Assembly (NCBI GenBank): GCA_944364075.1
Contig: CALVVZ010000006.1
Coordinates: 1-44,221, forward strand
Length of the DNA: 44,221 nucleotides
Reading direction: 5' to 3'
Origin: an uncultured Clostridia bacterium
GTDB taxonomy: Bacteria > Bacillota > Clostridia > Christensenellales > Aristaeellaceae
The position numbers and the translations under genes are program-made. This document shows, in pieces, positions 1 through 44,221 of the stretch (the first letter of the stretch is position 1; every line of letters begins with the position of its first letter). The notes below the pieces were generated by a model. It ran no database searches, was not told the origin of the DNA, and saw nothing but the letters and a program-made list of their open reading frames with translations.

Positions 1-228
1 GAGGAAACCGTCGATCTGGGCATTGGCGGAGACAAGAGCGGCGCCCAGGGCACCCACGGGGGCGGCGACCTGCGTTTGGTGGAGGATTTCGTTCGCGTAC
101 TCCAGGGAAAAACGCCGTCGGTATCCTGTACCTCCATTGAAGATTCGGTGAACGGTCATCTGGCCGTATTCCGCGCCGAGCAGGCCAGGAAAGCGGGAAC
201 GGTGGTCTCCCTGGACGCGCGCGGGTGA
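1..228 (+). CDS. Gfo/Idh/MocA-family oxidoreductase, C-terminal fragment
   Basis: Frame 1 is open from the window edge to a TGA at 226-228, giving the last 75 residues. The sequence contains THGGGDLRLVEDFV, then S-IEDSVNGHLAVFRAEQAR and a short beta-strand-like tail. This is the usual end of Gfo/Idh/MocA NAD(P)-dependent sugar or inositol oxidoreductases, in which a GGGD segment is followed by a helix and an (A)E-x-(S/A)R helix. The catalytic and NAD-binding parts lie outside the window, so the substrate cannot be told. It is the gene immediately upstream of the ribosomal operon, a place normally held by rpmJ/infA in Clostridia. The family call is fairly safe; the substrate is unknown. Confidence 0.75.
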   Translation, partial: EETVDLGIGGDKSGAQGTHGGGDLRLVEDFVRVLQGKTPSVSCTSIEDSVNGHLAVFRAEQARKAGTVVSLDARG

Positions 229-308
229 CATTGCCCCGCCCGGACGGAAAAACCTTTGAAAAATCTCCCCGAAAGACCGAAAAAAGTTGCAAAAGGGGCA
301 AAAAAATA

Positions 309-337
309 TTTACAATTTCTAGCTTCCGTGCTAGAAT
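309..337 (+). promoter_or_regulatory. Sigma-A-type promoter of the alpha (rpsM) operon
   Basis: A TTTACA box at 309-314, a 17-bp spacer and TAGAAT at 332-337 give a near-consensus vegetative promoter. An A-rich stretch lies just upstream (about 285-308), as is common for strong promoters. Transcription would start near 344, leaving about 275 nt of untranslated leader before rpsM. Confidence 0.75.
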
Positions 338-619
338 GTAATGGTTGCCGAGTAGGTTCGACTGGTGGGCGGCTGCATGTCCTTCCTCAAGGATGTGTTC
401 CATCAGTCGGCCATAAGTCTTCTCAATTTTTGGCAGGCATTGCGCTCAGCGCCTTCCGGCGATGCGTGGTGCCGTCCCGCCTGCATTCACCTCGCGGGAC
501 ACGAAGCTGCGGATCAACCGCCTTTTTCGTCCGGTAGGGTTGCCTGGCGAGGGGCGAAGGCATTCGCTTCTTTCTTCGCGGCATGGGCCGCAAGCACAAT
601 TTGGAGGTGTATTACACAC
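338..619 (+). promoter_or_regulatory. Long structured 5' leader of rpsM, candidate r-protein autoregulatory element
   Basis: This stretch between promoter and rpsM has no gene with a ribosome site; one frame is open but looks noncoding. It is rich in pairing. CGACTGGTGG (359-368) pairs with CCATCAGTCG (400-409) and encloses a TCCTT/AAGGA hairpin. GTCCCGC (474-480) pairs with GCGGGAC (494-500). GCGG (509-512) pairs with CCGC (518-521), followed by CTTTTT, which resembles a weak attenuator. GCGAAG/CTTCGC and GCGG/CCGC pairs follow near 553-595. In E. coli a leader before rpsM is bound by S4 and controls this same gene set; a similar role here is inference. Confidence 0.5.
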
Positions 620-997
620 ATGGCACGCATTGCGGGCGTCGACCTGCCCAGAGAAAAGCGCGTGGAAGTCGGCTTGACCTATATCTATGGTATCGGCCTG
701 ACGACCTCTCAGAAGATGATTGCGGAGATTGGCATCAATCCCGACACCCGGATCAAGGATCTCTCCGAGACTGAAATCAGCAAGCTGCGTGACTACATCG
801 AGCATCACCTGAAGGTGGAAGGCGATCTGCGCCGGGAAGTTTCCCTGAACGTGAAGCGGCTGATGGAAATTGGCTGCTACCGTGGCGTACGTCACCGCCG
901 GGGACTGCCGGTGCGCGGTCAGAACACCAAGCAGAATGCCCGTACCCGCAAGGGTCCGAAGAAGACCATTGCCGGCAAGAAGAAGGCCACCAAGTAA
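620..997 (+). CDS. rpsM: Small ribosomal subunit protein uS13
   Basis: A 125-residue S13 of normal bacterial length. It begins [21 protein letters not shown], carries the helix-hairpin region [13 protein letters not shown], and ends in the basic tail [21 protein letters not shown] that contacts 16S rRNA in the head of the 30S subunit and reaches the tRNA sites. The reading frame stays open upstream to 365, but the S13 family start and a GGAGG about 12 nt before this ATG fix the start. It is the first gene of a five-gene alpha operon. Its usual upstream partners infA and rpmJ are absent. Confidence 0.97.
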
Positions 998-1046
998 TTT
1001 CGGCCTGACGCAATGACAAGCCCCAAGAGGGCACGGAGGGATAAAA

Positions 1047-1451
1047 ATGGCACCCACCAAGCAAAAGCTCAAGAAGGTAACGCGCAAGCGCCGTGAGAAG
1101 AAGCTCGTGGAGCGCGGCGCCGCACATATCCGTTCTTCTTTCAATAACACCATCGTGACCATCACCGACACCAATGGCAACGCCCTGTCCTGGGCTTCCT
1201 CCGGCGGGTTGGGATTCCGCGGCAGCAAGAAGTCCACGCCCTTTGCGGCGCAGATGGCTGCCGAGACCGCTGCCAAGGCGGCCATGGAATTCGGCCTGAA
1301 GACCGTGGAAGTGTATGTGAAGGGACCCGGCTCCGGACGTGAAGCCGCGATCCGCTCCCTGCAGGCCGCGGGTCTGGAAGTGAACATGATCAAGGACGTG
1401 ACGCCCATTCCTCACAATGGCTGCCGTCCGCCCAAGCGCCGCCGCGTGTAA
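1047..1451 (+). CDS. rpsK: Small ribosomal subunit protein uS11
   Basis: A 134-residue S11 that binds the 16S rRNA platform and takes part in mRNA exit and Shine-Dalgarno pairing. Recognisable blocks are [58 protein letters not shown] and the end [17 protein letters not shown], all near invariant in the family. The N-terminus has a Lys/Arg-rich extension before the conserved [10 protein letters not shown] block. GGAGG lies 7 nt before the ATG. It is 49 bp after rpsM and 24 bp before rpsD, in one transcript. Confidence 0.97.
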
Positions 1452-1475
1452 GGTATTGAAGGAGGACAACATACA

Positions 1476-2072
1476 ATGGCTGTCAATAAGCAACCGATCG
1501 CCCGCAAGTGCCGGAGCTTCGATATTTCCCCGGCAGTGATGGGCTACAGCAACAAGAAGTCTACCCGTAATCCCGGCGGCACCCGCCGTAAGAAGGTTTC
1601 CGAATACGGGGCACAGCTGAAGGAAAAGCAGAAGGTCAAGTTTGTTTACGGCATTCTGGAAAAGCAGTTCCACCGTTACTACCTGAAGGCCGCCAACATG
1701 AAGGGCATCACCGGCGACAACATGCTCCAGCTGCTGGAGCTGCGCCTGGACAACGTGGTGTACCGTCTGGGCCTGGCCAAGACCCGCCGCATGGCCCGTC
1801 AGGTGGTCGGACACGGCCACATTCGCGTTAACGGCAAGAAGGTGGACATCCCCTCCTATTCCGTGAAGGTGGGCGACGTGATTACTCTGCGCCCCACTTC
1901 CGCTGAGAAGGAAATGTTCAAGGCCCTGCGGGAAGGCACCTCCGTGCTGACCCCCAAGTGGCTGACCTTTGATGCGCCGAACCTGACCGGTACCGTGAAC
2001 GCGCTGCCTGCCCGCGAGGATATCGACCTGCAGCTGCAGGAGAACATGATCGTCGAGTTCTACTCCCGGTAA
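1476..2072 (+). CDS. rpsD: Small ribosomal subunit protein uS4
   Basis: A 198-residue S4, a primary 16S rRNA-binding protein that nucleates 30S assembly. The S4 RNA-binding domain is clear around LRLDNVVYRLGLAKTRRMARQ and GHIRVNGKKVDIPSY. The N-terminus has only one Cys, so this is the zinc-free form. AAGGAGG precedes the ATG. In many bacteria S4 is the autoregulator of its own transcript. In Firmicutes rpsD is often a separate gene with its own leader, whereas here it lies inside the rpsM operon, which has a structured leader. Confidence 0.97.
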   Translation: MAVNKQPIARKCRSFDISPAVMGYSNKKSTRNPGGTRRKKVSEYGAQLKEKQKVKFVYGILEKQFHRYYLKAANMKGITGDNMLQLLELRLDNVVYRLGLAKTRRMARQVVGHGHIRVNGKKVDIPSYSVKVGDVITLRPTSAEKEMFKALREGTSVLTPKWLTFDAPNLTGTVNALPAREDIDLQLQENMIVEFYSR

Positions 2073-2082
2073 TGATGGGTGC

Positions 2083-2114
2083 CCTGGGAGCAGCCATTCT
2101 ATGGCTGCTTTCCC
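2083..2114 (+). promoter_or_regulatory. Intercistronic hairpin between rpsD and rpoA
   Basis: AGCAGCCA (2089-2096) and TGGCTGCT (2102-2109) form a perfect 8-bp stem with a 5-nt loop, extendable outward by CCTGGG/TCCCGG-type pairs. No T-run follows, so it looks like an RNA processing or stability element, or a site that sets the ratio of ribosomal protein to RNA polymerase subunit, not a terminator. Confidence 0.5.
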
Positions 2115-2161
2115 GGAGGCGCTACCCTTCAGGCGTGAACCATTAGAGGAGGGTAAACGAA

Positions 2162-3109
2162 ATGATCGTCGAAATCGAAAAGGCACGCATCGAGTGTGTG
2201 GAAGTTGGCCAGAACAACTGCTACGGCAAGTTTGTTGTGGAACCCTTGGAGCGCGGCTTCGGCCACACCCTGGGAAACTCCCTGCGCCGGGTGCTGCTGT
2301 CCTCCCTCCCTGGCGTGGCGGTCTCTTCTGTGCACATCGAGGGTGTGCAGCATGAGTTCTCTACTGTACCGGGCGTGAAAGAGGACGTCACCGAACTGAT
2401 TCTCAACCTCAAGTGCCTGGCGGTAAAGATGTACTGCGACACCCCCAAGCAGGTTACCATCGACGCGCAGGGTCCCTGCGAGGTAACCGCCGCGGACATC
2501 CATGTGGATGACGAGGTGGAGATTATCAACCCCGAACTGCATATCGCCACCCTGAACGAGGACGCGCATCTGCAGATGCAGCTGATCCTGGAAAAGGGCC
2601 GCGGATATGTAAGCGCGGACAAGAATAAAAATCCCAACATGCCCATCGGCGTGATTCCCATGGACAGCATCTTCACCCCCATTCGGAAGGTGAACTACAC
2701 CGTGGAGGACACCCGCGTAGGGCAGATCACCGACTATGACAAACTGACGCTGGAGATCTGGACCAACGGTACCCTGATGCCCGACGAAGCCATCAGCGGT
2801 GCGGCGAAGATTCTCAGCGAGCATCTGTCCCTGTTTGTGAGCCTGACCGATCAGGTGATGCCCGTGAGCATGGTACAGCCCGAGGACGACAAGAAGGAAA
2901 AAGTCCTGGAGATGACCATCGAAGAGCTGGATCTGTCGGTGCGCGCGTACAACTGCCTGAAGCGGGCCGGCATCAACAGCGTGGCCGAGCTGGTGCAGCG
3001 CAACCAGGAAGACATGATGAAGGTTCGCAACCTGGGCCGCAAGAGCCTGGAAGAGGTCGAGCAGAAGCTGGAAGCGCTGGGTCTCGGCCTGCGTCCCAAC
3101 GAAGAATAA
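2162..3109 (+). CDS. rpoA: RNA polymerase alpha subunit
   Basis: A 315-residue RpoA, the standard length. The N-terminal dimerisation domain (about 1-230) has [28 protein letters not shown] and the insert domain with [16 protein letters not shown]. The C-terminal domain (about 245-310) has the helix-hairpin-helix block [19 protein letters not shown] followed by [21 protein letters not shown], which binds UP elements and activators. GGAGG precedes the ATG by 9 nt. It assembles the beta and beta' subunits in the cytoplasm. Confidence 0.98.
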
Positions 3110-3169
3110 GACGGAGCGGAAGCGGGGCCGGGTATTCCCCTCCCCCGACCGTAAAGGAGGAACATCCCC

Positions 3170-3682
3170 ATGGCACATCAACGCAAGCTGGGTCGCACGG
3201 CCGATCAGCGCAAGGCGCTGCTGCGTAATCAGGTGACCAATCTCATCTGGTATGGCCGCATTGAGACCACCGAGGCGAAAGCCAAGGAAGTGCGCCGCAT
3301 TGCTGATCGCATGATTACTCTGGCGATCAAGGAATGTGACAACAACGTGCAGACCACCAAAGAAACCCACAACGACAAGGGCCAGCTGATGACCCTCGAA
3401 GTGGTGAACGACGCTCCCTCCAAGCTGCATGCCCGCCGTCTGATGATGGCGTACCTGTACGACCTGAAGGAGCAGAAGAAGCCCGACGAGAACAAGAAGG
3501 ATTACAAGGAGCGCACCAAGGACAACAAGCATCCTGTGGTGGAAAAGCTCTTCCGTGAGATCGGCCCCAAATACAAGGCCCGCAACGCGGAAAAGAACTG
3601 CTCCGGCGGTTATACCCGCATCTACAAGCTGGGACCCCGTCGCGGCGATGCTGCGGAAATGGTGATCCTGGAGCTGGTGTAA
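3170..3682 (+). CDS. rplQ: Large ribosomal subunit protein bL17 with internal insertions
   Basis: L17, a 50S protein near the tunnel exit. The conserved ends are [18 protein letters not shown] at the start and [25 protein letters not shown] at the finish. At 170 residues it is longer than the usual 113-127. The extra length sits in two places: about residues 55-85, between MITLAIKE and KLHARR, and a Lys/Glu-rich stretch at about 100-120. Such longer L17 forms occur in some Clostridia lineages, so this is probably a clade trait. AAAGGAGG precedes the start. It is the last gene of the operon. Confidence 0.95.
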
Positions 3683-3703
3683 TCCGGCAAGCTGGATTTT
3701 CAC

Positions 3704-3739
3704 AAAAAAGGAAGGCAACCTATGGTGCCTTCCTTTTTT
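3704..3739 (+). terminator. Rho-independent terminator of the alpha operon
   Basis: AAAAAAGGAAGGCA (3704-3717) pairs with TGCCTTCCTTTTTT (3726-3739) around an 8-nt loop. The U-run is within the stem's 3' arm, so the hairpin could act in both directions. It follows rplQ by about 20 nt. Confidence 0.9.
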
Positions 3740-4063
3740 ATGTTCCCTTTCGTTATACGTTCGCGGCAGGATGCGCCTGCCGCGAGCGCAGTTTATTGAC
3801 TGCGTATGTGGCCTCTTTATTTTTGCAAGTTGCACATTGCGTTCCTGAAGCACAGAGGATTTCGCGCCTCCGGGCGCGACTAAAGGGTTTTCCGATCGCC
3901 CTTTGGAAGCCTTCGGCCCCATTCGCTATGAAATTCCTACAGTTTCTGGAGGCTGGAGTTTCCTTTTTTTGCGGCTATATGAAAAACGTGCCTTTTTCAA
4001 CAATCTAAGCCCGCGGCAGTATGCGCCTGCCCCGGACTTTGCGTCGGCTATGATCCTTTGGTA
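3740..4063. repeat. Noncoding, hairpin-rich spacer with two copies of a palindromic repeat
   Basis: No gene is seen in these 324 bp between convergent operons. Copy 1 is a perfect 10-bp stem with loop ATGCG at 3761-3785 (TCGCGGCAGG / CCTGCCGCGA). Copy 2 at 4011-4036 keeps CGGCAG-N-ATGCGCCTGCC with a weaker outer stem. Between them are CGCGCC/GGCGCG (3863-3878), AAAGGG/CCCTTT (3882-3904) and an 8-bp near-match GGAATTTC-type stem around 3930-3965. The pattern suggests a REP-like repeat pair or a structured RNA; neither strand has a recognisable promoter that settles the matter. Confidence 0.5.
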
Positions 4064-4633
4064 TTACCCTTGTTTCTGGACCAGAAAACACTCCGGCGCG
4101 CCAGGGCCCGCATTCAGGAATCTTTGATGAAGCACATTGAATTCCTGGGGCCGCAGGGCCGCGAAATACAGCGTCAGGCGTTCGCGTTCTTCGTCTCCGG
4201 CGGGATGTCCGGGATAAGCGCACAGGGTCAGCAGCCCGCCAGGACGTAGCAGATAAAGCGCCGTATCTACGGCTTGCCGCGTCGTTTCCCATCGGGTGGT
4301 TATGGCCTTATTGCCGCCGGGAAGCCAGCCAAGGTTGAACATCACTGCGTCCAGGGGTTCCTGCACGACTTGTCCCATATGCTCATGACCCAAGCAATGG
4401 AGCGTACACCGTCCCAATAATCCCTGCCTTTCCAGCAGCTGCCTGGTACGCTCCACCGCGTCTGCCTGCAGGTCAAAGGCAATCACCTGCCCGTTCTCCC
4501 CCACCAGCTCCGCCAGAAAGCAGGTGTCATGACCGTTGCCCATGGTAGCGTCCACCACATGGGCGCCTGGTTCCAGCGCCTGGCGGAGGGCGTCCTGGGC
4601 AAGATAGCGGGCGCTGCGCAACAGAAAACTCAT
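4064..4633 (-). CDS. mnmM: SAM-dependent tRNA methyltransferase, MnmM (YtqB) family
   Basis: A 189-residue Rossmann methyltransferase. Motif I is VVDATMGNGHDTCFLAEL, followed by an acidic strand end (VIAFDLQ) that binds SAM ribose. The family signature FNLGWLPGGNKAITT lies in the middle and GGLLTLCAYPGH follows. This matches the small family long called putative rRNA methylase. Bacillus subtilis YtqB, its type member, has been assigned the last step of mnm5U(34) formation on tRNA wobble uridine (MnmM). It starts 2 bp after rluB ends, so the two RNA-modification genes are co-transcribed. The family is secure; the exact substrate is by homology. Confidence 0.85.
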   Translation of the reverse strand: MSFLLRSARYLAQDALRQALEPGAHVVDATMGNGHDTCFLAELVGENGQVIAFDLQADAVERTRQLLERQGLLGRCTLHCLGHEHMGQVVQEPLDAVMFNLGWLPGGNKAITTRWETTRQAVDTALYLLRPGGLLTLCAYPGHPAGDEERERLTLYFAALRPQEFNVLHQRFLNAGPGAPECFLVQKQG

Positions 4634-4635
4634 GC

Positions 4636-5340
4636 TTACAGCTCCTTCAGCCGTTGTACTTCCTCATCGGTAAGATAACGCCAGCAACCGCGCCGCAGAT
4701 CCCCCAATTGCAGGGGACCGAAGCGCACGCGCTTCAGCGCGACCACCTGATGCCCCACCGCCTCAAACATGCGGCGCACCTGCCGGTTTCGGCCCTCGTG
4801 TATGCTGACCAGCACCGTGGTGGAAAAGGTTTCCTCCTTAATGACCCGCAAGCGCGCCGGAGAGGTCATGCGCCCGTCCAGCATCACGCCGGATTTCAGA
4901 CGGTACAGTTCCTCCGGGGTCAGGTGGTTGCTGACCTTGGTCAGGTAGCTCTTTTCCACCTCATGGCTGGGATGCAGCACGCGCTGAATCACATCGCCAT
5001 CGTTGGTGAGCAGCAGCAGTCCTTCGCTGTCGAAGTCCAGGCGTCCAGCAGGCACCAGCCGCACGGGGTAATCCCGGAACTTGTCCAGCACCGTGGGGCG
5101 CCCTTCAGGGTCCTGTACGGTGGTTACCTCGCCAATGGGCTTATAATACAGCAAATAATGCTTTTCCTCCTCCAGGCGGACAACCTTGCCATCCACGGCG
5201 ACCCGATCGTTTTCCTCCACCTGAACGCCCATCTGCGTAATCTTCTCCCCGTTCACGGTCACATGACCTTCGGCAATCAGCTTCTCCGACGCGCGCCGGG
5301 AAGCGACGCCGCTCTGGGCCAGATACTTTTGCAGACGCAT
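4636..5340 (-). CDS. rluB: 23S rRNA pseudouridine synthase, RsuA/RluB family
   Basis: A 234-residue enzyme. An N-terminal S4 domain (MRLQKYLAQSGVASRRASEK) is followed by the catalytic domain. The catalytic Asp lies in GRLDFDSEGLLLLTNDGD (about residue 102), and the family motif EGRNRQVRRMFEAVGH is near 183-198. RsuA, RluB, RluE and RluF share this layout; in Clostridia the single copy near sporulation genes is usually RluB, which modifies helix 89 of 23S rRNA. In Bacillus the homologue lies downstream of dacB-spmA-spmB. Here a carboxypeptidase is upstream but spmAB are missing. Confidence 0.85.
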   Translation of the reverse strand: MRLQKYLAQSGVASRRASEKLIAEGHVTVNGEKITQMGVQVEENDRVAVDGKVVRLEEEKHYLLYYKPIGEVTTVQDPEGRPTVLDKFRDYPVRLVPAGRLDFDSEGLLLLTNDGDVIQRVLHPSHEVEKSYLTKVSNHLTPEELYRLKSGVMLDGRMTSPARLRVIKEETFSTTVLVSIHEGRNRQVRRMFEAVGHQVVALKRVRFGPLQLGDLRRGCWRYLTDEEVQRLKEL

Positions 5341-5344
5341 GGGT

Positions 5345-5908
5345 TCAACCTCTTTCCGTCATCTTATAGCAAAAAAGCGCACATGCGCGTAACGCCAAGG
5401 GCTTGGAACGTTCCTCCGGCAAACGGCTGTACAGCATGCGATCCACGCCCTCTACCCGAAAGCCGCTGGCCTCCAGGAATTGGCACATCACGGGGTTCTG
5501 ATCGCTTACCGTCACGCGCAAACCAGAAAGGCCCCGCCGGGTTGCAAACCCTTCACAGGATGCCAGCAGCGCCGTGGCAACACCTTGCCTGCGGCAAGAA
5601 GCATCCACGCGCAGATCCAGTATCTCGCCCCAGCCACTTTCCTCCTGATGGATCACCGCCAAGCCGCAAAAGCGCTGATCGAGATAGGCGCCGTATACGG
5701 ATGCGCCCAGGCGTTCAGGCAGCTCCGCCAAAGGCGCGGAAAAAGCCGCGGGAAACGTCCGCCAGGCTGCCTTCTCCAGGGGCACATATCCCAGGGAAAA
5801 ACCGCTACGCTCCATACGAAGCACGGTTTCATCCCCGCAAAGGCAAGCAGCGGAAAGGGGAGGCAGCTTTTCCAGCTCCTCCCGCGTCAGCTTGCGAACC
5901 TTCAGCAC
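5345..5908 (-). CDS. GNAT-family N-acetyltransferase
   Basis: A 187-residue protein with a C-terminal acetyltransferase core: strand AVIHQEESGWGEILDLRVD, the acetyl-CoA loop CRRQGVATALLASCEGFA (about residues 125-142), and LRVTVSDQNPVMCQFLEASGFRVEG, the typical N-x-x-x-x-x-F-x-x-x-G-F segment. The substrate is not identifiable. The start is a GTG with GGAG 6 nt upstream; an ATG two bases earlier is in another frame. It sits 4 bp before rluB, in the place where spmA/spmB would be expected next to a sporulation carboxypeptidase. Confidence 0.75.
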   Translation of the reverse strand: MLKVRKLTREELEKLPPLSAACLCGDETVLRMERSGFSLGYVPLEKAAWRTFPAAFSAPLAELPERLGASVYGAYLDQRFCGLAVIHQEESGWGEILDLRVDASCRRQGVATALLASCEGFATRRGLSGLRVTVSDQNPVMCQFLEASGFRVEGVDRMLYSRLPEERSKPLALRACALFCYKMTERG

Positions 5909-5968
5909 ATACCTCTCCGCCCTTTCGGTTACAGCAGCCGCCTACACAGCCTTCGCCACATCCCTGTA

Positions 5969-5997
5969 AGCATACCAAAAAACGCGGAAAAACACAA
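5969..5997 (-). promoter_or_regulatory. Candidate promoter for the GNAT-rluB-mnmM transcript
   Basis: On the minus strand, TTGTGT (5997-5992), 17 bp, then TATGCT (5974-5969), lies in the 132-bp gap after the carboxypeptidase gene. The match is moderate. It would let the three downstream genes be made independently of the sporulation-linked genes. Confidence 0.4.
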
Positions 5998-6040
5998 GAC
6001 CGCCCTGAAAAGATCAACCCCTGAAAAGTGCTCTTCCGGC

Positions 6041-7225
6041 TCAGAGGGTAAGCCAGAGGGAGAAATAGTGCTGGATTCGGTGGGGAAAGTCATCCCTTGT
6101 TACAGCCTCCCCCGCAACCAGCGGCACCTGCGCCACGGTTTCCCCACGCACCACCATGCGCGCCAGGCCAAGCACTTCTCCCCGATCAATGGGGGCTTCC
6201 AGCTGGTCAGGAAGTTCCAGCTCCAAAGCAGGTAAACTATCCTTGGGCGCTGCGCCCCCCAACTCCCCCTGCGCGACAATGGGAAGCATCGTTTTCCCGC
6301 TGACTTCCACCGTCATCTCCCGTACGATTTCGCCCGCATCCAGCAGCGTAACCCATCCGTAATCCGCAAAGGCCGCATCCAGCAACCGGGTGGATTCATT
6401 AAACCAATCCGCGCAGTTAAGCACCACGCAAATCAGTTCCATACCGTCCCGCTGCGCGCTGGAAACCAAGCACCTGCCCGCCGCTCGGGTATATCCCGTC
6501 TTGATCCCTGTCGCGCCGGTATAGGTGGTCAACAGTTTGTTCTTGTTATTCAGAATACGATCATACTCCCGGCCTTCCCAGGGAATCGTCGCGCGTGTTG
6601 TGGATACAATCTGCCGGAAGGTTTGATTGGTCATGGCTTCTCGGGCGATCAGCGCCAGATCATAAGCGGTGGTGTAGTGCCCATCCTGGGGTAGACCATG
6701 GGGCGTCAGAAATACCGTATGCTCACAGCCCAGCTCCCTGGCCCGTGCGGTCATCCGTTGGCAGAAAGCTTCCACCGAACCATCGATATGCTCCGCAATG
6801 GCAACCGCCGCGTCATTTCCGCTGGCCAGCATCAGGCCGTAAAGCATATCCTCCATGGTCAGCGTTTCCCCTTCGCTGAGATAAATGCTGGTGCCGGGTA
6901 CGCCAAAGGCATTGCGTCCCGCCGTAACCAATTCCGTAAGGTCGCACTCCTCCAACGCCAGCAGCGCGGTCATGATCTTGGTGGTGGATGCCATGGGACG
7001 TTCCACCTCGGCCTGATGCGCCAGCAGTACCGTGCCATGCTGCGCTTCTATAACAATCGCGGAAGCAGCGGAGCTTGCCACCTCCTCCGCCTGCGCCTTT
7101 CCCGGATGCCACAGCACCAGAAGCAGCGCTGCCAGGAGCATTCCCCATCGCCCTAAGCGGCGGAAAAAAGTATGGGAGGAGCCTTCCTCCTGGAAGCTCT
7201 CCTCCCGCATCCTTTGCTTATGCAT
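6041..7225 (-). CDS. D-alanyl-D-alanine carboxypeptidase, sporulation-type (DacB/DacF-like, peptidase S11)
   Basis: A secreted low-molecular-weight penicillin-binding protein that trims the terminal D-Ala of peptidoglycan stem peptides. A signal or anchor helix (GMLLAALLLVLWHPGKAQA) precedes the three active-site motifs: STTK (about 80-83), SGN (about 135-137) and KTG (about 242-244). The C-terminal beta domain ends in a possible amphipathic segment (HRIQHYFSLWLTL). Two starts compete. An ATG at 7231 overlaps the ytfJ stop as ATGA, but its spacing to GGGGAGG is only 1-2 nt. The ATG at 7225 has 7 nt and is preferred. The order DUF2953-ytfJ-carboxypeptidase is common in spore formers and points to spore cortex work. 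Confidence 0.88.
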   Translation of the reverse strand: MHKQRMREESFQEEGSSHTFFRRLGRWGMLLAALLLVLWHPGKAQAEEVASSAASAIVIEAQHGTVLLAHQAEVERPMASTTKIMTALLALEECDLTELVTAGRNAFGVPGTSIYLSEGETLTMEDMLYGLMLASGNDAAVAIAEHIDGSVEAFCQRMTARARELGCEHTVFLTPHGLPQDGHYTTAYDLALIAREAMTNQTFRQIVSTTRATIPWEGREYDRILNNKNKLLTTYTGATGIKTGYTRAAGRCLVSSAQRDGMELICVVLNCADWFNESTRLLDAAFADYGWVTLLDAGEIVREMTVEVSGKTMLPIVAQGELGGAAPKDSLPALELELPDQLEAPIDRGEVLGLARMVVRGETVAQVPLVAGEAVTRDDFPHRIQHYFSLWLTL

Positions 7226-7227
7226 GC

Positions 7228-7656
7228 TCATCCCTCCCCATAGGTGGGCGCGCCGTGCGGCCTGCGCCCCTCCTTGGAGAAGATATGTTTCATATCCTCC
7301 ACCACGCCGGGCAACAGCTCCACCATGCGATCCGCCACGGTTAGCGGCTGCGCAGGCAGCATGCGCACTTCTTCCCCGGAGACCACCAGAAATCCTACCG
7401 GCTGCACGGAAACCCCCGCGCCGCTTCCCCCCGCAAAGGGGAATGCGGAGCTTTCCAGCGGCGGGTGCAGCTTGGCCTTCTCCTCGCAGGGAAGGTCCCC
7501 TCCGCCGGTCACATAGCCAAAGCTGACCTTACTCACCGGAATGATCGTCGCGCCGCTGGCCGCCACCACCGGGTCCCCCACCACGGTGTTCACATCCACC
7601 ATATCCTTGATGCTGGCCATGGTGCCTTGCATCATCTCTCCAATGGGATGCTCCAT
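7228..7656 (-). CDS. ytfJ: Sporulation protein YtfJ (GerW family)
   Basis: A 142-residue protein starting MEHPIGEMMQGTMASIKDMVDVNTVVGDPV, the family N-terminus. It is followed by IIPVSKVSFGYVTGGGD, a Gly-rich loop GGSGAGVSVQPVGFLVV and the C-terminal helix LLPGVVEDMKHIF. YtfJ/GerW proteins are made in the forespore and are linked to germination. The frame is open further upstream (to 7836), but family length, the overlap with the preceding gene (TAATG) and a GGAGG before this ATG set the start at 7656. Its stop overlaps the next ATG. The cluster is consistent with expression during sporulation. Confidence 0.88.
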   Translation of the reverse strand: MEHPIGEMMQGTMASIKDMVDVNTVVGDPVVAASGATIIPVSKVSFGYVTGGGDLPCEEKAKLHPPLESSAFPFAGGSGAGVSVQPVGFLVVSGEEVRMLPAQPLTVADRMVELLPGVVEDMKHIFSKEGRRPHGAPTYGEG

Positions 7657-8231
7657 TATATTCCCTCCTGATGTTTCAGATGCTCCCTGCGCTCCCCTGC
7701 CCACGCGGTCAGCAGCAGCGCCGCAGTAACCGTCAGCGTCCCCAAACGGGTGAACAGGCCCAGGCGCAGGGAAAAAGCGCTGCTTTCGCCCCAGAAATCC
7801 GGAATGACCCGTAGCCGCAGCGTTTCCGGCAGCCATTGCGAGAGCATGGCCAGCGCGCCGGAAACCATGGCCGTTCTGGCCGCGTCGCTCAAGGCAAGGC
7901 GCAGGCTGCCTTCACAATGGGTGAGCTGTACCCCGCCAAAGAGCCATTTTCTGGCCTGGTCCGTCCGCAGTAGTGCTCCAAGCCATACCTTCGCGCGTCC
8001 GGGAGCAATGGTAGGAGCCTGATGTTCGCCGGTATGGATGCGGCCTCCTCGTACCATAAGCCGCAATCGTCCACCCTCCTGCTCCGTGCGGAATGCCCAT
8101 CGCAACGGAATACCCCAAACATGCAGCTGCACTTGCCCCGTTGCTCCCCGGCCGGCGCTCAGCGCCACATATATTTCCAGCGGCGTTGCCATCAGGGCCG
8201 CCACAAGCAGAACCCATAGCAGCGGGTTCAT
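7656..8231 (-). CDS. DUF2953 protein, YtfI-like
   Basis: A 191-residue protein with an N-terminal membrane helix (about 3-22), a beta-rich middle (QVQLHVWGIPLRWAF, LRLMVRGGRIHTG) and a second hydrophobic helix near 160-180 (GLFTRLGTLTVTAALLLTAW). This layout and its position immediately before ytfJ match the DUF2953 (YtfI) family, of unknown function, usually paired with ytfJ. The start overlaps the stop of the upstream recombinase-SpoVT gene as ATGA, and its stop overlaps the ytfJ start, so translation is coupled. The family call rests on context and layout more than on motifs. Confidence 0.7.
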   Translation of the reverse strand: MNPLLWVLLVAALMATPLEIYVALSAGRGATGQVQLHVWGIPLRWAFRTEQEGGRLRLMVRGGRIHTGEHQAPTIAPGRAKVWLGALLRTDQARKWLFGGVQLTHCEGSLRLALSDAARTAMVSGALAMLSQWLPETLRLRVIPDFWGESSAFSLRLGLFTRLGTLTVTAALLLTAWAGERREHLKHQEGI

Positions 8232-10393
8232 TGCTCCATTTGCCGCCCTACGATGCCTGCTGCGGTTTCCGCCACCTTTAATTCCGTATCCCCCATGCGT
8301 GCGCCTTGCTCACGGCTCAGCAGCAGCACTGCGCCAATAGCCTCCCCGTCGGCGATAATCGGTGAAAGCACCTGCGCCGTATAACCGGCGGGATCTTCCT
8401 CGCTGGTCACCGCCACGGTACGGCTTCCGTTCTGGCGGTTCAGCGCCACCGTCTGCCGGTTGGCAATGGCCGCTTCCAGGTCATGGCTAATGGGCTTGTC
8501 CCACAGCTCCTTCTTGCTCACGCCGCTGGCCGCTATTACTTGATCCCTGTCCACGATACACGCAATGTGGCCCAGAGAACGAAACAGGGACTCCGTATAA
8601 TCCTTGGCAAACGAGGACATCTCCCCTATGGGCGAATATTTCTTCAAAATAACCTCGCCATCCCGATCCGTGTAAATCTCCAGCGGGTCGCCGTCACTGA
8701 CAACATGGACATCGAAAACCTTGTCCTTCTGGTTCCGGGCCCTCTGGACAAGCCGGCAATTTCTATTTTCGATGTCCTCCTTAAAATTTACGGTGTCCTC
8801 CAGGCTGCCGCTGCGGATAAGGGCGTCGATGTCCGACTGGAGCTTCAGCTCCAGATGGTCCTCATACACCCGTATCTCCCGGATCATCAGTTCCAGGTCG
8901 TTACGGTCCAGCTTTTCCTTTTCCAGGATATCCTGGAACACATCCAGGGCGGTTTTCGCGGTGCGGTTCACTTGAATGATGGTATTGCGCCGGTCGCTGA
9001 GGAGATCAATCTGCTGGTTCAGGCCTTCGATTTTCCGCTGGAGGTCGTTTTCCAGCTCATCATAGGTGGCCTCCAGCAGTTCCTCCTGCTCCGGGTGCTT
9101 CATGATGTCCCGGATGCGCTGGCGCTTGGTGGCCTTCAGCTCCTGTTGCAAATCCTCCAGCATCTCCGCCAGGTGATCCGCGGACTGCTCGGTCTCGGTC
9201 ACCTGATCATTTTCGCGGGCCAGATCAGCGTTGAGACGATCCAGCATGGAGGCAGAGGAGTCCATGACCTTCTGCACGTATATTTTCAGCAGTTCATCCA
9301 GCTTGTCCACGCGGATATGATGAGAGGTACACCCCGCTGTTCCCCGGCGGTGATAGGTGCCGCAGGTATAGGCAGGCGCCAGGTCGCCCCGGCTCATGGC
9401 AAACATGGGGCTGCCGCAATCTCCGCAAACCAGGAAGCCGGAATAGAAGTTGTCATACTTCTTCACGCCCCGGTAATTGGTGCGGGTGCGCTTTTCCCGC
9501 AGGGCCTTGGTAATGGCAAAAGTGCGGTAATCAATGATGGGCTGATGGTGATTCTCAATCACCACGTGCTCGCCGTCGTCGCGCTTCACGTCCTTGCCGT
9601 TGATCTTGGCGCGGGTGGTTTTTCCCTGGCGAAGGGTGCCGATGTAGAAATCGTTATCGAGGATGCCCTGTACGGTGACGATGGCCCAGGCCGCTTTCAC
9701 CTCGCGCTTGTATTCCTCGCCACCGGCTTCCTTGCGCAGCTGCTCGGACATGCGGGGAGTGGGCACGCCCTGCTCGGTGAGGGCGTTGGCAATCTTCTTG
9801 TAGCCCCAGCCTTCCTCATTGTAAAGGTGGAAGATGCGGCGGACAATCTCCGCTTCCGTGGGGACGATTTCAAATTCCTTGCGCTTATTGACGAGATATC
9901 CGTAGGGCGCAGCGCAGATCCATTGTCCATCCTGCTGGCGGCGCTTGATGACGTTGCGCACCTTCTTGGACGTATCGGTGACGGGCATTTCGTTAATCAG
10001 AAACTGGAACTGAATTTTCAGCCAGTCATCATCGTTGGGAAAGTCGATGCCGTCGCCGATGGAGATGATGCGCACCCCGGCGTCCCGCAGGTCCTCCAGC
10101 TCCACCAGGCCGCGAGAATTGCGGCGAGAAAAACGGGAAAAGTCCTTAACCACCAGGATATCGTACCGATGAGTAAGGAGGCCCTTGCGCATAGCCTGGT
10201 AGCCTTCCCGCTGCTCAAAGGTGTAGCCGGAGCGGTCCCGGTCCTCGTAAAAGGTCAGGGTACTATCCGGGAAGCGCTGCTTCACAAAGTCCTGGATAAT
10301 GGCTTTCTGGTTTTCGATGGAGACGTTATCCCGGTCCAGTTCATCGTCCACCGAGATACGGCAGTAGCCTGCGATATCAAAGCGTTCGGTCAT
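8228..10393 (-). CDS. Large serine recombinase fused in frame to the SpoVT C-terminal region
   Basis: A 721-residue chimera. Residues 1-150 are a serine recombinase catalytic domain with the nucleophile at Ser14 (YCRIS), EDRDRSGYTFEQREGYQAM and VVKDFSRFSRRNSRGL. Then come the recombinase domain (about 165-290), a zinc ribbon (CGDCGSPMF...YTCGTYHRRGTAGC) and a long coiled coil (about 370-470). From about residue 567 (base 8695) to the end it reads DGDPLEIYTDRDGEVILKKY, SPIGEMSSFAKDYTESL and VAETAAGIVGRQMEQ, which is SpoVT without its first 28 or so residues. The GAF domain is complete but the AbrB DNA-binding domain is cut in half. All catalytic recombinase residues look intact. The stop overlaps the DUF2953 gene start. 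Either an element inserted into spoVT, or this is a stable fusion; recombinases with SpoVT-like tails may recur in Clostridia. Confidence 0.88.
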   Translation of the reverse strand: MTERFDIAGYCRISVDDELDRDNVSIENQKAIIQDFVKQRFPDSTLTFYEDRDRSGYTFEQREGYQAMRKGLLTHRYDILVVKDFSRFSRRNSRGLVELEDLRDAGVRIISIGDGIDFPNDDDWLKIQFQFLINEMPVTDTSKKVRNVIKRRQQDGQWICAAPYGYLVNKRKEFEIVPTEAEIVRRIFHLYNEEGWGYKKIANALTEQGVPTPRMSEQLRKEAGGEEYKREVKAAWAIVTVQGILDNDFYIGTLRQGKTTRAKINGKDVKRDDGEHVVIENHHQPIIDYRTFAITKALREKRTRTNYRGVKKYDNFYSGFLVCGDCGSPMFAMSRGDLAPAYTCGTYHRRGTAGCTSHHIRVDKLDELLKIYVQKVMDSSASMLDRLNADLARENDQVTETEQSADHLAEMLEDLQQELKATKRQRIRDIMKHPEQEELLEATYDELENDLQRKIEGLNQQIDLLSDRRNTIIQVNRTAKTALDVFQDILEKEKLDRNDLELMIREIRVYEDHLELKLQSDIDALIRSGSLEDTVNFKEDIENRNCRLVQRARNQKDKVFDVHVVSDGDPLEIYTDRDGEVILKKYSPIGEMSSFAKDYTESLFRSLGHIACIVDRDQVIAASGVSKKELWDKPISHDLEAAIANRQTVALNRQNGSRTVAVTSEEDPAGYTAQVLSPIIADGEAIGAVLLLSREQGARMGDTELKVAETAAGIVGRQMEQ

Positions 10394-10486
10394 GACGGTA
10401 TCGCTCCCCTTTCAAGCGGTTTTCATATGCCATGGAATCGCGCCTTTTCCGTTTTATCGACATTGTTTTTGCTGTTTACAGATAAT

Positions 10487-10515
10487 ATTGTACACCTAAA
10501 AAAACAAGAATGCAA
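10487..10515 (-). promoter_or_regulatory. Promoter of the recombinase-SpoVT gene
   Basis: Minus strand: TTGCAT (10515-10510), a 17-bp spacer, TACAAT (10492-10487). This is a vegetative-type promoter about 90 bp upstream of the recombinase ATG. It suggests expression of the fusion outside sporulation; no forespore-type promoter was recognised. Confidence 0.6.
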
Positions 10516-10591
10516 GTCTGTGCTCCGTGTAAAGCATCCAAATGCGAGGCAGAGGCTGCCGCATCCTGAGATAGCCCCTGCTCAGCATTCT

Positions 10592-10621
10592 TTGACTTAT
10601 TCGTCCGTTGTCTGGTACAAT
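10592..10621 (+). promoter_or_regulatory. Promoter of the first propeller-SBP gene
   Basis: TTGACT at 10592-10597 and TACAAT at 10616-10621 with an 18-bp spacer. The transcript would have a leader of about 108 nt and AGGAGG just before the ATG at 10736. Confidence 0.6.
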
Positions 10622-10735
10622 AGGATTAGTCAGTATACATCCGTACTTGCCGCTGGAGCATAACCGCATTTTTGATCTGATACAAAATCATCCGCTGATG
10701 TGAACACCACAGGTGCATTTTCAGGAGGTTCAATC

Positions 10736-12925
10736 ATGAAAATAAGTTGGAAAAAGCTGCGCCTTGCTGCCCTGATATGCTGCGTTACCTTGCTCTTGAT
10801 GGGCACGGCTTTTGCGTCTCCGCAGGCGCTGGATTTGAGCGGCATATCTGATGGGCTTGCACAGCCGGTCAGTGTTGCGGCCTCGGGAGAATTGCTCTGG
10901 GTGCTTACGAATGGATCGCTTTACCGTGTATCCCTGGCGGAGGCGTCTTATGGGGAGTCCACCCTGGTCTATTCCGATCTTTGCCCCAATAGCCGCATTG
11001 CGTCCCGGAACGGGCTGCTCTATGTGCTGTCCTACGAGGATCAAGCGCTATCCCTGTACTGTCTGGAACAGGAAATGCAGGCATGCGATCCTTGCGGCGC
11101 GCCGCTGAGCTGCGAAGCCTTCTTCATCAGCCAGGATGAACAGCGCTATGTGGATCTTGCAGCCTTTGCGCCCCTTACGGATACTTCCTGGGCAGCGCTG
11201 CTTTGGACAAGCGCGGAAAGAAGCGTGCTGCTTTACGGAGACAGCGAACGCGGAGAAATCCGAGAAGTGGCGGTTCCCTCCGTTGTATCCATCGCGCCTG
11301 CGGATGAAACATCCATCTATGCCTCCCTGTCCATCGGTGAGCTTCGGCGGGTAAATCTGGCCACCGTCGAGCAAAGCATCCTTGCGCAGCTGGAGCAGCC
11401 AGCATGCTGCCTGGCTGTCTCGGAGGACGGCGCTTGTCTCTATCTGGCTGACGCGCTGCAAGTTTACCGGTACCAGGAAAGCACCGGGATAGAAGCCTAC
11501 GACCGTTCGCCCCTCTCCGGTCAAGCGGCCTGGTTTCCTGCGTGTGTGGCCGGCAACCGCTATGTGCTGGGAGACTACAGCAGCCTGTTTGTGGTGGAAC
11601 AGCCGGACACGTCCCTGCCGCTCCTAACCGTCGCAAGTCGTGAAGAAACTCAGATCCTGCAAGACTTTGAAGCGAATCATGACGTCCGGGTCCTGTCGCT
11701 GCCTACGAGCATATATTTTGACGCGGAAAAGCTCATGCAGGACATGATTACCCAGAATAGCGCCTACGATATCTATTGGATTGATGTATCCACGGGCTGC
11801 TTGTCGGTGCTCATGCAGAAGGGGTACTATGTGCCCCTGGACGCCAGCAGCACGCTGGTTTCCGCCATGGACGCCATGGACCCCAATCTCACCGCGTTGC
11901 TCACGCAGGACGGGCATTATGCGGCGTTCCCCAAGTCTGCCACCGCACACATGCTTTGCATCAACACAAAAACCATGGAGGAATTCGGCCTGACGGAGGA
12001 AGATTTGCCGCGCACATTTTCCGAATTTCTTCCGTGGCTCGCGGCGCAATACGAAAAATCCCAAGACCTGGGCAGAGTCGTTTGGGATACGCAGCGCTCG
12101 CTGCGCCACAGCGCCTTTACGCTGCTATTGAATATGTACATCAAGCAATGCGAGCAGGAACACGTGACGCCGGACTTTATCAGCCATGATTTTCCGGCGT
12201 TATTGGGGCAAATCGACCAATACTTTGTGGACAGCACCCCGCTGGCCGCTCCACGGATGGTGAATGGAGAGCTGGAGCTTCCCCTGCTGAGCCAGCAGGA
12301 TGTGGGCGATATGCTCTCGGTGAGCAACGGGTGGATTCCGCTGCCCCTGGTGCTATCGGAAGGGCTTGATCCTATGTATGACATTCAGCTCCAGGTATAT
12401 CTGATCAATCCCTACAGCGAGCATCAGGACGCGGCGTTAGCCTACCTTGAAACCGTCAACTCCTATCTGGATATGGAAAAAGCGCTGGCTTATCTGGAAC
12501 CGGCCAACATCTATATCAACGCTGAAACCAGGATGATTTTGTCCGACACGCCCATTGCCCCAGTGGAAAGGCCGGAATATGCGGCTGAATACGCGGCCTA
12601 TGAAGAAGAGCGGGAACAGCTGATAGCTTCCCTGGAATCCTTGGAGCCGCAAGCCTTGAAGGATGCGCAGCTAAAAATCAAGGAGATCAATGTCTCCCTT
12701 GGCTTTTTGGAGCAGCTCCGATGGTATGTTTCCCTCAAGGACATTGAGCGGATGGAAAGCTACCGGCCTTTCTTTCACGTAAGCGGGGAAGCAACGTTTT
12801 TTGCATCGGTGACCGACCCCATTAGTACCTATACCAATCAATACGCAGACGGCATCATCGGCACGCAGGAAATGCTGCAACTGTTGCGGCGCCTTGCCCG
12901 GATGGTTCAGCTGGAGTCTCTATAA
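10736..12925 (+). CDS. Secreted propeller-like / solute-binding-protein fusion (paralogue 1)
   Basis: A 729-residue exported protein. The signal peptide MKISWKKLRLAALICCVTLLL ends near AFA-SP and has no lipobox Cys. Residues about 35-290 show repeated strand units (LLWVLTNGSLYRVSL, LLYVLSYEDQALSLY, CLYLADALQVYRYQ, YVLGDYSSLFVVE), like the blades of a beta-propeller. Residues about 300-600 resemble an extracellular solute-binding protein (YDIYWIDVSTGCLSVLMQKG, GYYVPLDASS, LCINTKTMEEFGLTEEDLP). The tail is Glu-rich and helical. Its upstream in-frame ATG at 10700 lacks a ribosome site; AGGAGG precedes 10736. No ABC permease is adjacent. The function is unknown; ligand sensing or capture at the surface is inference. 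A paralogue lies at 15260. Confidence 0.6.
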   Translation: MKISWKKLRLAALICCVTLLLMGTAFASPQALDLSGISDGLAQPVSVAASGELLWVLTNGSLYRVSLAEASYGESTLVYSDLCPNSRIASRNGLLYVLSYEDQALSLYCLEQEMQACDPCGAPLSCEAFFISQDEQRYVDLAAFAPLTDTSWAALLWTSAERSVLLYGDSERGEIREVAVPSVVSIAPADETSIYASLSIGELRRVNLATVEQSILAQLEQPACCLAVSEDGACLYLADALQVYRYQESTGIEAYDRSPLSGQAAWFPACVAGNRYVLGDYSSLFVVEQPDTSLPLLTVASREETQILQDFEANHDVRVLSLPTSIYFDAEKLMQDMITQNSAYDIYWIDVSTGCLSVLMQKGYYVPLDASSTLVSAMDAMDPNLTALLTQDGHYAAFPKSATAHMLCINTKTMEEFGLTEEDLPRTFSEFLPWLAAQYEKSQDLGRVVWDTQRSLRHSAFTLLLNMYIKQCEQEHVTPDFISHDFPALLGQIDQYFVDSTPLAAPRMVNGELELPLLSQQDVGDMLSVSNGWIPLPLVLSEGLDPMYDIQLQVYLINPYSEHQDAALAYLETVNSYLDMEKALAYLEPANIYINAETRMILSDTPIAPVERPEYAAEYAAYEEEREQLIASLESLEPQALKDAQLKIKEINVSLGFLEQLRWYVSLKDIERMESYRPFFHVSGEATFFASVTDPISTYTNQYADGIIGTQEMLQLLRRLARMVQLESL

Positions 12926-12958
12926 GCTGTCGGAAATTCCCGGCTAATGTTTGCAAGC

Positions 12959-12991
12959 AATGCACAGTGATAACCACACTGTGCATTCTTG
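12959..12991 (+). terminator. Hairpin after propeller-SBP 1, probable terminator
   Basis: AATGCACAGTG (12959-12969) and CACTGTGCATT (12977-12987) form a perfect 11-bp stem with a 7-nt loop, 33 nt after the stop. The following tract is only CTTGTT, so termination may be partial. A second small hairpin (TTGGGGT/ACCCCAA) follows directly. Confidence 0.6.
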
Positions 12992-13015
12992 TTGGGGTGA
13001 CACCCCAATCCCTGT

Positions 13016-13042
13016 AAAAAAAATCGCAGGACCTGTCCTGCG
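13016..13042 (-). terminator. Second minus-strand terminator
   Basis: CGCAGGA and TCCTGCG (13042-13036 and 13031-13025) form a 7-bp stem with a 4-nt loop, followed on the minus strand by eight Ts. It lies beyond another minus-strand terminator, so the end of the 91-aa gene is doubly insulated, or this one stops readthrough into the convergent gene. Confidence 0.7.
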
Positions 13043-13084
13043 GCTGCGCGCCCAGGGGCGCTTATGGATGACCGTAACGGCATG

Positions 13085-13121
13085 AAAAAAGCGGAGGCTC
13101 GCAGGAAACGCGAACCTCCGC
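13085..13121 (-). terminator. Terminator of the 38-aa/91-aa gene pair
   Basis: On the minus strand GCGGAGG (13121-13115) pairs with CCTCCGC (13097-13091), with an inner CGC/GCG pair, followed by TTTTTT. It lies 38 bp after the 91-aa gene's stop. Confidence 0.85.
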
Positions 13122-13158
13122 CGATGGGACTGTGCTGCAGCATCAGCCGGTTGCAATT

Positions 13159-13434
13159 TTACCGCTCCAGCGCCTGGGTGCGGGACTGTTTGGCCCGCTG
13201 CACCGCTGCCTCCGCCGAGCGCCGGCGGTTATACGCCAGCAGGTCGCGGATGGTGGGATACAGTGGCTGCTCCCCGGACTGGAACACGGCGACCATATAT
13301 TTTCTTGATTTGTATTGTGCATAGAGGGTGATCAGTTCTGCCTGCACCCGCGGATCATCCTTCTCCGCTTTGGTCAGCCAGACCTCCACCAGCTTCTTGT
13401 CGTCATGGACGCGCATTTCCAAGGAATGGCTCAC
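13159..13434 (-). CDS. Small hypothetical protein, 91 aa
   Basis: The protein begins with GTG (MSHSLEMRVHDDKKLVEVWLT) and has KDDPRVQAELITLYAQYKSRKYMVAVFQSGEQ, then a basic helical end (LLAYNRRRSAEAAVQRAKQS). No catalytic motif was recognised. It is overlapped by the 38-aa gene (GTGA overlap), ends just before a terminator, and is divergent from an XRE regulator. Small proteins of this look occur in Clostridia accessory regions, but I cannot name a family with confidence. Function unknown. Confidence 0.65.
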   Translation of the reverse strand: MSHSLEMRVHDDKKLVEVWLTKAEKDDPRVQAELITLYAQYKSRKYMVAVFQSGEQPLYPTIRDLLAYNRRRSAEAAVQRAKQSRTQALER

Positions 13435-13547
13435 TCCCCTTTCCTGGTGCTAGCTTCCACAGATTGGGAATGAATTATTCCTCTTCTGCGCCCCGAGACC
13501 TTTGGCCGGGGCGGTTTACGCCTGGGATACCGCTTGCTTCTGTGCAT
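13431..13547 (-). CDS. Very basic 38-residue peptide gene
   Basis: ATG at 13547 has AGGAG exactly 7 nt upstream, a much better ribosome site than the 91-aa gene has. The peptide MHRSKRYPRRKPPRPKVSGR continues with RRG and a short polar tail, and about one third of its residues are Arg or Lys. The stop overlaps the GTG start of the 91-aa gene by 4 bp, so the two would be translationally coupled. It may be a real small protein or a coupling leader peptide; no homology is claimed. Confidence 0.5.
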   Translation of the reverse strand: MHRSKRYPRRKPPRPKVSGRRRGIIHSQSVEASTRKGE

Positions 13548-13604
13548 GGAATGTCTCCTCTCCGATGGTGATTTGTTGATGCGCGCTCATCGGAGACGAT
13601 TATA
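13548..13604 (-). promoter_or_regulatory. Minus-strand TATAAT box and inverted repeat before the 38-aa gene
   Basis: TATAAT on the minus strand (13604-13599) has no good -35 box, as in activated or repressed promoters. An 8-bp inverted repeat, CTCCGATG (13560-13567) with CATCGGAG (13588-13595), starts at the expected transcription start and runs up to the AGGAG ribosome site. It could be an operator, or an RNA hairpin that hides the ribosome site. Confidence 0.45.
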
Positions 13605-13672
13605 AACGGATTCCGGGGCGGGCACGGACAAACCGGCGGATTTGCGCCTTCTTGGGGAAAAATGGCTTTTCC

Positions 13673-13688
13673 CTTGCAAAAATGCAAG
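13673..13688. promoter_or_regulatory. Palindrome in the XRE divergent region, candidate operator
   Basis: CTTGCA-AAAA-TGCAAG is a perfect 6-4-6 palindrome, the size usual for lambda Cro/CI-type (XRE) operators. It lies 70 bp before the XRE gene and 85 bp before the divergent TATAAT box. Binding by the adjacent regulator is inference. Confidence 0.4.
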
Positions 13689-13757
13689 CGCCATCGCAGG
13701 ATTTTTTCCGCCGTGCGGGAAATAAAGGTAAGTAGATAGCGTGGGGAGGCTGACCAG

Positions 13758-14582
13758 ATGCATACGTATTTACCCGGAACTCCCGGCGATCCCCGGGACA
13801 GGATCAGAGATTTGCTTCGTGAGCGCAGCATGACGCAGGCGGCGCTGGCGGAGGCCATCGGCGCTTCGGAAAGCGCCTTCAACCGCTTCATGAGCGGACA
13901 GACCAACAAGCTCTCCTGCGAAAGCCTGGTGGGCATTGCGAACATCTTTCACGTCTCCACGGACTTTCTGCTGTGCCTGACGGATATCCCCTATCGCACC
14001 AATTATGATATCGAAGCCCTAGGGCTGTCCGCCGGAGCGGCGGAGAAATTATGCTCCGGGGAACTGAACACCGAAACGGTTTCCCAGCTGCTGGAGCATC
14101 CGCTCTTTGCGAAACTGGTGAACCAGATCACCCAGTTCAAGGACGCCACCATCGCCGCCAGCCTGTCCGGTATGAACGCCATGCTGTCGAAGCTGGGGCA
14201 GCTGATGCATCAAGTGGGAAAGAAGTCCCCCGCCCTGCAAAAGGCGGCCATACAGGCAGCGCAGGATATGGAATCCTTGAAGCATCCGCTTTATACGGAC
14301 ACCAGCGCCATGGAGGCAACTTTTCTGGAGCTGGTAGCCGGCTTGAAAAACGGCGCACGTTCCTACATGATGCAATTTCAAAAACTGACGTCCACGGCAG
14401 TGGTCAAATTGGTACAGCAGGTGCAGCGCCATGGCGGGCGCATCCGCCCCAAGGGCGTCACGCCGGAACAAATGGTGGACGCCATTCTGGACACCGCGGA
14501 AGGCATGACAAACATGGACAGCGCGTACCGGGCGGCCCTCCGAGCGGCCTTCCTGCCGCTGTTCAAGCAGCCGGAGGAGTAA
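13758..14582 (+). CDS. XRE-family helix-turn-helix regulator
   Basis: A 274-residue protein. An N-terminal Cro/CI helix-turn-helix spans about residues 13-72: DRIRDLLRERSMTQAALAEAI, GASESAFNRFMSGQ, and LVGIANIFHVSTDFLLCLTD. The remaining 200 residues are a helical region with no recognised domain; it may sense a signal or oligomerise. GGAGG lies 8 nt upstream of the ATG. It is divergent from the 38-aa/91-aa pair and 28 bp upstream of the SRAP gene, so it probably controls both sides. Phage-type repressors usually look like this, but no other phage gene is nearby apart from the recombinase at 8.2-10.4 kb. Confidence 0.8.
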   Translation: MHTYLPGTPGDPRDRIRDLLRERSMTQAALAEAIGASESAFNRFMSGQTNKLSCESLVGIANIFHVSTDFLLCLTDIPYRTNYDIEALGLSAGAAEKLCSGELNTETVSQLLEHPLFAKLVNQITQFKDATIAASLSGMNAMLSKLGQLMHQVGKKSPALQKAAIQAAQDMESLKHPLYTDTSAMEATFLELVAGLKNGARSYMMQFQKLTSTAVVKLVQQVQRHGGRIRPKGVTPEQMVDAILDTAEGMTNMDSAYRAALRAAFLPLFKQPEE

Positions 14583-14610
14583 GCCTTAGCCAAGAAAGGA
14601 ATGCAGAAAA

Positions 14611-15246
14611 ATGTGCGGCAGATATTTCATTGCCCCCGAGGAGGAGGAAGAGGACTGGGAGGAGATCATGGCCATTCTGCAGCGCCGGGGCGAGGCGGTG
14701 AAAACGGGCGAAATCTTTCCGGCGGACACGGTTCCGGTCATTGCCAACAGCCGCAGCATGCGCCCCACGCCCTTCGCCATGCGCTGGGGGTACCTGCTGC
14801 CCAACGGCAAGCGCGTCATCAACGCCCGCAGCGAAACCGCCGCGGACCGGGCGCTGTTTCGGGATGGCATGCGTCAGCGGCGTTGCCTGATCCCCGCCAG
14901 CAACTATTTTGAATGGGAGCGTAAAGCCACCGGCAAGGTGAAGTATGCCATCCGCCCCCGGCAGCGCGGGATGATGTACATGGCGGGCATTTATCGCATC
15001 GCCGCCGGACAGGGCGAGTTCTCCATCCTGACCCGCGCCCCCGCGGAGGAGATACGCTTCATTCACGACCGGATGCCGGTGATCTTCTCCAAAGAAAAAG
15101 CCGGCGCATGGCTGGATCTCCATACGCCGGCGGAATCGCTTTTGCCGGAGGCTGTGCAAGAGGTGGTTTTCCAACCCGCGGAAGCGAAGGAAAGCAAGCC
15201 TGCCGATCATTTGAATCCCCATGCAAAGGGGCTGGCCGTTCCGTGA
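14611..15246 (+). CDS. SRAP-domain protein (HMCES/YedK family), abasic-site DNA crosslinking
   Basis: A 211-residue protein with every SRAP hallmark: Cys2 right after the initiator Met (MCGRYF), which forms the thiazolidine link to abasic sites in single-stranded DNA; Asn71 in INARSET; Glu101 in NYFEWER; and His152 in FIHDRMPVIF. The length is normal for bacterial YedK. These proteins shield abasic sites at replication forks and often accompany SOS or mobile-element genes. AAAGGA precedes the ATG by about 10 nt. It follows the XRE gene by 28 bp and ends 13 bp before the second propeller-SBP gene, which may share the transcript. Confidence 0.93.
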   Translation: MCGRYFIAPEEEEEDWEEIMAILQRRGEAVKTGEIFPADTVPVIANSRSMRPTPFAMRWGYLLPNGKRVINARSETAADRALFRDGMRQRRCLIPASNYFEWERKATGKVKYAIRPRQRGMMYMAGIYRIAAGQGEFSILTRAPAEEIRFIHDRMPVIFSKEKAGAWLDLHTPAESLLPEAVQEVVFQPAEAKESKPADHLNPHAKGLAVP

Positions 15247-15259
15247 ACAGGAGGTTATG

Positions 15260-17359
15260 ATGAGATTCCGCATAATATTATCCTTTCTCTGCCTGACGCT
15301 ATGCGCGCTGTTCCCCCGCCTTTCCCTGGCGGATGCGTCGCAGACGACCATCTGGGACTTTGATGAAGACGTGACTTCCGTTGTGCCTCATGAAGACGGC
15401 TTTATCGTCCTGGCGGGCACGCAGCTATGGTTCTGCGATCCGTCCCTGGAACAGCCGGAACCGCAGCTGCTTTTTGAAAACGATAGCCTCCGACAGATGC
15501 TCAGCGACGGGCAAGGCAACTTGTATGCTTTCGCTTATATGATGTACCAGGGGGCCTGGTCCAATGTCCTGGCAGAAGTTTCACTTTCTACGCAAACGCT
15601 GACGCCCATGCTGGTTCTGGATAACCTTCCAAGTGTTGGCGACAGCGCAGTATTGCAAACAAAAAACGGACCCATGTTGGTTTGGGTCAGCGCTAGTTCC
15701 CCCTACAATGACCTGTTTTTCTGTGATCTATCATCGCAGAAAAAAGACACATGGTACGGGAAATCCATTCAAGCATTGGCCACGGATGGGAGCGAGATGC
15801 TCTTGGGCGCCTCCTTCAGCAACCTGTACGCAAAAGATGGAAACGAATGGAAACAGCAGGAGGGCTTTGCACTTCCGCTCGCCATCCGCGGCTTTTGCTA
15901 CGACCCGTATCAACAGCGCATTTGTGTGATTGACGGTTCCTGCGCCATTGCTTACGCGCTCACAGGCGAGGAAATCGTCCGGACGTATCTGCCCTTGGCT
16001 TACGAGAATTTCAGTATTCGCCCCTGCGCCATACAAGCCTCCGGTCTGCTGGCCGTTGGAGACGGGCCGCGGCTGATCACATTACCTGCTTATGCCGGAT
16101 CAACCAGCGAAGCCGTTCTAACCATTGTCAGTCCCATGGAAGAAGGCCCCGAAACCCGGCGTTTTCGGCTTTCTCATCCCGAAGTACAGGTAAACACCGT
16201 GAATACGTACTATGCGTTAACCCCCGTAGAAATTTATAACCGCATACGCGGCGGAGACGATCAAACGGACATTTTCATTACACGCACCTTTGAAACGGGC
16301 TATGCTGCACTCATGGAAAAAGGATTTTTCTACGACCTATCCTCCAGTGAGATTCTGTCCAGTGAAATCGCACAAATGCCGGAAACCTTTACGCGCCCCT
16401 TGTATCGCGGGGATCAGCTGGTAGGGATACCCCTTGCTTTGAAATTCCACAATTATTGGCAGTTGGATTGCATCCTGGATACCTTCGAGGATGTCGGTAT
16501 TGACCCGCGGGAACTGCCGGATAATTTGCTGGAATTGATGCAGCAGTTACAGGCCTGGTACGAGGATGGCACACTCCGGGGTGTATGCTTGTTTGAAGAT
16601 GGGTTATATAGTCAATATTGGATTTTCTCCTGGTTCCTTATGCGGCATTATGTGTATGCAGCCTCCGCTGAAGATACGCCTACCATCATGGACCAGGCAT
16701 TGTTTGAGACACTGATGCTGCAATGCGACGCGCTATTTGAGACCATGCGGTCCGGTGCTTCCCCTGCGCAAGGGCCGGCGCTGTTTGATAGAGAAAATGA
16801 TCCCCTGAACAAAAACGACAGCCGCTATCTGCTGACCCTCACACCGGCTCCAAACGTTGACCTGCATTGCTCCGCCTATTTTGACGTGGCCCTGGTCTAT
16901 CCGCTTTCCCAGCACAAGGAGCAAGCTGTGGCGTACCTGGAAGCCGTGCTTCAGGAAATGCCGCCGGAGGAACGACTGCTGCTTTGGCCCAATCTTGCGC
17001 AGCCCGTGGAACGGGACGGATATCAGGAAGAATACGCCGCCTTGCAAGACGAATTGGATCGACTAAACGCCTTGCCGGACGAAGAAAGGCTGATATCCGA
17101 GATACAATCGGCTATCAGCCTAACAGAAGATGAATTGGAAAGTTTGGAACGCTTCTACCGCTGGGCATTAAGTGAAGAAGATATCGCCGCCTACCACAGC
17201 TTTTCCGATAACGTGTATATCCCTACGGATACACAGGAAAGCTTGCTGGACGAAGATACCAGAGACTTACTGCAGCAATATACGGGCGGACGTATTGACG
17301 TGCAAAGGCTGATGGACGAATTGCGCAGAAAGGAAAGCATGATGCAGATGGAACAGTAA
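15260..17359 (+). CDS. Secreted propeller-like / solute-binding-protein fusion (paralogue 2)
   Basis: A 699-residue paralogue of the 10736 gene with the same plan. The signal peptide MRFRIILSFLCLTLCALFPR has a cleavage site near SLA-DA and no lipobox. Strand repeats fill about residues 35-285 (FIVLAGTQLWFCD, NLYAFAYMMYQGAW, LLAVGDGPRLITLP). A binding-protein-like half follows (TDIFITRTFETGYAALMEKG, FFYDLSSSEILSS, IPLALKFHNYWQLD). The C-terminal helical tail has LDRLNALPDEERLISEIQ and DELESLERFYRW. Of two adjacent ATGs, the one at 15260 is 5 nt after AGGAGG and is preferred to 15257. No permease is nearby. Function unknown. Confidence 0.6.
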   Translation: MRFRIILSFLCLTLCALFPRLSLADASQTTIWDFDEDVTSVVPHEDGFIVLAGTQLWFCDPSLEQPEPQLLFENDSLRQMLSDGQGNLYAFAYMMYQGAWSNVLAEVSLSTQTLTPMLVLDNLPSVGDSAVLQTKNGPMLVWVSASSPYNDLFFCDLSSQKKDTWYGKSIQALATDGSEMLLGASFSNLYAKDGNEWKQQEGFALPLAIRGFCYDPYQQRICVIDGSCAIAYALTGEEIVRTYLPLAYENFSIRPCAIQASGLLAVGDGPRLITLPAYAGSTSEAVLTIVSPMEEGPETRRFRLSHPEVQVNTVNTYYALTPVEIYNRIRGGDDQTDIFITRTFETGYAALMEKGFFYDLSSSEILSSEIAQMPETFTRPLYRGDQLVGIPLALKFHNYWQLDCILDTFEDVGIDPRELPDNLLELMQQLQAWYEDGTLRGVCLFEDGLYSQYWIFSWFLMRHYVYAASAEDTPTIMDQALFETLMLQCDALFETMRSGASPAQGPALFDRENDPLNKNDSRYLLTLTPAPNVDLHCSAYFDVALVYPLSQHKEQAVAYLEAVLQEMPPEERLLLWPNLAQPVERDGYQEEYAALQDELDRLNALPDEERLISEIQSAISLTEDELESLERFYRWALSEEDIAAYHSFSDNVYIPTDTQESLLDEDTRDLLQQYTGGRIDVQRLMDELRRKESMMQMEQ

Positions 17360-17385
17360 AAAAAGGTGCTTACACCACCTTTTTT
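17359..17385 (+). terminator. Terminator after propeller-SBP 2
   Basis: AAAAAAGGTG (17359-17368) and CACCTTTTTT (17376-17385) form a 10-bp stem around a 7-nt loop, overlapping the last base of the stop codon. Confidence 0.85.
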
Positions 17386-17500
17386 CGAGCAATAGCTCGC
17401 TTGTATCCACAATGCAATCTCACGCCACAAAAGGAATTGGTTCAATGCTCCACTAGCTAAACTTCTTACTTTTTCAGATAACCTCATTGAATAATCAGAA

Positions 17501-17543
17501 AGACCGCTGGCGCAGCCTGGTAAACATGCTTTGCCAGCGGTCT
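17501..17543 (-). terminator. Terminator of the esterase/SBP operon
   Basis: AGACCGCTGGC and GCCAGCGGTCT (11 bp, with an inner GCA/TGC pair) lie 19 bp after the binding-protein stop. The minus strand continues TTTCTGATTATT. Its long stem is the strongest structure in this gap. Confidence 0.8.
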
Positions 17544-17561
17544 GTTTGAATATCGAAAGGA

Positions 17562-19169
17562 TCAGCGACTCATGTAGCGATCATATGCCGCTTGATAAGC
17601 TGCCATAACTTCTTCGATGCCTTGATCCTTCAATACCTGGACAAAGGTGTCATACTGATCAATCGATTCGAGCCCCATGATGAATTTCACGGTCATCTCC
17701 TGTACGTAACTCTCAATATCGCCATAATAATCCGCATAGATTTCTTTTTCCTCGGCGTTCAGCGTTACACCACCAGGGAAGCTATAGCTGTAATCGTTGT
17801 TTGAATCCCAAATTTCACTATATACAGCCAAGGCATCCGTATCCTCTCGGCCATACACAGATACAAAAGGCCAGGAGATGGGCGCAGCATACGCAATCAT
17901 CATGTGCGTGGGCGTTCCTTTATCGTTATTCGTTACCAGATCAGTAAACACCGGAACGCCATCCACAATCTCATAGGTTTTTCCTTCGGTACCGTAGTTG
18001 CAAAGCAGGAATCCTTCATCCGTAAACAACTGATCCAGCAGACGAGCAGCCAGCACCGGGTCTTCGCAACTTGTAGAAATAGCAGCAGACTTGGTAATGG
18101 GCGCTCCGCCATGGATATAGCCATAGTGTAGCTGGTCACCCTCGTTTAGCACCGGTGTAGGTGCAGCAACAAATTTGAAATCAGGATCAATAGCAACACC
18201 CAAGCTATTTACATAATCAAGAACGCCGCTATGCTCGCTGGTCGCGCTGCACAAATTGCCGCTCATCATGGCTACGCCGTCGTCAAAAGTAATGGTAGAA
18301 GTAAAGTCGGGATCAATAAGCCCCTCGCTATACCATTGCGCCATCAGGGTAACATACTCTTTATATCCCTCAGTCAGAGGGCCGTATTGCACCACGCCAT
18401 CTTTGACATAGAATACGCCGCCCTGTGCCGGGTCGCTCATGCCAAAGTCAAACGCGGCGTTGAACGCGTTGTACTTGCTAATCCCCGTGTTAGCCAATCC
18501 CAAACCACGGGTCATCCCCAGTTCATCCTTTGCGCGGGTCAAATATTCATGCCAATCATCGAACGTCACAGGCATGTCCAGGCCCAACTTATCCAGCACG
18601 TCCTGACGAATAATAGGACCGCCATAGGTAATGCTGCTCTGATCCTGGTAAGACAATGTACAAATATATGGCATGGTTCCTTCGTCGGTAATGGTATTGA
18701 GCATCCGGTACTCACTGGCCGTGCGCGCAGCCTGGTAGTTGGGCATATATTTTTCTACCAGGTCCTTGAGGTCGAGGATGATTCCCTCTTCTATGGCTGC
18801 ATCACCGCCGCTGCTGTACATATTGTCGAATCCAATGATAATATCAGGATACTTCCGGTTGGTCAGCATGAGCGAGAAGTTGGTAGCCGCTTCTCCTACG
18901 GGGGGCACTATCAGTTCGATACGCACACCCGTTTTTTCTTCGATAGCTTTGATGATATCCATATTTTGGAAATCCCCTACCACGTCAGTCACATCATGGG
19001 AGGTCATGTCGATCCACATGGTCAAGGTCACAGGTTCCTCTGTGAGCCGTTCCATCTTGGTTCCCCCGGTTACATGTTCGGCAATCGTCGGGCCGACCTG
19101 CTCTCCCAATGCAACCGCAGACATAACCATTAGCGCCAGGGTCAAGAGTAACGCAACCGTTCGTTTCAT
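17562..19169 (-). CDS. ABC transporter sugar-type solute-binding protein (LplA/YtcQ-like, no lipobox)
   Basis: A 535-residue exported binding protein. The signal peptide MKRTVALLLTLALMVMSAVA ends before LGEQ and has no Cys, so this is not a classical lipoprotein. Family features are VTLTMWIDMTSHDV, IIKAIEEKTGVRIEL, KYPDIIIGFDN, ILDLKDLVEKYMPNY and the C-terminal EMTVKFIMGLESIDQYDTFV. Its permeases are most likely the pair at 25381 and 26304, encoded on the other side of the divergent locus. It is the last gene of a minus-strand operon behind three hydrolase genes. Its last codons share a stretch of over 20 identical bases with the binding-protein gene at 40553. The ligand is unknown; hydrolases nearby suggest an acylated compound. 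Confidence 0.85.
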   Translation of the reverse strand: MKRTVALLLTLALMVMSAVALGEQVGPTIAEHVTGGTKMERLTEEPVTLTMWIDMTSHDVTDVVGDFQNMDIIKAIEEKTGVRIELIVPPVGEAATNFSLMLTNRKYPDIIIGFDNMYSSGGDAAIEEGIILDLKDLVEKYMPNYQAARTASEYRMLNTITDEGTMPYICTLSYQDQSSITYGGPIIRQDVLDKLGLDMPVTFDDWHEYLTRAKDELGMTRGLGLANTGISKYNAFNAAFDFGMSDPAQGGVFYVKDGVVQYGPLTEGYKEYVTLMAQWYSEGLIDPDFTSTITFDDGVAMMSGNLCSATSEHSGVLDYVNSLGVAIDPDFKFVAAPTPVLNEGDQLHYGYIHGGAPITKSAAISTSCEDPVLAARLLDQLFTDEGFLLCNYGTEGKTYEIVDGVPVFTDLVTNNDKGTPTHMMIAYAAPISWPFVSVYGREDTDALAVYSEIWDSNNDYSYSFPGGVTLNAEEKEIYADYYGDIESYVQEMTVKFIMGLESIDQYDTFVQVLKDQGIEEVMAAYQAAYDRYMSR

Positions 19170-19246
19170 ACCGATTCCCCTTTCTGTTTTTTCGACTCTC
19201 CTTTGCGGGAGCCCAATTCGGAAATAATGATGCGGCTCTCCTTTCT

Positions 19247-20899
19247 TCAGCGCTTGCTTTTAACAGTAAGACAAAGCCGCGAGGGATACGACGGACCATA
19301 ATACACATTTGTCGTGGAGGTTACAGTTTGAGCATCCTGTGCCGGTCGATGGCCTGTACCATGGTTCACGTCATATTTGGGAAATGCACTCCCAGTTAAG
19401 ACCAGCCGGAGGCGATGCCCAGCGCGCAGCGTATAGCATATACGACCCAGTTCCACTTCGACGGTATAAACTTCATTGGGGGTCAGCGGTCTGGATATCC
19501 AGTCCATACGATAGCGGGCTCGGGTAGCCCCGTCACAGATGATAAAGCGCCGTCCATCCGGGTATACATCTATCAGGCTCATCATCACATCCGTGTCCAC
19601 GGCAGTACAGGAAAGAAAGACCGTCGCTTTTCCATCACCCAGGATACGGCAATCCGCATTAAAAGCCGCAGAAGTATAACATAGCGTTTTGGCATTACTG
19701 TCCATGGAAGCTGCACAGGGACCCACTGGAAAATAAGACAACGGATTCAACGGGTCGTGCAGATAGGTATCCTCTCCTGTATGTTCAGGCTCCAGGTCCG
19801 AGAGGGTACCTTGCTCGTTCAGCCAATACGTTTGCGGCGTGACATACTCCGGAGGCCAGGACGCCATTGCTTCACAGGATTTGGTCACAATATCGAAATA
19901 ACGGATGGCGGGTGAAGCTGTTGCTGCTTTCCCCTTCAGATGTTGATCAAACCATGCAAGCATTTCAGCCTGGAGATCCACAAGCATTTCGCCGTCCTCC
20001 AGAGGACTATCTACCCGCACAGGCGCCTCGCCCGGTTCCCAAGGTAGAATCACTACTTTACTTGAAATTCCTTTCGCAAGCTGCGCAGCACAATGATCCA
20101 GTAGCGGCGTGCGAGCACTGTCAAGCCAGCCGCTGATATACAGTGCAGGGATATGAATACGCCCCACATCCATATCCCGCCCTTCCTTGTGGAGTAGCTC
20201 GAAATCATCGAAACCATCCAACAAATGGCGGTAGTAATCTTGATGAATCAGAAAAGGCGAATCGCGCAACACCGGCATATTACCAATAGGAATGGAACGC
20301 AGTTGGGAATCTACATAGGTATGCAACACCTCCAGCATCCTGGGCAAATACTTCTGCGTTACCTGTTCCGAATAGCGGCCATCCCGAAGGCGGCTGACTA
20401 AACGACTCGTACACCAACCAATATGGGAAGCAAACAGAAATCCGCGATTATCGCAGTTTCGATTGATGCTTACGCTGGTTTGCATCGGACAAATTGCTTT
20501 GAGATGCGGCGGATGTTCCGCTGCTGCCATCAATTGTGCATAGCCGGCAAAATAACTGCCTATCATCCCGACCTGTCCATCACACCAATCGCACGCTGCC
20601 AGCGCTTCAATGGTATCGTATCCATCGAGGCCATCAGACGTAAAGCGGTCAAACTCCCCTTCCGATGCGCCAAGCCCACGTACATCCTGAATATAAACCG
20701 CATATCCGTGTCGAACCCAAAAGGAAGGATCATACTGTCCATAGCCGCGCCCCATCCAATCCTTACGGAAAACAGTGCGCAACACCAGGACCGGGCAAGG
20801 CGTCTGTCCAGCGGGTCGAAACAAGTTTCCACGCAAGACCACCCCATCCCGCATGGAGATGCAATGGTCAAACTGACAAACCATCTCACATCCGCTCAT
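19247..20899 (-). CDS. CocE/NonD-family hydrolase homologue lacking catalytic residues
   Basis: A 550-residue protein with the full CocE layout: an alpha/beta-hydrolase N-terminal half (MRDGVVLRGNLFRP, YAVYIQDVRGLGASEGEF) and a C-terminal jelly-roll (RISRPLTPNEVYTVEVELG-type end, LRAGHRLRLVLTGS). The nucleophile motif is altered. Where the active homologue at 28384 has GLSFPG, this one has GSYFAG (114-119), placing Tyr at the Ser position. The His motif GPWAH is LPWEPG here. The Asp motif SGWLD is kept. It is probably a pseudoenzyme or uses other residues. Its ATG overlaps the upstream stop (TGATG), so it is translationally coupled to the esterase. No frameshift is visible, so it is under selection as a protein. 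Confidence 0.8.
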   Translation of the reverse strand: MSGCEMVCQFDHCISMRDGVVLRGNLFRPAGQTPCPVLVLRTVFRKDWMGRGYGQYDPSFWVRHGYAVYIQDVRGLGASEGEFDRFTSDGLDGYDTIEALAACDWCDGQVGMIGSYFAGYAQLMAAAEHPPHLKAICPMQTSVSINRNCDNRGFLFASHIGWCTSRLVSRLRDGRYSEQVTQKYLPRMLEVLHTYVDSQLRSIPIGNMPVLRDSPFLIHQDYYRHLLDGFDDFELLHKEGRDMDVGRIHIPALYISGWLDSARTPLLDHCAAQLAKGISSKVVILPWEPGEAPVRVDSPLEDGEMLVDLQAEMLAWFDQHLKGKAATASPAIRYFDIVTKSCEAMASWPPEYVTPQTYWLNEQGTLSDLEPEHTGEDTYLHDPLNPLSYFPVGPCAASMDSNAKTLCYTSAAFNADCRILGDGKATVFLSCTAVDTDVMMSLIDVYPDGRRFIICDGATRARYRMDWISRPLTPNEVYTVEVELGRICYTLRAGHRLRLVLTGSAFPKYDVNHGTGHRPAQDAQTVTSTTNVYYGPSYPSRLCLTVKSKR

Positions 20900-21720
20900 C
20901 AGGAAAGCACCTCATGGGAACGCTGGCGAATTGGCAACTGCTGTATAAACACGGCCAACCACTTATCCCAAAATTCGAAATTATGCACGCCATCGCAGTC
21001 ATAGAATGTGACATCAAAGGGATTCGGGAAAGAACGGAACAATGCCAAGTCTTCCATTTCATCGTCATGGCAACCATCCTGCCGTCCGCAGCAGGCAAAA
21101 ATCTTAGGAAGTGGTTTTCCACTTTCCGAAGCCAAACGTGCAAGATAGCGGTTGTCATTCTCTGTCTCATGGCATACTGACAAATCTCCCACTTCATCCT
21201 GCACGCCGAATACCTGCCAACGAATGAAATTCAGCGGATGACGCTTACCGCCCGGAATCATTTCGCCAATCATGTCAATAAAATTGGCGCAGGAGAATAT
21301 CCCCAGCATAGCGTATTTCTCCGGCTTTGAGAAACCAAGTTTCATCGTACCATGTCCACCCATGGACATACCAGCCAGGAAATTGTCCTCCCGAAGGGGT
21401 GAAATCGGAAAATACTTGCACAGCTTTCTGGGCAATTCTTTAGTCACATAGTCGAAATATCTGCCCCCATCCGTATTGGTATAAAAACTTGTTTCTACAG
21501 CAGGCATAACTACTGCAATTCCTCGGCTTTGCGCATAGCGCTCCAGACTGGTGAATCGATGCCACATGCTTTGATCATCCGTCGCTCCATGCAGAAGCCA
21601 CAGCACCGGCAAAAGGCCATTGTCCAAGCGACGTTGATCACTAATATCCGGCAGGATAACCTGGAGCGATGTCATGCGTGTAAGGCATTCAGAATGAATA
21701 TCCATACAGAAAAGAGCCAT
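20899..21720 (-). CDS. Esterase, EstA/esterase D-like alpha/beta hydrolase
   Basis: A 273-residue intracellular esterase. It shows LLPVLWLLHGATDDQSMW (oxyanion region), the nucleophile in FLAGMSMGGHGTMKLGFS (Ser near 134), Asp near CCGRQDGCHDD and His in CDGVHNFEFWDKWL. That is a complete triad of the tributyrin esterase / acetyl esterase group related to CE1. The frame opens with TTG at 21729, but AAAGGAGG is 9 nt before the ATG at 21720. It follows the 22542 esterase by 18 bp and overlaps the next gene. The substrate is unknown; deacylation of an imported sugar ester is the likely role. Confidence 0.82.
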   Translation of the reverse strand: MALFCMDIHSECLTRMTSLQVILPDISDQRRLDNGLLPVLWLLHGATDDQSMWHRFTSLERYAQSRGIAVVMPAVETSFYTNTDGGRYFDYVTKELPRKLCKYFPISPLREDNFLAGMSMGGHGTMKLGFSKPEKYAMLGIFSCANFIDMIGEMIPGGKRHPLNFIRWQVFGVQDEVGDLSVCHETENDNRYLARLASESGKPLPKIFACCGRQDGCHDDEMEDLALFRSFPNPFDVTFYDCDGVHNFEFWDKWLAVFIQQLPIRQRSHEVLS

Positions 21721-21738
21721 ACAACCCAACCTCCTTTC

Positions 21739-22542
21739 TTATTGCAGAACGGTATCAAGGAAAATCCGGATCCATTTATCACGGAAATCGTCACTATGTC
21801 CCCCCGGCTCTGTATGGAATTCATAGTGGAAGGGATTCCCCGGGAATTCCTCAAAGAAGGCCTTAAGCCCCAAACCCACGGGATAAGCGTGATCGTCGCT
21901 CCCCACCGCATGGAATACCCGCGGCACCGGCTTTCCTTCCGCAATGATATTGCGCGCATTCAGCAATACGTCATGCTCGGGGTTTCCAGCCAAGTCGTCG
22001 GTGTTTTCTACCCCGAAGTTCACCATATTCACGCTCATCTTTCCAGGTCCTCCTGGCGCCGCAGGACCACCAGCAGACAAAGGCCGTAGGTGTTCTAATG
22101 GGATAATACTACTTGCAGAGATCACACCAATGGTGCCATACTGTTCGGGACAGCGCATCCCCAGAGAAATCGCTCCGCTTCCTCCCAGAGAGAAGCCCGC
22201 AATCAATGTGTCTTCCCGCTTGTGGCTGATACACGGAAATTGCGTATGAATAATTCTGGGCAGTTCTTCGGTCAGGAAATCAAAGTAGTCAGCTCCCCAG
22301 TACATATTGCAATAACGGCTATAACCTGCATGGGGCATAACAACAGCCAATTGATGTTTATCCGCGTAAGCTCGTATCCTTGTGTTATGAAGCCAGTCGT
22401 TTTCGTTTCCTCCGCCTCCATGAAGCAAGTACAGCACCTTCCACGGCGCTTCGACTCGATCATCCGGAAGGATGACATTCATCGCATCGTTGAGCAAAAG
22501 CTTCTCAGAGCGGAAATTGACATGCACAAGCGCGTTGGCCAT
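21739..22542 (-). CDS. Esterase, EstA/CE1-like alpha/beta hydrolase
   Basis: A 267-residue homologue of its neighbour: VLYLLHGGGGNENDW, nucleophile in LIAGFSLGGSGAISLG, Asp in GSDDHAYPVG and His in EPGGHSDDFRDKW. The triad is complete. The frame is open to a TTG at 22593. The ATG at 22542, beginning MANALVHVNF as this family does, is preferred, although its GGGAG is rather distant (about 12 nt). An out-of-frame ATG at 22609 opens a 34-codon leader ORF that overlaps the start, which may explain the weak ribosome site. It is the first gene of the minus-strand operon and has no signal peptide. Confidence 0.8.
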   Translation of the reverse strand: MANALVHVNFRSEKLLLNDAMNVILPDDRVEAPWKVLYLLHGGGGNENDWLHNTRIRAYADKHQLAVVMPHAGYSRYCNMYWGADYFDFLTEELPRIIHTQFPCISHKREDTLIAGFSLGGSGAISLGMRCPEQYGTIGVISASSIIPLEHLRPLSAGGPAAPGGPGKMSVNMVNFGVENTDDLAGNPEHDVLLNARNIIAEGKPVPRVFHAVGSDDHAYPVGLGLKAFFEEFPGNPFHYEFHTEPGGHSDDFRDKWIRIFLDTVLQ

Positions 22543-22666
22543 GTTCCGTATACACTCCCTTCGTATTGTGTTCAATCTGCGTTGGATCAGCAACGTATCC
22601 AGCTGTCATGGTGTTACTCTCTAAGCCAGTTCTACGTTACTCCAACTAGCATTTTCTGTGCGGCCA

Positions 22667-22695
22667 GTGTAACAGGTGGATGTTTTCTATGTCAA
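22667..22695 (-). promoter_or_regulatory. Promoter of the esterase/CocE/SBP operon
   Basis: Minus strand: TTGACA (22695-22690), 17-bp spacer, TTACAC (22672-22667). The -35 is consensus and the -10 weak, as expected for an activated promoter. Confidence 0.6.
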
Positions 22696-22866
22696 TAAAC
22701 AAGTTTTGATAGCCGTGCATACAAAATATAGCCTGAATACGGCTTTGTGTCTATTCCAATTTTTTCCATTTTATTTCCATGAAGAAAAAAGAAATGCGCC
22801 ATGAACATTTTTTGATGTCTACAGCAACCCTTTATTTTCTGGGATATGTAGGCATCAGGCCACTCG

Positions 22867-22895
22867 TTGTCAGTAAATGCTCATTATGGTACAAT
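22867..22895 (+). promoter_or_regulatory. Promoter of the AraC/YesN-type regulator
   Basis: TTGTCA (22867-22872), 17-bp spacer, TACAAT (22890-22895), giving a leader of about 90 nt before the ATG at 22991. Confidence 0.65.
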
Positions 22896-22990
22896 ATCAG
22901 CCATAGACGCCATAAATGTGGAACCTATGTATGAGGCATCTTATGATGAACCTGGCGCTCATACACGGCGATAGAAGGAGGCTACGATTT

Positions 22991-25246
22991 ATGCATGGAT
23001 ACTTCTGGAGATCGCGGGTTTTCAGAACGTGGCTGATCTGTTATCTTATCGTTCTGCTTTTGCCGCTTTGCTTTAGCGCAGTGACCTTCCAGCATTCTGC
23101 GTCCATACTGACAGAAAAGTTGCAGGCCAGTGCCTTTTCCGCCGCGCAGCAATTAACGGATTTGGCAGACGAACGAATGAAAACCATTTTCGAAATCAGC
23201 GACGCCATCAGCATATCGCCAACAATCCGCTCCCTACGCCGCTATACCCTGCCTTTTACTGCCAGCAAGTATTATGATATTCATCAAATAGGCTATACTC
23301 TCGAAAGCTATATTGTTCATAAGCCATTGATCCAGCAGATTTACATTCACTGCCCGCAGTTGAAATGCCTCGTGAACTTCGACCACATTTATACAAAAGA
23401 AAATCAATATGACAGCATTATAGAAAAGAACCTGCACCTATCCGTGGAAAACTTTCATGCCCTAACCGCTGCCCAGCATCAGTATGATCTGTATGTCACC
23501 GAAGACGGCGAACGCCTTTTGCTTTTCAAGACCATAAGCACCTCGCTAGAGGACAACTCACCGACCCTAACACTCATCATGGTGCTCAACCAGAACACTT
23601 TTGCCAGCATGTTGGAAGATACTGCGCAAACATTCCAAGCTCAGCTGGAAATGCAGCTTCCCGCAGATTGCTTTCTTGGCACACCTGTAGCAACACCGGC
23701 TTTTCCAGTAGCCGTACAAAATAACACCGATTTAGGCGCCTGGAAAACAGAGGATGCCGTAATCTGTCGCGTTCGCGCCAACTATTTTAATGCTACCATT
23801 CAAATGAAAGTACCCAAAGACGTATTGTTGACAGATCTCTACAACCAATCTAGTCTTTTTCTCTATATGTTAATTGTGACGATCATAGCCAGCCTTGGCG
23901 TGGCCTACAGCCTCAACCGATATAATTATCGTCCCGTACATCAATTGCACCAAACTGTCGCCGCCGCGCCTGTTAAGCATGGCAGTGACGAATTCCAAGC
24001 TATGGGTCACCGCTTTCTTGAAATACAGGAAAACTGCAAGCGTCTAGCTGGCGAGGTTGATCGTCTGGCATCCCAAGAGAAGCAACGACTTATTAGCAGT
24101 ATTCTGGCGGGCGACTTGCGCTATATTTCCCCAGAAAAACAGAAAGCTTTGCTTGATAGCCTGCATGGCAGCATGTTTGTGGCATTAATTCTGGAAGAAA
24201 GCGACGATCAGCCACATGACAGTCATGAACTGTTGCAACTCCTGCAGACACAATATGCCAAGGCATGTACCGGTCGTTGTCAAAGTGTAGCATTGTATCA
24301 TGGCGGAATGATCACAATTCTTTTGTCCTTTGCTCAGGACATGGATCAATATAGTGCTCAGCTTGCTGCCCGAACCATTTCAAAGCAAATACTCTGTGCT
24401 GAAAATCATCTTTCCGATCTGACAGCGTATATCGGTGATGGCTTGCTGGGGCTTGAAGGCATTCATCAGTCTTATCTGCATGCTCAAGTAGCTCGCGAAT
24501 ATACCGATTTTGTATACAAGAACGAGAAAACCATCGCACTGTACGACCATACCATGGATTCTGGCCAAATTTCCTGGAAAGAATATGATATTGTAGACGC
24601 CGAACGGCAATTCACCAGCCGAATGGTTGCCGGAGATTATGCTGCTGGCAATGTACTGATCCATGAAATCATTGCATATTATCGTAGCTATGACGGTCTG
24701 CCTATGAACGTCTTGCGCTGCCACATGTTTGGTGTTATGAATATGATGCTCAACACCCTTCGCAGCATCGAACCTGATCTGAACAACATATTCTGCGAGT
24801 CCGGTCAGCCAGTGGATCAGCTGCTCTCGGCACGAACCATGCAAGAGCTTGCCGATGTCATCTTTAACATTATCGAAGAGTTACAGCGTTTACAAGCTGA
24901 ACGCAATGACACGATGAAATCCAGACTGCAAAAAATTGAAAAGTATATTGCCGCACAGTATTTCGATCCCAATTTAAATGTGCAGCAAGTCGCTGATCAC
25001 TTTGGGATTTCTCTCCCTTATCTATCCAGGGAGTTTAAAAGTGCCAAAGGTATAGGTGTGCTGGACTACATCAACCAGTATCGGGTTAATAAAGCCAAAG
25101 AAATGATCGATCAAAATAACGGCGCAACAATCAGCGAAATTGCTCAACGTGTGGGATACTCCAGCAGCCAAACACTCATACGCATTTTCAAACGATATGA
25201 AGGGGTAACTCCAGGAAAATACCGGACCGATGACAAAAAATCATAA
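22991..25246 (+). CDS. Membrane-bound AraC-family regulator (YesN/YtdP-like)
   Basis: A 751-residue one-component sensor. TM1 is about residues 14-33 (TWLICYLIVLLLPLCFSAVT) and TM2 about 286-310 (FLYMLIVTIIASLGVAYSL). The roughly 250 residues between would face outside and probably form a Cache-like sensor. The cytoplasmic part ends in two AraC helix-turn-helix motifs (about 650-751): LNVQQVADHFGISLPYLSREF, and ATISEIAQRVGYSSSQTLIRIF followed by EGVTPGKYR. The ATG at 22991 has AAGGAGG 9 nt upstream; in-frame ATGs further up lack one. Regulators of this build control LplABC-type sugar transporters next to them, so it probably activates both flanking operons on sensing the ligand or the loaded binding protein. 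Confidence 0.9.
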   Translation: MHGYFWRSRVFRTWLICYLIVLLLPLCFSAVTFQHSASILTEKLQASAFSAAQQLTDLADERMKTIFEISDAISISPTIRSLRRYTLPFTASKYYDIHQIGYTLESYIVHKPLIQQIYIHCPQLKCLVNFDHIYTKENQYDSIIEKNLHLSVENFHALTAAQHQYDLYVTEDGERLLLFKTISTSLEDNSPTLTLIMVLNQNTFASMLEDTAQTFQAQLEMQLPADCFLGTPVATPAFPVAVQNNTDLGAWKTEDAVICRVRANYFNATIQMKVPKDVLLTDLYNQSSLFLYMLIVTIIASLGVAYSLNRYNYRPVHQLHQTVAAAPVKHGSDEFQAMGHRFLEIQENCKRLAGEVDRLASQEKQRLISSILAGDLRYISPEKQKALLDSLHGSMFVALILEESDDQPHDSHELLQLLQTQYAKACTGRCQSVALYHGGMITILLSFAQDMDQYSAQLAARTISKQILCAENHLSDLTAYIGDGLLGLEGIHQSYLHAQVAREYTDFVYKNEKTIALYDHTMDSGQISWKEYDIVDAERQFTSRMVAGDYAAGNVLIHEIIAYYRSYDGLPMNVLRCHMFGVMNMMLNTLRSIEPDLNNIFCESGQPVDQLLSARTMQELADVIFNIIEELQRLQAERNDTMKSRLQKIEKYIAAQYFDPNLNVQQVADHFGISLPYLSREFKSAKGIGVLDYINQYRVNKAKEMIDQNNGATISEIAQRVGYSSSQTLIRIFKRYEGVTPGKYRTDDKKS

Positions 25247-25298
25247 TTCCTCCACTCTGCTCTTAAAAATCAGCTACGCTTTATGCAAAACAAACGCA

Positions 25299-25327
25299 TT
25301 TACATTTCTTATGCTCCACGATATAGT
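25299..25327 (+). promoter_or_regulatory. Promoter of the permease/hydrolase operon
   Basis: TTTACA (25299-25304), 17-bp spacer, TATAGT (25322-25327). The transcript would begin near 25334 and reach AGGAGG at 25365. Confidence 0.6.
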
Positions 25328-25380
25328 CTGAGATACAACGAACGTTATCTACAAACTATTTCTGAGGAGGAGTGCTGGCT

Positions 25381-26289
25381 ATGCGCATGAAGCAACTACT
25401 CGCAAATTACCGTCAAAACAAGCTGTTGTATTGGTTGATTCTACCTTCGCTCATATTTTTATTCATTTTCAATTATATCCCCATGGGCGGTCTGATTATT
25501 GCCTTTCAGGATTATTCCTTTACCCGCGGAATTTGGGGAAGCGAATGGATTGGCTTTGAAAACTTTACAGACTTTTTTTCTGGTATGTATTTTGGCCGTA
25601 CGTTGGGCAATACGCTGGCGCTAAGCGGATTGGACCTTCTCTTCAATTTCCCTGCTGCGATTATACTAGCGTTAATGCTCAATGAAGTTCGCTCTGCCCG
25701 TTTTAAGCGCACAATTCAAACAGTAAGCTACATGCCGCATTTCATTTCCATGGTGGTAGCTGCCGGGTTAATCAAAGAGTTCTGCGACTCATCCGGCGTA
25801 ATTTCTTCCCTGGCCGTTCAATTAGGTGGAAAACCACAAAGTTATATATCTCAACCGCAGTATTTCCGCAGTATTTTCACCATCTCAGAAATATGGAAAT
25901 CGGTAGGCTTCAACAGTATCGTCTACCTGGCCGCCCTTTCTGGCATCAGCGAGGAACTGTATGAAGCTGCCCGAATTGATGGTGCGGGGCGCTGGCGGCA
26001 GCTTTTTCATGTAACGTTCCCGGGTCTTTTGCCCACTGTCATTATTATGTTGATCCTGCGTTGCGGGGCCATCATGAATGTAAACTTTGAGAAGGTCCTT
26101 TTGCTGTACTCTCCCTCTACTTATGCTACTGCAGACATCATTAGCACCTATGTATACCGTATGGGTATCATCAAGCAAAAAATCGGATTCAGCACGGCTG
26201 TGGGGCTATTCAACTCGGTCATCAGTCTAATTTTGGTGCTCGGTGTAAACAAGTTGAGCAAAATGTATACTGAAACCAGTATGTTCTAA
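25381..26289 (+). CDS. ABC sugar transporter permease, LplB-like
   Basis: A 302-residue inner-membrane permease with six predicted helices. The start region KLLYWLILPSLIFLFIFNYI PMGGLIIAFQDYSF is the LplB/YteP hallmark. The EAA loop is ISEELYEAARIDGAGRWRQLFHVTFPGL (about 198-225), which docks the ATPase. A GTG at 25372 is too close to AGGAGG; the ATG at 25381, 10 nt away, is chosen. With the 26304 gene it forms the channel for the binding protein at 17562. No ATPase gene is present, so a shared MsmX-type ATPase encoded elsewhere is expected, as for other LplABC systems. Confidence 0.92.
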   Translation: MRMKQLLANYRQNKLLYWLILPSLIFLFIFNYIPMGGLIIAFQDYSFTRGIWGSEWIGFENFTDFFSGMYFGRTLGNTLALSGLDLLFNFPAAIILALMLNEVRSARFKRTIQTVSYMPHFISMVVAAGLIKEFCDSSGVISSLAVQLGGKPQSYISQPQYFRSIFTISEIWKSVGFNSIVYLAALSGISEELYEAARIDGAGRWRQLFHVTFPGLLPTVIIMLILRCGAIMNVNFEKVLLLYSPSTYATADIISTYVYRMGIIKQKIGFSTAVGLFNSVISLILVLGVNKLSKMYTETSMF

Positions 26290-26303
26290 AGGTGGTGGAA
26301 GAT

Positions 26304-27191
26304 ATGTCTATGAAAATCAAAGAAAGTCCCTCGCGCAAGATTTTCGTATTTCTCAATACGTTCCTGCTGTGCCTTATTGGTTTTGCTTGTGTCGCTCCGA
26401 TGATTCATGTGCTGTTCTGCTCGTTTTCCGATCCTACGGTGATCGCTCGAGAGGGCGGCTTCCGGCTTTGGCCCGTGGCTCCTTTTTCCTTTGAAGGATA
26501 TCGTGCAGTACTATCCTATAAAAACGTGCTCATAGGCTATGGCAATACGCTGATCTATGTCATCGGCGGCGTGCTGCTGAACCTTGTGCTGACAATTTCT
26601 GCCGCTTATGTACTCTCTCGCAAGCGTTTTGCCCCGCGTGGATTCGTGACGATGATTTTTGCCTTCACCATGCTGTTTAATGGCGGCATGATACCGAACT
26701 ACTTATTGGTGGTGGATCTTGGACTGATTGACAGCCGCTGGGCGCTTCTTCTCACCAGTGCATTCAATACGTTCAACATGATTATTCTAAAAAACGCATT
26801 TTTATCCGTCCCCGACTCCTTGGAAGAGTCCGCACGACTGGACGGCGCCAATGATCTGCGCATCATGTGGCACATCATTATCCCGCTATCCAAGGCATCG
26901 ATTGCTGTGATTACTCTTTTTGTTGCGGTTACGCTGTGGAACTCCTGGTTCACTGCCTCCATTTATATTACAGACCGCAACAAATGGCCCATCCAGATGT
27001 TCCTCCGTGAGATTTTGATCAACAACTCGCAAAAAAGCCTAGAGAGTGGCGCCCAAGCCTCTGCTATGGCATTGCAGATCCTGGTCAAGTACACAATTAC
27101 CATTATTGCAACGGTGCCGATTCTGTGCATTTACCCCTTTGTGCAAAAGTTTTTTGTCAAGGGTGTTCTGATCGGCTCTGTGAAGGAGTAA
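26304..27191 (+). CDS. ABC sugar transporter permease, LplC/YtcP-like
   Basis: A 295-residue permease with six helices. It begins near FVFLNTFLLCLIGFACVAPM, continues VLFCSFSDPTVIAREGGFRLWP as LplC/YtcP proteins do, and has the EAA loop PDSLEESARLDGANDLRIMWHIIIPLSK. It ends FVQKFFVKGVLIGSVKE, the family's usual C-terminus. The frame opens with GTG at 26292, but AAAGGTGG sits 8 nt before the ATG at 26304. It is 14 bp downstream of its partner permease. Confidence 0.92.
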   Translation: MSMKIKESPSRKIFVFLNTFLLCLIGFACVAPMIHVLFCSFSDPTVIAREGGFRLWPVAPFSFEGYRAVLSYKNVLIGYGNTLIYVIGGVLLNLVLTISAAYVLSRKRFAPRGFVTMIFAFTMLFNGGMIPNYLLVVDLGLIDSRWALLLTSAFNTFNMIILKNAFLSVPDSLEESARLDGANDLRIMWHIIIPLSKASIAVITLFVAVTLWNSWFTASIYITDRNKWPIQMFLREILINNSQKSLESGAQASAMALQILVKYTITIIATVPILCIYPFVQKFFVKGVLIGSVKE

Positions 27192-27195
27192 CGCT

Positions 27196-28380
27196 ATGCA
27201 GCAAGTACCCAAAAGCTTATGGAATGCGAATTACTTGTTCCTTGTTCTTGTAAACTTCTTTGTTTCCATCAGCTATTCTATGGTAGCAATGGTTATTTCC
27301 CAATATGCCGTAAGCATGGGCATGAGCGTCGCTTTGGCCGGTTCCCTGACAGGCGCGTTTTCCATTGCCTCCATGGTCGTACGCCCATTCACCGGATATA
27401 TCAACGATCATTGTGAGCATCGAAACTTGCTAATGCTTGCCACCGTTGGGATGGGTATCGCAACCCTGGGCTATGGATTCACTGATGCGCCTATAGTGCT
27501 CATGGCCATGCGTCTCCTTCACGGCGCTGCCTTTGCATTCAGCAGTACGGTGAATATGGCAGTCATTCCTGGCCTTGTCCCCTCCAACCGCATTACTGAA
27601 GGCTTAAGCTATTATGGTATTGTTCAATCCGTGGGTGTAGCGCTAGGCCCGTCTCTGGGGATAGCCATTATCGGCGACGGACAGTATCAGCTCAACTTTG
27701 TCATATCTTCCCTCATCGCTTTGGCAGCCGCAGCGCTCGTATTTCTCCTGCCCAAGATGCCCTGCCAGCCTTCCTCCGGTATCCGGCGTATACGGCTTGG
27801 GGATATCTTTGCCAAGGAATGTATTCTGTATGCTTTTATTGATGTAGCCATTGCCTCCGCCAACGGACTGGAAACCAGCCTGATCTCCCTATACGGGGCA
27901 CAGCAGCATATCGCTAATATTGGCTTGTATTTTACCGTTTCCGCCGTCGTTCTATGCATTGCGCGCCTCGTGCTGGGAAAGCTTGCCGACAAAAAGGGGG
28001 TAGCTTTTGCACTTTATCCTGGACTGGCACTTATCATAGGTGGCTTTTTCATTCTCTGGCGCGCCCATACGCTGGCTGTATTTTTGACGGCATCAGTCAT
28101 CAAGACGGTTGGTATTGCCCTGGCGCGTCCCGCTATTCAGGCTGCCTGTTTGAAAGCTGTACCGCCTCACCGGCGCGGCAGTGCCTCCAGCACCTATTAT
28201 ATTGGATCAGATATCGGTCAAGGTACATCGCCCATCATCGGTGGCCGCATTGTGGACATGACCGGTAATGCAGACTATGGCGCTGCTTTCGCCTGGTATA
28301 CCTTGCCGCTTTTCCTTGGCGCTGGCGCTTTCGCACTGTGGAACCGTAAGAACCGCGTATCCCAGCAGCAAGGAGGATAA
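27196..28380 (+). CDS. MFS transporter
   Basis: A 394-residue protein of twelve hydrophobic segments. The MFS motif between helices 2 and 3 is GYINDHCEHRNLLM, and its counterpart between helices 8 and 9 is GKLADKKGVAF. The size and motifs fit drug/H+ antiporters or sugar-efflux members; the substrate cannot be read. GAAGGAG overlaps the end of lplC and the ATG is 4 bp after its stop, so it is tightly linked. Within this operon it may export a product released by the hydrolases, for example the freed acid or aglycone, or a toxic analogue; that is inference. Confidence 0.85.
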   Translation: MQQVPKSLWNANYLFLVLVNFFVSISYSMVAMVISQYAVSMGMSVALAGSLTGAFSIASMVVRPFTGYINDHCEHRNLLMLATVGMGIATLGYGFTDAPIVLMAMRLLHGAAFAFSSTVNMAVIPGLVPSNRITEGLSYYGIVQSVGVALGPSLGIAIIGDGQYQLNFVISSLIALAAAALVFLLPKMPCQPSSGIRRIRLGDIFAKECILYAFIDVAIASANGLETSLISLYGAQQHIANIGLYFTVSAVVLCIARLVLGKLADKKGVAFALYPGLALIIGGFFILWRAHTLAVFLTASVIKTVGIALARPAIQAACLKAVPPHRRGSASSTYYIGSDIGQGTSPIIGGRIVDMTGNADYGAAFAWYTLPLFLGAGAFALWNRKNRVSQQQGG

Positions 28381-28383
28381 ATA

Positions 28384-30057
28384 ATGTATATTCAACGTAC
28401 GTTCATGGTACCGCTTCGAGACGGCATCCATCTCGCAACCGATCTCTATTTACCGGATACATCGGGACGGTGGCCGCTGATTCTTTTTCGCACCCCCTAC
28501 GGGCGCCAATATCTACCTGAAAACCCGCTATATGGCAGTATAGACCATTGGACAGATCACGGCTACGCTGTTTGCGCCCAGGATATCCGCGGCACGGGAG
28601 ATTCGCAAGGTGAACTAGGGCTTGGCGGCGACAAAGAATTCAATGATGGCGAAGACGCAATTCATTACCTGGCCCAACAAGATTTTTGCGATGGCCGCGT
28701 TGGTATGTTCGGTTTGTCTTTTCCTGGATTTGTACAAACCGCAGCAGCCGCACAGACCCCTGAAGAGCTGAAGGCCATATGTCCCTTCATGTGTCCTGCA
28801 CTGCATCCCTTCGGCGCCCAGCGCCCACAGGTGCTCCACTTGGAGCATCTCCTATGGACCTATGGACAGCTCGTTTCCCATCCGGAAAAATATTTGCCCA
28901 ACCATGAGATTCGCTCACGCCTTCTGCCAGCCCTTGAAGAAAATGCCCGTCATTTAACAGATTTTCTGCTGGATCTTCCAATATGCCGCTGCCGTGCTGC
29001 TGCGTATCCGGAAATCGGGCTTCTGAATCAGTATCGCGCTTCGGTTGCAGGTATTGGCGTAGAGGAATATTGGGCGCAGATGCACATGCCCATTGATTTT
29101 ACGCAAGTTCGAGCTGCCATGCTTTTCGGTACCGGTTGGTTGGATGTCGCAAAAGAATGGACCATTGAAAGTTACTGCGCGGCACGTAAAGCGACGCATG
29201 CACCTGTCCGACTGCTTATCGGGCCTTGGGCACACGACGAACATTTACAGAATAAAATCAACGGTGCTGACCATAGCACATCTACCGGTGGAGACATCCA
29301 CGAAGTGCGCGGCATGATGCTACGTTGGTTTGATCATTACATAAAGGGGAAAGACACCGCCCCGTTTTTGCAGCGCGTCCGCTACTTTATGCGGGGTAGC
29401 AATGATTGGCGCAATGCCGCTGAATGGCCACCTGAAAATGCTGTACTGCGTCCCTTTTATCTTGATCCAAATGGCTGCTTGTGTGAAACACTCCCGACGC
29501 AGGATGGAAAACTGCTTTACACTGCAGATCCTTCCAATCCCACACCTTCCACAATTTGCGATCATGCCGGCCACACACTTTTGGCGGACTGGTCACAAGT
29601 TAGTGCCCGGCCTGATGTGCTATACTTCCACAACGCAGTTTGCGAGAAACCATTATATGTCGCCGGTACCGTACATGTCTCTTTATTTGCTCAAACCGAT
29701 GTTCCTGACACAGATTTTGTATGCAGGGTCTTGGATATTGACGCGGAGGGCCATGAAACAGAGCTTTGCGTTGGAATGATTCGTGCCAGCCTTCGCCATG
29801 GCGGATTTCAGCGAGAATGGATTTCTCCGAATTCCGTGGAACAATATAAATTTACTGCCGGCAATTTAGCAAATTGCTTCCTGCCAGGGCATCGCATAGG
29901 CATTCAAATATGCAGTTTTCTCTTTCCTTGTTGTGATCGGAACCTGCATACCACTGCTCCCATTGGCCAAGGTTGCTACGGCGTAAGTGCCCATCATCAG
30001 ATTTTTACCGGTAAATCCTGGCTAGCTGCAATTTATCTGCCCTTACTATCCGATTAA
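28384..30057 (+). CDS. CocE/NonD-family hydrolase (S15 X-Pro dipeptidyl-peptidase-like)
   Basis: A 557-residue alpha/beta hydrolase with complete catalytic residues: Ser112 in GLSFPG, Asp254 in GTGWLDVA and His284 in GPWAH. The N-terminal part has LRDGIHLATDLYLP and CAQDIRGTGDSQGE. The C-terminal part is the jelly-roll (VAGTVHVSLFAQTDVPDTDF, FLPGHRIGIQICSF). The family includes cocaine esterase, glutaryl-7-ACA acylase and Xaa-Pro peptidases, all acyl-ester or amide hydrolases. There is no signal peptide, so it works in the cytoplasm. AAGGAGG precedes the ATG by 7 nt. It shares its fold with the inactive-looking protein at 19247, a striking pairing within one locus. Confidence 0.9.
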   Translation: MYIQRTFMVPLRDGIHLATDLYLPDTSGRWPLILFRTPYGRQYLPENPLYGSIDHWTDHGYAVCAQDIRGTGDSQGELGLGGDKEFNDGEDAIHYLAQQDFCDGRVGMFGLSFPGFVQTAAAAQTPEELKAICPFMCPALHPFGAQRPQVLHLEHLLWTYGQLVSHPEKYLPNHEIRSRLLPALEENARHLTDFLLDLPICRCRAAAYPEIGLLNQYRASVAGIGVEEYWAQMHMPIDFTQVRAAMLFGTGWLDVAKEWTIESYCAARKATHAPVRLLIGPWAHDEHLQNKINGADHSTSTGGDIHEVRGMMLRWFDHYIKGKDTAPFLQRVRYFMRGSNDWRNAAEWPPENAVLRPFYLDPNGCLCETLPTQDGKLLYTADPSNPTPSTICDHAGHTLLADWSQVSARPDVLYFHNAVCEKPLYVAGTVHVSLFAQTDVPDTDFVCRVLDIDAEGHETELCVGMIRASLRHGGFQREWISPNSVEQYKFTAGNLANCFLPGHRIGIQICSFLFPCCDRNLHTTAPIGQGCYGVSAHHQIFTGKSWLAAIYLPLLSD

Positions 30058-30087
30058 ATCTACTTGCTTTCCAAAGGAGGCCATGGT

Positions 30088-31719
30088 ATGCTTTGTCGCA
30101 AGCAGTTCCGCCACGGCGAAACCATGTACATTTTTTATCCCGGTTCTCAGCAGCGTACGCCATTTAAACGAAGCGGTTTATTTCTATTGATGGATGAAGT
30201 AAATGAGCAGACCGTATCAGCCTTGCTTGGCCAATACGGTCTCGAACAGTTATGTATGGATGAAGATATTATTTTGGGCATTCCTGTGCCGCCTCCCGGC
30301 GGATGGGATAACGTATCCTCATCCGCTATGCGTATTTTTTATGACGGCTTGTCAAATCCAGAAGATATTCCATTTGAATTAAGCCGCGAAGGTATTCCGA
30401 CATTGGCATCCATGCTGCGTTTCTGGCATCCAATGAATGATGTGCGCTATGTCATTGGACTGGGAACAGGAGCATCCTACGCGCTGCGCCTTGCCGCTGA
30501 ACAACCTGCTTGGTGGGCTGGTCTCTGTGTTTTAGGCGGAAATCTTCCTCCCGAAGCACGCTTAATTGCCCCAATGCCTGTATGGCTCAGCGCATGCGAT
30601 GCATCCACGGTCAAAAGGTTTTGTCAGGCTAATCAAGTCGACACCAGGGATGGCGAACTATGTTATTGTCATCGGAATCCTTGGCAGAGGGTCGTTACTA
30701 CCCCTTTATGCTGTAATGCATCTGCCTTTCGTCTCGTATGGAATCGTTTGTTTCGCCATGTTCGTCGCATCAATACCTGTTCCACCGGAGATATTACCAG
30801 CCGCATGGAGGATGCGCACCAAATTTTTCGCTGCTTCATAGAGGACGAACGGTTGGATAGTATGCCGCATACCTGGTTTGAGCACATTCCCGCAGATACT
30901 GCACCGGGCAAAAAATTACCTATGGTAATATTTTTCCATGGTGGCTCCGATAATCCAGCGGAAGCTGCAGAAATGACACGTCTGCATGAACTTGGCCAGC
31001 AAGAGGGGTTCGTCACCGTATATCCTTGGGCTACAAACCGGTGCAGCTGGAATAGTGGTTTGAATCCAGAGTTGGAAGATGATATCTCCTACATTACCGC
31101 TCTGATTCAATCCATGCTCCGCCGCTATCCCATAGATCCCGAGCGCATTTACCTTTCTGGTTTCTCCAACGGCGCAGCCATGGCTATGAGTATGGCGCTT
31201 TGCCACCCTGGGCTAATTGCTGGAATTTTTCCAATTGACTCAAACTGGCCCGGTCGGCGCGGAATATACGAGGAAATTGACTGGCACACAGTTCTCCCCT
31301 TTGCAAAAGGTATGGAGCAGAAAGCTTTATGCGATTATCTAATGCCTATATGGTACACTTACGGCAGCCGTGAGCTCTCTTATCCTGTGCGCAGGCGAAG
31401 CTCGCAGCAACATCAATACGACTTTTGGAAAATGTACAACCACATCACCATAAGTCCTACCCCGGAAGTCGGTGACACAGAAGGCTGCGACTATGGCGTG
31501 CCCGGCGATCTTCAGGAAACACTATACCCTTGTACTACCTTCCCTAAGCATCGGTATGAGGTGCAACGCTTCTATGATTCTTCTGACCGCAATTTGTACA
31601 ACTATGTTGTCATGTATGACAAGGGACACGAAGTAGCTCCAATGGATGCTGCTCTAGGCTGGAATTATGTGCGTGCTTTCCGTCGCTTATCTGATGGAAC
31701 ATTAAAGCAGATTTCATAA
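30088..31719 (+). CDS. Two-domain PHB-depolymerase-like esterase (CE1/LpqC type)
   Basis: A 543-residue protein with two hydrolase-like halves. The C-terminal half (about 270-543) has LPMVIFFHGGSDN, the nucleophile in IYLSGFSNGAAMAMSMAL and His in YDKGHEVAPMDAALGWNYV, as in polyhydroxybutyrate depolymerase / feruloyl esterase-like enzymes. The N-terminal half has a similar pattern, but its elbow is YVIGLGTGASYALRLA, with no Ser in the G-x-S-x-G position, so it looks degenerate. AAAGGAGG lies 7 nt before the ATG at 30088; the upstream TTG at 30064 is rejected. No signal peptide. It is the last gene of the plus-strand operon. Confidence 0.8.
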   Translation: MLCRKQFRHGETMYIFYPGSQQRTPFKRSGLFLLMDEVNEQTVSALLGQYGLEQLCMDEDIILGIPVPPPGGWDNVSSSAMRIFYDGLSNPEDIPFELSREGIPTLASMLRFWHPMNDVRYVIGLGTGASYALRLAAEQPAWWAGLCVLGGNLPPEARLIAPMPVWLSACDASTVKRFCQANQVDTRDGELCYCHRNPWQRVVTTPLCCNASAFRLVWNRLFRHVRRINTCSTGDITSRMEDAHQIFRCFIEDERLDSMPHTWFEHIPADTAPGKKLPMVIFFHGGSDNPAEAAEMTRLHELGQQEGFVTVYPWATNRCSWNSGLNPELEDDISYITALIQSMLRRYPIDPERIYLSGFSNGAAMAMSMALCHPGLIAGIFPIDSNWPGRRGIYEEIDWHTVLPFAKGMEQKALCDYLMPIWYTYGSRELSYPVRRRSSQQHQYDFWKMYNHITISPTPEVGDTEGCDYGVPGDLQETLYPCTTFPKHRYEVQRFYDSSDRNLYNYVVMYDKGHEVAPMDAALGWNYVRAFRRLSDGTLKQIS

Positions 31720-32010
31720 CAATACGCGCCTTAGAACATACTCACTCCATTCTTTGGTCATCCCTCTACCCCATCTGCAAAAAAGATTATCAATTTCAAA
31801 ACTTATGACCCGCTTCTCCGTTTTGTTGGTCAACAGGTACGTACAGCAATTTTTTATTCTTCTTGGGTATCGCTGCTGTGCTTCATTCTCGCATAATGAT
31901 AAAGATTGGATATGACAGCATAAGTCACTGTTGTCTCGTCCTTGTTTTTCGTACGATTTCCACGTTCACGTCAGTAAGTATACCATCACGGTCTAGGGCG
32001 TTTGTCAAAA
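31720..32010. other. Convergent intergenic region, no gene seen
   Basis: These 291 bp separate the plus-strand esterase operon from the minus-strand glycosidase operon. No ORF with a ribosome site, no convincing terminator and no RNA gene was recognised; only weak pairings such as ACAGC/GCTGT were found. Confidence 0.5.
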
Positions 32011-33267
32011 TTACAAATCTGCAATTTCCCAAATTGTCTGTCCTGATGCTACAAGCGTTCCATCAAAAGGCTGTGCTAAGCTGTAGGAAAAAACGTACAG
32101 ATTATCTATGTAGACCTCCAGTACCCATTGCTTCAAAAGCATTTTTATTTGCACCGTTTCACTTTTTGCTGTTTCTCTGTCCTTTGGTATCGCAAAATGC
32201 ATCGCATGTTGGTTTTCTTCACGTGCAATGATCTGATTATCGGCCAATTCTAATGTAAGCGGAGCATGCCTTCCTATCTGAATAGATTCCCCTTGTACCA
32301 TTTTTCCTTCTAAGAAAATGCATGCTTTGGGATCAAATTGCGATGCCTTCACAGTGCCTAATTGCTTAAGATACTCGTTGCCTTCCCAATATTTCAAGCG
32401 GATATTGTTTTGTTCAATTTCCACACGCTTGAGCGGCGCCATATAGCAATAAAAGAATCCTGTCGCCGCTTTTTTCTTGGAAATGGCATGATGATTTAGC
32501 AGCAGTTGACCATCGAACTCAACAAATCTGGAAAAGTAGGTCGTTCCTGGCGTCAGCAAAGGATTATGTTTCTCGCACCGCACATAAGGGCCATTAAACT
32601 GATCAGCTGAATATGCATACATGGCCATCCCATCGGCAAAGCATCCAAACATAGCGTAGTATTTTCCATTTTTATAAGTAACCGCTCCTGATTCATCTGC
32701 CGGTGGAATAATCCCCTCATTCTTAAGTGCTTTCCAATCTATGCCTTTTTCCGAATAGCCAAACCCTATACCGCCATTTAACTGCGTTCTCTCGAGGGGC
32801 GTTGCGGTCCATGTTCCAAAATATCCCCCCTCTTTGCGTGTCAATGGATAGATGCAATCCCATCGTCCTTCTTGCTGATAAAGCTGATTATCAATGTCGA
32901 AGACTTTTTCGAGTTTTCGCCAATGGATCAGGTCATAACTCTCTGCAAAGAAAATGCGTTGTTGCTTTTCTTGCGATTCGGTTTGCTGCCATTCCGAATA
33001 ATTCACATAGAATTTATGGTCTTTTTCAAAGGTTGGAGATTTCCAGATGGACCCGGTTCCGAGATAATCCTTCATTTTCTCACTTGCTGTAAGCACAACG
33101 CCTTGATCTTCCCAAACAACTCCGTTGTCTGATACAGCAACGCCAAAACCCGCCCACCGGCCATCTATTTCTGAGAGATAATATAAATAGAATTTTCCGT
33201 TATACTCATATACCCATGTGTCCCAATGCGTATTAACTTGCGTGGACTGGAAGAACATCGTCGACAT
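32011..33267 (-). CDS. Predicted glycosidase, five-bladed propeller (GH32/GH43-like)
   Basis: A 418-residue protein without signal peptide. Blade-like units include VNTHWDTWVYEYNGKFYLYYL, GVAVSDNGVVWEDQGVVL, RIFFAESYDLIHWRKLEKVF, RWDCIYPLTRKEGGYFGTW and KNGKYYAMFGCF, typical of GH32/43/62/68-fold enzymes. A C-terminal beta-sandwich follows, ending YSLAQPFDGTLVASGQT. The first blade has HWDTW in place of the GH32 NDPNG box, so the subfamily is not assigned. AAAGGAG precedes the ATG by 9 nt. It is the last gene of the four-gene glycosidase transcript. Confidence 0.65.
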   Translation of the reverse strand: MSTMFFQSTQVNTHWDTWVYEYNGKFYLYYLSEIDGRWAGFGVAVSDNGVVWEDQGVVLTASEKMKDYLGTGSIWKSPTFEKDHKFYVNYSEWQQTESQEKQQRIFFAESYDLIHWRKLEKVFDIDNQLYQQEGRWDCIYPLTRKEGGYFGTWTATPLERTQLNGGIGFGYSEKGIDWKALKNEGIIPPADESGAVTYKNGKYYAMFGCFADGMAMYAYSADQFNGPYVRCEKHNPLLTPGTTYFSRFVEFDGQLLLNHHAISKKKAATGFFYCYMAPLKRVEIEQNNIRLKYWEGNEYLKQLGTVKASQFDPKACIFLEGKMVQGESIQIGRHAPLTLELADNQIIAREENQHAMHFAIPKDRETAKSETVQIKMLLKQWVLEVYIDNLYVFSYSLAQPFDGTLVASGQTIWEIADL

Positions 33268-33315
33268 GCAACATTGCTCCTTTCACATGCAGGTAATAAG
33301 TCCGCATGCGCAGCC

Positions 33316-34704
33316 TTAATCAAAGCCGAGGCGTTCCTTGGGGATCTCTCCTTCATGTTCGAACCGCCAGCATTGCCCTGCATATAAGGAATGCAAATTG
33401 CCTCGAATTGCATAAAGAATAGCTCCATCCAATGCAATTTCCAGACGGATAAGTTTCCCGGTTAGGTCCTCTATATTTTTTTCCTTAAAGTGAGGCACCC
33501 ATGCAGTACTATCCCCTGTAAAGGGTTGGCAATCGCTAAAGCTGTAGCCCGGAAGCGGTTTCCCTTCATAATCCGTAATCTGAGCACGGACGCTGCCTTG
33601 ACACTTCACATTCAACTGAATGTCTCCACCCACATACAACAATGGTCTTGTCCCCGCTATTCCGCATCCGCCGGAGCTTCGCAGGCCAACAAATCCATCT
33701 TGACGTAGTTCAAAAGTCAAAATTGACATTTTTCCCTCATCGTGGGCATGCTCGTGTGTGCTTGCAGATGCATAAATGCGTAGACTGCCATCCGGCATTG
33801 TTCTCACACTAGTGGGATAGATGCAGCCACTGTACGGAGAATCCGGTATATTCTCGAATAGCGGCGTACGGATTCCACGCTGAAAATGTGTGCCGTTCAG
33901 GCTATAGGCCAGTTGGCAATCAACTCTGCCGCCATAGAATTTATGCGGGCTTCCCCCCAGAACTTCTTGCATGGGATGGTAAACCCATAGAAATCCGATA
34001 AACATTCCTTCGTATGGAAAAACCTGCATGCCATATAGTTGTGCCAGCGGGGTATCCAATGCGTCTGCTTGCAGAACCAGCTTCTGATCCGTATAGTGTA
34101 TCCAGTCCTCCGTTTCGTGCATGGCCAGCCGGCGGTCCGTCCAGTCCGGACGGGAAATAATCGTATATTTCCCTGTTACGTGGTTAAAGTACGCACATGT
34201 AGCCGGGTCTGGAGCAATACTCTGCCAGATTGCTCCTTTTTTAGGTTTCCAATGGAGCCCATTAGGTGAAGTCCACAGTTGTGCTTGCAAATGGTAATCC
34301 GATACATGCTTAACCACAAAACCTTTTAGCCGTTCTTCCTCGGGTGCACGTTCATCAAAAAACGTCGCCGACCACTCCGAAAATTCTTCCGTAGGAATCA
34401 GCTGATTGCATCTTTGACGATTCGCAAACACAAGATCCGGTGTTGTATCACGCTTATGCCAATGTTCTCCATCCGTACTTTCTGCCAAAAGGGCAACTCT
34501 CGGAAACGTTGTTCCGCAGTGCTGATATGTCATGCGCCATTTAGCGCTATGCTGGTCAAAAAACACGCTTGGATAACTCCAAGCAATACGTGAGTCATCG
34601 TCGTAAAAGCTCAATGTTTGCAATAGCTTCGGTGCGCCAATCTGTCTGTGCAAGTTAACAGCCTGATTCAAATGCATATCGTCAAAGAAAAGCAGGGTTT
34701 TCAT
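33316..34704 (-). CDS. Predicted glycosidase-like five-bladed propeller protein
   Basis: A 462-residue cytoplasmic protein. Segments such as SRIAWSYPSVFFDQHSAKWR, ALLAESTDGEHWHKRD, LWTSPNGLHWKPKKGA and CQLAYSLNGTHFQRG repeat the DG-x-x-(W/F) blade pattern of GH32/43-type propellers. A C-terminal beta domain has LLYVGGDIQLNVKCQGSVRA. No classical GH32 catalytic box is obvious, so the enzymatic class is uncertain. The frame opens at 34749, but AAAGGAG lies 8 nt before the ATG at 34704, which gives a family-like start MKTLLFFDDM. It lies 42 bp after the GH32 gene upstream. Confidence 0.6.
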   Translation of the reverse strand: MKTLLFFDDMHLNQAVNLHRQIGAPKLLQTLSFYDDDSRIAWSYPSVFFDQHSAKWRMTYQHCGTTFPRVALLAESTDGEHWHKRDTTPDLVFANRQRCNQLIPTEEFSEWSATFFDERAPEEERLKGFVVKHVSDYHLQAQLWTSPNGLHWKPKKGAIWQSIAPDPATCAYFNHVTGKYTIISRPDWTDRRLAMHETEDWIHYTDQKLVLQADALDTPLAQLYGMQVFPYEGMFIGFLWVYHPMQEVLGGSPHKFYGGRVDCQLAYSLNGTHFQRGIRTPLFENIPDSPYSGCIYPTSVRTMPDGSLRIYASASTHEHAHDEGKMSILTFELRQDGFVGLRSSGGCGIAGTRPLLYVGGDIQLNVKCQGSVRAQITDYEGKPLPGYSFSDCQPFTGDSTAWVPHFKEKNIEDLTGKLIRLEIALDGAILYAIRGNLHSLYAGQCWRFEHEGEIPKERLGFD

Positions 34705-34745
34705 CGAATCATCTCCTTTGCAAACAATGTAAGGTCGCGCCTTGT

Positions 34746-36140
34746 TCATATTGCCAGTCCCGGTGTATATACCTTTGCTTCGTCTGAAAATTCATAGGTC
34801 ATAAAAGATAGCATGGCATCCTTTTCTGGAGCAAAAATTGCGCAACGTGTTTCTCGACTGCGGACATTGACGCGTGCGCATAGTGCATACTGATCGTTCA
34901 AGAAAGCCTCAACAATGTCTTCGTCAAAAATCACATGAAGATGTAGTGGTTTGTCTACAACATCTTCAAACAGCTTCAGTGAAGAAAATTCAAATGGCTT
35001 TCGTCCCTCTCCTTGGGACACAATGCGCATTCTTTGCTGCGCCAAATCAATCTCCACACAAATTCCATTGTCCATGTCTAGCCGCAATCCGCAAGCTCCC
35101 GTGCGTTGAGGCGCGAAGTCCACGTGAACGCCAAAATTTGTGTATCGTTGTGCTGCTGCAACAGTGACACCGTCTTCGGTGATTGTCGAGGCGTGAAGAT
35201 CTACATATTTTTTCTCGCCTTCAATACGCTTTGCGTAAGTTGGCTCCAGCTGGCTAGCCAGCCGTCCGTCTGGCAAAGGATATATTACTCGGGGCAGATT
35301 GAGATGGCCCCCCCATTCCTGACCGCAATAGTTTAGCGGAATCCATCCAAACAGGAGATGTCCATCTTTGTATGGTGTCAGTTGCGCTGCACAAAGGTCC
35401 TCACCGTCCAGCTGATATGCTGGCAGTGTGTTCCAGTCCTGGCTATCAATCGTGGTATTCGCTTCACCCAGCCAATACGTCGGTGCTCCTACCCAGTGCA
35501 CGCTTTGCCGTGCCAAACTGGTCAGTAGAACCCAGCGTTGTCCTATATGTATCATTTGGCTGCATTCGGGTTCTTTACATTGGTACAGATCTACCTGGGC
35601 ATTGGGGAAATGCAATAGCATGCGTTGCGCATGCCCCTCTTGGAAAAGAGGTCCTGTGATCATCACCCCGCAGTCCATCCCAGTACCAAAGCCATTATGT
35701 TCATTAGAGAAGTACGCTGTTGCCGTAGCCCGGGGCGCCTGCATATCCCCATCAAAAAACATGGAATAGTCACGTGCCCCTGCTGGAATAGCTTTTGTAT
35801 CCAGCGCAAGGGTATAATCATGCATTGGTTCACGCCAAGTGACCAGGTCGGAACTTTCCATCGTCGTCATACCGTTTGCTGTTCCTCGACTGCCAAGGAA
35901 GCGTCCATCCCACGGGAGGACGGAGCAAACCGGGTTAGGCAACCGTTCCTCATGCCATGTGCAAAAATCCCCTGTTATTGCAACTGCGCCTTCTTTGCAG
36001 ACCACGTGATTAGGGTTTTTGAAGCAGTCATCGCAGCGAAGGACTCCATTGGGAATGAGATAAAAAAGATACAGTGTGCCATTTTCATAGTATGGGTGTA
36101 CATCTCCAATATGCCACTGTTTGGGACGAAAATGAAGCAT
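34746..36140 (-). CDS. GH32-family-like glycosidase, cytoplasmic
   Basis: A 464-residue protein closely similar in plan to the secreted GH32 at 39082. It starts HFRPKQWHIGDVHPYYENGT, where GDVHPYY stands in the place of NDPNG. It has a middle RDY (ARDYSMFFDGDM, for RDP) and EPECSQMIHIGQRW (for ECP), then QEWGGHLNLPRVIYPLPDG and the GH32 C-terminal sandwich with DIVEAFLNDQYALCARV. The putative Asp and Glu are kept while flanking residues differ. AGAGGA precedes the ATG. It begins 15 bp after the 36156 gene, in the same transcript. Confidence 0.75.
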   Translation of the reverse strand: MLHFRPKQWHIGDVHPYYENGTLYLFYLIPNGVLRCDDCFKNPNHVVCKEGAVAITGDFCTWHEERLPNPVCSVLPWDGRFLGSRGTANGMTTMESSDLVTWREPMHDYTLALDTKAIPAGARDYSMFFDGDMQAPRATATAYFSNEHNGFGTGMDCGVMITGPLFQEGHAQRMLLHFPNAQVDLYQCKEPECSQMIHIGQRWVLLTSLARQSVHWVGAPTYWLGEANTTIDSQDWNTLPAYQLDGEDLCAAQLTPYKDGHLLFGWIPLNYCGQEWGGHLNLPRVIYPLPDGRLASQLEPTYAKRIEGEKKYVDLHASTITEDGVTVAAAQRYTNFGVHVDFAPQRTGACGLRLDMDNGICVEIDLAQQRMRIVSQGEGRKPFEFSSLKLFEDVVDKPLHLHVIFDEDIVEAFLNDQYALCARVNVRSRETRCAIFAPEKDAMLSFMTYEFSDEAKVYTPGLAI

Positions 36141-36155
36141 TTCAAATCTTTCCTC

Positions 36156-37664
36156 TCAATAAGGTTGGGATGGCGCCATTTCACTGGCTAATAAGGAATC
36201 CATATATTTTCCACCGACCGTACAAATTTTCAATTCGTTGGTAGGTAGAAAAATTCTCCGGGTTATCGCTTGTTTGTCATTTGCAAATACTTCCACCACA
36301 GACGCATCAATATATACCGTCACATGCGGAACCTCTCCCGGAGAGAACCGTATAGGCGCGCATTCTTCCACCGCACCTACTGGACTTCCCGAAGATCGTG
36401 CGTCCACACGGAGCTCTCCCTTTACAGGATCGCATAGGATTTCATACCAATTCTCGCTACCAACATGCAAGCCTGTAACATGTTCCGCGTCTTTACCTGT
36501 CCACTCAATGCGGCAGCATTGTGGCTGCTGTAGGTTTATGCACGCCATATCTTCGAGCTGTTTTCCAGTCCATTGCTGTGTATGATATGCCAATGCATCA
36601 ATTTCAGGCGCGGCAGCAATCCCCAATGAGCCATCATTCGCTCTCCAGAGAACCCGAGGTAACCCCATAACGCCGCTCCAACCATACTGCTCGTAGTCTT
36701 CAGGAAGGTTGGTGCGTAGCCATGCAAACGCAATCTGCCTTCCTTTGTCATCAATGTATGCCTCTGGCGCAAAGTACGTATCATCAATCCAGCTCATTCT
36801 TCCATGGATACGAGGCACAAACTTCTTTTCATCTAGTCTGCCAATATAATACTGACACCCTCTATTGTGAGAGATAAATAGCTGCAGGTATTCGTCTGTT
36901 GCCGCTCCACCATCCTTTGATGCAGGCAGTGGCAGAAAAGAAGGGCACATATCGTCTTCACTTTCGTCTGGGTGTTCATCGCAAATAGAATGGTCGTAAA
37001 ATCTGCCTTCCCAGTGCCACGTTTTTAAGTCTTTTGATGAAAAGAGTTCTGTCCAATCGCCCTTCATGGATGGACTGGCTTCCGGTGTGCGGCCATACTT
37101 GTTCAATATAAGCAGATTCCCCGTTTGCATATAGTATGTCTGGTTGCTCTTCCATATATTGCTAGGATCCGCACAAGCAACAGGTAACCCCTGCACACTC
37201 GCGATACCCCATTCGGATGAAGGAATTGCAACAGGTGCAACGCGTTCCCAAACATCATAGGGCGGCGTACTTTTCGCAAGCATAATTCCACAATAGCTAT
37301 CCTGATCTAGTTTGCGCTCTGGATGATTATATACCCAAAAACTCAAATAGGCGGTGCCATCGTCATCCACAAAGGCACCTCCGCTAAAGCAGCCATCATC
37401 ATGTGCTGTCTTTTCCAATGCATCTGGATGATGGCGCCAATGGATAAGGTCTCGACTTGTCACATGCCCCCAACAAAACCCCTTCTCAGGGTGATGATAT
37501 AAGTACATCATGTGATGTAATCCCTGTGCATAAAAACAACCATTGGGGTCACCGGGGCGTCCGTCTCCGTCTGGAACGCAGAAGTGATATTGGGGACGCC
37601 ATGAATCTTGTAATAGTTGTTCTCGATAGCGCCGTGTTGCTACAGCATCTTGCGTCTTGTTCAT
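36156..37664 (-). CDS. GH32 beta-fructosidase-like enzyme, cytoplasmic
   Basis: A 502-residue GH32 protein. The nucleophile box is GDPNGCFYAQG near residue 38 and is followed by GHVTSRDLIHWRHHPDAL. The RDP box reads ADPSNIWK. The ECP box reads DDMCPSFLPL, lacking Glu in the usual place but with acidic residues just before. LFISHNRGCQYYIGRLDEK and HGRMSWIDDTYFAPEAYID follow, a pattern of a GH32 subgroup. The C-terminal sandwich ends VVEVFANDKQAITRRIF. It probably hydrolyses imported fructo-oligosaccharides or a sucrose-like sugar. GAGGAG is 10 nt before the ATG. It is first in its transcript, directly behind a TAACGTTA operator and the palindromic element. Confidence 0.85.
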   Translation of the reverse strand: MNKTQDAVATRRYREQLLQDSWRPQYHFCVPDGDGRPGDPNGCFYAQGLHHMMYLYHHPEKGFCWGHVTSRDLIHWRHHPDALEKTAHDDGCFSGGAFVDDDGTAYLSFWVYNHPERKLDQDSYCGIMLAKSTPPYDVWERVAPVAIPSSEWGIASVQGLPVACADPSNIWKSNQTYYMQTGNLLILNKYGRTPEASPSMKGDWTELFSSKDLKTWHWEGRFYDHSICDEHPDESEDDMCPSFLPLPASKDGGAATDEYLQLFISHNRGCQYYIGRLDEKKFVPRIHGRMSWIDDTYFAPEAYIDDKGRQIAFAWLRTNLPEDYEQYGWSGVMGLPRVLWRANDGSLGIAAAPEIDALAYHTQQWTGKQLEDMACINLQQPQCCRIEWTGKDAEHVTGLHVGSENWYEILCDPVKGELRVDARSSGSPVGAVEECAPIRFSPGEVPHVTVYIDASVVEVFANDKQAITRRIFLPTNELKICTVGGKYMDSLLASEMAPSQPY

Positions 37665-37682
37665 TTTTTATTCACTCCTCAA

Positions 37683-37700
37683 GGTAACGTTATCATTTTA
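37683..37700 (-). promoter_or_regulatory. LacI-type operator and -10 box before the GH32 operon
   Basis: GGTAACGTTATC (37683-37694) is a near-palindrome around TAACGTTA. On the minus strand TAAAAT (37700-37695) abuts it, so the operator covers the transcription start. No good -35 is found 17 bp upstream, because that position falls within the terminal repeat of the 241-bp element. The same core lies within the permease-operon promoter at 44053. Confidence 0.65.
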
Positions 37701-37708
37701 GCCTATAG

Positions 37709-37949
37709 AGAATGGGTATTATACCCATTCCAGACTGTCAAAAACCTCCCGGGAGGTGTCGGAAGGGCCGCAGCCCCTCTGACTTTCATTCGTATCCGGC
37801 TGCTTTGCCGACGGGGCAGGTTGTTGATTTTGCATGCAAAATCAACAATTTACAAATTCGTGAAACCTCTGGTTGACCGAATTTGCTTCCTCGTAAAAGT
37901 GGCGGAAGTCACTTTTTCGACACGCTGGAATGGGTATAATACCCATTCT
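37709..37949. mobile_element. MITE-like element with palindromic terminal inverted repeats
   Basis: The 23-bp ends (37709-37731 and 37927-37949) are perfect inverted copies of each other, and each is itself a palindrome (GAATGGGTAT-N-ATACCCATTC). Similarity continues inward for about 15 bp with mismatches. Inside are CCTCCCGGGAGG (37745-37756), a perfect 28-bp palindrome centred on TGCATGCA (37821-37848), AAATTCG/CGAATTT (37854-37884) and AAAAGTG/CACTTTT (37895-37916), a terminator-like hairpin. There is no ORF. Its right end is 3 bp from the lacI stop. No clear target duplication was seen. Confidence 0.7.
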
Positions 37950-37952
37950 CCT

Positions 37953-38948
37953 TTACTGTTTTGATCCTAATGACACCACTGATGCACGCTCAATGAGCGA
38001 CGGACGAATATACTTGTGAATGACTGTGTCCTTTGCTTGTTCATCTTTATCCATGATCTTCTTGAGAATAATATCCACAGATTCCTGTGCAATACGATTC
38101 ATAGGCTGGCTTATGGCTGTAATATCCATCAACGACACCCATGGAATATCGTCCTGAATAATTACGCTCATGTCTTGTGGAATCTCCATCATCAGCTTGT
38201 GGCATGCTGTGATCGTTGCATAGCCAAGGATATTTGTTCCCGCGACAATAGCTGTAGGATGCAGTCGGTTAATGTTTTCCATAACTTCGTCTTCTACAAA
38301 CGCATTTGTACCAAATGAAAGAATGAAGCGCTCATCGACTGCTAAACCATGCTCAGCAAATGCAGCTCTATAGCCATCAGCGCGGCCTTCCCAGTTCACG
38401 TCCAGCAGCAGGATTCTGCGATGCCCTTCTTCCAGCAATCGACGTGTCGCCAGTTTGACGCCATATCGGTCGTCAATGGACAAGCTATCAATCTGATCAT
38501 AAACATTACGATACAGCTGTAGCACCGGGAAATCATGATTCTGGAGAAAATCGCTTACCTGCGTATCATTTCTATGCACAGGTGTAATGATAATGCCATC
38601 CACCCGGGCTCCCCATAGCATTGACAAGCCCGACATTTCCATTTCCATATCCTCATTGCTAAAAGATACCAGCACAGAAAATCCTTTAGCTCGAAGGCGT
38701 TGTTCAATCAAAGCATTAACCTGCATATAGAAGCTGTTCTTCACATCCGCTACCACAATGCCAATTGTATTGCTGTGATTGTTACGCAATGCACGGGCTA
38801 GGCGATTAGGCTGATAGCCAAGTTTTTTCATGACCTCCAGGACATTTTTTCTAGTAGATTCACGTACCCCTTCCATCCCTCGGGCCACCCGCGAGGCCGT
38901 CATGACTGATACCCCGGCAGCTTTTGCTACTTCCTTAATTGTCGCCAT
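37953..38948 (-). CDS. LacI-family transcriptional regulator
   Basis: A 331-residue repressor of standard length. The DNA-binding part is MATIKEVAKAAGVSVMTASR with the hinge LGYQPNRLARALRN. The sugar-binding core starts TIGIVVADVKNSFYMQVNAL and has VDGIIITPVHRND, GRADGYRAAFAEHGL and the C-terminal ISQPMNRIAQESVDIILKKI. GGAGG is 8 nt before the ATG. It lies between the transporter and glycosidase transcripts, both of which carry TAACGTTA sites. It therefore probably represses them until a fructo-oligosaccharide or similar sugar binds. Confidence 0.93.
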   Translation of the reverse strand: MATIKEVAKAAGVSVMTASRVARGMEGVRESTRKNVLEVMKKLGYQPNRLARALRNNHSNTIGIVVADVKNSFYMQVNALIEQRLRAKGFSVLVSFSNEDMEMEMSGLSMLWGARVDGIIITPVHRNDTQVSDFLQNHDFPVLQLYRNVYDQIDSLSIDDRYGVKLATRRLLEEGHRRILLLDVNWEGRADGYRAAFAEHGLAVDERFILSFGTNAFVEDEVMENINRLHPTAIVAGTNILGYATITACHKLMMEIPQDMSVIIQDDIPWVSLMDITAISQPMNRIAQESVDIILKKIMDKDEQAKDTVIHKYIRPSLIERASVVSLGSKQ

Positions 38949-39017
38949 TGCCCTTGCCTCCGTTTCACTTCAGTATATGCATATCTAACAATATACTATG
39001 CATCTCTGATAGTAAGC

Positions 39018-39046
39018 ATTTTACCAAAAATGGGCAAAAATGACAA
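39018..39046 (-). promoter_or_regulatory. Promoter of the lacI gene
   Basis: Minus strand: TTGTCA (39046-39041), 17 bp, TAAAAT (39023-39018). It lies in the gap between the secreted GH32 gene and lacI and has no TAACGTTA site, so the repressor gene seems not to be autoregulated through that motif. Confidence 0.6.
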
Positions 39047-39053
39047 GTGAACG

Positions 39054-39095
39054 GCTCTCCTCATTTAAGGTTACGCTCTCCTCATTTAAGGTTAC
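39054..39095. repeat. Exact tandem duplication of 21 bp at the end of the secreted GH32 gene
   Basis: 39054-39074 and 39075-39095 are identical. On the minus strand the upstream copy contains the last codons and stop of the GH32 gene plus GAGGAG; the second copy repeats these just after the stop. Confidence 0.9.
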
Positions 39096-40434
39096 GCACA
39101 GTAATAAGCGTCGTCTGTCCTCCCTCTATCCTCATTTGCTCACACTGCGTAGGCTCTTGCATTCTTGCTGCAAGAGACCATTGATCATCCAAGAAAACTT
39201 CCAATATGTTTTCTTCACCGATCACTTGCATCTCATGCGTTCCCGCCAAGCTTCCTGGCGTTAGCTGGTAAGACACATGCATAAGAGAATCATTTTGGAA
39301 CACCGCAAACAGTCCCGTTGCATCATCTAGCACAATCTGACCATTTCCGCAATGGAAGGTAATGCGTTTCCCCGCTTCCAAGAAAAATGTTGCTTGCGCA
39401 TGCCAACGTGAAAAATCACCCTGAACCTTGTCTTGCCCAGTAGCAACCGGCTCTTCACTTATCATCGTTGCTACTGCCGGTGCAATCGATGTCGTAAGCG
39501 TACCATCTGGTTGCTGTGAAATTTTAAGCGGTATGCTCAAGTGTCCGCCCCAACTTCCGCCATTCCAATTTTCTGCAATCCATCCCCAGAGATAATAGCC
39601 GTCCGGTCCCTGGGCAACCTGCGCAGCGCACACGTCTTCACTGGTAAGAACATGTTCTTCTTTCTCGTTCCAGTCCTGTTCGAAAATTCCCTTGCCTTCG
39701 TCACCTATATAATAGCTGAGACGTCCCACATGGTTTTCGTGGCGACGGGCTAGACTCACAAACACATACCATCGGTTTCCGATTTTCAACATCTGCGGAC
39801 ATTCAGGTTCGCCGTTCAGCCCGTCTGGATAATCAATCAATGCGGTATCTATCGGATTCCATGCGTTGAGCTGATCTGACTTAGTGCTTGCGATTCCCAG
39901 CGCGCATTTCATTCCCAGCCCTCTGCCTTGCAGCTGATTCGTACGGTAGGCTGTACATATGACACGATACACCTGCTCGTCGGGATCCCAAAACACGTAG
40001 GGGTCACGCTGTCCAATAAAAGTAGTATACCCCATCGGAATCGCGTACTCATTGCCCGGGTTGTGCCAGGTCAAAAGATCATCACTTTCTGATGCAGACA
40101 TGCTTGTTCCGCTTCCATACCAGGAATAGTATTTTTCTCCTGCCTGAAGCACGCCAAGAACATAATATGCTGCAAGCTGGCCTGAAGTGCAGGTTATGTC
40201 TTTAGGCGTCCAGTGGATCATATCCTTCGAGCATAACAGCGTAGCTTGGAAGCCATTTGGTCTTAAGTAAAACATATACCAGCTATCTTCCGCAGCATTG
40301 TAAAACGGATGTACATCTCCAACATTTTCATTAGGATAATAATGCAGCGATTCAGCCATGCTAACGCCTCCCCAAGGGAATATACTTGTCATGAGCAGTA
40401 CAGCTATTAAGCGCTTCCAGTGAATTCGCTTCAT
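39082..40434 (-). CDS. Secreted GH32-family glycosidase
   Basis: A 450-residue exported enzyme. The signal peptide MKRIHWKRLIAVLLMTSIFP is followed by GGVSMAES with a cleavage site near SMA. Catalytic boxes are clear: NVGDVHPFYNAAEDSWY (for NDPNG), GQRDPYVFWDPD (RDP) and GEPECPQMLKIGNRW (ECP, acid/base Glu). WGGHLSIPLKISQQPDG leads into the beta-sandwich with ENILEVFLDDQWSLAARM. It probably cuts beta-fructan outside the cell to feed the ABC importer. GGAGA is 7 nt before the ATG at 40434; the frame opens at 40449. It is the last gene of the transporter transcript, after a strong hairpin. Confidence 0.85.
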   Translation of the reverse strand: MKRIHWKRLIAVLLMTSIFPWGGVSMAESLHYYPNENVGDVHPFYNAAEDSWYMFYLRPNGFQATLLCSKDMIHWTPKDITCTSGQLAAYYVLGVLQAGEKYYSWYGSGTSMSASESDDLLTWHNPGNEYAIPMGYTTFIGQRDPYVFWDPDEQVYRVICTAYRTNQLQGRGLGMKCALGIASTKSDQLNAWNPIDTALIDYPDGLNGEPECPQMLKIGNRWYVFVSLARRHENHVGRLSYYIGDEGKGIFEQDWNEKEEHVLTSEDVCAAQVAQGPDGYYLWGWIAENWNGGSWGGHLSIPLKISQQPDGTLTTSIAPAVATMISEEPVATGQDKVQGDFSRWHAQATFFLEAGKRITFHCGNGQIVLDDATGLFAVFQNDSLMHVSYQLTPGSLAGTHEMQVIGEENILEVFLDDQWSLAARMQEPTQCEQMRIEGGQTTLITVRNLK

Positions 40435-40467
40435 ATATTCTCTCCACATTGATCACAATTACTTTGC

Positions 40468-40502
40468 CAGCCGCAGCATGAAATGAATTCATGCTGCGGC
40501 TG
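40468..40502 (-). promoter_or_regulatory. 15-bp perfect intercistronic hairpin after the binding-protein gene
   Basis: CAGCCGCAGCATGAA and its exact complement (40468-40482, 40488-40502) flank a 5-nt loop, with no T-run on the minus strand. It lies between the binding-protein stop and the secreted GH32 start. Such structures often protect the binding-protein mRNA and lower expression of the next gene. Confidence 0.75.
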
Positions 40503-40552
40503 ACTTTTGTCTATGCTACCAAGTGTTCTGTTGCGTGTCTACATTTCTAATG

Positions 40553-42145
40553 TCAGACACCCATCAAGCGATCATATGCCGCTTGATAAATCTGCATCAG
40601 TTGATCAATCCCCATCTGCTTCAAGGTATTTACATAGTTGTCCCAGCCATCCAGGCTTTCCGCGCTAATAATGAACTTGGCTTCCATTTCCTTGACATAG
40701 GAGAAGATCGTCCCCTGAATCAGGTCCAATTGCTCCTGCTCTTCCGTAGTAAACGCCAGTGTCGGAACGTATTCAGTCGGCTGGAAAGGCTTATAGATTT
40801 CGGCATGTACAACGAAATCCTCGCCAATGCGAGCCGCCAGCGACTCAGGATCCTCCGCCTTGCCCAACTTGCTCAGTTCATTGCTGACATAAATCAGCGC
40901 ATATCCGCCAGGGCAATTGCCATTCATCCAATCGTCCGCGCTGACACCTTCCGGGGCCGGAATATCAGTATATGTTCCATCATCATTCCAACGCCAAGTC
41001 AGGTTTTCGGGGCCCTTATTAAACTCCAGTGTCCCCTGCGTGGTATAGAAATAGTCAGCCATGCGAATTGCTACTTCGGGATACTTGCACTTATCGGTAA
41101 TGATAAAGCAATCCTTGTACACGGTGGGCGACTCTGTCATCTTCCACAGCTGCGTTCCATCCTCACCTTTCAGCGGCGGCACATGCGTGTAATCGAAATA
41201 CCGTTCCGCGCCTACCACGTAATCGCCCACATGCCGCAAGAAGCTGCCAAATACCTCGCTCTCGCCCTGGGCAATAGCGTTAAACTCATCATTCCCGATC
41301 GTAAATGTCTGATTCCAAAGCAAGCCATCCGTATACATGTCACGCCAGTAAGCAAGACCTTCCCGGTATCCATCCGTCATGGGGACAAAGATCAGTTTGC
41401 CGTCTTCTACCATCATGTGGTTGAACTGATTGTCCACCACGCCCCACGGACCGTACAGAGAGCCCATTCCGTAATAGCTTGCCCAGAGACCCATGGGAAT
41501 TTCATCGTTCGGGTCACCGTTTCCATTGCAGTCATTGTCGCGGAATGCTTCCAGTACAGTTCGCAGCTCCTCAGGCGTCGTAGGAACTTCCAGCCCCAGG
41601 TTGTCCAGCCATACCTTGTTGATGTACCACTTATCTTCCACATACTGATTGTCGGAGTTAGTCACTCGGGGCAAAGAATACAGTTTTCCGTCCACCGAGA
41701 CCTTTTCCAGCACGAGATTTTCCGTTTCAAACATCTTCTTGATATTGGGCGCATACTGATCGATCAGATCGTTCAGCTCGAGGAACATCCCGGAGGGGCC
41801 ATAAAGAGCATCGGTATTGCTGTTCTCAATGCCAGCAATGCGCCCATACCACACATCCGGGTACGAGTCGGTCGCCATGAGCAGATTAAAAGTATCTGCC
41901 GCATTGCTCAATGGCATTTCCATAAACTCGATGTTGACACCTGTCATCTCCATAAAGTCTTGCCATACCTGCATATCTTCATAAGCAGGCGCGTTGGGAG
42001 ACCGCATGTACCCCATCGTGATGGTTACTGGTTCATCAACAATAGGATAACCCTCCGCATGAAAAGTAGGTGGAATTTCCGCAAGGGCGCTGCAAGCACC
42101 CAGCAGTAGGGCCAGGGACAAAAACACTGCAACAAGTTTCTTCAT
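40553..42145 (-). CDS. ABC transporter solute-binding lipoprotein (LplA/YtcQ-like)
   Basis: A 530-residue binding protein with a lipobox (LLLGAC, Cys18), so it is membrane-anchored. Family features are VTITMGYMRSPNAPAYEDMQ, TGVNIEFMEM, SYPDVWYG, FLELNDLIDQYAPNI, KWYINKVWLDNLGLEVPTT and the C-terminal KEMEAKFIISAESLDGWDNY. A loop near residues 202-214, DNDCNGNGDPNDE, looks like an EF-hand-type calcium site, usual in this group. The last codons repeat over 20 bases of the gene at 17562. It is third in the transcript behind the two permeases. With the GH32 genes around, beta-fructan fragments are the likely ligand. Confidence 0.9.
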   Translation of the reverse strand: MKKLVAVFLSLALLLGACSALAEIPPTFHAEGYPIVDEPVTITMGYMRSPNAPAYEDMQVWQDFMEMTGVNIEFMEMPLSNAADTFNLLMATDSYPDVWYGRIAGIENSNTDALYGPSGMFLELNDLIDQYAPNIKKMFETENLVLEKVSVDGKLYSLPRVTNSDNQYVEDKWYINKVWLDNLGLEVPTTPEELRTVLEAFRDNDCNGNGDPNDEIPMGLWASYYGMGSLYGPWGVVDNQFNHMMVEDGKLIFVPMTDGYREGLAYWRDMYTDGLLWNQTFTIGNDEFNAIAQGESEVFGSFLRHVGDYVVGAERYFDYTHVPPLKGEDGTQLWKMTESPTVYKDCFIITDKCKYPEVAIRMADYFYTTQGTLEFNKGPENLTWRWNDDGTYTDIPAPEGVSADDWMNGNCPGGYALIYVSNELSKLGKAEDPESLAARIGEDFVVHAEIYKPFQPTEYVPTLAFTTEEQEQLDLIQGTIFSYVKEMEAKFIISAESLDGWDNYVNTLKQMGIDQLMQIYQAAYDRLMGV

Positions 42146-42187
42146 GGTTCCGTATCTCCTTTCTTTTTTAACACCTTTCGGCGTTAA

Positions 42188-43102
42188 TTACCCTTTTATG
42201 GATCCGATCATAACACCCTTTACAAAGTGCTTCTGTACAAAAGGATAAACGATTAGCATGGGAATCGAGGAAACGATGATAAGGCCATACTTAATGATCT
42301 CGGCTGTGTGTGAGTAGTTTGCTGCTCCCCCAAATTCTGTAATCATGTTCTCCGTAAGCACATTCTTTAGCAGGATATTGCGCAGGACTACTTGCAGCGG
42401 ATATGCATCTGCATCGCGCAGGTAAATAATTGCGTTAAAAAATGCATTCCAATGCCCTGTCCCATAGAACAAAACCATAACTGCAAGCACAGGCTTCGAC
42501 AATGGCAACAAAATCTTCAGCAAATATTGGTAATCATCACAGCCATCAATGGATGCAGCATCATGCAATTCCTCTGGAATGGATGCCTCGAAAAAGCTTC
42601 TCATTACAATCAGGTTATAAGTAGACACTGCACCTGGAATAATGAGGGACCAAAAGGTATCGTATAAACCAAGCATTTTTACTACCAAGAAAGCTGGAAT
42701 CATACCACCGCTAAAATACATTGTAAATGTAAGCAGCAGTGTTATTTGACGCCGCCCTACCAAATTGCGTCGTGACAAGGGGTAAGCTCCTAGAACAGTC
42801 ATAACAATATTAAGCGTCGTTCCAATAACCGTGTATTGTACACTATTAAAGAAGCTCCGCCAGATTTCATCGGATTCAAATATTTTCTGGTATCCTTCCA
42901 GAGTTAGTCCTTTGGGAAAGAGAAGCACTTTTCCAGATGAAACCAGAATCGGATCCGAGAAGGATGCACTAATAATATATAGTAGTGGATATGCCACAAT
43001 CACTAATACCAGTGTGATCAGTGCAAGATTGACAACGTTAAATGTTAGGTCAAACAAAGATGGACGAATTCGATTTTTTGCGTGTTGTATTTTAGTTACC
43101 AT
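42188..43102 (-). CDS. ABC sugar transporter permease, LplC/YtcP-like
   Basis: A 304-residue six-helix permease. It shows FNVVNLALITLVLVIVAYPL, the LplC segment ISASFSDPILVSSGKVLLFP, the EAA loop PEELHDAASIDGCDDYQYLLKILLPLSK and the family end FVQKHFVKGVMIGSIKG. GGAGG is 9 nt before the ATG, and the gene overlaps the end of the upstream permease by 7 bp. It works with the 43096 gene and the 40553 binding protein; the ATPase is encoded elsewhere. Confidence 0.93.
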   Translation of the reverse strand: MVTKIQHAKNRIRPSLFDLTFNVVNLALITLVLVIVAYPLLYIISASFSDPILVSSGKVLLFPKGLTLEGYQKIFESDEIWRSFFNSVQYTVIGTTLNIVMTVLGAYPLSRRNLVGRRQITLLLTFTMYFSGGMIPAFLVVKMLGLYDTFWSLIIPGAVSTYNLIVMRSFFEASIPEELHDAASIDGCDDYQYLLKILLPLSKPVLAVMVLFYGTGHWNAFFNAIIYLRDADAYPLQVVLRNILLKNVLTENMITEFGGAANYSHTAEIIKYGLIIVSSIPMLIVYPFVQKHFVKGVMIGSIKG

Positions 43103-44016
43103 AAGCTCGAACCTCCCATCCTGCGAACAATAAAGTTAACGATCACTATCATAATAAAGCACACAACAGAATTAAACAAGCCAATAGCAGTCGCATAACT
43201 GAACTTATTTCCTAGCAATCCAACATTATAGACATATGTGCTAATTACTTGCGAGGAGGAAATATTTAGATTATTTTGCATTAACCATATTTTCTCAAAG
43301 CCTACGCTCATGATGCCTCCTGCTGACAAAATCAGCATAATGCAAATCGTCGGGCGTATTGCAATAAAGTCTATATGAATGATTTTTTGGAGTTTATTCA
43401 TGCCATCAATATAACCTGCTTCATATAGTTCCGGGTCAACAGCTGAAAGCGCTGCAATATAGATAATACATCCCCATCCCGCTTCTTGCCAGATGCCGGA
43501 TAATACATAAATCGTATTGAAGTACTCGGAATACTGCATAAAGTGAACCGGTGTTCCACCCATTCTCTCTATCAGTAAGTTGATGATTCCCGTATCAGGA
43601 TTCAAAAACGTGGTAATCATCGAAACAAAAACGACGGTAGATATAAAGTGCGGCGCATACGTTACTGTCTGAACGAGCTTCTTATATTTCCGGCTACGCA
43701 CCTCATTCAGCATCAAGGAAAGTATAATTGGAACCGGAAATCCTGCAACAATTCCGTAAATACTTAAAACCAACGTATTGCGGATAAGGTCCCAGGTCCC
43801 ATATGCACCAAAAAACTGTCTGAAATACTTCAAGCCGACCCAATCATTGCCGAAAATACCCAAGCGCGCATCGTACTGCTTGAAAGCCAAGGTTACGCCG
43901 TACATTGGTAGATAGTGAAATAGGATATAATAAACAAGTACCGGGACCAGCAAAAGATACAACCGCCAGTTTACAGCTATCCGTTCCAGCATTCTTTTCT
44001 TGCGGACAGTTTGCAT
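43096..44016 (-). CDS. ABC sugar transporter permease, LplB-like
   Basis: A 306-residue permease, first in its transcript. RLYLLLVPVLVYYILFHYLP leads into MYGVTLAFKQYDARLGIF, as in LplB/YteP. The EAA loop is VDPELYEAGYIDGMNKLQKIIHIDFIAI. The open frame extends to a TTG at 44073, but that TTG is the -35 box of the promoter; GGAGG lies 6 nt before the ATG at 44016 (MQTVRKKRML), which is chosen. Confidence 0.93.
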   Translation of the reverse strand: MQTVRKKRMLERIAVNWRLYLLLVPVLVYYILFHYLPMYGVTLAFKQYDARLGIFGNDWVGLKYFRQFFGAYGTWDLIRNTLVLSIYGIVAGFPVPIILSLMLNEVRSRKYKKLVQTVTYAPHFISTVVFVSMITTFLNPDTGIINLLIERMGGTPVHFMQYSEYFNTIYVLSGIWQEAGWGCIIYIAALSAVDPELYEAGYIDGMNKLQKIIHIDFIAIRPTICIMLILSAGGIMSVGFEKIWLMQNNLNISSSQVISTYVYNVGLLGNKFSYATAIGLFNSVVCFIMIVIVNFIVRRMGGSSLW

Positions 44017-44044
44017 AAAATCCCTCCGTCCTTTTTTTGAGTAT

Positions 44045-44073
44045 ATTATAATGTTAACGTTACCTTTTGTCAA
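44045..44073 (-). promoter_or_regulatory. Consensus promoter with a LacI operator inside the spacer
   Basis: Minus strand: TTGACA (44073-44068), exactly 17 bp, TATAAT (44050-44045), a perfect sigma-A promoter. The spacer contains GGTAACGTTAAC (44064-44053), the same TAACGTTA core as at 37683. A repressor there would block polymerase directly. The motif also resembles a CcpA cre site, so carbon catabolite control is an alternative. Confidence 0.85.
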
Positions 44074-44221
44074 TAGAGAAATTACTTTTTTTCTTTAGTT
44101 TCTTACGTCGAAGCATATGAGTGCACTACTTATCAGTCGTTATGCGTAACCGCTCAATAAACCCGCGCCGTGACGATAGCGACGAAATGTGCGATACTTA
44201 CCCATAGCAGTTGAAAAACTG
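44074..44221. other. Window end, no gene seen
   Basis: The last 148 bp beyond the permease promoter are A+T-rich next to the promoter and then plain. No ORF, hairpin or further operator was recognised. Confidence 0.5.

Follow-up and report, generated by a model that had tools for sequence, protein, structure and literature searches.

A hairpin-rich mobile element in gut Clostridia that probably duplicates whole target hairpins and shares its ends with an IS1182-family insertion sequence

Variable direct repeats are listed in ISfinder for the IS1182 family of insertion sequences (IS). One member of this family, IS1272, inserts at hairpins and removes them (PMC5678879, PMC4923244). PMC5678879 reasons that if the element's 3' ends were instead joined, on either strand, at the hairpin's 5' foot, the whole hairpin would be duplicated, and draws this route as pathway b; the same paper remarks that a review mentioning palindromic targets for the IS1182 family gave no detailed data. 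Whole-hairpin duplication was found in the open-licence literature only as this hypothetical pathway (PMC5678879), and an earlier description may exist. The unit analysed here lies in a 44,221-nucleotide stretch of DNA from an uncultured Clostridia bacterium (the window). It is very probably a non-autonomous transposable element (MITE) that is moved in trans by a DDE transposase of the IS1182 family.

A preliminary description of this DNA reported a 241-bp element bounded by palindromic terminal repeats. The palindromes are real. Positions 37709-37731 and 37927-37949 are perfect reverse complements of 23 bp each, each of these ends contains a 21-bp odd-centre palindrome, GAATGGGTAT(T/A)ATACCCATTC, and a perfect 28-bp palindrome is present inside (P3 in Table 1). 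The predicted fold of a 281-nt stretch reaches -127.6 kcal/mol, compared with -71.1 +/- 5.4 kcal/mol for shuffled sequences (z = -10.55, 0 of 200 shuffles). The boundaries of the element are placed differently by its copies. Where the preliminary description had looked to BLASTN for multiple copies, and had regarded a single copy conserved at this position in all relatives as evidence against mobility, about 40 places in the genome match positions 23-219 of the 241-bp unit in whole or in part. These copies, termed MITE-A, occur in both orientations with 77-90% identity. Their common part has CAGACTGTC at its start and GACACGCTG at its end, and the flanking hairpins vary from copy to copy. Because the copies share these ends and differ in the hairpins beyond them, the mobile unit proper is the 197 bp from 37731 to 37927, and the palindromes outside it are part of the insertion site. 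The 23-bp palindromic ends are, on this comparison of sequences, a target hairpin that was duplicated on insertion and that lies outside the element, whose own terminal inverted repeats (CAGACTGTC / GACACGCTG) are short and imperfect.

Table 1. Coordinates of the element, its parts and the neighbouring genes in the window
Feature	Position	Strand	Basis or remark
Mobile element, 197-bp copy of MITE-A; would move without an ORF of its own	37731..37927	+	Part common to about 40 copies, query positions 23-219
Putative target hairpin, left copy, GAATGGGTATTATACCCATTC	37710..37730	.	Direct repeat of 37928-37948 with 1 central mismatch; other copies have other hairpins
Putative target hairpin, right copy, GAATGGGTATAATACCCATTC	37928..37948	.	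Direct repeat of 37710-37730
Left terminal repeat, CAGACTGTC	37731..37739	+	Conserved end of copies; same end type as the G023 IS, CAGCCTGTC
Right terminal repeat, GACACGCTG (minus strand: CAGCGTGTC)	37919..37927	-	Conserved end of copies
Inner hairpin P1	37758..37783	+	Covarying helix 6-16/21-32 in alignment A4; target of nested MITE-B in L071
Inner hairpin P2, conserved CGTAT flank	37791..37818	+	Alignment A4
Inner hairpin P3, the perfect 28-bp palindrome	37821..37848	+	Covarying helix in relatives
Inner hairpin P4	37853..37885	+	Alignment A1 and fold
Inner hairpin P5, adjoins right end	37892..37919	+	Covarying terminal helix in A1
lacI-type regulator gene	37953..38948	-	ORF; identity from LacI-type N-terminus in the sequence
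GH32-like ORF, downstream of element	36156..37664	-	ORF; GH32 is the name given in the preliminary description

The end motif CAGNCTGTYRAAAAA has 126 exact matches in the genome and the reversed pattern, which serves as a control, has none. MITE-B, another element family that shares this end, accounts for some of the matches. The true number of copies is probably above the count, since many contigs stop inside these repeats. MITE-B (CAGACTGTTGAAAAAGGCATG...) occurs at L071:1915, L076:2229, L077:2016, L087:360 and many other places in the window's genome. Its copies also lie beside hairpins and are at times nested within the hairpins of MITE-A. The contig of L087 (G000:C166) forms one large inverted repeat centred on its midpoint, and misassembly at these repeats may be the cause. 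A minimal 47-bp element in another genome (L141:1501-1547, G013), CAGCCTGTCAAAAAAGGTCGCAAGTAGCGGCCTTTTTTGACAGGCTG, consists of little beyond both ends folded as one hairpin.

In the window, the copy lies between a lacI-type gene and a GH32-like ORF that are both on the minus strand. The ORF coordinates agree with the placement given earlier: the end of lacI is 3 bp from 37949, and the start of the GH32 ORF is on the other side of the element. A position between a regulator and an operon would suit a non-mobile host regulatory structure particular to the lacI-GH32 interval, but the genome has about 40 copies, at loci and between flanks that are unrelated to one another. This makes the explanation extremely improbable, and we rejected it on the copy number together with the target duplications described below. 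The target hairpin of the window copy, GAATGGGTATnATACCCATTC, directly follows the lacI stop codon. There is no T-run after it on the lacI strand, which sets it apart from typical intrinsic terminators; many of the other targets are such terminators. Three look-alike ORFs around lacI (34746-36140, 36156-37664 and 39082-40449) appear GH32-like by eye. The element ends (window 37731-37745, minus strand) read outwards as TTTTTGACAG and contain a -35-like TTGACA, for which visual inspection of the window revealed no -10 at a suitable distance.

Direct repeats of 16-43 bp flank 16 of the 24 copies that could be scored, and every repeat is a whole hairpin. The other eight scored copies have no long duplication, which counts against the MITE reading. 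Some copies have unlike hairpins on their two sides, perhaps through recombination or assembly, and one in a coding region (L008) apparently has only a 6-bp repeat. The duplication in the window is 21 bp long with one mismatch, at the centre, and this difference between its two hairpin copies is a further point against the MITE reading. The central T/A difference was considered as a sign of inverted duplication; since direct duplications without any difference exist at other copies, we take it as a point difference. At L001, L014 and L022, the two copies of the target hairpin differ from each other at three loop positions in all; in each, a base stands against its complement (T/A, C/G and G/C), and the number is too small for an interpretation.

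The association with hairpins is strongest at the junctions themselves. Among 86 distinct left junctions of both element families, 65 have a hairpin with a stem score of at least 6 that ends no more than 3 nt from the element, compared with 2.05% of 20,000 random positions on the same contigs. At a stem score of 9, the corresponding figures are 44 of 86 and 0.2%. The foot of the hairpin is 0-1 nt from the junction in 50 of the 55 junctions with a stem score of at least 7. A nested insertion at L071 has a similar arrangement, with MITE-B splitting MITE-A at its first hairpin and that hairpin left on both sides.

An empty site is available for one related copy. In the genome of locus L158 (G176, RGIG9056), two 34-bp terminators surround the element; its flanks align to the congeners G154 and G112, which have one such terminator after the same stop codon. 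This shows insertion with duplication of the complete terminator. The comparison covers a single locus, from a different genus within the family, and the left mobile end of the G176 element is decayed. The genomes G210, G112 and G087 are taken to be G174, G175 and G176, as inferred from their identical contig coordinates. The preliminary description had named empty sites and target duplications as signs to look for. Both occur among the copies, but the window copy yielded no empty site of its own, which weighs against the MITE reading; in the RGIG MAGs the search with the window locus matched the element alone. Plasmid and phage collections were searched and gave no match.

Complete IS elements with CAG-type ends are the likely drivers of the MITE, as judged from the resemblance of their ends. 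The one in G023 is 1503 bp long with a 451-aa ORF and the ends CAGCCTGTC...GACAGGCTG, and it is flanked by a 20-bp direct repeat, AAACTGCCCAAGGGCAGTAA, that contains a hairpin. Its transposase has the domains PF13751 and PF05598 and scores 410.3 bits (cut-off 270) with NF033551, the IS1182 equivalog model. A second relative, L163, has the ends CAGACCATC...GATGGTCTG, a 22-bp hairpin duplication (AGCCTTGCATTTTTGCAAGGCT) and one stop in its transposase frame. In the window's genome, one contig ends 77 bp into an element that starts with CAGCCTGTCAAAAAAGG and has a ribosome-binding site and a start codon. This left end also occurs in other genera, where it mostly adjoins hairpins, and it is the one that bounds the complete IS in G023. 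A transposase with matching ends, as envisaged in the preliminary description, is present in G023, but the window's fragmented assembly has no IS1182 transposase above the cut-off and only pieces below it. The link to a driver in this genome is consequently made through the ends, and this also counts against the MITE/IS1182 reading.

Another group of IS1182-like elements with GGGGCTGT or GGGCGTG-type ends is separate (L031, L032, L034, L098-L100, L102, L103 and L105). These were considered as the driver and set aside; pieces of their transposase are present in the genome, but their ends are unlike those of the MITE. No hairpin duplication was seen at the few copies of this group that were examined. 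An ORF of 382 aa at L066:1351-2496 (G000:C8) is IS1182-like in its first part (DUF772) and by eye resembles another transposase type in its last part, possibly a nested insertion fused in frame.

The earlier suggestion of a MITE or another non-autonomous mobile unit is upheld. The unit is short and multi-copy, has no transposase of its own, shares its ends with an IS and is accompanied by target duplications and by an empty site for a related copy. The transposase would recognise an extruded hairpin or cruciform and, on either strand, would attach a 3' end of the element to the hairpin's 5' foot; we infer both the cruciform intermediate and the exact strand joints. Gap repair would then copy the entire hairpin. 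The observed junctions are those predicted by pathway b of PMC5678879. If the target is a terminator, a complete terminator would remain on the far side of the element, so insertion should be nearly harmless and a high copy number would be allowed. In the window, the target of this event would have been the hairpin directly after the lacI stop codon. In these copies, nature supplies clear cases of a DDE element whose insertion follows DNA structure and doubles a whole hairpin, and for one of them an empty site is known. The dozens of junctions per genome make hairpin-directed transposition testable. The copies also point to a covarying hairpin module that occurs across the family.

The evidence for this module comes from the interior of the element. 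Within the bacterial family, a covariance model built from 20 cores has matches in 87 of 200 genomes and in 29 of 50 genera, with at most 13 candidates scored per genome, and its weak matches may include chance matches to GC-rich hairpins. In an alignment of 44 sequences made without fitting to the structure, pairing holds for 95.0% of cells (82.1% when shuffled) and both sides change in 18 of the 30 pairs. The covariation score is 0.329; shuffled versions give 0.111 and slid versions no more than 0.074. Deriving the structure from the same 44 sequences gives it an advantage over the slid versions; the shift of the MITE-A rows by one alignment column in P3 works to its disadvantage. The unpaired linkers TCGTAT and ATTCCTTAC are conserved across genera. 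In several species, interior copies adjoin the same gene. At this place their stems differ by symmetrical changes, which exchange between copies could also have produced. Gene-context statistics from simple ORF calling were discarded as too noisy. Some cores in RGIG MAGs (L185, L191, L195 and L210) have an extra domain of hairpins, about 85 nt long, inside the P3 loop.

One explanation for these features is that the interior serves chiefly as a structured non-coding RNA, or as a terminator/attenuator array, selected for function after insertion, with transposition serving only to spread it. Such a role is compatible with mobility. It would fit the distribution across 87 of the 200 family genomes, the covariation, the conserved linkers and the copies beside the same gene, as well as older copies that have lost recognisable mobile ends and retain their stems. 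However, the interior matches no Rfam family at or above the gathering threshold, and the strand asymmetry expected of RNA is absent outside a few fixed columns. Departures of the G.U type outnumber A.C departures 49 to 11 overall and 15 to 11 when one column is removed; once three fixed G.U columns and a doubtful long-range helix are set aside, the local helices have about 33 G.T and 26 A.C departures. Because these are about equal, they do not tell whether the constraint acts on RNA or on DNA. Template switching in hairpins or gene conversion among copies could also yield the symmetrical stem changes. We regard a primary role as RNA or attenuator array as unlikely. For the multi-hairpin RNA that the preliminary description offered as an alternative, the interior shows strong covariation across the family, but the comparison of RNA with DNA is neutral.

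It is quite conceivable, if short of probable, that stem symmetry is kept by mutation and not by selection, through hairpin template switching and exchange between copies, and that the element is purely selfish DNA. G.U intermediates are few relative to full Watson-Crick swaps, each genome has many copies, and the stem variants resemble cassettes common to several loci. Correction of palindromes would nevertheless leave the conservation of the unpaired linkers across genera unexplained. A further possibility, which we consider tentatively, is that the array is an undescribed structured module (RNA or hairpin-forming DNA) of this gut Clostridia family. Hairpin-duplicating transposition of the IS1182 type would have distributed it, and selection on its structure would then have preserved it as its mobile ends decayed.

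The MITE described here resembles IS1272 and TnSha1 (PMC5678879, PMC4923244) in its proposed use of an IS1182-family transposase and in the choice of hairpins, in many cases terminators, through their structure and not their sequence. It differs in the outcome, since IS1272 deletes or replaces the hairpin without duplication and here the hairpin is kept and duplicated whole. Bacterial MITEs in general, such as those reviewed in PMC10969869, are likewise short and multi-copy, lack a transposase and share their ends with an IS. Compared with these, the present duplications are complete hairpins of variable length and not short sequences of fixed length, and the interior is a conserved covarying hairpin array. 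The abundance of extragenic palindromes recalls the REP and BIME elements with RAYT transposases (PMC2817692). Those elements are linked to an HUH tyrosine transposase, whereas the elements described here have inverted ends and target duplications and would be moved by a DDE transposase.
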